Positions 1 through 32,467 of a stretch of 32,467 nucleotides of DNA are shown piece by piece. How positions within the stretch are numbered: the first letter of the stretch is position 1; each line of letters begins with the position of its first letter. The stretch comes from a virus. The stretch spans positions 1 through 32,467 of IMG/VR virus record IMGVR_UViG_3300020201_000008; one strand, written 5' to 3'. A program made the translations under genes and the position numbers. The notes below the pieces were generated by a model, which was not told the origin of the DNA, searched no databases, and worked only from the letters and a program-made list of their open reading frames with translations.

Positions 1-127
1 ACACGGGGCTCACGCTATCAGATTGTCTGGGTGCTCTAGTGATTCTGGCTTCAATGCTTTTAAGTAAAATAGTCACTTACTTATATCCTAAGAGGCCCGA
101 TCTATACCACGAGCTTTCGCTCATCCA
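1..127. repeat. 127-bp exact terminal repeat (other copy 32341-32467)
   Basis: The first 127 bases recur exactly at the end of the window. The copies lie inside one membrane-protein gene that becomes whole when the ends are joined, so the window is a circle of 32,340 bp. A length of 127 is also the largest k-mer of common short-read assemblers, so this is more likely an assembly overlap than a physical phage end. Confidence 0.95.
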
Positions 128-215
128 GCAAGAACTCAAAGTATTGACATCTAAGTCAGATGATCTAGGGCATGACGTAGCTGGACTAAAATTCGGTCTT
201 TCACAAAAGAGGTAG
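1..215 (+). CDS. Small membrane protein, 3' part of a gene that spans the circle junction
   Basis: This is the continuation of the gene that starts at 32265; joined across the circle it encodes 96 aa. The frame is open from base 3 and ends at TAG 213-215. The joined protein has two hydrophobic segments (about residues 13-28 and 34-50), a short basic stretch (YPKRPDLY), and a soluble helical tail with a Glu/Gln/Leu pattern ending in QKR. From memory it resembles small two-span phage membrane proteins with a cytoplasmic coiled tail, but I cannot assign a family. The next gene begins three bases after its stop, which suggests one operon. Function is unknown. Confidence 0.72.
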   Translation, partial: TGLTLSDCLGALVILASMLLSKIVTYLYPKRPDLYHELSLIQQELKVLTSKSDDLGHDVAGLKFGLSQKR

Positions 216-217
216 TT

Positions 218-553
218 ATGCTTTTAACATTAGGACTACTTAATTTTACTGTAGCTCTTGCAATAGGCTTGTCGGCTTTGCTTTATAAACAGAAATGCAC
301 ACTTTATAGAATGCACAATGATCTAATCGACTGGATCGAGTGCAATATCGCTGATGACATCTATAAATCAAGAGACCACAGACCAGAGTTTAAATACTAC
401 GTCGACCGGGTCGAAAGAGACCTAGCAAGACGCCAAAGCATTGTTAAAAATGTAGTGCTTGAAATAAGGCTCGATCTTGAATCAAAGAGCGTACTTAAAC
501 CGATCTACTTTAGACTCCTTTGGCTAGACTTTAAAAATCTTTTTATCAAGTAA
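218..553 (+). CDS. Small membrane protein, unknown function (111 aa)
   Basis: The start ATG follows an AGAGG ribosome site and lies three bases after the preceding stop. Residues 2-23 form one clear transmembrane helix; the rest is charged and soluble (several Arg/Asp/Glu, ending in IK). I do not recognise the family. It lies between another small membrane protein and the ParB-like/Mom pair, in the unit that leads into the terminase genes. It could be a membrane-associated accessory or exclusion protein, but nothing in the sequence shows this. Confidence 0.7.
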   Translation: MLLTLGLLNFTVALAIGLSALLYKQKCTLYRMHNDLIDWIECNIADDIYKSRDHRPEFKYYVDRVERDLARRQSIVKNVVLEIRLDLESKSVLKPIYFRLLWLDFKNLFIK

Positions 554-560
554 GGCTACT

Positions 561-1055
561 ATGAACATCCATTGTAAATATGATAAGTTGGTCCATCCAG
601 CCAAACTTAAGAATCATCTGAAGAATAGAAACAAGCACGGACAAGACCAGATTGACCGCCTGGCTGAACTTTATAAGTACCATGGCATAAGACACCCGAT
701 CATAGTTTCAAAGCTGTCAGGGTGCATTGTAGCGGGTCACGGGCGCAAGCTAGCGGGCATCCGCGCAGGCGTTAACGAAATGCCGGTCGTGTATCAAGAC
801 TTTGATTCAGTTGAGCAAGAGTACGCATTCATTCAAGCTGATAATGCCATCGCACTATGGGCTGAGCTTGACCTGTCTGGCATAAACGCTGACCTGGGCG
901 ATCTAGGGCCTGATTTTAATATCGATATGCTCGGGATAAAAGACTTTGCTCTCGATTTTGCGGATAAAGAATTTGACCCAGCATCAGAAGATGATCAAGG
1001 AAAGCTAGATCAAAAGACATTGAAAGAATGCCCTCAGTGTGGCCATGAGTTCTAA
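561..1055 (+). CDS. ParB/sulfiredoxin-fold (ParB-N-like) protein with C-terminal zinc-knuckle tail
   Basis: The 164-aa protein shows the ParB N-terminal fold pattern: an N-terminal segment, the stretch GIRHPIIVS, then VAGHGRKLAGIRAG followed by MPVVYQ. The G-H-G-R-x-x-A motif is the family's nucleotide/DNA-binding signature. The middle (FIQADNAIALWAELD) matches the helical part seen in phage ParB-like proteins that precede DNA-modifying domains. The protein ends in CPQCGHEF, a half zinc-ribbon, where fused relatives usually continue into a methyltransferase. Here the next gene, a Mom-type modification enzyme, overlaps its end by 11 bp. The likely role is DNA recognition or partner protein for base modification (inference); a chromosome-partition ParB role is unlikely. 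Confidence 0.8.
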   Translation: MNIHCKYDKLVHPAKLKNHLKNRNKHGQDQIDRLAELYKYHGIRHPIIVSKLSGCIVAGHGRKLAGIRAGVNEMPVVYQDFDSVEQEYAFIQADNAIALWAELDLSGINADLGDLGPDFNIDMLGIKDFALDFADKEFDPASEDDQGKLDQKTLKECPQCGHEF

Positions 1056-1761
1056 ATCAATCTTAAAGATAGACTGGGCGTCTCATGAAACAGCTAAATA
1101 TGCTTGTGAAAATTGGCATTATTCAGAAAGCTTGCCTGTCCCCCCACTAGTTAAAATTGGAGCATGGGAAGACGACAAGTTTATAGGAGTCGTAATTTTT
1201 TCTAGAGGAGCTTCGTCGAACTTATTAAAACCGTACGGGCTTGAGCAAGTAGAGGGCTGCGAACTTACCCGAGTAGCTTTAAAAGAGCACAAGACACCAG
1301 TATCAAGAATTCTAAGTATAGCTATTAAGTTTTTAAAAAAAAACAGCCCCAAGCTCAAGCTCATAGTTTCATTTGCTGACTCAAACGAAGGACATCATGG
1401 CGGCATCTACCAAGCCACAAACTGGATATATTCAGGAAAGTCAGCGCCAAGTTTTAAATACGTCGATAAAAAAGGCAGAGAATGGCATTCAAGACAAGTC
1501 AGCGAAAAAGGATTTAACACCCAACAAGGAAATATCAGAAGAACCATAAAGCCCTCGCAATGTCAGAAGATAAAATGCGAGGGCAAGTTTAGATATTTGT
1601 TTCCTTTAACTAAGGAAATAAGAAAAGACGTTATAAGACTTTCTAAGCCCTACCCAAAACGCGCATCAAGCAAAGATATCGTTGCGTCTGAGTTCCAATC
1701 AGAAGAGACCGGTGAAACTCCGAGTGATGCGCTCCAATTTCAAGAGGTTGACAATGGCTAG
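1045..1761 (+). CDS. mom: Mom-family DNA adenine hypermodification protein (GNAT-like)
   Basis: The 238-aa protein carries the features of phage Mu Mom-type enzymes, which convert adenine to N6-carbamoylmethyladenine and protect phage DNA from restriction: NWHYS at residues 23-27, CELTRVAL at 72-79, and SFADSNEGHHGGIYQATNW at 109-127. Its length is close to Mu Mom. I chose ATG 1045; a GTG at 1039 is in frame but has no better ribosome site. The start overlaps the end of the ParB-like gene and the stop overlaps the small terminase start, so the three are translationally coupled. The C-terminal tail (about residues 195-238) is polar and probably disordered. Family membership is fairly sure; the exact modification in this phage is inferred. 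Confidence 0.82.
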   Translation: MSSKSILKIDWASHETAKYACENWHYSESLPVPPLVKIGAWEDDKFIGVVIFSRGASSNLLKPYGLEQVEGCELTRVALKEHKTPVSRILSIAIKFLKKNSPKLKLIVSFADSNEGHHGGIYQATNWIYSGKSAPSFKYVDKKGREWHSRQVSEKGFNTQQGNIRRTIKPSQCQKIKCEGKFRYLFPLTKEIRKDVIRLSKPYPKRASSKDIVASEFQSEETGETPSDALQFQEVDNG

Positions 1762-2140
1762 ACCGAAATCAGGTAAGACCGCACCGATTAAACTAGACCA
1801 TAATCAGGTTGAAAAGCTTGCCGCGATCGGTTGCACATTAAACGAAATGGCGTCCTTCTTTAACTGCTCGGTAGACACTTTGACTAGGAACTATGCCGAA
1901 GCCCTACACAGGGGTAGGGAGAACGGCAAAGTCTCCATCCGAAGGCTTATGTGGGAGCAGGGTCAAAAGGGCAACACGACCGCTTTAAAGTATCTTGTGC
2001 ATAATGTTCTAAAAGAGAAGATCGAAGATCAATCTATCCAAGATGACGGACGAACAAACGAAGTGATGGATAGAATTAACTCAATATCGACTGAAATGAT
2101 TTTAAAGATCGTAAGGAACAATGAAGATAAGGCTGTCTAA
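1754..2140 (+). CDS. Terminase small subunit-like HTH protein (128 aa)
   Basis: I place the start at ATG 1754 (MARPKSGK) because AGAGG lies just upstream; the frame is open for 24 more codons upstream but inside the mom gene. Residues about 20-50 form a helix-turn-helix (VEKLAAIGCTLNEMASFF, then CSVDTLTRNY), and a basic, helical segment follows (RRLMWEQGQKGNTTALKYL). This is the layout of small terminase subunits that bind phage DNA at the packaging site. The gene abuts the large terminase directly (its stop ends at 2140 and the next ATG is 2141), which supports the call. Confidence 0.82.
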   Translation: MARPKSGKTAPIKLDHNQVEKLAAIGCTLNEMASFFNCSVDTLTRNYAEALHRGRENGKVSIRRLMWEQGQKGNTTALKYLVHNVLKEKIEDQSIQDDGRTNEVMDRINSISTEMILKIVRNNEDKAV

Positions 2141-3520
2141 ATGGAAGTAGAGATACCAAACGATGTCTGGCATAACATCTTATGGCATCGAAATGAGCTG
2201 TCATGGAAGTTTCACGAGGGTCAGCTCGTCATCGATCAAGCCTATCGAAACGTGTCGGCCAAGCTATTCGTCGGCAACTGTTCTCGTCGGATCGGTAAAA
2301 CATATTGGGTCGTGACTGAATGTATCAGGGTCGCACGAGCAAAGCCCCGCGCACGAGTTAAAATAGCAACTGCCTTTCTAACAGATCTAGAGGAGTTTAT
2401 CATTCCAGCATTTGAGTCAGTATTAGACAACTGCCCTGAAGATTTAAGACCAAGGTGGCACGAGTCTAAAAAGAAATTCATATTTAAAAATAAATCCGAG
2501 ATTCAGCTCATCGGTCTAGATCGAAAACCAAACGCGGGTCGTGGTAACTACTGCGATTTATACGTGTTCGACGAAGCAGCTTACATTAAGAATGTATCCT
2601 ACATTTATTCATCAGTCGTAATACCTATGACCATGTACAGAGAAGGTGCAAGGGTCATCATGATATCAACCCCGCCAAAGTCACCCGATCATGATTTTAA
2701 AGACTTCTGTTTGAAGGCAAAACATGAAGGCGGTTATATAGAGCTTGATATCTACAAGAACCCGATGGTGACCCCTGCCATGATCGAAGAGTATCATCAA
2801 GAGTGTTTGACTGAGACTGACTGGCAGCGTGAATACTTATGTCAGTTTGCAACAGATGAAACGCTCGCAATTGTTCCTGAGATGAAATTTCTAGAACACG
2901 CTCGTGGACCCAAAGACGAGCACTATCTGCTTTATCACAAGTATGTTGCGATGGATCTAGGGGTCAGAGATTTAAACGTAACGCTTTTTGCGTACTATGA
3001 CTTTGCTAGATCGAAGATTGTAATTGAGCGCGAGCACATAATGAGTGGTCCACGAATGACAACACCGACCCTTCATGCAGAGATAAAACAAATTGAGTCT
3101 GAGCTATGGGATAGTGCTGAGCCTTACAAGCGCGTGGCTGACAACAACAACCCGCTTCTTTTGTTAGACCTTGGATCAATTCATAATATGTTCTTTCACT
3201 CAACTTCTAAAGACTCACTTCACGCAATGGTTAACCAGCTAAGAGTTTGGATAAAAAACGGACGTGTTGAAATCGACTCGTCTTGTCGCGTGCTGATTGA
3301 CTCATTGATGTATGGGCTTTGGAATGACAACAGAAGTGAATTTTCAAGATCTAAAACCCTAGGACACTATGATGCTGTTGCTGCAATCATGTATTTAGTG
3401 CGCAACATCGATGAAGTGACAAATCCAATCCCAGTTAAGGTTGGATTTAATCAAATTAACTTAGAAGAAGATGACCAGATACTAGAATTCAAAAAACTGA
3501 GAGGATTTGGCAGAGGCTAG
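2141..3520 (+). CDS. terL: Terminase large subunit (ATPase and nuclease)
   Basis: The 459-aa DNA-packaging motor drives phage DNA into the prohead and cuts the concatemer. A deviant Walker A, SRRIGKT, lies at residues 48-54, and Walker B YVFDEA at 141-146 with the catalytic Glu. MISTPP at about 174-179 is the coupling motif. The RNase H-like nuclease begins at VAMDLGV with Asp272 and ends with a Asp in HYDAVAA (Asp411). The missing classic GxxGxGKS loop is normal for this family. It follows the small subunit without a gap and precedes the portal, the usual packaging order. Confidence 0.95.
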   Translation: MEVEIPNDVWHNILWHRNELSWKFHEGQLVIDQAYRNVSAKLFVGNCSRRIGKTYWVVTECIRVARAKPRARVKIATAFLTDLEEFIIPAFESVLDNCPEDLRPRWHESKKKFIFKNKSEIQLIGLDRKPNAGRGNYCDLYVFDEAAYIKNVSYIYSSVVIPMTMYREGARVIMISTPPKSPDHDFKDFCLKAKHEGGYIELDIYKNPMVTPAMIEEYHQECLTETDWQREYLCQFATDETLAIVPEMKFLEHARGPKDEHYLLYHKYVAMDLGVRDLNVTLFAYYDFARSKIVIEREHIMSGPRMTTPTLHAEIKQIESELWDSAEPYKRVADNNNPLLLLDLGSIHNMFFHSTSKDSLHAMVNQLRVWIKNGRVEIDSSCRVLIDSLMYGLWNDNRSEFSRSKTLGHYDAVAAIMYLVRNIDEVTNPIPVKVGFNQINLEEDDQILEFKKLRGFGRG

Positions 3521-3549
3521 ACTTTAATTATTTTAACAAACCCCATTGC

Positions 3550-3574
3550 ACCATAACTAGGTGCCAGGAGAAAC
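3550..3574 (+). promoter_or_regulatory. Short hairpin directly before the portal ribosome site
   Basis: GCACC and GGTGC form a 5-bp stem around loop ATAACTA in the 54-base gap between terminase and portal, and AGGAG follows within a few bases before ATG 3575. It could tune portal translation or protect the mRNA 5' side. The stem is short, so this is a weak call. Confidence 0.3.
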
Positions 3575-5542
3575 ATGATACATGAATACTGGGCTTCAAA
3601 AGGCCCCGATGAAATTGCTAACGAGATAATGGATAAGTTCGATAAATACAAAAAATATACTGAGTCATCAGGTATTTTAAGCGAGCTTAGGAAGTCCTAT
3701 AACACGTTTTATCCGAAAGTGAATATCGAGAGCGTTGATCAATCGCTTAAGGCCATTCACATTAACCACTATGCAAGTTATGTTAGAAATATTCATAACA
3801 TGATCACGGGCTCTCGTCCCGCGTGGGATACTCGCGCTATTAACACAGACCTTGAATCACAAGCAGACACACAGCTCGGTGTTGGGCTTCTAGATTACTA
3901 CATGCGCGAAAAGCACATCGAAACGAAGCTCATTGATTCTTGCATGAAAGCATTATTCTTACGAGAAGGATGGATCTCTTTAGGTTGGAATGCCACGGGT
4001 GGGAAAGTCTACGGAGCAAATCCCGAAACTGGTGAGCCTATTCATGAAGGTGATTTTGAATGTGATACTCACACCATGCTTGATGTTGCTCGCGATGTTA
4101 AACGTCGAGATGCAAATCATGAGTGGCTTATCGTGCGCAGATTTAAAAACAAATGGAATCTAGCAGCTAAGTATCCAGAACTATCAGAGAAAATTAAAGC
4201 TTTAATGCCAGATAATCGTTTCGACAGTCAGTATGAATTAGGTGGCGTTCATAGATCCAATGAATTTAAGAATGATGATAGCGATCTCGTGCCAGTTTAT
4301 GAGTTACGTCATGCAAAGACCGAGGCTTTACCACAAGGTCGGCTCGTTCAAATCTGTAATGACGAGATTAAACTGTTTGATGGACCACTTCCCTATGCAG
4401 ATCTTTACACTTTCCCGATCACAGCAGGTCATCAAACTGATAGCTCTTTTGGATACAGTTATTTAATGGATCTACTCCCTGTGAATGATGCCTTTGATAT
4501 GACAGTGAGCTCGATCTTAACGAATCAAGCTGCGAATGCTGTTCAAAACTTTCAAGTACCAAAAGGCGCAGCTCCAAAAGTAACAAACATCATGGATGGA
4601 ATGAACGTCTGGGAATACGACATCAAGGCCGGTAAAATGGAGTCGATGGATTTACTAAAGACAGCACCCGAAGTATTTAACTTTGCGAACTTTCTAATTA
4701 GTCAGTCGGATCTTATTTCTAACGTGTCACAAATAGGTCGAGGTAATGCTCCGAACAATATGAGTGGAACTGCGATGGCGTTGCTACAACAACAAGCCAT
4801 ACAATCAACGAGTGGTGTTCAGACAAGCTACACGATAACAATCGAGAATGTCGGCTCAGCAATGATTGAGTTACTTCAAACATTCGCAGTCGTCCCTCGC
4901 CTTGCGATGATTGCAGGGAAATCTAAACGCTCGATGATGAAGTCGTTTAGCAACAAAGATTTACAAGGTGTGGGTCGTGTCTATGTAGACCGAGCTAACC
5001 CACTTACTAAGACCGGTGCAGGACGCATGGAAATTGCTAATAACCTTTTAGCAACGCCAAACATGATAACTACTCCTGAGCAGTACTTGGGTGTTTTAAC
5101 TACTGGAAACCTAGAGCCACTTTATCAGCGCGATAATTCACAGAGAATGCTTATTCTGTCAGAGAATGAAAACTTGATGGAAGGTAAGCCCGTTCAAGCC
5201 TTACTAACAGACAATCACCCGACTCATATTTTAGAGCATAGTTGTGTATTGGATAGCCCAGAGTCTCGAGAGAACCCTCAAGTGACGCAAGCTGTGCTCA
5301 ATCACATTCAAGAACACATGAACATAGCTAAAGGCATGGACCCGATGATGGCTATGACTTTAAAGCAAGCCTCATTGTTTCAACAGCCACCACCTCAAGG
5401 ACCACCACCTCAAGGACCACCACCTCAACAAGGCGGAGCTCCTGAAGTAATGGGTCAAGGCCCACAAGCTGAGATCGCTGATAAAACACAAATGCCAAGC
5501 CCTGCACAACCACCTAACCCTAACGCTTTTCAAGGAGCATAA
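3575..5542 (+). CDS. Portal protein (podovirus type)
   Basis: At 655 aa it has the length of P22-like portals, the dodecameric ring at the packaging vertex through which DNA enters and leaves. The order (after terL, before scaffold and capsid) and the sequence both support it: an N-terminal region with SYNTFYP, a central long-helix region (FLISQSDLISNVSQIGRGNAP), and a late region with MALLQQQAIQST typical of the crown/helical part. The start has a good AGGAG site. The C-terminus, from about residue 610, is Pro/Gln-rich with three tandem copies of PPPQG or a close variant, probably a disordered tail. The fold call rests on layout and general resemblance. Confidence 0.85.
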   Translation: MIHEYWASKGPDEIANEIMDKFDKYKKYTESSGILSELRKSYNTFYPKVNIESVDQSLKAIHINHYASYVRNIHNMITGSRPAWDTRAINTDLESQADTQLGVGLLDYYMREKHIETKLIDSCMKALFLREGWISLGWNATGGKVYGANPETGEPIHEGDFECDTHTMLDVARDVKRRDANHEWLIVRRFKNKWNLAAKYPELSEKIKALMPDNRFDSQYELGGVHRSNEFKNDDSDLVPVYELRHAKTEALPQGRLVQICNDEIKLFDGPLPYADLYTFPITAGHQTDSSFGYSYLMDLLPVNDAFDMTVSSILTNQAANAVQNFQVPKGAAPKVTNIMDGMNVWEYDIKAGKMESMDLLKTAPEVFNFANFLISQSDLISNVSQIGRGNAPNNMSGTAMALLQQQAIQSTSGVQTSYTITIENVGSAMIELLQTFAVVPRLAMIAGKSKRSMMKSFSNKDLQGVGRVYVDRANPLTKTGAGRMEIANNLLATPNMITTPEQYLGVLTTGNLEPLYQRDNSQRMLILSENENLMEGKPVQALLTDNHPTHILEHSCVLDSPESRENPQVTQAVLNHIQEHMNIAKGMDPMMAMTLKQASLFQQPPPQGPPPQGPPPQQGGAPEVMGQGPQAEIADKTQMPSPAQPPNPNAFQGA

Positions 5543-5545
5543 TCT

Positions 5546-6472
5546 ATGAGTGAAAATAATTCTGGATCAGGCGATTCATCATCAAGTGACACATCATCAG
5601 CCCCAGTAGAGGGAACAGCGGAAGCTTTAACCGAAGGCGCAGAGGGTAAACCAACACCTCAACAAGTTCAATCTCAGAAACGTAAGTTTCAATACAAAGT
5701 TGATGGCGAGGACATTGAGGAGGAAATTGACTTTTCTAATGAAGAGGATCTTAAAAAGCGATTTCAACTAGGCCATGCTGCTAAAAAGAGAATGGCTGAA
5801 GCTGTAACAGAAAAGCAAAAAGCATTACGAATCACTAAGGCTTTTGAGAATGATGATCAGTTTCTAGATATTATTAGTCGCCATCCGAAGGGTCGAGAGA
5901 TAGCTGAGAAGTTTTTATTATCTAAACTACAAGATGAGATGATGAGCCCTGAAGAAAAAGAACAACGCTCAACAAAGAACGAGCTTGAGCAATTACGTAA
6001 AGAGAAAGCTGACAGATTAGAATCTGAAAAGCAAACTCAAGCACAAAAGCTTGAGGCTCAATACGCTGATAGCTATCAGAAAACGATCATCGATGCTTTA
6101 AACAAAACTTCACTTCCTAAAACTGCTGGCACAATTAAGCGTATGGCATCCATCATGAAAAAGAATTTAGATCTAGGTCTTGAATTAACAGCGGATGATT
6201 TAGCTCTTGAAGTACGTGGCGAGTTAAGTACAGATCTTCGATCAATCATCGGTGATGCTACAGGCGAAGAGCTTATAGCTATGTTTGGTGAGGATACTGC
6301 TAAAAAGATTCGAATGAGTGACATCAAGAAGTTACAAGAAAAGCAATCACAAGTTTATCAAGGCGGGGCTAAACCAAAAGCCCAGGATAATGTCTCAAAT
6401 AGAGATTCATCTAGAACAATGAGCATGGAAGAGTGGAAAGCCGACGTTGAACGTCGAGTAAAATCAAAATAA
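5546..6472 (+). CDS. Capsid scaffolding protein
   Basis: The 308-aa protein lies between portal and major capsid. Residues 1-45 are Ser/Gly/Thr/Glu-rich and disordered. The segment FQYKVDGEDIEEEIDF (about 48-63) is the short conserved motif often seen at the start of phage scaffolds. A long, highly charged helical/coiled-coil region (EEKEQRSTKNELEQLRKEKA) fills the middle, and the C-terminus is basic (EEWKADVERRVKSK), as expected for a capsid-binding tail. Scaffolds assemble the prohead and then leave; no protease motif is visible. The start lies three bases after the portal stop. Confidence 0.8.
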   Translation: MSENNSGSGDSSSSDTSSAPVEGTAEALTEGAEGKPTPQQVQSQKRKFQYKVDGEDIEEEIDFSNEEDLKKRFQLGHAAKKRMAEAVTEKQKALRITKAFENDDQFLDIISRHPKGREIAEKFLLSKLQDEMMSPEEKEQRSTKNELEQLRKEKADRLESEKQTQAQKLEAQYADSYQKTIIDALNKTSLPKTAGTIKRMASIMKKNLDLGLELTADDLALEVRGELSTDLRSIIGDATGEELIAMFGEDTAKKIRMSDIKKLQEKQSQVYQGGAKPKAQDNVSNRDSSRTMSMEEWKADVERRVKSK

Positions 6473-6527
6473 AGGTTGAAATTATTACAATTATTGGTTG
6501 ACATGAAATTAACGACTTACCAGCAGG

Positions 6528-6589
6528 CGCAACACCAGCACCGATTACGCTCGTAAGTCTCAAATATAAAATTCATCGCAACACCAGCA
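6528..6589 (+). repeat. 13-bp direct repeat (CGCAACACCAGCA), two copies
   Basis: Identical copies lie at 6528-6540 and 6577-6589, with starts 49 bp apart. The core GCAACACCAGCA also occurs many times in the Ala-repeat gene near 23.1-23.6 kb (there as the complement of codons for Ala-Gly-Val). Whether the copies share a function or origin cannot be told by eye. Confidence 0.7.
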
Positions 6590-6619
6590 ATGAAAAGACA
6601 ACGTTATCAAATTAACCCT

Positions 6620-6675
6620 GTTTTTTCTAAGCTGAGCTTTGCGCATAATTTCATTCGCAACTCGCTAGAAAAAAC
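6620..6675 (+). promoter_or_regulatory. Long-range stem in the capsid mRNA leader
   Basis: GTTTTTTCTA-GC (6620-6632, with one bulged A at 6630) is complementary to GCTAGAAAAAAC (6664-6675), giving 12 pairs closed by G-C, with a loop of about 31 bases. The capsid ribosome site AGGAG lies about 25 bases downstream. It may shield or stabilise the 5' leader of the capsid message. Confidence 0.45.
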
Positions 6676-6710
6676 TCACCAAATACACACACTATTTAGG
6701 AGTTTTTACA

Positions 6711-8000
6711 ATGGCACAACAAAACACGACCGCTACATTAGACGGTCTTTTTAAAGTCGTTTACGGATCAGGTCCGATAAACGCAATCCCTGAAATCGCG
6801 ATCTTACAAAAAGAGATCAAGTTTCAGTCTACCGAGAAAATCGGCAAATCTTACAACTTCCCAGTTATCCTTTCCGCTGAAGCAGGTGTTACTTACCTAG
6901 CAGCTGGTGCGGGCGTTCAAACTTTGAATGACTCAATCGCGGCTCAGTTAAAAGAAGCATCGGTTGATGCGAATCAAATCATTATCCGTGGTCAAATGGA
7001 TTATGAAGCTGCTGCAAAAGCTGTTAATTCTAAAGAAGCTTTCAAAAATGCTTCTGAGTTATTAGTTGAAAACTTGATGGAGACTGGCTCTCGTCGATTA
7101 GAAGATGCTTTCCTTTATGGACAATCAGCTTCTGGGCTTGGTGCTTCAACATCATCTGCGAATTCATCAACTACTAAAACAGTAATTACTTTTACTGCGG
7201 CTTCATGGGCTCCTGGCATTTATGCTGGCTCTGAAAATGCTCGTGTACAGTTCTGGAAAGTTTCAGATAACACAGCGGCAGCAACCACAAATGATTTCGT
7301 AATCTCTGCTGTAAACTTCAGCCTTAAAACAATCACTGTAACTGGAACTGCCACAACTGGTATCGGTGAGCTTGATACATCAATCAGCGGTGGATCTGTT
7401 TATATGACTTGGTACGGAGCTAAATCTGGGACAAGCACATGGGTCGAGCCTGTTGGTATCGATAAGATCATAACTAACGCAGGATCTTTGTTCGGTATTG
7501 ATGCCTCTGTTTACTCTTTATGGAGTGGATCATCTTTTTCTTTCGGATCGGCTGCTGCAACTGTTGCGAAAATCCTTAACGGAGTTTCATTAGCAGTTTC
7601 TAAGGGTGGTTTGATGGAAGAGGCTGCGGTATTATTGTCGCCTAAAACTTACATGAACTTAGCTGGTACAATGACTGATTTACGTCGCCAAAATGGTGGA
7701 CAAAAAGAAACAACTGGTATTGGTGGTTTTGAATCAATCACATTGATGGGACCAAATGGAAAATTAAACTTAGTCGTGCATCCTAAAGTTAAGGAAGGCG
7801 AAGCATTTTGTGTTCCATTCAAGCGTTTCAAGCGTATTGGATCACAAGAATTTTCTTTCGAGACACCAGGACGCAAGGGTGAATTATTCTTACACGTTCC
7901 CGATAAGAACGCTTACGAATTACGTTTATACGGAGCTCAAGCTATCATTTGCACTAATCCTGCAAAATGCGTGAAGTTCACTTTAATCGTTAACACATAG
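6711..8000 (+). CDS. Major capsid protein (HK97 fold, with inserted domain)
   Basis: The 429-aa protein follows the scaffold, has its own leader, a strong AGGAG site and a terminator after it, as expected for the most abundant virion protein. The N-terminal part resembles HK97-type capsids (IKFQSTEKIGKSYNFPV as the extended arm/loop region; RGQMDYEAAAKA and SRRLEDAFLYGQ as spine-helix region). Residues about 140-235 are Ser/Thr/Ala-rich beta sequence and look like an inserted domain, comparable in position to surface insertions in P22-like capsids. The C-terminal part (LLSPKTYMNLAG, then the P- and A-domain strands) completes the fold. The codon choice is regular, in keeping with high expression. 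Confidence 0.88.
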   Translation: MAQQNTTATLDGLFKVVYGSGPINAIPEIAILQKEIKFQSTEKIGKSYNFPVILSAEAGVTYLAAGAGVQTLNDSIAAQLKEASVDANQIIIRGQMDYEAAAKAVNSKEAFKNASELLVENLMETGSRRLEDAFLYGQSASGLGASTSSANSSTTKTVITFTAASWAPGIYAGSENARVQFWKVSDNTAAATTNDFVISAVNFSLKTITVTGTATTGIGELDTSISGGSVYMTWYGAKSGTSTWVEPVGIDKIITNAGSLFGIDASVYSLWSGSSFSFGSAAATVAKILNGVSLAVSKGGLMEEAAVLLSPKTYMNLAGTMTDLRRQNGGQKETTGIGGFESITLMGPNGKLNLVVHPKVKEGEAFCVPFKRFKRIGSQEFSFETPGRKGELFLHVPDKNAYELRLYGAQAIICTNPAKCVKFTLIVNT

Positions 8001-8020
8001 TTTTCTGATCTTGAAAAATT

Positions 8021-8052
8021 AGCCTGGGGGCTAGAAAACCCCTGGGCTTTTT
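8021..8052 (+). terminator. Rho-independent terminator after the major capsid gene
   Basis: AGCCTGGGGG (8021-8030) pairs with CCCCTGGGCT (8039-8048) in a 10-bp stem with two internal T-G wobbles and the 8-base loop CTAGAAAA, followed by a T run. It would end, or partly end, capsid transcription before the tail fibre gene and so lower downstream expression. Confidence 0.9.
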
Positions 8053-8072
8053 AACGTAAGGAGCTCCACAAA

Positions 8073-9716
8073 ATGGCTTCAAATATTTCTTTCAATGGTG
8101 TTACTTATTCAATCCCTGCTGATGGCGACTCTGGATGGGGGGCTGATTTAACAGCTTACCTAATCGCAATATCAACAGGCGTTCTAGCTCGTGCTGGTGG
8201 CACATTTACACTAACAGCCGACGTTGATTTCGGATCTAATTTCGGTCTCAAATCACCCTACTACACTTCTAAAGCAACAAATCCAAGTGCAACAGGTGTT
8301 CTAAGATTAGGAAACACTCAAAGTGTTGGATGGAGAAACTTTGCAAATAGCGCAGATGTTCTACTCACTGTAAACGCTTCAGATGTTTTACAATTTAACG
8401 GTGCTTCATTTATTTACTCAGGACTTGGCTCGATTGTTAATGCAGACATAAACGCTGCTGCTGCAATTGAATACTCAAAACTTAACTTAGCAACATCAAT
8501 TTTAAACTCTGATATCAACGCAAGTGCTGCAATTGCACTTACTAAGCTTGCGGCCACAACAGTTTCTAGAGCGTTAGTTTCAAATGCTTCTGGGTTTGTG
8601 TCCGCTGCGACGACTACAGATGTTGAAATCGGTTATGTGAACGGGGTAACCTCTGCGATTCAAACACAAATGAATCTTAAAGCACCTCTAGCATCACCGA
8701 CTTTCACTGGCACTGTTACTGTGCCCGCTACGATAACAGGCCCAAGCGCGGTAGTTATAACCTTACCGACTGCATCTGATACTCTTGTTGGAAGAGCTAC
8801 GACTGACACGTTAACAAATAAATCAATTAGTGGATCTACAAACACGATTACGAATGTTTCGCTTACAACAGGAGTCACGGGCACATTACCAATAGGAAAT
8901 GGTGGCACTGGACAAACTACAAAAGCACTGGCCTTTGATGCTCTTTCTCCCATGACTACTCTTGGTGACATAATTCATGGTGGCGCGAGTGGAACAGGGA
9001 CAAGGCTTGCTGCTGGATCCTCTAATCAATATTTAAAATCAAATGGCGCATCTGCACCATCATGGGCAACATTCACGGCACCGGTTATCACTTTATACAT
9101 CACTGGAACTGGCACACATGCACTAACAGCGGGTGTGAAATATGTAATAATCAGAGCAATCGGTGGCGGTGGTGGCGGAGGAGGATCAGGGACTGCGTCA
9201 AATAATTTTGGCACCGCAGGGAGCACAACAACTGTTGGGGCTACGACAATAAGTTGTACTGGTGGCGGCGGTGGTGGTCAGTCTGGAAATAGCACCGGTG
9301 GAGTCCCAACAACTTATGCTGGTACAAATATCTTTGTTTTAAATGGCGCTGATGGTGCTGGGGCAGTTTATTCAAATTCATCAAACGCTCAGCTTGCTGG
9401 AGGAATTGGTGGCGGTACCACTTTCGCATCTGGAGGGGCTGGTGGATCTTATGGTGGTGCTGGCCGCGCTCCTGTCGCTGGAAGCGGAGCCGGTGGCGGT
9501 GGCGGTGGCGGTGCCGGTTCGTCTATTACTGTATTTTACTCAGGCGCTGGTGGTGCCGGAGGAGGATCAGCACAAATCATTGTTTCTTCGGGAATCCCTG
9601 GAAGCTATGCCTATACGGTCGGCGCTGGTGGTGCCGGAGGCGGTGCTGGTACAAGCGGGTCTGCCGGTGGAGCCGGAGCTGCTGGACAAGTTTACTTTGA
9701 GGAGCACTTTCAGTAA
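8073..9716 (+). CDS. Tail fibre / receptor-binding protein with glycine-rich tip
   Basis: The 547-aa protein has the modular look of trimeric phage fibres. An N-terminal virion-attachment part is followed by repeat-like beta segments (LNSDINASAAIALTKL; PTFTGTVTVPATITG, a common fibre-shaft phrase; GTLPIGNGGTGQTT, a motif seen in very many fibres). From about residue 362 the sequence switches to a Gly-rich domain with runs such as GGGGGGGGSG and GAGGAGGG, like the glycine-rich receptor-binding tips known from T-even gp38-type adhesins. Such tips vary to change host range. It has its own AGGAG site after the capsid terminator. The next gene starts on its stop codon (TAATG). Confidence 0.85.
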   Translation: MASNISFNGVTYSIPADGDSGWGADLTAYLIAISTGVLARAGGTFTLTADVDFGSNFGLKSPYYTSKATNPSATGVLRLGNTQSVGWRNFANSADVLLTVNASDVLQFNGASFIYSGLGSIVNADINAAAAIEYSKLNLATSILNSDINASAAIALTKLAATTVSRALVSNASGFVSAATTTDVEIGYVNGVTSAIQTQMNLKAPLASPTFTGTVTVPATITGPSAVVITLPTASDTLVGRATTDTLTNKSISGSTNTITNVSLTTGVTGTLPIGNGGTGQTTKALAFDALSPMTTLGDIIHGGASGTGTRLAAGSSNQYLKSNGASAPSWATFTAPVITLYITGTGTHALTAGVKYVIIRAIGGGGGGGGSGTASNNFGTAGSTTTVGATTISCTGGGGGGQSGNSTGGVPTTYAGTNIFVLNGADGAGAVYSNSSNAQLAGGIGGGTTFASGGAGGSYGGAGRAPVAGSGAGGGGGGGAGSSITVFYSGAGGAGGGSAQIIVSSGIPGSYAYTVGAGGAGGGAGTSGSAGGAGAAGQVYFEEHFQ

Positions 9717-10129
9717 TGGCTGATATAAACACAGGTAACATGTCTCACTCAATAGTAAGGTCTTTCGACGAAGGTACTGATTCGTTGAAGACTACTATTA
9801 CTAATGCTGACGTTAACATAAATGTATCTGCCTTTACTGATTCAATTAAAATTGGCGATGCAAACGGAGATACAGTCACTATTACGAATGTATCTGGTAA
9901 AAAATCATTAGATGTGAATGTCACAGACATTACTTTAGACAAATCTAACGATTCGGTTACTGCACATAATCCTGAAGAACTAGTATTTCTTGATGAAGCT
10001 TATGCAATAGAATTAAAGAAGGCTCGAACAAAGCTAAGACACAATCAAATAATGAATTACTTATTATTAGTATTATTAACAATTAGCATAACTTTAAACA
10101 TTTTTAAGCTAAAAGGAGTCATTCACTAA
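9716..10129 (+). CDS. Virion- or tail-associated membrane-anchored protein, unknown (137 aa)
   Basis: The start overlaps the fibre stop by one base. Residues 30-75 show short alternating Asp/Gly/Val/Thr beta repeats (DSIKIGDANGDTVTITNV) that resemble the beta segments of phage structural proteins. Residues 113-130 form one transmembrane helix near the C-terminus, with basic residues on both sides. I know no family. Its coupling to the fibre gene and its place before the lysis-like genes make a fibre accessory, or the first member of the lysis cassette, equally possible. Confidence 0.65.
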   Translation: MADINTGNMSHSIVRSFDEGTDSLKTTITNADVNINVSAFTDSIKIGDANGDTVTITNVSGKKSLDVNVTDITLDKSNDSVTAHNPEELVFLDEAYAIELKKARTKLRHNQIMNYLLLVLLTISITLNIFKLKGVIH

Positions 10130-10383
10130 TGATGAAAGATCTGCTGCAAGAAAATGGTTGGCTTGGTGTTGCGTTTATCTTAACGCTTCAATTCGTTTAC
10201 ACGATCTGGAAAGACAAGAACAAAGCAAAAGAGAATGCTTTAAGTGCAAACACTGAAGCGATTAAAAAGCTTTCTAAAGATTTAAATAGATATTATTTCG
10301 GTATGAAAATACTTGCTGGTGAGAGATGGACTGAGATTAAAGAATTTATTGAGACTGATCCTTCAAAAGATAGGGATGCATAA
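10129..10383 (+). CDS. Single-span membrane protein, possible holin or antiholin (84 aa)
   Basis: Residues about 10-27 form one hydrophobic helix near the N-terminus; the rest is a charged, helical tail (KDKNKAKENALSANTEAIKKL). AAGGAG precedes the start, which overlaps the previous stop (TAATG), and the next gene starts on its stop in the same way. Size, topology and position just before the lysin candidate fit a small holin-class or antiholin protein, but no motif proves it. Confidence 0.62.
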   Translation: MMKDLLQENGWLGVAFILTLQFVYTIWKDKNKAKENALSANTEAIKKLSKDLNRYYFGMKILAGERWTEIKEFIETDPSKDRDA

Positions 10384-10805
10384 TGTATAGAATCATCTTG
10401 CAGCGTTTTGAATCTACAGATCAAGGTACTTTCGGAATGATTCGAGTCGGTAACGATAACTTTGTCACAGGTGAGTTACCTTGGCGTGAAAATTCTAAAA
10501 ACATGAGCTGCATTCCACCAGGGCTTTACACTTGTAAAATGACAATCTCATCTAGATTTAAAAAGTTTTTATACTCCGTCATCGGAGTAAATAACCGAGA
10601 TGGGATCAAAATACATTCGGCAAATCTCATGGGAGACAAGACTCTTGGTTACAAATCTCAATTAAGTGGCTGCATATCAATCGGTGAATCTATTGGGGCA
10701 ATTGAGGGTCAAAAAGCAATTCTATATTCTAAAACAGCTATAAGACGATTTGAGAATCTAATGAATCGTAAACCCTTTATTTTAGAGGTCCAAAATGGTT
10801 TCTGA
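10383..10805 (+). CDS. DUF5675-family protein, L,D-transpeptidase-like; candidate endolysin
   Basis: The 140-aa protein matches the DUF5675 pattern: QGTFGMI near the N-terminus, ELPWRENSKNMSCIPPG (residues 31-47), then KIHSANL with His78 and SGCISIG with Cys97. A His...GC pair in this spacing recalls the catalytic His and Cys of L,D-transpeptidase (YkuD-like) enzymes that act on peptidoglycan cross-links. It lies between a small membrane protein and a holin-like gene, and no lysozyme, amidase or endopeptidase was seen elsewhere, so it may be the lytic enzyme. Family call good; lytic activity is inference. Confidence 0.78.
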   Translation: MYRIILQRFESTDQGTFGMIRVGNDNFVTGELPWRENSKNMSCIPPGLYTCKMTISSRFKKFLYSVIGVNNRDGIKIHSANLMGDKTLGYKSQLSGCISIGESIGAIEGQKAILYSKTAIRRFENLMNRKPFILEVQNGF

Positions 10806-11361
10806 ATTTATTACGTCGATAATTAGTGGTGGTATTACTGGCCTATTTGGTGCTTCGATCACTCATTATTTTGATTACTTAAACAAAAAGCTTGATGTGC
10901 AGTCTCAAGATTCAAAGCAAAAGAATGAAATAACTTTGCGTGAAATGGACTCACACATCATGCAATTGGAGTGGCAAGCTCGTAATGAAATTGCTGTTAC
11001 TGAGTCTGACTCTCGCGTTGAGGTCGCTGATAGCGAAGCGTTTAAGGCTGCGCTTACGAGTGAGCCAAAGCTTTACTCTAACCCTTCTAAATACTCTCGA
11101 TTACAAAACACGATTATGGTCTTTGTTGATTCTATTCGAGGCTTAATTAGACCGGTACTTACTGTTTATCTTTGCGGAGTAACAACGGCTGTTTATATGC
11201 AAGCAGGTCAGATCATTAAGGCTCAGCCCTTATCTGTTGATCAGTCTGTCGAAGTCTACACTCAAATTTCGTCTACCATACTTTATCTAACAACAACTTG
11301 TGTTTTATTCTGGTTTGGTAGCCGCACTAAAGAAAAAAGCAAATCAAAGATTAATATTTAA
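10795..11361 (+). CDS. Holin-like protein (3-TM type)
   Basis: The 188-aa protein has a hydrophobic, glycine-rich N-terminal segment (residues about 5-26), a long charged coiled region, and two further transmembrane helices (about 118-137 and 161-178). The phrase VDSIRGLIRPVLTVYL before the second helix is the Arg-Pro signature of the 3-TM holin group known from gene-transfer agents and phages. The start overlaps the DUF5675 gene by 11 bp and has AGAGG six bases upstream. It would form the membrane lesion that releases or activates the lysin. Confidence 0.75.
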   Translation: MVSEFITSIISGGITGLFGASITHYFDYLNKKLDVQSQDSKQKNEITLREMDSHIMQLEWQARNEIAVTESDSRVEVADSEAFKAALTSEPKLYSNPSKYSRLQNTIMVFVDSIRGLIRPVLTVYLCGVTTAVYMQAGQIIKAQPLSVDQSVEVYTQISSTILYLTTTCVLFWFGSRTKEKSKSKINI

Positions 11362-11374
11362 AGGAGAATTACAA

Positions 11375-11638
11375 ATGCAAAACATGGACGTAAAAAAGAA
11401 GGTCTTAGAAGAGATCATGGGTTTAATGGATGAAAAAGAAGGTGATAAACTTAAGTCTCATCCTAAATTAATGGCTGCTAAGGTCGAAGTCGTAAAGCCT
11501 GAAATGGTTATGGAAGAGGGATCTCTTGAAGAAGAAAAGATGGAGTCACCAGATGAAGAGTCAAAAGAATCTGACATGGATGGATTAACTCCTGAAATGA
11601 TCCAAGAGTTATTAGAAAAATACGAATCAATGAAGTAA
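11375..11638 (+). CDS. Small acidic protein, unknown (87 aa)
   Basis: AAGGAG lies at the right distance before ATG 11375; the frame continues upstream but inside the holin gene. The protein is rich in Glu, Met and Lys, has no Cys or Trp, and is probably helical or disordered (EEGSLEEEKMESPDEESKES), ending in a short helix (PEMIQELLEKYESMK). It stands between the lysis cassette and the head-tail connector. Acidic proteins here can be minor head or assembly factors; I cannot assign one. Confidence 0.65.
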   Translation: MQNMDVKKKVLEEIMGLMDEKEGDKLKSHPKLMAAKVEVVKPEMVMEEGSLEEEKMESPDEESKESDMDGLTPEMIQELLEKYESMK

Positions 11639-11650
11639 AAGGGGGTTTTA

Positions 11651-12520
11651 GTGAATACACTAGAACTTATTAGCACTTTAAAAATCAAAGGGTCTTTCCC
11701 GACCTCAGACGATCTGTTTTCAACAGATGACTTTCTCGCATTATTCAATCATCAGATGAAGGTGGACATTGTCCCCATTCTGATTAGGTTAAGTGAGGAA
11801 TTCTTTCTGCAATACAAAGACTTCACAATCACCCAAGGGTCAACTTACCGAATACCACACCGAGCTATCGGTGCAAAGATTAGAGATTTGAAAATGGTTG
11901 ATGGAAGTGGAAATTATACAAATATCAATAGGCTCTATGAAGAGGATCGTAACTCTGGGATGTCTGGATATTACATGAGTCGAAACTCTGTAGAGCTTAC
12001 TCCTGATTTTACAGCTAACACTTTAAGAATGAAATACTTTGCGAGGCCTTCAGCTTTAGTTTTACCAGTAGATTGTGCTCAAGTGATGTCTATCAACACC
12101 CTGACTAACTCAGTCATTGTAACTAGCACACCTACTACTTTCGCAAATGGCACTGTTGTTGATATAGTACAGAACAATAATCCATACGATTTACTTGGTA
12201 TGGATTACTCACTCTCGTCGGTATCAGGGACGACACTGACTTTTGTGAGTTTACCTGCTGATTTATTAGTGGGTGACTGGATCTGCATCGCAAATGAGTC
12301 GCCTGTTGCGATGATCCCAGAAGAAATGCAGCCTGTATTAATTCAATCATGCCTCGTTTCATGTTTATCATCTAAAAAAGACAAAGCTTTAGAGGTTGAG
12401 ATGGCGATGCTTGAACAAAACAAGCGTGATGCGATTAATATGCTAGAGCCGCGCGTGGAAAACAACTCTGCCAAAGTTCGAAGTGGACGCCTTTTAGGTT
12501 ATTTCCAGAGTGGATACTAA
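11651..12520 (+). CDS. Head-tail connector (adaptor) protein
   Basis: The 289-aa protein starts with GTG after a GGGGG ribosome site. It has an N-terminal helical region (LSTDDFLALFNHQMKVDIVPILIRLSEE in part), the stretch YRIPHRAIGAKIRDL near residue 75, a central beta domain, and a helical C-terminus (PEEMQPVLIQSCLVSCLSS). This layout resembles T7 gp11/P22 gp4-class adaptors that join the portal to the tail nozzle. The neighbouring 822-aa nozzle-like protein, overlapping with no gap, supports this. The homology is by pattern, not by a diagnostic motif. Confidence 0.7.
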   Translation: MNTLELISTLKIKGSFPTSDDLFSTDDFLALFNHQMKVDIVPILIRLSEEFFLQYKDFTITQGSTYRIPHRAIGAKIRDLKMVDGSGNYTNINRLYEEDRNSGMSGYYMSRNSVELTPDFTANTLRMKYFARPSALVLPVDCAQVMSINTLTNSVIVTSTPTTFANGTVVDIVQNNNPYDLLGMDYSLSSVSGTTLTFVSLPADLLVGDWICIANESPVAMIPEEMQPVLIQSCLVSCLSSKKDKALEVEMAMLEQNKRDAINMLEPRVENNSAKVRSGRLLGYFQSGY

Positions 12521-14989
12521 ATGAGCCAAGCACTTGTTTTAAAAAACACAGGACTTAACACTAACGCGAATCAACTAAGTGAGGTGCCCGAGGGTGCTTT
12601 GACTATTGCTGATAACGTGGTGATTGATAAGGATGGCGTGGTTGAGCCTCGAAGGGGTTTCACGCGCCTTGCAAGCTCACCAGCAAGTGATCTTATCCGT
12701 AATGATAGAATCACCACATATCAAGATAAGCTCATCGTTAGACGCTCAAGTGATAATACAATGGCCTACTACAATGCTGGGTGGACGAACTATGCTGGCA
12801 CTTATTTACATCCTGATTCTGATCTTGCTCGAATGCAGTTTATGCAAGCGTCGGGAAATCTTTATTTCACAACTTCACTAGGCGTTAAAGTTTTAGACGT
12901 TTACTCAGGCCCCATTTACACAACTGGAATGCCTCGTGGTCTTGACGGTTCAGGCTCTACGACTGGTGCAAGCGGAATGATGACGAATAATACTCAAGTA
13001 GCTTACAGATTCTTATGGGGATCACGCGATGCTAATAATAACCTTTATCTAGGCACTCCTTCACAGCGTATCATTGTATCTAATTCTAGTGGGTCGACTC
13101 GCGATGTTGCTCTAGTAGCTACAATTCCTAGTGGCATCACGACAGCAGACTTTTTTCAAGTGTATCGATCTAAAGAATCATCTGGCTCAAGCACTGAGCC
13201 AAACGATGAGTTACAACTTGTCTATGAATCAAATCCAACAGCAGGTCAGATCACAGCAAAGTCTGTGACTTTTACAGACTCGACACCTACTTCGTTAATG
13301 GGCGCAAGTTTATACACAAATGCTTCGCAAGAGGGTATATCAGAAAGTAATGATGAGCCACCATTTGCTAATGACATCGCATTATTTAAAAATTACACAT
13401 TCTTTTCTAATATTAAGACTAAGCATAAGATCACTATCAAATTATTATCTGCTGGTGGGTCTGGCCTAGTTAATGATGACACGATCACTATTAATAGCGT
13501 GGTCTACACTGGCAAAGCTGCTGAAACAATTGCGAGTGGTTTTTTTAAAGTTTCAACAGCAGGCTCATCGTCTCAGAATATCTCTGACACAGCACAGTCA
13601 CTAGTTAAGGTAATTAATCAATATTCATCTAACACGGCAATTTATGCCTACTACATTTCTGGCTTTCAAGATCTGCCTGGACAAATCCTTTTAATGAAAA
13701 GGGTTTTAGATGATACGAGTTTCGCTGTTGTTGTGTCTCGGGCTACGGCTTGGGATATCGGCACAGGAGCTAGCACTAATGATCAGTATCCTAATGGTTT
13801 AATGTGGTCTAAGAATCAACAGCCCGAGCACGTCCCGACTGCGCACGTTGAGTTTATCGGATCTAAGAATTATCCAATTAGGCGAATTGTTGCGCTAAGA
13901 GATTCATTATTTATTTTAAAAGCTGATGGCGTTTTCAGATTAACCGGATCTGGTGGCTCATGGACTATTGACCCGCTTGACACCTCGACTAGAATCATAG
14001 CACCAGATTCGGCATCAGTCGTGAACAATCAAATTTTCTGCTTGGCAGATCAGGGCATTGTTGCGATCAGTGACGTAGGCGTGCAAGTAATGTCTCGTCC
14101 AATAGAGGATGAAATTAGTTTTTTGATTTCAGAGGATTACGAAAAATTAAAAGAGCTTAGTTTTGGTTTAGCGTATGAAACAGATCGTAAATACATTTTG
14201 TATACAATCGGAAATAATTCAGACACTTTCACGACTAAAGCTTTCGTTTATAACACTTTTACTCAAGCTTGGACAACATGGACAAAAGATGTAAAGCACG
14301 CAATCGTTAATCCAGCCGATGATAAAATCTATTTATGTAATCCTTCTGATCAACACACGTTGCAAGAAAGAAAATCTTTAACATTTGCTGATTACATTGA
14401 TGAGGAGCTTGATGGCTTTACGATCTCATCATTTTCTGGCAAGAGCGTTGTGCTAAATAAAGTATTATTACTAGACGTAGGCTACTTACTTTATCAATCT
14501 GCAAGCGTTTACTCTGTGATCACAGCCATTGATGCGGCCACAAATACTGTGACTGTTAATGATTCAAGAGCATGGACAATGGGCACAGTTACGATTTACA
14601 AATCAATTACTTCGGTTTTAGAATACACAGCTCAGCATTTTCAAAACCCAGGCGTGATGAAACACTTTCAAGAAGTCGCGATGCTGTTTAGAGAGACTAA
14701 TTTTGTGAGCGGTGTTCTATCCTTTTTCACAGATCTATCTGGTGGGTATTCTAATACTACTTTTTACGGGACTTACGGCTCAGGCCTTTGGGGTTTATTC
14801 TTATGGGGTCAAATCCCTTGGGGTGGCACGACTCGGCCAAGACCTGTCAGAGTATTTGTCCCTCGTGAGAAATCGCGCGGTACAATCTTGAGTCCTAAAA
14901 TTACAATCGCAAATGGTTACTCTAAATGGTCTTTAAACGGGATTAGCATTAATTATGAGTGGGTTTCTGAGAGGACCTCTAGATCATGA
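12521..14989 (+). CDS. Tail nozzle-like structural protein (beta-propeller type)
   Basis: The 822-aa protein begins LNTNANQLSEVPEGALTIADNVVIDKDGVVEPRRGF in outline: the phrase with ADNVVID...EPRRG is typical of podovirus nozzle proteins (T7 gp12/P22 gp10 class), which form a hexameric propeller below the connector. The body is beta-rich with repeating short strands, and phrases such as RRIVALRDSLFILKADGVFR and KAFVYNTFTQAWTTW are characteristic propeller blades. It directly follows the connector and shares ATGA with the next gene. Confidence 0.78.
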   Translation: MSQALVLKNTGLNTNANQLSEVPEGALTIADNVVIDKDGVVEPRRGFTRLASSPASDLIRNDRITTYQDKLIVRRSSDNTMAYYNAGWTNYAGTYLHPDSDLARMQFMQASGNLYFTTSLGVKVLDVYSGPIYTTGMPRGLDGSGSTTGASGMMTNNTQVAYRFLWGSRDANNNLYLGTPSQRIIVSNSSGSTRDVALVATIPSGITTADFFQVYRSKESSGSSTEPNDELQLVYESNPTAGQITAKSVTFTDSTPTSLMGASLYTNASQEGISESNDEPPFANDIALFKNYTFFSNIKTKHKITIKLLSAGGSGLVNDDTITINSVVYTGKAAETIASGFFKVSTAGSSSQNISDTAQSLVKVINQYSSNTAIYAYYISGFQDLPGQILLMKRVLDDTSFAVVVSRATAWDIGTGASTNDQYPNGLMWSKNQQPEHVPTAHVEFIGSKNYPIRRIVALRDSLFILKADGVFRLTGSGGSWTIDPLDTSTRIIAPDSASVVNNQIFCLADQGIVAISDVGVQVMSRPIEDEISFLISEDYEKLKELSFGLAYETDRKYILYTIGNNSDTFTTKAFVYNTFTQAWTTWTKDVKHAIVNPADDKIYLCNPSDQHTLQERKSLTFADYIDEELDGFTISSFSGKSVVLNKVLLLDVGYLLYQSASVYSVITAIDAATNTVTVNDSRAWTMGTVTIYKSITSVLEYTAQHFQNPGVMKHFQEVAMLFRETNFVSGVLSFFTDLSGGYSNTTFYGTYGSGLWGLFLWGQIPWGGTTRPRPVRVFVPREKSRGTILSPKITIANGYSKWSLNGISINYEWVSERTSRS

Positions 14990-15384
14990 GTAAGATAACG
15001 CCGCAACGCTTTAGTGTGGAGGAGTTTAGCGATCAAAAGAGCTGGATCGAAAAGCTATTCTCACCTTTAAATCAAATCACGGGTGACATCGTGAGGGCCT
15101 TTAGTAATGGATTTAATGTTGAGGACAATCTTTTTCAAGAGATTAAAGAAATCAAGTGGGTCAGTAATGCTTCAAATTTTCCTTTAAAGTTTCGCACAAA
15201 GTTTTCTGTACAGCCCAGAGGTTTGATTTACATATACTTACTCAACAACACTCTTGGAGCTTATTCCACCGTTGCTCCGCATATTATTTGGAGTTACCAA
15301 GATAGCACAGTGACGATAAGCAATATATCAGGACTTATAGCCGACAACACTTATACAATTAGAATACTCGTAATTTATGGATAG
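14986..15384 (+). CDS. Small tail-associated protein, unknown (132 aa)
   Basis: The start overlaps the nozzle gene by 4 bp (ATGA). The N-terminal half is helical (DQKSWIEKLFSPLNQITGDIVRAF); the C-terminal half is beta-rich with a fibronectin-like ending (IIWSYQDSTVTISNISGL then TYTIRILVIYG). It could cap the nozzle or hold the fibre. No family recognised. Confidence 0.65.
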   Translation: MSKITPQRFSVEEFSDQKSWIEKLFSPLNQITGDIVRAFSNGFNVEDNLFQEIKEIKWVSNASNFPLKFRTKFSVQPRGLIYIYLLNNTLGAYSTVAPHIIWSYQDSTVTISNISGLIADNTYTIRILVIYG

Positions 15385-15393
15385 GAGCTAGAA

Positions 15394-16833
15394 ATGCCAT
15401 ACGCACAAAAACCAATGATGGATGATGAAGAGAAACAGGCGCAGCAACAAGGCGGGATGAATATCTCAGGTGGAGCCCCTGCTAACTTCTCAACTGGTGT
15501 GCCCGGACAAGATGCTGGTGGTGGAGCCGCTAAGCCTCAAAAATCCTCTGGTAACTATACAAATATCCAAAGTTATTTAGAGGCCAATAAAACTCAAGCT
15601 GATCAGATGGGTCAGACTATCGCTGATAGTGTTGATCAATCAGCCGGTCAAGCACAGCAAAAGATTCAAGGATTAGAAGCAAAGACTCAAAAAGTTGAGG
15701 CCTATGATCCGAATGAAGTTTTCAACAATGTTACAAATTTAAATGATCAGCAAAAAAATGATTACAGAACTCAGCGTCAAACTGGTGGATACACAGGACC
15801 ACAAACTGTTGATCAAGTTGAGGGATATGCTGACACTCAAAAAGCTACACAAGAGGCCGCCACAAAATTACAAAACGCACAATCTGAAACTGGTCAGCAA
15901 CAATTATTAAAAGATACCTATGCTAGACCTAAATACACAGCAGGAGAGAACCGCCTTGACCAAGTTCTATTACAAAATAGTGCTGGGTCAAAGCAAGCTC
16001 TTGAAAATGTGAATGACAAATATAAAGGATTTAATGATTTACTTGGTGGGGCCACGCAGAAAGTTGGCGACTCTATCAATGCAGCTAAAACACAAGCTCT
16101 TTCTAATAAACAGAATATTCTTAAGAGTGAACAAGACCAGTACAATAATCTTTTAAATCCAATTCAGCAAAGAGCTGATCAGGCGAATAAAGATAATCCC
16201 GCACTCATTCAAAGGATTCAAGCCGATCTGGAAGACGACACCTTGAATGCAGAGACTCTTCAGAGGCTTGGCCTGTCTGGAAATGAAAAGCTTTATAACC
16301 AGAATTTGTCTGGCTATATGAAACCGACGGAGACACAAGTCGGTATTGATAATGTTGCAAGTGCTGATGAGCGTGCAAAATACAAAGCCCTATCTGATTT
16401 AATTCAAGATCCAACAAAAACTCAGCTTAGTGCTGATGGATCAGCAATCGACCCTCTTGGTTTTAATAAAAGCGCATTCTTAAAAGACAACGCAGCTAAA
16501 GAAAAAGAGCTGGCTGATATTTTCGGTAAAACTAATTTTTCAACTGAGAGTGGCAATATTTCTATCCCCTACGCAAACTCGTACGCAAAAGGCACAGCAA
16601 ACGTAAACGTGGCTGATTACTTGGCTCGCGGTAACAATGCTTTTTCTCTAGACAGCTCTCAAATTGGTTCTGGTGCAGGAGGTAGCGGTAGCCTTGGCGG
16701 TGGTGTTGGTGGTGGACATTATGGATATGACCAGCGACAACAAGGCATGCAGCAGGCACAGGCCTCCGCGCTTCAGCAGCTTCAAGATTTCCTAACACAA
16801 AATAATTATTATAGAACAATTCAAAAGGGGTAG
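15394..16833 (+). CDS. Internal virion / DNA ejection protein, Gln-rich (479 aa)
   Basis: The protein is very rich in Gln, Asn, Ala and Asp, with long amphipathic helical segments (DQSAGQAQQKIQGLEAKTQK) and Gly-rich loops (GSGAGGSGSLGGGVGGG near residue 425). It contains no catalytic motif that I can see; in particular no lysozyme or transglycosylase signature. Composition and position, first of four such proteins at the end of the structural module, fit proteins that sit in the head and form the trans-envelope ejection channel in podoviruses. The ribosome site is AGGAG. Confidence 0.7.
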   Translation: MPYAQKPMMDDEEKQAQQQGGMNISGGAPANFSTGVPGQDAGGGAAKPQKSSGNYTNIQSYLEANKTQADQMGQTIADSVDQSAGQAQQKIQGLEAKTQKVEAYDPNEVFNNVTNLNDQQKNDYRTQRQTGGYTGPQTVDQVEGYADTQKATQEAATKLQNAQSETGQQQLLKDTYARPKYTAGENRLDQVLLQNSAGSKQALENVNDKYKGFNDLLGGATQKVGDSINAAKTQALSNKQNILKSEQDQYNNLLNPIQQRADQANKDNPALIQRIQADLEDDTLNAETLQRLGLSGNEKLYNQNLSGYMKPTETQVGIDNVASADERAKYKALSDLIQDPTKTQLSADGSAIDPLGFNKSAFLKDNAAKEKELADIFGKTNFSTESGNISIPYANSYAKGTANVNVADYLARGNNAFSLDSSQIGSGAGGSGSLGGGVGGGHYGYDQRQQGMQQAQASALQQLQDFLTQNNYYRTIQKG

Positions 16834-16836
16834 TTT

Positions 16837-17733
16837 ATGGGTGGCATATTAAGTTTATTAGATGGTGGATCAAGCGACAGGGCTCAAGGTATTTCTGCTG
16901 ATGCTTTAAAAGCTGCGCAAGGAATACCACTACCCGTCTTAAAAGAGTATTATCCAGAGCTTTATCAGGTCGTTTCACAAATGAATCCAGAACTAGAGTC
17001 GGCTGTAAATCTTGGGCCTTCAGAAATGCAAGGGATCTCTACGGATCCAGCATTAAGACAGGCGCAGATGGGCGCTCTAAATAAACTCTCGGGCATTGGT
17101 GAAGCCGGTGGACGTGACGCTCAGTTTTTATCTGATGCAGCTCGTGTTCAAAATGATGTGAATACAAATCTACAAGGCCAACAAGGCGCGATCATGCAGA
17201 ATTTAGCGGCTCGAGGACAAAGTGGCGGTGGATCTGAATTAGTAGCAAGAAATATTGCAGCACAGAACGCCTCTAACCAACAGTCGCAGCAAGCTTTAGA
17301 TTTAAATGCACAGGCCGAGCAAAGAGCTCTTTCTGCATTAATGCAGTCTGGACAACTTGGTGGACAAATCCAAGGACAAGACTTTCAACAACAATCAGCG
17401 AAGGCCCAAGCCTCTGATTCGATTAATAAATTCAATGCTGCAAATCAACAGCAAGTCATGTCAAACAATGTTGGTGCAAAGAATAATGCTCAAAGCACAA
17501 ATGTTGCGAATCAAAATCAAGTAGCCGGACAAAATACACAAGGACGCAATCAAGCTCAACAGTACAATCTTAATCTTTCCCAACAACAGTATGACAATCA
17601 GATGAAAAAACTAGGATTAGTGAATCAAGCTAGCAAAGGTTTATCAGACTCATACTCTCAAGAATCAGTAGGCACTCGTCAACTTGTTGGTGGCTTAATC
17701 GGGGCTGGGGCTCAATATATGGGGGGTAAGTAG
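16837..17733 (+). CDS. Internal virion / DNA ejection protein, Gln/Asn-rich (298 aa)
   Basis: The first third (PLPVLKEYYPELYQVVSQMNP) is ordered; the rest is helical and extremely rich in Gln, Asn, Ala and Ser, such as NNAQSTNVANQNQVAGQNTQ, ending in a Gly-rich tip (GGLIGAGAQYMGGK) that could insert in a membrane. AAGGGG lies just upstream of the start. No enzyme motif. It is the second ejection-type gene in the set. Confidence 0.7.
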   Translation: MGGILSLLDGGSSDRAQGISADALKAAQGIPLPVLKEYYPELYQVVSQMNPELESAVNLGPSEMQGISTDPALRQAQMGALNKLSGIGEAGGRDAQFLSDAARVQNDVNTNLQGQQGAIMQNLAARGQSGGGSELVARNIAAQNASNQQSQQALDLNAQAEQRALSALMQSGQLGGQIQGQDFQQQSAKAQASDSINKFNAANQQQVMSNNVGAKNNAQSTNVANQNQVAGQNTQGRNQAQQYNLNLSQQQYDNQMKKLGLVNQASKGLSDSYSQESVGTRQLVGGLIGAGAQYMGGK

Positions 17734-17735
17734 TA

Positions 17736-18716
17736 ATGAGTGATTTAATCAAACAATATATGCAGCAAAAGTATGGTGAGAATTACGAGCAAGATGCACA
17801 GGATAAGTATGATGATAGGTCTGACAGCTTAAATACTGCTGGTCTGTTTTCTAATTTAGGGGATGTGATTGCTGGTAATAAAATTGGATCTGCAAATGAT
17901 TATTTCTCAGGACTAAAAAAACAAGCTAAGGAGGACACTCTTGGTAAGCTTGATTCAGCTAAAAAGTCTTACATGGCTGATGAATCACTTAACTCACAGA
18001 TGAAAGATTCTAAAAATAAGCAAGATGCGTTTGACTCAAGCTCTTCACAATCTCAGTCTTACAGAAAAATGATTGAAAAAAACTTTCCAGACGTTGCTAA
18101 GTCTTACGGCGATTCTTGGAATAATGTTTCTGCTGGTGATCAAGACGCGATCTTTAAACCATTACAGTTAAAAGAAAACATCGAAGCAAGAAAGCAAGCC
18201 GCTTCGATTGATAGAGCTGCTAAAACAGTTGCTCCAAAGGCTGCACAATCTTTAGCGACGGGATTTGGTAAAAGGCTAGAGCAAGCAGAAGATGTTTTTA
18301 GTACGCTTGAGCAAAGCGGGTATGACAGGTCTGATATTTCTGCTGGGCTTGGTTCTATGCTGCCTAATGTTGCTAGAACTTCTAATTCACAAAGACAGAG
18401 TCAAGCAGAACGCAATTTCATCAATGCGGTGTTAAGACGAGAGTCAGGTGCTGCAATCTCGCCAACAGAATTTGAAAATGGTGAAATACAGTATTTTCCA
18501 AGGGCTGGGGATAGTCCTGAAGTAATGACTCAAAAGAAGAATAATAGACTCCAAGTATTGGGATCAATGAAGAATGAGTCCGGAACTGAGTGGGATAAAG
18601 TTAAACTTATTACTGAGTCTAAGCCACAAAAAGCGGCTCAGGATTCAAAAGCGCAAACAGTAACTCAAGGCGGGCACACCTACACATTGAACCCGCAAAC
18701 AGGTGAATATGAATAA
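17736..18716 (+). CDS. Internal virion / DNA ejection protein (326 aa)
   Basis: The start lies three bases after the previous stop. The protein is mostly helical and polar. Residues about 215-265 (RQSQAERNFINAVLRRESG then SPTEFENGEIQYFPRAGDSP) contain RRESGAAI and YFPRAGDSP, a phrase that I recall from ejection proteins of other podoviruses, where it is often followed by the stretch Q-K-x-x-R. The C-terminus ends with QGGHTYTLNPQTGEYE, a small beta hairpin. No catalytic motif beyond this is visible. Confidence 0.75.
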   Translation: MSDLIKQYMQQKYGENYEQDAQDKYDDRSDSLNTAGLFSNLGDVIAGNKIGSANDYFSGLKKQAKEDTLGKLDSAKKSYMADESLNSQMKDSKNKQDAFDSSSSQSQSYRKMIEKNFPDVAKSYGDSWNNVSAGDQDAIFKPLQLKENIEARKQAASIDRAAKTVAPKAAQSLATGFGKRLEQAEDVFSTLEQSGYDRSDISAGLGSMLPNVARTSNSQRQSQAERNFINAVLRRESGAAISPTEFENGEIQYFPRAGDSPEVMTQKKNNRLQVLGSMKNESGTEWDKVKLITESKPQKAAQDSKAQTVTQGGHTYTLNPQTGEYE

Positions 18717-20250
18717 ACCAAAATTCGATCCATCAGCTCCATTTAGCGAAGAGAAACCAAAGTTCGACCCAAGCGCACCATTTGAGTCTTCTGTCTCAGA
18801 AGATTATGACTGGTCTAATGCTCCAAGAGATCTGCTTCGAACAAATATCGATGCGCTTCCAATGTATGGTCAAGCCGTTGGTTCTCTCCTTGGTCCTATT
18901 GGTTCAGGCCTTGGTCAATCCGCTGGAAATTCTCTAAAGGAAGGCATCAACGGTCTAATTGATCGTCCGTTTTCTGACAACTTTCGTCTGCCTACTGAAG
19001 AACAAGTAGCTAAGGTCACTAACGGCGCAATTGAAAACTTTAATATGGGCGCAGTCTCTGAAATGGGCGGGCAAATCGTCGGGAAGGCTTTACCGCTTGC
19101 GTGGCAAGGCGCTAAATCAGGAGCAAACAAAGTCGGCGAATATCTAGCGCCTCAAGCTGAAAAACTTGCTGTAAATTCGACTGGTGCGACTGGTGCGCAA
19201 TCAGCAAAATTTGCCGATGATGCTGGGCGCGAATTACTAGACCGAAAACTTGTGAGGTTTGGTGATAATGCAGACAATATTGCAAAACGCACTGGAGACG
19301 CAATGGACGGTTCCAATGCTGAAATCGATTCAGCTCTAAAAAGATTAGACGTTAAAGGCGTTACGGCTTCGGCCGATAATGTTGTCATGGAGCTAGAGAC
19401 AAAGATCGCAGACCTTTCAAAAGACGCTTCACAAACGGGTCAGATTAAAAAGCTTAAATCCATCGTTGAAGACATTACCGCGACAGGTGAATCAAACATA
19501 CCAATCAGCTTGGGTGAAAAAACTAAGCGCGGTTTCAATAAAATGGCTGGTAACTGGATGGACCCCGAAGTCGGCGCAGCTGGAAAAACTGCTTATCAGG
19601 CCTATCGAGGTGAAGTCGAAAAAGCGGCGCAAGCAGCGTCGCCAGAGCTTGCCGAAAAGTTCACTCAAGCAAAAAAGACCTATGGTTTACTAGCTCCCAT
19701 TGAAGAAGCAGCAACAAAACGAGCGAATACCCTAAACCAATCCCCTTTTGGCGGGCTGTTAGATGTCGCGACTGTTGGCGGTGGCGGTGCCGCCTTGGGT
19801 GGTCCTTTAGGATTAGCGACGGGAGTCACGGCAGCTGTAGGTCGGAAACTTCTTGCGCCTAGAGTAGCTTCATCAGCAGCGGTCACTATCGACACGATTT
19901 CTAAATCACTTATGTCATCGCCGCAAATGGCGAAGCTTGCGAAAACCAATCCTGCTGAATTTAGCGCCTTTGCCTCAAGGCTCAGCCAAAGTATAGGTCA
20001 GGGATCCAATCAAGCTGTGCAACAAGTTCCAGCCTCAATGATGAGGGCAACAGAAGAACAAACTAACTCGGCTAAAAATAAAGCCCCTGTAGATAAAAAA
20101 GAGATCATGAATAAATTAAATGGCTCTAAATATTCTCAGGTTTTACAAAATGCTGCTGACAAGGGTGATGATTCATTTAATGCCGCGCACTTTATTTTGA
20201 GCTCTCGAGATGAGGGCTATAGAAAACAGATTAGTGGCGAAGGTAATTAA
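18709..20250 (+). CDS. Internal virion / DNA ejection protein with N-terminal FDPSAPF repeat (about 513 aa)
   Basis: I choose ATG 18709, with AGGTG just upstream; GTG 18703 is in frame and would add two residues. The N-terminus holds two copies of KPKFDPSAPF (residues 3-12 and 17-26), a motif type common at the N-terminus of large podovirus ejection proteins. The middle is long helices (AAGKTAYQAYRGEVEKAAQA) and residues about 345-385 form a Gly/Ala-rich hydrophobic stretch (GGGGAALGGPLGLATGVTA) that may span a membrane. It overlaps the previous gene by 8 bp. Its stop interlocks with the stop of the converging minus-strand gene. Confidence 0.78.
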   Translation: MNKPKFDPSAPFSEEKPKFDPSAPFESSVSEDYDWSNAPRDLLRTNIDALPMYGQAVGSLLGPIGSGLGQSAGNSLKEGINGLIDRPFSDNFRLPTEEQVAKVTNGAIENFNMGAVSEMGGQIVGKALPLAWQGAKSGANKVGEYLAPQAEKLAVNSTGATGAQSAKFADDAGRELLDRKLVRFGDNADNIAKRTGDAMDGSNAEIDSALKRLDVKGVTASADNVVMELETKIADLSKDASQTGQIKKLKSIVEDITATGESNIPISLGEKTKRGFNKMAGNWMDPEVGAAGKTAYQAYRGEVEKAAQAASPELAEKFTQAKKTYGLLAPIEEAATKRANTLNQSPFGGLLDVATVGGGGAALGGPLGLATGVTAAVGRKLLAPRVASSAAVTIDTISKSLMSSPQMAKLAKTNPAEFSAFASRLSQSIGQGSNQAVQQVPASMMRATEEQTNSAKNKAPVDKKEIMNKLNGSKYSQVLQNAADKGDDSFNAAHFILSSRDEGYRKQISGEGN

Positions 20251-20471
20251 AACTTAACCCATCTGCGTTCTAAAGTCTTTCGGGCTAGATATGCTTTTCG
20301 CCATTCTTTATATTCTTTAACTTTTAGAAACCCACTATCTTGTGAGTAGGGTATGTCAAATACATAACAAACCATTTTCTTTGAATACGTGAGACTGTTG
20401 CCTGCATCAGCGATCTCAGCAACATACATCCAAGTCCTATCGAATATATCACGAGGCAATGCCTTAATCAT
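20247..20471 (-). CDS. Small protein, unknown (74 aa); last gene of the leftward operon
   Basis: The start overlaps the upstream stop (ATGA). The protein is aromatic-rich and compact (DRTWMYVAEIADAGNSLTYS; EYKEWRKAYLARKTLERRWVKF), with a basic C-terminal helix. I recognise no domain. Its TAA and the TAA of the converging ejection gene overlap in the bases 20247-20250, with no terminator between. Confidence 0.65.
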   Translation of the reverse strand: MIKALPRDIFDRTWMYVAEIADAGNSLTYSKKMVCYVFDIPYSQDSGFLKVKEYKEWRKAYLARKTLERRWVKF

Positions 20472-20728
20472 AAATCTACTACCTTTTTGCGTGAATCTTT
20501 TGTTGATGATTTGTGTTTTGTAGTTCTTAGAGGTCTTTTGCCTTGAGCCTTCAATAACAGATTCATGATTGAGCTATATTTGACTTCGTTAGCATCTACT
20601 TTGTAGAGATTTGCCTCGACTAAGAGGCGTTTTATCTTGGTGATCGCTATCAGATCCATATAAGGGTTAACTTTGTCAAACCCATCAATTGTTTGAATAA
20701 ATTTAATTCTATCTAATTCAGTTATCAT
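20468..20728 (-). CDS. Small basic protein, unknown (86 aa)
   Basis: I place the start at the ATG 20728 (MITELDRIKF) because GGGGGG lies upstream; the frame stays open to 20815, but that part overlaps a tRNA-like stretch and has no ribosome site. The protein has a helical N-terminal two thirds and a very basic tail (RPLRTTKHKSSTKDSRKK), suggesting nucleic-acid binding. Small terminase-like or recombination accessory roles are possible; no evidence decides. Confidence 0.6.
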   Translation of the reverse strand: MITELDRIKFIQTIDGFDKVNPYMDLIAITKIKRLLVEANLYKVDANEVKYSSIMNLLLKAQGKRPLRTTKHKSSTKDSRKKVVDL

Positions 20729-20741
20729 TATGCCCCCCAAT

Positions 20742-20814
20742 TGGTGTGGACTCTTGACTTGAACAAGATTTAAACGGCCAGCGCACCCACCAAGAGTTAG
20801 CTTCCTAATCCACA
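20742..20814 (-). other. tRNA-like element, T-arm and acceptor stem only (decayed or mimic)
   Basis: On the minus strand TGTGGAT (20814-20808) pairs fully with GTCCACA (one G-T), and between them a T-arm has stem TCTTG/CAAGA around the invariant-type loop TTCAAGT, directly joined to the acceptor strand as in a tRNA. Bases 8-9 are TA. However, I cannot fold a normal D-arm or anticodon arm in the 39 bases between, and the 3' end does not give a clean discriminator plus CCA in the same register. It may be a decayed tRNA or chance. Confidence 0.35.
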
Positions 20815-20821
20815 TAATGAT

Positions 20822-20887
20822 TTATTTCTTAGTAGTTTTTTTAGAAGCTTTCTTTTTAGAAGTTTTTTTCTTAGTAGTTTTTTTCAT
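20822..20887 (-). CDS. Lys-rich 21-aa peptide with a perfect ribosome site
   Basis: AGGAGG lies six bases before ATG 20887. The peptide has 12 Lys among 21 residues, the rest Thr, Ser and one Ala (start MKKTTKKKTSKKKA), and ends KK before TAA. This composition is like histone H1 or protamine-type tails and would bind DNA or RNA. The strength of the ribosome site and the Lys/Thr/Ser-only make-up argue against chance. It sits in the distal part of the leftward operon between a broken small gene and a basic 86-aa gene. Function inferred only from composition. Confidence 0.65.
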   Translation of the reverse strand: MKKTTKKKTSKKKASKKTTKK

Positions 20888-20933
20888 AGATCCTCCTTTC
20901 ATAATCAAAGTATGTTTTTATGCTGTTGTAAAC

Positions 20934-21139
20934 TTAAATATCAATGCTGTTGCGATTCTTGGGTGATTTATACTCTTTTTTAGCCTTCTGATATTCATCA
21001 TTTTTCATCATCATGTCTGACTCTATTTGCGAAAGATCCAGAAGCCTCAGGGCCTTTGTTTTCGCGAGAGTAAACGAGTCACCCTTGTCTAAAAAACTTT
21101 CATTAAATCAACAGCACATCTTATTTGTCGCAGATCCAT
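20934..21139 (-). pseudogene. 68-aa small gene split by a -1 shift at a T6 run (frameshifted or recoded)
   Basis: ATG 21139 directly follows the upstream stop (TAA ATG) and has GGAG six bases before it. The first frame gives MDLRQIRCAVDLMKVF then TAG. The T6 run (plus-strand A6 at 21091-21096) sits at that point; a -1 shift continues with LDKGDSFTLAKTKALRLLDL and then SQIESD through to ...NRNSIDI, 68 aa in all. The joined sequence is a smooth helical protein and the second part has no start of its own before MMM. A seventh T would restore it, so this is either a recent one-base loss, an assembly error, or slippage on a stop-adjacent U run. Confidence 0.6.
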
Positions 21140-21331
21140 TTAGAACTCCAAGATAAGTCTCTTGGGGCTCATCTCTGTTATGTCGCCAAGATCAAAGGAT
21201 TTCTTCCAGTGCTTTTCAGCCTCATCAAATACTTTTTCAAGTATAGCCAAGTCAGCAGCATCAAACTGCTCTTGCATAGCCGCCTTGATTTTCATTCGCA
21301 GCACGATTAGTTCTGTGGTCTCATCCATCAT
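21140..21331 (-). CDS. Small helical protein, unknown (63 aa)
   Basis: AAAGGG lies upstream; the start overlaps the previous stop by one base (TAATG). The sequence is one long amphipathic helix pattern (ELIVLRMKIKAAMQEQF; AILEKVFDEAEKHWKKSF) with an acidic/basic mix. No motif. Its stop directly precedes the ATG of the next, frameshifted gene. Confidence 0.65.
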   Translation of the reverse strand: MMDETTELIVLRMKIKAAMQEQFDAADLAILEKVFDEAEKHWKKSFDLGDITEMSPKRLILEF

Positions 21332-21747
21332 TACACCCTTTCAAGTTTTTTTGATTTCTTAGAGCTTTCTTTAATTAATGCCTCAATACCCTTGCCAATG
21401 GTGATTACAGGTCTTTTGTTAGAGAGCTTATCTTGTAGCTGCATCTGTTTATCATAAAGCTCGATGTACTTGTGAGCATTCGTTGAATGAGTCGCAGAGA
21501 CGTCATGACAAAGTTTATTAAGTGATTCTACCATTGAAATGAGCGATCTGATCTTAATGTTACACTCACCAACACTTTGAATGTTTGAATTAACAAGCCT
21601 GTGCATATCGTTATATTTAAGTTCACAAGCAAAGGCTGAGTCTTTAGCTTTCTCAGCGTCATGCTTACTTGAGCTATTTGTGGTAGTCGTGTTGTGAAAG
21701 AAAAGCAAAAGAGCCAACACTAAAGCAATAATAAAAACATATTCCAT
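21331..21747 (-). CDS. Inner-membrane-anchored coiled-coil protein, spanin-like topology (138 aa)
   Basis: I place the start at ATG 21747 after AGAGGTG; the frame also has a TTG one codon upstream. Residues 3-18 (EYVFIIALVLALLLFF) are a transmembrane anchor; the rest is a polar, mostly helical tail with coiled-coil character and three Cys. An N-terminal anchor with a periplasmic coiled coil of this size is the layout of inner-membrane spanins (Rz), but it lies in the early operon, far from the holin, so this is only a topological comparison. Confidence 0.65.
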   Translation of the reverse strand: MEYVFIIALVLALLLFFHNTTTTNSSSKHDAEKAKDSAFACELKYNDMHRLVNSNIQSVGECNIKIRSLISMVESLNKLCHDVSATHSTNAHKYIELYDKQMQLQDKLSNKRPVITIGKGIEALIKESSKKSKKLERV

Positions 21748-21788
21748 CAATCACCTCTTAAAAAGACTTTCACTTAACTAGCCTTCAA

Positions 21789-22430
21789 TCAACTAATTTC
21801 TCTCTGAATGAAATTAGAAATAGCTGTTGAGATCTCAATTTGATTTCTCCACTCTTCGCCACCCCAGTAGTCAACCAGGTTGTGCTCTAGATCGGGATGC
21901 CAAGCCTTAATTTTTCTCATCCACCACTTCCCGTAAACAGCACACATCGATATTATCTGATTCTGCTCGATGCCAGGATTTATTTTCGTATTGTACACAA
22001 GTTTTAGAAAAAACAATGGGTAGCCTAGTGCCCTTATCCAAATGGGCGCTTCAAGCCCTGCGCACTTGTATAAAAAAAGTCTCGTTTCTGGGAGGAGCAC
22101 GTCTTTATTTATAAAGCTACTTTCAGCATATTTTTTTAAAGCTGCGAAAATAACAAGGTTATCATATTTCATAGGTAGCGTTGCAGCTCCACCAGCCCAA
22201 TTGATTAACTGATCACGGCTAGTTAGTAGCGGGTCGCTCCATTTAGGGTCTGTGGGGTGTCTCACAAGTTCTTTATCTTTGGTTAGAAACTGCCACAAAA
22301 GAGCTTTATCAACATCAGATCCAGCCATTGCCATAAGGCCCGCTCTACTTGATGAGTCACCCGTATCGAAGTATTCAGGATAACTCGCATTGTGCTGACC
22401 TATTATTCCGATTTCATCGCGTTTAATCAT
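21789..22430 (-). CDS. Conserved-looking protein of unknown function (213 aa)
   Basis: I choose ATG 22430 with GGAG six bases before it; a GTG at 22442 is in frame but overlaps the previous gene further. The protein has GDSSSRAGLMAMAGSDVDK near the start, then VRHPTDPKWSDPLLTSRDQL (about residues 57-76), many Trp/Tyr, and a C-terminal helical part ending in NFIQREIS. I have seen similar RHP...SRDQL phrases in uncharacterised phage proteins but cannot name a function. No membrane segment is obvious, apart from a short hydrophobic patch around residue 140. Confidence 0.72.
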   Translation of the reverse strand: MIKRDEIGIIGQHNASYPEYFDTGDSSSRAGLMAMAGSDVDKALLWQFLTKDKELVRHPTDPKWSDPLLTSRDQLINWAGGAATLPMKYDNLVIFAALKKYAESSFINKDVLLPETRLFLYKCAGLEAPIWIRALGYPLFFLKLVYNTKINPGIEQNQIISMCAVYGKWWMRKIKAWHPDLEHNLVDYWGGEEWRNQIEISTAISNFIQREIS

Positions 22431-22431
22431 C

Positions 22432-22800
22432 CTACTCTCCACATTCTTTTAAAACTTGCTTGAAATCATCACTGGATGCGCTCGTATCTTCGTTCGGTGC
22501 AGCTAGAAACTTTTGCACTTCTAAATAGTGATTGATTGCATTAACGAGCTTCTCATACTTAGATTGAAGCTGTGCAATTTCGTCTGACATTAGGTTGTAT
22601 TGGTATCTAGCGCCCGCACTGGCTACGTGGTGACACAAATTACCAAGGTCTCGACCCCAAGTTAAGTCCTCTGGGTAGTCAACATTAGCTTGGTTATTCC
22701 ACCCACAATTAACTAATACATTTCCCACGTGTATCTGGCATGAGACTTCGTCGTATTTAACGCAAATATTTTCAGCGTCAGGCCAAGTTCGTTGTCTCAC
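22432..22800 (-). CDS. Small protein, unknown (122 aa)
   Basis: Starts with GTG after GGAG (spacing 5). The N-terminal half is rich in Trp, Cys and Tyr (QIHVGNVLVNCGWNNQANVD; LCHHVASAGARYQYNL) and the C-terminal half is helical, ending in LKECGE. Cys/His are scattered rather than in a zinc pattern. No family recognised. The next gene starts one base after the stop. Confidence 0.68.
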   Translation of the reverse strand: MRQRTWPDAENICVKYDEVSCQIHVGNVLVNCGWNNQANVDYPEDLTWGRDLGNLCHHVASAGARYQYNLMSDEIAQLQSKYEKLVNAINHYLEVQKFLAAPNEDTSASSDDFKQVLKECGE

Positions 22801-22823
22801 TTTGTCTCCAATGCTTTCTTCAT
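22797..22823 (-). CDS. 8-codon reading frame (MKKALETK), coupled to the 122-aa gene
   Basis: ATG 22823 follows the stop of the preceding micro-frame by one base and its TGA overlaps the GTG start of the 122-aa gene. It contains that gene's ribosome site. It may be only a translational-coupling leader or a gene remnant; a functional peptide is unlikely. Confidence 0.2.
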   Translation of the reverse strand: MKKALETK

Positions 22824-22824
22824 C

Positions 22825-22857
22825 TTACTCCCCACATTCTTTTAAATATTTCTTCAT
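22825..22857 (-). pseudogene. 10-codon remnant of a duplicated gene end (MKKYLKECGE)
   Basis: ATG directly follows the stop of the 29-aa gene. The last six residues and the downstream bases match the end of the 122-aa gene (25-bp repeat). I read it as what is left of a duplicated gene after deletion, still placed so that ribosomes pass from gene to gene. Confidence 0.4.
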
Positions 22858-22947
22858 TTAATAGCCGTAGCCGTCGCCGTTGCCGTAGCCGTAGCCTTGC
22901 CCACCTATCGAACTGTGCTGGTCTTCAAAATTTATAGTGCGCTTCAT
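22858..22947 (-). CDS. Gly/Tyr-rich 29-aa peptide
   Basis: ATG 22947 overlaps the stop of an upstream 12-codon frame (ATGA). The peptide starts MKRTINFEDQHSS and ends IGGQGYGYGNGDGYGY, an alternating Gly-Tyr tail. Small phage proteins with Gly-Tyr/Asp dipeptide tails occur in other phages as far as I recall; the function is unknown. The plus strand shows the tail as a GCCGTA-type repeat. The distinct, non-random ending supports real coding. Confidence 0.55.
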   Translation of the reverse strand: MKRTINFEDQHSSIGGQGYGYGNGDGYGY

Positions 22948-22982
22948 AATTTACCAGCCCACTTGGTTTTTACTTCACTCAT
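22944..22982 (-). CDS. 12-codon reading frame with ribosome site, coupled to the Gly/Tyr peptide
   Basis: The frame (MSEVKTKWAGKL) starts after a GAAGTGAG-like site, and its TGA overlaps the next ATG. It could be a short leader or a real micropeptide. Only its position in the coupled chain supports it. Confidence 0.25.
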   Translation of the reverse strand: MSEVKTKWAGKL

Positions 22983-23003
22983 TTTGTACTCACTTCTGTT
23001 AAG

Positions 23004-24080
23004 CTATTTTGGTTTACAATCTCGAATTAATTCTAAAAGTTTATTGGAAATAATAACATACTGATTTGATTTAGTAACACCAGCAGCAGCATAAGCATCA
23101 GCAACACCAGCAACACCAGCATCAGAAGCAGCAGCATAAGCAGCATCAGCAGCAGCAACACCAGCAGCATAAGCAGCAGCATAAGCAGCAACATCAGCAA
23201 CACCAGCAACACCAGCAGCATAAGCAGCAGCATAAGCAGCATCAGCAGCAGCAACACCAGCAGCATAAGCAACAGCATAAGCAGCAACATCAGCAACACC
23301 AGCAGCATAAGCAGCAACATAAGCAGCAGCAACACCAGCAGCATAAGCAGCAGCATAAGCAGCATCAGCAGCAGCAACATCAGTAGCATAAGCAACATAA
23401 GCAGCAGCATCAGCATCATAAGCAGCAGCATAAGCAGCAGCATAAGCATCATAAGCAGCAGCATCAGCATCATAAGCAGCAGCATAAGCAGCATCAGCAG
23501 CAGCAACACCAGCAGCATAAGCATCATAAGCAGCAGCATAAGCAGCATCAGCAGCAGCAACACCAGCAGCATAAGCAGCAACATAAGCAGCAACATCAGC
23601 AACACCAGCATGAGTAGAAGCAGCATAAGTAGCATCAGCAGCTATTCGCGCTAGTCGTAATTTATCTAGGTCCAAAACATCTCTCTTCAACTCTGTTAAA
23701 ACTCCATCAATCGCTGCAATCGATTTTTCGGTATTAGCGTATTGACGTGCTTGTTCCACCATAAAAACTAACATTGGCATTTTAATACTGTTTAAATCTG
23801 CTCCGACATTAATGGCCTCAAGAAATTGAACAGGAAAGGTTTTAGCTTTTTCTAGTGGCAGACCTTCAAATATTTTATCTTCTAATCGTGCTAACCATTC
23901 TGGTACGCCTATTTCAGTTTCATAAGCAGCGTGATTTGACCCGTGAATGGTGCAACCGACAGCACAGCCCCTACCATCTTCCCAATATTGGCCTTTGATA
24001 ATCTCATCGGCTTTGGCATGTGCATTAATGCGGTCTAGGTATTTTTCTTTAACGTCATTACTATTTAAAAATGCTTCCAC
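23004..24080 (-). CDS. Ala-repeat protein with conserved N-terminal domain (358 aa)
   Basis: Starts with GTG after GGAG. Residues 1-145 form a conserved-looking domain with QYWEDGRGCAVGCTIHGS (about 31-48), YETEIGVPEWLARLEDKIFE (53-72) and FLEAINVGADL. I recall this domain from phage and bacterial proteins that carry Ala-rich repeat tails, but no function is known to me. Residues about 148-335 are almost only Ala, Tyr, Asp, Val and Gly. The tail should be helical, with Tyr and Asp at regular places. The C-terminal 20 residues are ordinary again. Codons in the tail are nearly all GCT, TAT, GAT, GTT or GGT. Confidence 0.8.
   Translation of the reverse strand: MEAFLNSNDVKEKYLDRINAHAKADEIIKGQYWEDGRGCAVGCTIHGSNHAAYETEIGVPEWLARLEDKIFEGLPLEKAKTFPVQFLEAINVGADLNSIKMPMLVFMVEQARQYANTEKSIAAIDGVLTELKRDVLDLDKLRLARIAADATYAASTHAGVADVAAYVAAYAAGVAAADAAYAAAYDAYAAGVAAADAAYAAAYDADAAAYDAYAAAYAAAYDADAAAYVAYATDVAAADAAYAAAYAAGVAAAYVAAYAAGVADVAAYAVAYAAGVAAADAAYAAAYAAGVAGVADVAAYAAAYAAGVAAADAAYAAASDAGVAGVADAYAAAGVTKSNQYVIISNKLLELIRDCKPK
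23078..23638 (-). repeat. Ala-rich codon repeat tract (imperfect units of about 54 and 96 bp)
   Basis: Within the preceding gene, an 18-residue unit AAGVAAADAAYAAAYDA(Y/D) occurs twice in tandem, and a longer unit of about 32 residues containing VADVAAYA and AAGVAAADAAYAAA occurs about three times. Every codon has the form G/T-N-T, so Asp, Val and Gly differ from Ala by one middle base. The tract is likely to vary in length by slippage or recombination. Confidence 0.85.
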
Positions 24081-24137
24081 TTATAACTCCTTAATCTTTT
24101 TAATTTCTTCAAAGGCTTCTGGCTTAAATATATTCAT
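24081..24137 (-). CDS. 18-codon frame coupled between two genes
   Basis: ATG 24137 overlaps the upstream stop (ATGA); an in-frame ATG at 24143 follows a GAAGGTGGG site. It encodes MNIFKPEAFEEIKKIKEL, an amphipathic helix, and its TAA directly abuts the GTG start of the Ala-repeat gene, whose ribosome site lies inside it. It may be a micropeptide or a coupling leader. Confidence 0.35.
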   Translation of the reverse strand: MNIFKPEAFEEIKKIKEL

Positions 24138-24385
24138 TTCCATAACCCACCTTCCTCACACTTAGATTTAAACTCTGCTACTGATTGAGGTATCGGTGAT
24201 ATTCGAAACTCTGCTATCTCGTGTTTCATTTCAGCGCAGCCTCGTGATAATTCTTTAGCTTGATGAAACTGTTCACTCATAGATGGCTTATTCAAGTGAT
24301 GTCTTTCTTGAAAAAGCATGTAAGCAATCAAGCATGGGAATAATAAAAGTAGTATCGAGCCAACAATCTTTTCACTTGTTCTCAT
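24134..24385 (-). CDS. Single-span membrane protein, unknown (83 aa)
   Basis: The frame opens at TTG 24412 on the previous stop, but ATG 24385 (MRTSEKIV) is more likely. Residues about 8-24 (VGSILLLLFPCLIAYML) span the membrane; the rest is polar with two Cys and many Glu/His. The topology (short N-terminus inside, tail outside) is like inner-membrane spanin or exclusion peptides; no motif decides. Confidence 0.6.
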   Translation of the reverse strand: MRTSEKIVGSILLLLFPCLIAYMLFQERHHLNKPSMSEQFHQAKELSRGCAEMKHEIAEFRISPIPQSVAEFKSKCEEGGLWK

Positions 24386-24408
24386 TTGTTTATCCACAGA
24401 ATTTAATT

Positions 24409-24594
24409 TCAACGGACTAACCTAATACCTAAATTCGGTATCAATCCGAAGCTTTGTAATATGAATAAAACAACACAAAGAATCACAAGCCCAACAATTA
24501 CATTTTTAAATGGCGCAGGCATTGGGATTTGTAAAACCAAGTAAGTGATTAGACCTATTACCGCTATAACTAAAACCATAACTAGCAATGACAT
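24409..24594 (-). CDS. Small two-span membrane protein, Thivi_2564-like (61 aa)
   Basis: AAGGAG precedes the start. Two transmembrane helices (about residues 3-21 and 32-49) flank the loop QIPMPAPFKN; the second ends in LQSFGLIPN. This matches the pattern of the small Thivi_2564-type membrane proteins found in phages and proteobacteria (hydrophobic helix, I-P-M loop, second helix ending near F-G-L). Function unknown; a membrane-perturbing role is possible. Confidence 0.65.
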   Translation of the reverse strand: MSLLVMVLVIAVIGLITYLVLQIPMPAPFKNVIVGLVILCVVLFILQSFGLIPNLGIRLVR

Positions 24595-24606
24595 GTTTTC
24601 TCCTTT

Positions 24607-24738
24607 TTAATTCCATTCATTTTCTGATTTACAAATTCGTTTACAATTTTCATCTGGCTTACATACTGTTTTGCAAAATTCATTTGATGCGCAACCAGAG
24701 ACACTAACTATGAGGAGTAGCAGAATTATTATTCTCAT
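24607..24738 (-). CDS. Small Cys-rich lipoprotein (43 aa)
   Basis: The peptide begins MRIIILLLLIVSVSGCAS: a short basic start, a hydrophobic core and the lipobox VSGC with Cys16, so the mature lipoprotein has about 28 residues. These hold four more Cys in the pattern C-x3-C-x6-C-x3-C. It overlaps the end of the upstream 62-aa gene by 35 bp in another frame; that overlap recalls Rz/Rz1-type nesting, though the partner here has no membrane anchor. It could be an outer-membrane spanin or an exclusion lipoprotein. The gene after it starts 13 bases later after AAGGAG. Confidence 0.65.
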   Translation of the reverse strand: MRIIILLLLIVSVSGCASNEFCKTVCKPDENCKRICKSENEWN

Positions 24739-24892
24739 CAGTTTCCCCATCTCTTAAGTTTAATGAACTTCCATCAACATTTTTGTTTTGCATCACCCAA
24801 AAGAGCTCTTCAGCCTGAGTAAACTCAATATTAAGAATCTCTGCAATTTCTTTGAATCTCATTGCATCTTTAAATTTAGACCTCTTTTGCAC
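24704..24892 (-). CDS. Small HTH-like protein, unknown (about 62 aa)
   Basis: Candidate starts are GTG 24892 (after GGGG, my choice) and ATG 24862. The core FKEIAEILNIEFTQAEELFWV looks like a helix-turn-helix, followed by a polar tail (GSSLNLRDGETDENNNSATP). It overlaps the helicase stop by 17 bp and the lipoprotein by 35 bp. A small DNA-binding or helicase accessory role is possible. Confidence 0.5.
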   Translation of the reverse strand: MQKRSKFKDAMRFKEIAEILNIEFTQAEELFWVMQNKNVDGSSLNLRDGETDENNNSATPHS

Positions 24893-26111
24893 GTTTAACC
24901 CCGATCTCTTGTTTTTTGTAATCAACGACAGCGATCTCGTGAATGTTGAGATTGTCTGAATTGTATTTTACTAAGCAGGCTTGATTTTTCTTTCCATGCC
25001 GATTCTTTTCAGCAGAAATTAAAGCGTTCGCTTGATTATCAAAAGCAGACTTTGAGTCATTTGATTTAAAATTAAGGATCGTGTGGGCTGTAAACGTGGC
25101 TCGGTGGCTTGATGAGACAAGGCCATCGCGATTTAATTGAGCAAGAAGTAAGACACATAAATTAAGTTCTTTAGCGATGTTTTCTATTTTCTGTATTGCG
25201 ATTTGAAGCAGTTTCCACTCAGGTATATTTTTAGAATAAACGAGATCTATCTTTTGGTCGTAATCAATCACTACGAAGTCTAACCCTGAATGCTTTTCTT
25301 TTCGCATCAGTGACTCGATTGATTGAAGGCTTAACGAATAACCTTCAGTGAACTTGATATTGTCACCATAGGCCTTTAAATCAAAAACCGCTTGCTCATA
25401 CTTAATTTGACCTTCGTATAGGTCCTTAAAGGATTTCTGAGTTGTTAAAACAACAAGCCTGTTTGTGATGTCCGCTAAAGCCATTTCCATGTTGATAAAT
25501 AAACATTTTGCTTTAGTCGCTGCACGCACTAGGAGGTTCAAGGCGAGGTTTGTTTTACCAAAGCCAGTCTCACCAAGGATCATGACGATTCTCCCCGGGT
25601 TAAAGCCACCAACCATTTTAGACAACATCTCAAAGCCTGGAATGATTACTCGCTCTAGACCTAGCCTTTGTTTTTCCAGAAAGGCCTCATACTCGGTCGG
25701 TAAAAACTCAGTCACAGTTTTAGTTTTAATGACTGATGATTGATCGATATCAAACTCCTGCAATAGCTTGTCACCAAAGTCAGGATGCGCCTGCAAGGAA
25801 AGACCTAATTCAGAGTATCGATAAGCCTTGTAAGCTTTTTGGAATTGATGACTGATTTCTTCTTCATCACCACCAACATTCTCAAGCGAGACGCCACCCA
25901 TCTCTAGAAATCTAATATCATCACCCATCTCTGAGAGCGCAGCTTTATGAGAATTATTAGCTCGTAAAACTAAATACTTTTTAACAATTTCAACATTCTC
26001 GAAATGTGGAAGCCTATTCCAGTCGATACCGGCAAGGATTGAAACTCTTTGAAATTCCTCGTCTACGAGGTACAAATATGCGATGTTATTTAAAAACTTA
26101 CCGAGTTGCAT
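24876..26111 (-). CDS. DnaB-like replicative helicase
   Basis: The 411-aa protein has the RecA-type ATPase core of DnaB-family helicases that unwind the fork: Walker A GETGFGKTN from residue 180, FINMEMA at about 205 (sensor/H1a), Walker B DFVVIDYDQ around 278-286, and VLLLAQLNRDG (about 320-330) as the motif H3 region with Gln325. The N-terminal 150 residues are helical and replace the usual DnaB N-terminal domain; they end in the linker FLPTEYEAFLE. It overlaps the initiator gene by 14 bp, with GGAG before ATG 26111, the lambda O/P-like order of initiator then helicase. Confidence 0.9.
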   Translation of the reverse strand: MQLGKFLNNIAYLYLVDEEFQRVSILAGIDWNRLPHFENVEIVKKYLVLRANNSHKAALSEMGDDIRFLEMGGVSLENVGGDEEEISHQFQKAYKAYRYSELGLSLQAHPDFGDKLLQEFDIDQSSVIKTKTVTEFLPTEYEAFLEKQRLGLERVIIPGFEMLSKMVGGFNPGRIVMILGETGFGKTNLALNLLVRAATKAKCLFINMEMALADITNRLVVLTTQKSFKDLYEGQIKYEQAVFDLKAYGDNIKFTEGYSLSLQSIESLMRKEKHSGLDFVVIDYDQKIDLVYSKNIPEWKLLQIAIQKIENIAKELNLCVLLLAQLNRDGLVSSSHRATFTAHTILNFKSNDSKSAFDNQANALISAEKNRHGKKNQACLVKYNSDNLNIHEIAVVDYKKQEIGVKRAKEV

Positions 26112-26889
26112 TGTACAACTCCAAAGCCTTGTTTTTTAATCTCGTGGTGATGTAGTCAGATTTTGAGATCCCAGTTTTTTCATCGGTCGTTTTCTCGTTG
26201 ATGATCGAGGTGAGATCGAGTTTTAAATCCTCTGGATTTCCGTAAACGTGAGCAAGTGTGGCTAAGAATTTGTTTTTGGTTTTCTTGAAAAGTGGACTTT
26301 TGATTTCACCGAAAGCATTTTGGCTTTGTAGAAAAGTTTCAATCGATTCGATGTCAGATGCTTTCGTTAACCAGACGTTTTGAAATTCGGATGAATTTAA
26401 AATTCTAAAAAAATCATTAACCTCTTCTTCTTCTTTATTAACTCTACCTCTAACTCTACCTCTAACTCTAATTAGTCGTGTGGTACCACACGACATGTCC
26501 TGTGGGGGTACTGTGGGGGTACTGTGTTCTAAGGAAATGAGTAACTTATTGTTTTCAATATTGAAACCGAGTTTTTCGAGCTTTTCTTTAGCGCGAACTT
26601 TTGCAGTCCATGAATCTTTAGACTCACCGTATTGAAACTCGAAAAACTGAACTATGAGAATTTCTTCAGCACCTTTTAAAAAGACAACCTTGTCACCAAA
26701 CCATTGTGATACCAGTGTGGGGGTACACTCAAAACCGAGCTGAAAACTTGCTAAATCGTAATCAATTTTTAGAACACCATGACTCTCGCACTCATCACAA
26801 AGATAGATCCATGTTAGCTTTGCAGTAACAGGTAAAGACCTAAACCAATAATTTCGCCATTTTTTAGTGTCAGTGAATCGTTTAGACAT
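26098..26889 (-). CDS. Phage replication initiator (O-like, winged-helix N-terminus)
   Basis: I choose ATG 26889 (MSKRFTDTKKWR), with GAGGGG upstream; a TTG two codons earlier is in frame. Residues 1-50 (KRFTDTKKWRNYWFRSLP then ESHGVLKIDYDL) match the N-terminal winged-helix region of phage replication initiators. A basic linker with RVRGRVRGRV and a Pro/Thr stretch (STPTVPPQ) lies near residues 123-150, followed by Glu-rich KEEEEVNDFF and a helical C-terminal part that probably loads the helicase. The linker DNA holds palindrome and direct repeats, the likely origin. Coupled to the downstream helicase. Confidence 0.8.
   Translation of the reverse strand: MSKRFTDTKKWRNYWFRSLPVTAKLTWIYLCDECESHGVLKIDYDLASFQLGFECTPTLVSQWFGDKVVFLKGAEEILIVQFFEFQYGESKDSWTAKVRAKEKLEKLGFNIENNKLLISLEHSTPTVPPQDMSCGTTRLIRVRGRVRGRVNKEEEEVNDFFRILNSSEFQNVWLTKASDIESIETFLQSQNAFGEIKSPLFKKTKNKFLATLAHVYGNPEDLKLDLTSIINEKTTDEKTGISKSDYITTRLKNKALELYNATR
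26440..26726 (-). other. Putative replication origin inside the initiator gene
   Basis: Three kinds of repeat lie together. A 12-bp unit AACTCTACCTCT is tandem at 26440-26451 and 26452-26463, with a 7-base partial third copy. A perfect 20-bp palindrome, GTCGTGTGGTACCACACGAC, covers 26475-26494. The 11-mer TGTGGGGGTAC occurs at 26501-26511 and 26512-26522 and again at 26716-26726, and its ends resemble the palindrome core TGTGGTAC. An A/T-rich, pyrimidine-rich stretch (about 26403-26440) flanks one side. This is the layout of iteron origins such as lambda ori in O. The function is inferred. Confidence 0.65.
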
Positions 26890-26945
26890 GAACAAACCCC
26901 TCTATTCCATCACCAATAACGCCTCAACAGATGATAGGCGCCTGG

Positions 26946-27043
26946 TCAGGGCTAGAAAGGGGTTTTAAATTACGAGAGGCTTAGCTATAGGACTTCAAGT
27001 CCCCCTTCGCGCACCAATCAAAACTTAAGGCTTCTAGCCCTGA
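26946..27043. repeat. 12-bp perfect inverted repeat flanking the attachment core
   Basis: TCAGGGCTAGAA (26946-26957) is the exact reverse complement of TTCTAGCCCTGA (27032-27043). The 74 bases between the arms hold the tRNA-end sequence. The arms could be integrase or excisionase arm sites, or form a long hairpin. The 5-bp hairpin GGACT-TCA-AGTCC overlaps the tRNA T-loop. Confidence 0.6.
26994..27016 (+). other. Candidate attP core: 23 bases identical in form to a tRNA 3' end
   Basis: The bases read as T-loop TTCAAGT, T-stem strand CCCCC, acceptor strand TTCGCGC, discriminator A and CCA, in exact tRNA spacing. The rest of a tRNA is not present: no GCGCGAA acceptor partner and no GGGGG T-stem strand upstream. 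A tRNA 3' end without a tRNA next to integrase sequence is the usual form of an attP core, because integration then restores the host tRNA. The host tRNA should start GCGCGAA. Confidence 0.75.
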
Positions 27044-27070
27044 AGAGGTTGTTCTCTCTGTTGAAAAGAA

Positions 27071-27175
27071 CTACCTGTATTTAATTAAATTCAGAACATC
27101 TTTCAAGTCATTTCTATCATCGTGCAAATACGTCATTGTTATTTTAATGTCTGAGTGCCCCATCATAAGGCATAG
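27071..27175 (-). pseudogene. int: Truncated tyrosine integrase, C-terminal remnant
   Basis: The frame from 27175 to TAG 27071 (34 codons) reads LCLMMGHSDIKITMTYLH and then a helical, charged end (DDRNDLKDVLNLIKYR). GHSDIKxTMxYxH is the C-terminal signature of tyrosine recombinases, with the box II His of GHS and the catalytic Tyr in TYLH. The frame is closed upstream by TAA, and the bet gene ends 8-10 bases further. The core with catalytic Arg and Lys is missing from the whole genome. ATG 27166 could give a 31-aa peptide, but no ribosome site supports it. Confidence 0.85.
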
Positions 27176-27185
27176 TTAAGAAAAA

Positions 27186-28058
27186 TTAATTTGGCATTTT
27201 CTCACTATGATCAAATATTGGTTCTGAAGCATCGTCTGATCTCAGAGAAGCTAAATAGGCTATGCCCATATCCATAAGATCTTGTGCTTTTTCAGTTAAA
27301 GGCTTTCCAGATTTAGCAGCACCATCTTGTAACCAATTCAAATATCCTTTTAATTCTAAATCTTGCATTTCCGAAAGTCGTTTTTCTTTATGCTTTCCGA
27401 ATTTGATTATGTAATCACCAGGCGAGGCAATGAACTTTTTCGCCTCTGTTTGCTTTGGAATATAACGCACAACTTCAGACATCACATCTTTAATGGCAGC
27501 TACATTACTTTGTGCGATTGATGGCTCAACAGCAGCCTGTTCCATCTCTTCGGTTGAATAAATACCTGACATCTCATTGGGAAAGGCTTTTCTAAGCGCC
27601 AATGCCTCGGCCACTTTTGCGATCATTAACGCTGGCATTTTATTCCACATGAAAGTAAGTTTTCCGGCTCGATCTTTTCCCGCGTATTCTTCAAACAATG
27701 CAATCGCAATTAATGGCTCGCGAAACTTAGTCTTGTAAACGCCGAGCTTGCATGCCTTTGGAGTTTCTTTTGAAAGCCATACGTCTTTCCAAACCCCATC
27801 TTGTCCGCACCACATAGGCGCTGTCTGGCCCTCGTAGGCACCAGATCTTTCAGCAATCAACCGAAGCCCATCAATCGAAGCCATAATGTTTAGCTTGCCA
27901 GTGTTCGGGATTGCATAAATCTGTCTCGTAATCGGGTCAAGCCCAGTGCGCTTGCATTGAATGGCAAAGTTTTTCAAATCGTCATTACTTAATTTGTTTT
28001 GATTTGCAATCAACTCTAAATTTTTATCGATGTAGTCTACGTGTGATAATTCGTTCAT
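27186..28058 (-). CDS. bet: Bet/RecT-family single-strand annealing recombinase with C-terminal DUF3820-like domain
   Basis: I choose ATG 28058, which overlaps the HNH stop (ATGA) and has GGAG before it; ATG 28070 is in frame. The N-terminal domain is typical of Bet: FAIQCKRTGLDPITRQIYAI, MASIDGLRLIAERSGAYEGQ, KMPALMIAKVAEALALRKAF and GIYSTEEMEQA. It anneals single strands for recombination or replication. An extra domain from about residue 205 contains DYIIKFGKHKEKRLSEM then GYLNWLQD, the FGKHKxK...YLxWL pattern of DUF3820-like domains. No exonuclease partner is visible. It is translated after the HNH gene. Confidence 0.9.
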   Translation of the reverse strand: MNELSHVDYIDKNLELIANQNKLSNDDLKNFAIQCKRTGLDPITRQIYAIPNTGKLNIMASIDGLRLIAERSGAYEGQTAPMWCGQDGVWKDVWLSKETPKACKLGVYKTKFREPLIAIALFEEYAGKDRAGKLTFMWNKMPALMIAKVAEALALRKAFPNEMSGIYSTEEMEQAAVEPSIAQSNVAAIKDVMSEVVRYIPKQTEAKKFIASPGDYIIKFGKHKEKRLSEMQDLELKGYLNWLQDGAAKSGKPLTEKAQDLMDMGIAYLASLRSDDASEPIFDHSEKMPN

Positions 28059-28525
28059 ATATTTCTCCATGATTTTCTTTTAGTTATGCTGTATATATTG
28101 CTCTCAGTTACGCTAAATATCTTTGCGATATTGGCACGCGATTCTCCAGTTTCCCATAAGCCTCTTATCTTTAAAACATCAACCGAGCGTAGTTTGCTCA
28201 AAGATGATTTCTCTCCGCTAGTCGTCCTTCCTTTTGTGTTACAATCCTGCATATTGTCTTTTCTTGTGCCTAAAAATAAATGATTAGGATTAACGCAAGA
28301 CCTGTTGTCACACTTGTGGCACACGTCGAGATCATTGAAATATATTTTATTAAAAAACATTTCGTATGAAAATCTGTGAGCTTGAACTGTTTTGCCTTTA
28401 AAGCCAAAACGTCCGTAACCATGAGTTCCGATCGCGCCAATCCATGTCCAGCATCCAGCAGACTGTTTTATTTTTTCAATAAAACGAACATGAGCAGGTT
28501 TTCTTGCATAAAATCCAGTGGGCAT
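28055..28525 (-). CDS. HNH homing endonuclease with C-terminal HTH
   Basis: The 156-aa protein has GCWTWIGAIGTHGYGRFGFKG (HNH_3-type start, about residues 23-43, shown in part), HRFSYE, then VCHKCDNRSCVNPNHLFLGT with the zinc/His-Asn-His residues, and DNMQD. Residues about 110-150 form a DNA-binding HTH (VDVLKIRGLWETGESRANIA then FSVTESNIYSI). Such free-standing homing genes cut unoccupied sites in related phages and spread. AAAGGA precedes the ATG. Here it sits between Gp157 and Bet and shares ATGA with bet. Confidence 0.9.
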   Translation of the reverse strand: MPTGFYARKPAHVRFIEKIKQSAGCWTWIGAIGTHGYGRFGFKGKTVQAHRFSYEMFFNKIYFNDLDVCHKCDNRSCVNPNHLFLGTRKDNMQDCNTKGRTTSGEKSSLSKLRSVDVLKIRGLWETGESRANIAKIFSVTESNIYSITKRKSWRNI

Positions 28526-28535
28526 ATTTATTCCT

Positions 28536-29000
28536 TTATGTATTAGATTTTAATTGAACTGATTTATTTTGTATTAACTTACAGCCTGGGATTTCACGGC
28601 CCATTTTCATCTCGTCTTTTATCGCGTCTTTACGGATCTCACTGACAATAATAGATCGCCTGTATTCGTCCGGTATTAAAGACTCATCCTCTATTACTAA
28701 AGAATGTGGGTTTAATTTATAAACATACTTTATAAGGCTACCCGTTATTTCAACCATACCCTCCTCGGACATCTCTTGCATAATCGAGTTTTCAGCTAAA
28801 GCGACTAATGCATCTAAAGTCTTGCGCTCGTTAGCAAGAGCTGTTTCCTTAGCCTTTAGTGCCTTAGCCTCACCCTGGATAAGATTAATAAGGTTAGCCA
28901 GGTGATCAACGGGGCTACTTGCTGGTAGCATGGTCTTGATCTTTTCCTTGAGGTCTTGAGGTAAGCCCACAGCAGATTTAACGATATCTAGGGCCTTCAT
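28536..29000 (-). CDS. Gp157-like (siphovirus Gp157) protein
   Basis: The 154-aa protein has a long helical N-terminal half (LANLINLIQGEAKALKAKET; AENSIMQEMSEEGMVEIT) and a C-terminal beta part SLIKYVYKLNPHSLVIED, then LIPDEYRRSI and KDAIKDEMKMGREIPGCKL. The last phrase, with IPDEY...K..IK...K.G..IPG, is the Gp157 signature. The role is not proven; these proteins sit beside Bet/RecT or SSB in recombination modules. The start overlaps the upstream gene (ATGA). Confidence 0.88.
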   Translation of the reverse strand: MKALDIVKSAVGLPQDLKEKIKTMLPASSPVDHLANLINLIQGEAKALKAKETALANERKTLDALVALAENSIMQEMSEEGMVEITGSLIKYVYKLNPHSLVIEDESLIPDEYRRSIIVSEIRKDAIKDEMKMGREIPGCKLIQNKSVQLKSNT

Positions 29001-29254
29001 ATTGCTACCGACTTTCCTTTAATTCGCTCTTCAGGCGTTAGCTCTTTAAAAAATGTTTCGATGTACTGTTGAGCTGCATTGTCATCGGCTTCGATCGCTC
29101 CAAGGTCGCCCCCATCCTGATCGATGCGGTGATAGACTGCATTCTCATAGACTTCATCCTCTGTATCGCTGCAAGCGTCTAGATCTAGCGATACAAACAT
29201 AGGGCTATCGTCCTCTTCGCTAAATGCTGTAATTTCGATGTTAAACCTACTCAT
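28997..29254 (-). CDS. Small acidic protein, unknown (85 aa)
   Basis: ATG 29254 has AAGGAG six bases upstream; the frame continues upstream without a site. The protein is acidic (SEEDDSPMFVSLDLDACSDT; GGDLGAIEADDNAAQQY), ending in a helical region (IETFFKELTPEERIKGKSVA). Beta strands at the N-terminus suggest a small ordered domain. Position, before Gp157 and Bet, fits an early inhibitor or recombination helper; the acidic surface would suit a DNA mimic, which is speculation. Confidence 0.72.
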   Translation of the reverse strand: MSRFNIEITAFSEEDDSPMFVSLDLDACSDTEDEVYENAVYHRIDQDGGDLGAIEADDNAAQQYIETFFKELTPEERIKGKSVAI

Positions 29255-29286
29255 AAAATTCTCCTTTAATTGGTTTCTATCTATGT

Positions 29287-29523
29287 TTAGTCGTTTTGTA
29301 GGTAAGCCCAAATTTTCTGATTAAGGGCCTCTTCTTTAGATGCATAATGCTTGCATAGGTACGCATAATCTTGCTTGACCCAAGCTTGAAAAGCCTCAGA
29401 CCACATCTCAAAGCATACGATCACAACGTCATTTTTATAGACCACAAACTCAACACGATCAACTTCGGTGACTTCAATAGTATGCTTTGTATGACTTTTC
29501 TTTAAAAGCTTGTTTGTATGCAT
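29287..29523 (-). CDS. First gene of the leftward early operon, unknown (78 aa)
   Basis: AGGAG precedes ATG 29523. It has a basic N-terminus (KLLKKSHTKHTIEV), a beta core (DRVEFVVYKNDVVIVCFEMW) and a helical end (ASKEEALNQKIWAYLQND). As the first leftward gene it would be the earliest made protein. A Cro-like fold is not evident; no HTH is seen. Confidence 0.68.
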   Translation of the reverse strand: MHTNKLLKKSHTKHTIEVTEVDRVEFVVYKNDVVIVCFEMWSEAFQAWVKQDYAYLCKHYASKEEALNQKIWAYLQND

Positions 29524-29535
29524 TTTGATGCTCCT

Positions 29536-29557
29536 GGGCTATCAGCCCGTTTAGGCT
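29536..29557 (-). promoter_or_regulatory. Competing hairpins in the leftward leader, next to the ribosome site
   Basis: On the leftward transcript GGGCT and AGCCC (loop of 3) form a perfect hairpin whose 3' arm touches the AGGAG site of the first gene. An alternative pairs AGCC (29557-29554) with GGCT (29547-29544 region), sharing bases with the first, so the two exclude each other. This could time translation of the first gene; no ligand or T run is seen. Confidence 0.35.
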
Positions 29558-29608
29558 ACCCAAATGCTTTGTTGTGTTTCATGATGGGGTAGAATTTAAC
29601 TTATAACT

Positions 29609-29653
29609 AGAGTACCGCAATTGCTTGACTAAGTCAAGCTTTTACGGTACTAT
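29609..29653. promoter_or_regulatory. Divergent early promoters inside a 41-bp symmetric operator
   Basis: Bases 29611-29651 read AGTACCG-N5-GCTTGAC-TAA-GTCAAGC-N5-CGGTACT, a perfect double dyad centred at 29631. Rightward: -35 TTGACT (29625-29630), 17-bp spacer, -10 TACTAT (29648-29653). Leftward: -35 TTGACT on the other strand of the same inner palindrome, 17-bp spacer, and a weaker -10 TACTCT. A repressor on the dyads would cover both. The rightward +1 falls on the A of the XRE gene ATG. Confidence 0.85.
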
Positions 29654-29659
29654 TTAAAT

Positions 29660-29911
29660 ATGAAAGAAAATACACTAACAACTAGGGATGCAATACTAAC
29701 GAACTTAAAAGCCATTATGGACGATAGAGGGCTATCTTATAAAGACCTAGGCGACATGATGGGACTCTCAAAGCAGCGCGTGTCTGGCATATTCAACAAT
29801 CCAGAAATGACACTGAAAACGATAGGTAAAATAGCCGCAGCCTTAGACATTGAAGAGACTGATTTAACAAGTGAACCAAAGCTTTTAAGTATCAAAAAAC
29901 AACTAAAATAG
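29660..29911 (+). CDS. XRE-family (Cro/CI-like) transcriptional regulator, probably from a leaderless mRNA
   Basis: The 83-aa protein is a single HTH domain: LKAIMDDRGLSYKDLGDMMG, the recognition helix SKQRVSGIFN, then LKTIGKIAAALDIEETDL, and a short Lys-rich tail. It lacks a CI-type dimerisation or cleavage domain, so it is closer to Cro or an antitoxin-type regulator. The -10 box ends seven bases before the ATG and no ribosome site exists, so translation should begin at the first nucleotide. It likely binds the symmetric operator upstream and controls its own and the leftward promoter (inference). Confidence 0.88.
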   Translation: MKENTLTTRDAILTNLKAIMDDRGLSYKDLGDMMGLSKQRVSGIFNNPEMTLKTIGKIAAALDIEETDLTSEPKLLSIKKQLK

Positions 29912-29919
29912 GAGTAGAT

Positions 29920-30330
29920 ATGAAGAAACTTTTTATATGCTTTTTGTTAATCTCTGGGTGCGTAACAAAGCCCCTGACTGTTCATCGAATGAGTGGCATT
30001 TCGCCTGGAATGGCGCTTGGCGACGTTATGGCAACGCTTGATGACTATGATGTCAGAATACCTCGTAAGGATGGCGGCTTCATTTTGATTTATGAAGGCC
30101 GAGGAGTTTCGTCAAGAAGCAATCAAGTTAAGGATTTCTCAATTACTTTTAACAAATACGATCTAGTGGAAAGCCTTGGCTCTAGCGAGTCTAGCGAGGC
30201 TTCAAATTCAGGAGCTAACTTTGCGGCCGGTGTCGGATCTGCAATTTCAAACTCAGTACCTAAGACCACAAATTGCGTATCTCAGAAAGATGCATGGGGA
30301 AACGTCACAACAAACTGCTCTGGATACTAA
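29920..30330 (+). CDS. BamE/SmpA-like small lipoprotein; possible lysogenic-conversion or exclusion factor
   Basis: AGGAG precedes ATG. MKKLFICFLLISGC is a lipoprotein signal with lipobox LISGC (Cys14). The mature part GISPGMALGDVMATLDDYDV, then GGFILIYEGRG and FSITFNKYDLVESLG, follows the BamE/SmpA pattern (G-M...V...L...Y, then F...D.L). The C-terminal part is Ser/Asn-rich with Cys in TNCVSQKDAWGNVTTNCSGY. It directly follows the regulator on the same transcript, so it may be made while the phage is dormant and change the host envelope. Confidence 0.75.
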   Translation: MKKLFICFLLISGCVTKPLTVHRMSGISPGMALGDVMATLDDYDVRIPRKDGGFILIYEGRGVSSRSNQVKDFSITFNKYDLVESLGSSESSEASNSGANFAAGVGSAISNSVPKTTNCVSQKDAWGNVTTNCSGY

Positions 30331-30372
30331 GAGGTCGAAATTTTGGGGGAGTTATAATGAAGAAGGTAAGGA

Positions 30373-30750
30373 ATGAGTACACTTAAAAAATTTTTCTATG
30401 CAAGAGACTGGAGCGCCGAAGGATGGGAGTGGAATCTATGCGAAGGCTCAAGGGGAGATGCGATTGAAGAGGCAAAGAGAGAGCTTGGCTTATCGCATGG
30501 GGATACGTTTGCAATCGCTAGAGCAGAGCCAATGGAAGACTTTTTAGATATTGGAGGCGATATAATTACCAAAATCCTACATGACGCCGCCGACGTTTCG
30601 GTTTTAGATTGCGAATGGCCGAACTTATCTTCGGAGCAAGAGAGCGAACTTGGAGACGTAGTGACAAAAGCAATCCGAGAATACTTCGCAAAGAATAATC
30701 TAAACCACGATTTTAAAGCAATTACCGATGCAGAGGACGTGATTGCATGA
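30373..30750 (+). CDS. Small acidic phage protein, unknown (125 aa)
   Basis: AAGGTAAGGA lies before ATG 30373. It starts LKKFFYARDWSAEGWEWNLC and has AIEEAKRELGLSHGDTFAIARA (in part), DIGGDIITKILHDAA and a helical end (DVVTKAIREYFAKNNL). This strand-helix-strand beginning (an F-Y-A-R-D start with E-A-x-E-A-x-x-E-L and F-x-I-A) occurs in uncharacterised phage proteins from memory. A 9-codon frame with a strong GGGGGAG site (30357-30386) overlaps its start and may couple it. Function unknown. Confidence 0.75.
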   Translation: MSTLKKFFYARDWSAEGWEWNLCEGSRGDAIEEAKRELGLSHGDTFAIARAEPMEDFLDIGGDIITKILHDAADVSVLDCEWPNLSSEQESELGDVVTKAIREYFAKNNLNHDFKAITDAEDVIA

Positions 30751-30770
30751 GCACACTAACAGGAGTAGTT

Positions 30771-31031
30771 ATGAAAAGTAAATATGAAGAGTACACCAAT
30801 GAGCAAAGACTTGAGGACTTGCGAAGCACCACAAATATTTTAAGCAGCGTAGGCAATTACGATTCCAATGATTATATGCATGGAATAGCGAACGGCCTGA
30901 TTCTCGCGCTAGCAATTATGGAAAACAAATATGGAGATGACGTTGGTTTTCTTTCAAGGCCTGCTGCGGGAGACGTGAACCTTGACGGTGTTAAGTTGAA
31001 GGTCAGAGAAATGATCGAGCGGAATAAATGA
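30771..31031 (+). CDS. Small protein, unknown (86-94 aa)
   Basis: Two starts are possible: ATG 30771 (MKSKYEEYTNE, with AGGAG five bases before, my choice) and ATG 30747, which overlaps the previous stop (ATGA). The protein is helical (EQRLEDLRSTTNILSSVGNY; MHGIANGLILALAIMENKYG), ending with LKVREMIERNK. The phrase GLILALAIMEN is common to small phage early proteins; no function known. Confidence 0.7.
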   Translation: MKSKYEEYTNEQRLEDLRSTTNILSSVGNYDSNDYMHGIANGLILALAIMENKYGDDVGFLSRPAAGDVNLDGVKLKVREMIERNK

Positions 31032-31246
31032 GCACAGAAGATAAAATCGCAAAGCTTGAAGCTAAATGCTTAGGACTTGAAGCGGTCCTCACAGGACACT
31101 TTCGCACCATAGGTGAGAACAGAAAGCTTGAAGAGACCTTAGAGCGCACGAATAATCTGATTCATCACTGGGCCGAGGTAGGGAATATCATGCAAGCCTC
31201 GGACTTTATGGCACGGCTTGGGGAAATCCAGGATGGTGATAAATGA
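31028..31246 (+). CDS. Small coiled-coil protein, unknown (72 aa)
   Basis: ATG overlaps the previous TGA. It is nearly all helix (DKIAKLEAKCLGLEAVL; ENRKLEETLERTNNLIHHWA) with heptad-like spacing. No motif. The small frame before rusA overlaps its stop. Confidence 0.65.
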   Translation: MSTEDKIAKLEAKCLGLEAVLTGHFRTIGENRKLEETLERTNNLIHHWAEVGNIMQASDFMARLGEIQDGDK

Positions 31247-31299
31247 GACCAGCAACAATTATGTTGAAAGAATCGCAAAGATTTTGTCTTCTGATATGA
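31243..31299 (+). CDS. 18-codon frame coupled to rusA
   Basis: ATG 31243 overlaps the previous stop, and its TGA (31297-31299) directly abuts the GTG start of rusA, which has no ribosome site of its own. It encodes MRPATIMLKESQRFCLLI. Its likely role is to bring ribosomes to rusA; a peptide function is unsupported. Confidence 0.3.
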   Translation: MRPATIMLKESQRFCLLI

Positions 31300-31734
31300 G
31301 TGTTTGTATTAACTAAGTTTCCTTTACCACCATCTTCAAATCAGCTCTATGCCTCAGTCAGGGGTCGTCTTGTTAAATCACAAGAAGGCCGTAAGTACGA
31401 CAATCTCATACAGCTATACAGACTTAGAAAATTCAAGGAGCTCGACCGAATCACTCAAGCTTTTACAGAGGCGGATGTTTTAAACATCGAGACGATCTTT
31501 GTCTTTGCAAAAAAGCGCATTGTCGGACAAAAAGGTCAGATCAAAAAGCTTGATGCCTCGAATAGAATTAAACAGCTTCATGATGGCCTCTCAAAGCTCA
31601 TAGGTATTGATGATTGCAGATTTGTTTCAGGGACATTTTCTAAAGCAACGTGCGAAAAAGAGTGTGATGAACAGGTCATTGTTAAGATCACAAAGTCACA
31701 GCTGCTAACTTTAGACCAGCTCATGATTAGCTGA
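31300..31734 (+). CDS. rusA: RusA-like Holliday junction resolvase
   Basis: The 144-aa protein starts at GTG (MFVLTKFPLPPSSNQLYASV), the usual RusA opening with P-L-P-P-S-x-N. The metal-binding core is KKLDASNRIKQLHDGLSKL (Asp85, Asp95) followed by GIDDCRF (Asp104/105), as in the RusA D...N..K...D.L....DD pattern. It cuts four-way junctions formed in recombination or replication, and so acts with Bet and debranches DNA before packaging. Translation depends on the upstream coupled frame. Confidence 0.9.
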   Translation: MFVLTKFPLPPSSNQLYASVRGRLVKSQEGRKYDNLIQLYRLRKFKELDRITQAFTEADVLNIETIFVFAKKRIVGQKGQIKKLDASNRIKQLHDGLSKLIGIDDCRFVSGTFSKATCEKECDEQVIVKITKSQLLTLDQLMIS

Positions 31735-31806
31735 GTTAATGATCGACTTGTAATAAACCTAACCCATAGCCTGAGCTTATAAAACAACTAAGCGAAGGAA
31801 ATTAAA

Positions 31807-32082
31807 ATGTCAGAAGTTACTGATCAATCAGAGGTACTTAAACACAAGAAATCTGCTCACGACTACTATGCAACAGCCGTTCAAGTACTAACGACTCGTG
31901 TACAATTCTACTTCGAAGAGTTTGAAGGCATTCATCAAGTGGTTGGTTTTTTAAATGGCATTAAAGCTCAGATCTTAAAAGAGATTGAGTTAGTAGAGCC
32001 ACCAAAGCCAAAAGCAAAGCCTGAAGCTTATCACATGGATCTAAGCCACGTTAAAGGTGAAGAGGCTCATCTTGGCCAGTAA
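31807..32082 (+). CDS. Small protein, unknown (91 aa)
   Basis: The start has GAAGGA upstream, after a 72-base gap. The protein is helical (HDYYATAVQVLTTRVQFYF; HQVVGFLNGIKAQILKEI) with a Pro/Lys tail (VEPPKPKAKPEAYHMD). No domain recognised. The next gene overlaps its end. Confidence 0.68.
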   Translation: MSEVTDQSEVLKHKKSAHDYYATAVQVLTTRVQFYFEEFEGIHQVVGFLNGIKAQILKEIELVEPPKPKAKPEAYHMDLSHVKGEEAHLGQ

Positions 32083-32281
32083 ACCTGAGACTGTAAAAGA
32101 TGAGACTGTAAAGGTATTCGTACCAATCATAGGGTCTGGATCTTACGGCCTTGATGTGGTCGAGATCAGTAAATCAATATTAGATAAGCACGGAAAAGTA
32201 GAAACGAGCTATGAGCCCGACATCTTTGCCATCTGTATTAATAATCTAACCAAGGCATTTCGCGATGCTTTCGGCATTTAA
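32072..32281 (+). CDS. Small protein, unknown (69-74 aa)
   Basis: I choose TTG 32072, with AGAGG six bases upstream; GTG 32057 is in frame but has no site. The protein is beta-helix mixed (VKVFVPIIGSGSYGLDVVEI; DIFAICINNLTKAFRDAFG). It overlaps the previous stop, and its end overlaps the gene that crosses the junction. Confidence 0.62.
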   Translation: MASKPETVKDETVKVFVPIIGSGSYGLDVVEISKSILDKHGKVETSYEPDIFAICINNLTKAFRDAFGI

Positions 32282-32467
32282 TCATTTAAAAGAAAATCAA
32301 ATCCCCATCTTGTTGTGGGTGCTGGTAGCAAAGCTCTTATACACGGGGCTCACGCTATCAGATTGTCTGGGTGCTCTAGTGATTCTGGCTTCAATGCTTT
32401 TAAGTAAAATAGTCACTTACTTATATCCTAAGAGGCCCGATCTATACCACGAGCTTTCGCTCATCCA
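32265..32467 (+). CDS. Small membrane protein, 5' part of the junction-spanning gene
   Basis: ATG 32265 (MLSAFNHLKEN) follows AAGG and overlaps the previous gene by 17 bp. The frame runs through 32340 and continues at base 1 to the TAG at 213-215. Because the window repeats bases 1-127 at its end, codons 1-67 are visible here. The first transmembrane segment (PILLWVLVAKLLYTG) and the second (LGALVILASMLLSKIV) both lie in this part. See the entry at 1-215 for the whole protein. Confidence 0.72.
   Translation, partial: MLSAFNHLKENQIPILLWVLVAKLLYTGLTLSDCLGALVILASMLLSKIVTYLYPKRPDLYHELSLI

Follow-up and report, generated by a model that had tools for sequence, protein, structure and literature searches.

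An integrase stump next to a tRNA-type attachment site

In the phage genome IMGVR_UViG_3300020201_000008, the attachment site of a tRNA-integrating phage lies beside the last codons of an integrase gene. How did this arrangement arise, and what does it say about the phage and its host? The attachment site looks undamaged and the enzyme is gone, as though the phage descended from one of the dormant type and had lost its integrase on the way. We favor, with a probability of about 70%, a model in which a tyrosine-integrase module left this remnant when a tRNA-Leu-integrating ancestor deleted most of int and kept attP.

The stretch analyzed, referred to here as the window, comprises all 32,467 bp of the IMG/VR record and is a complete phage genome. 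Its ends carry an exact 127-bp repeat, and their join is crossed by a 5.7-kb contig from metagenome 3300020192 at 99.8–100% identity, indicating a genome that is either circular or circularly permuted. A second 3300020192 contig matches 10.7 kb of structural genes at 99.6%. The terminase-portal-capsid block is encoded on the plus strand. The early block reads leftward and consists of a helicase, a 265-aa gene (26098–26895, minus strand), bet, an HNH endonuclease and a Mu Gam-like end-protection protein (28536–29000, minus strand), with an 83-aa Cro/CI-type HTH regulator (29660–29911, plus strand) diverging from it. The bet gene, which encodes a RecT-like annealing protein (27186–28070, minus strand), is intact. 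The 265-aa gene to the left of attP had been labeled an initiator in an earlier, sequence-only reading of this DNA, a putative role, as its one match is a weak one to a PHROG of unknown function.

Three other regions of the window deserve mention. The HNH gene (28055–28525), located between bet and gam, matches a putative homing endonuclease from Vibrio phage 199E37-1 with 86% identity over 56 bp and may be a recently moved element, because a contig from the second sample breaks inside it. At 561–1761, immediately ahead of the gene for the small terminase subunit, a ParB-like gene overlaps a Mom-like DNA modification gene. A very alanine-rich, repetitive protein with AAYAAGVA-like repeats and a conserved N-terminal part is encoded at 23004–24080; its homologue in another phage (L001:5111–5935; 58% over 153 aa) adjoins the bet gene of that phage.

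The attP core matches the 3′ end of a Bdellovibrionota tRNA-Leu

The core, TTCAAGTCCCCCTTCGCGCACCA (26994–27016, plus strand), is an exact tRNA-Leu 3′ end from the T-loop to CCA. Against tRNA-Leu genes (anticodon GAG or CAG) of Bdellovibrionota, 23 nt match exactly and 24–25 nt at best; the exact block begins precisely at the T-loop and ends 0–2 bases past CCA, so that against some hosts the core reaches 27017 or 27018. Neither ARAGORN nor Rfam detected a whole tRNA or another known RNA in the window, in agreement with the proposal that a tRNA 3′ end is present here without the rest of a tRNA. Tyrosine-integrase cores of this form restore the tRNA upon integration.

A slightly degenerate core pattern, scanned against 84,980 genomes, matched 26 places, including Pseudobdellovibrio, several Bdellovibrio and other Bdellovibrionales; most of the places in Bdellovibrionota coincide with tRNA-Leu genes (GAG or CAG) called by the tool. 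An 18-nt kernel of the core is present in 9 of 144 genomes of the class around Bdellovibrio qaytius, and its read-backwards control gave zero matches among the genomes listed. Matching host tRNA-Leu genes thus exist in real genomes, which supports the reading of this site as the attP core of a phage that integrates into tRNA genes. A host tRNA with this 3′ end had been predicted to start with GCGCGAA; the tRNA was found in Bdellovibrionia, and it starts with GCGCGGA. As the kernel also occurs in some tRNAs of Actinobacteria and Bacteroidota, the choice of host leans on the relatives of the phage as well.

The core is framed by an inverted repeat that is perfect over 12 bp, as had been reported, with a left arm TCAGGGCTAGAA at 26946–26957 and a right arm TTCTAGCCCTGA at 27032–27043. 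With the loop limited to ≤100, the window contains no other inverted repeat of 12 bp, and such a repeat arose in 7 of 5000 regional Markov simulations. The two arms may be a pair of arm-type integrase sites; the right arm overlaps a weak terminator-like hairpin (minus strand, 27041–27027). We discarded the idea that attP adopts a special fold as a single strand, since its free energy is no better than that of shuffled sequences (z = −0.01).

The integrase gene is reduced to its last 34 codons

The stump, LCLMMGHSDIKITMTYLHDDRNDLKDVLNLIKYR (27071–27175, minus strand), comprises the last 34 codons of an integrase gene (27175–27074) and a stop codon (27073–27071). A distance of 54 bp separates it from the core, and its C terminus points towards attP. 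Profile comparisons with PHROG integrases (phrog_216, E = 5e-5; phrog_1, E = 5.4e-5) bear out its identification as the end of a tyrosine integrase. The Pfam score (PF00589, 14.5 bits) is below the cut-off of 27.1, which is expected for a stump of 34 residues. The nearest named phage integrases, including that of Aeromonas phage phiO18P, are 44–54% identical over 24–27 aa. A comparison with the PDB returned nothing informative, no match at E ≤ 0.01 was obtained in the 144 Bdellovibrionia genomes, and the best host integrases share 32–42% identity with the stump, leaving it without a close homologue there.

Of the catalytic set R-K-HxxR-H/W-Y the stump retains only the histidine of the GHS motif and the catalytic tyrosine. 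The rest of the active site is missing, and as judged from its sequence the stump would not yield a functional tyrosine recombinase. An in-frame stop lies directly upstream and no Shine-Dalgarno sequence or other ribosome-binding site was seen, which makes translation of the stump improbable. No further integrase emerged when the window ORFs were scanned with PHROGs, and in a six-frame scan of the window the stump was the sole stop-free GHS...Y motif; both results support the earlier claim that the remainder of the integrase is absent from the genome. The same reading had bet begin where the missing parts should be. Instead, bet ends there, and its intact stop codon precedes the stump by 10 bp. 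What adjoins attP is thus not a complete integrase gene but its 34 C-terminal codons, and a truncated int beside an intact attP is the arrangement of an integrase-deleted derivative.

We infer the deletion route, the deletion size and the loss of integration as follows. In the ancestor, int would have separated bet from attP and, as in lambda, would have been transcribed toward attP; recombination between the attP core and the tRNA would have inserted the phage into the 3′ end of the tRNA-Leu gene in its host. The lost segment, ~0.8–1 kb long, would have begun just past the stop codon of bet and stretched up to the last 34 codons of int. It would have encoded the DNA-binding part along with most of the catalytic domain, and attP would have been spared. 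Lacking an active integrase, the present phage would replicate lytically or integrate only via a compatible integrase of another element.

Relatives include a temperate phage and lack an intact int at this locus

Several IMG/VR contigs share structural genes with the window phage. A search of 11 related viral records (the structural relatives and one bet-sharing phage) with PF00589 detected no integrase, and the core is absent from the structural relatives and from the bet-sharing phage. We searched for an intact int with bet, the 265-aa neighbor, the DnaB helicase, gam, the terminase and the core as queries, absence from these searches being weak evidence. The bet search returned distant relatives only, the helicase and 265-aa searches gave no matches to a syntenic relative with int, and the gam search yielded a sister contig that ends short of the stump locus. 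Neither IMG/VR nor the 144 Bdellovibrionia genomes yielded a relative in which a complete int separates bet from the 265-aa gene, or one with the same bet-int-attP order; the deletion that was said to have joined bet to the int tail is thus a putative one.

Among viral contigs, the sole other match to the core pattern was rejected as a relative: it is an unrelated, GC-rich phage with a different integrase-like gene (IMG/VR 3300027307_000001; L083:3408–5238). Its core derives from a tRNA-Leu, and its 340-aa ORF resembles a tyrosine integrase by eye; here another phage uses the same tRNA end.

Homologues of the terminase occur in two Bdellovibrionia genomes (43% and 39% identity), away from tRNA-Leu, and none of the 144 genomes contains a lysogen at tRNA-Leu that carries a terminase relative. 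The sole named terminase relative belongs to a Silvanigrella phage (25%). In one Bdellovibrionia genome, a complete-looking prophage of 33.1 kb (G060:C6, 28.0–61.1 kb; L081/L134, L066/L067) begins at a tRNA-Asp gene, which adjoins a 422-aa tyrosine integrase, and at its far end repeats 15 bp of the tRNA end, GTCGACCCCGCCATT. It resembles the window phage in its structural gene block (34–67% identity) and in having a tRNA attachment site; in contrast, it uses tRNA-Asp rather than tRNA-Leu, has a full integrase that reads away from the tRNA, and differs in its early region. As this relative is a genuine prophage, located in a tRNA gene and equipped with a tyrosine integrase, the lineage contains temperate members. 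The early regions are mosaic, and the ancestral state between bet and attP can therefore not be read from the relatives.

Another relative of the window phage in Bdellovibrionia (L064/L065; G081:C4, about 25–50 kb) has genes that are open only if TAG is a sense codon. Its terminase contains five in-frame TAG codons and a tRNA with a CTA anticodon is encoded at L064:16813–16900, which together point to a TAG-recoded phage or prophage.

Alternative origins of the locus

Foremost among the alternatives, and itself unlikely, is an assembly artefact or minority variant: the population would have a complete int, and the assembler either joined bet to the int tail or assembled an int-less subpopulation. 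The locus is indeed known from a single metagenomic contig, and the near-identical 3300020192 contigs miss the stump and core, one of them ending at 28465 within the HNH gene. However, the contig is circular, with the exact end repeat and a join confirmed by an independent contig, and the intact bet stop codon 10 bp before the stump is unlike the random cut of a misjoin.

A slightly less probable route is the gain of attP and the int tail as a fragment, either through recombination, illegitimate or promoted by Bet, or through aberrant excision beside another prophage. The truncated int of Streptococcus thermophilus phage TP-778L arose in a comparable way, by recombination with a remnant prophage during aberrant excision (PMC3952083), and the window phage carries RecT/Bet. 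Moreover, near-full-length relatives are without any int, so that loss and partial acquisition are not polarized by them. Yet no donor was found, and the core, both arms and the int tail stand in the order and spacing that the residue of the phage's own int-attP module would have.

We give just as little credence to a site that is still in use, with the integrase of a resident prophage or island acting on attP in trans and the phage as an integrase-dependent passenger. The core and the inverted repeat are undamaged and 142 of the 144 Bdellovibrionia genomes encode phrog_216-type integrases, but no integrase motif lies beside tRNA-Leu at the host loci examined, the 144 genomes contain no lysogen of the window phage, and the stump has no close homologue, hence no matching helper is known. 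An equally improbable extension, in which the phage integrates at tRNA-Leu by such an integrase or by Bet-promoted homologous recombination through the attP-int tail segment, would make the locus a lasting division of labor instead of decay. Deletion of int from a resident module remains our preferred model, and the stump would be of greater weight only if integration in trans were shown.

The locus points to a probable predatory host

The phage probably infects Bdellovibrio-like predatory bacteria. A host in Bdellovibrionota is indicated by the match of the core to tRNA-Leu together with the phage relatives in Bdellovibrionia and the Silvanigrella phage. The main value of the locus is this assignment, as the attP core both assigns the phage to a group of hosts and predicts the gene used for attachment; the collections searched contain few tailed phages from Bdellovibrio-like predators, and the tRNA-Asp prophage shows that the lineage can be temperate.

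A tRNA-adjacent structured RNA in Bdellovibrionia

A second copy of the core occurs in just one of the 144 genomes, G001, where it resembled an attR scar. We rejected it as such: it forms the end of a structured RNA element next to a tRNA and is therefore no evidence of integration by the window phage. The RNA family, which lies outside the window phage locus, is ~150 nt long and located mostly 23–75 bp downstream of tRNA genes (Gln, Leu, Asn, Ser, Val, Ala, Phe and Met). It occurs in 26 of the 144 genomes in up to eight copies (L094–L099 and L139–L168; for example L094:1514–1661, minus strand, and L096:1498–1645, plus strand), with no conserved neighbor gene seen, and is absent from Rfam.

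The 5′ end of the RNA is the reverse complement of the T-arm and 3′ strand of the adjacent tRNA, and in many copies the 3′ end repeats this tRNA from the T-loop to CCA. The longest match averages 12–13 nt with the RNA's own tRNA and 5.6–5.9 nt with other tRNAs. Covariation is strong: in 25 sequences, whose alignment was fitted to the structure, 43 of 47 pairs changed on both sides, compared with 28.6 ± 2.7 in shuffles. The family could be a putative tRNA-targeting mobile or guide RNA. Together with the TAG-recoded relative it may be more unusual than the stump locus.

Comparison with known systems

P2-like tyrosine integrases (phrog_216, for example that of phiO18P) align with the stump at their C-terminal end; of such an enzyme the window phage keeps the last 34 residues only. 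Lactobacillus phage LL-H, a virulent phage related to temperate mv4, reportedly carries a defective int-attP remnant. For LL-H a temperate relative with a full int is said to be known, whereas none was found for the window phage.

TP-778L was the only direct precedent for a truncated int with attP that we retrieved from the literature. It keeps a 139-codon integrase gene (PMC3952083). Like the window phage, TP-778L retains part of int and belongs to a temperate lineage, and it forms plaques. The two differ in what is left, a 139-codon gene as opposed to the last 34 codons beside an intact tRNA-type core, and their hosts are unrelated. As int-truncated phages such as TP-778L are documented, the stump represents a familiar kind of decay.
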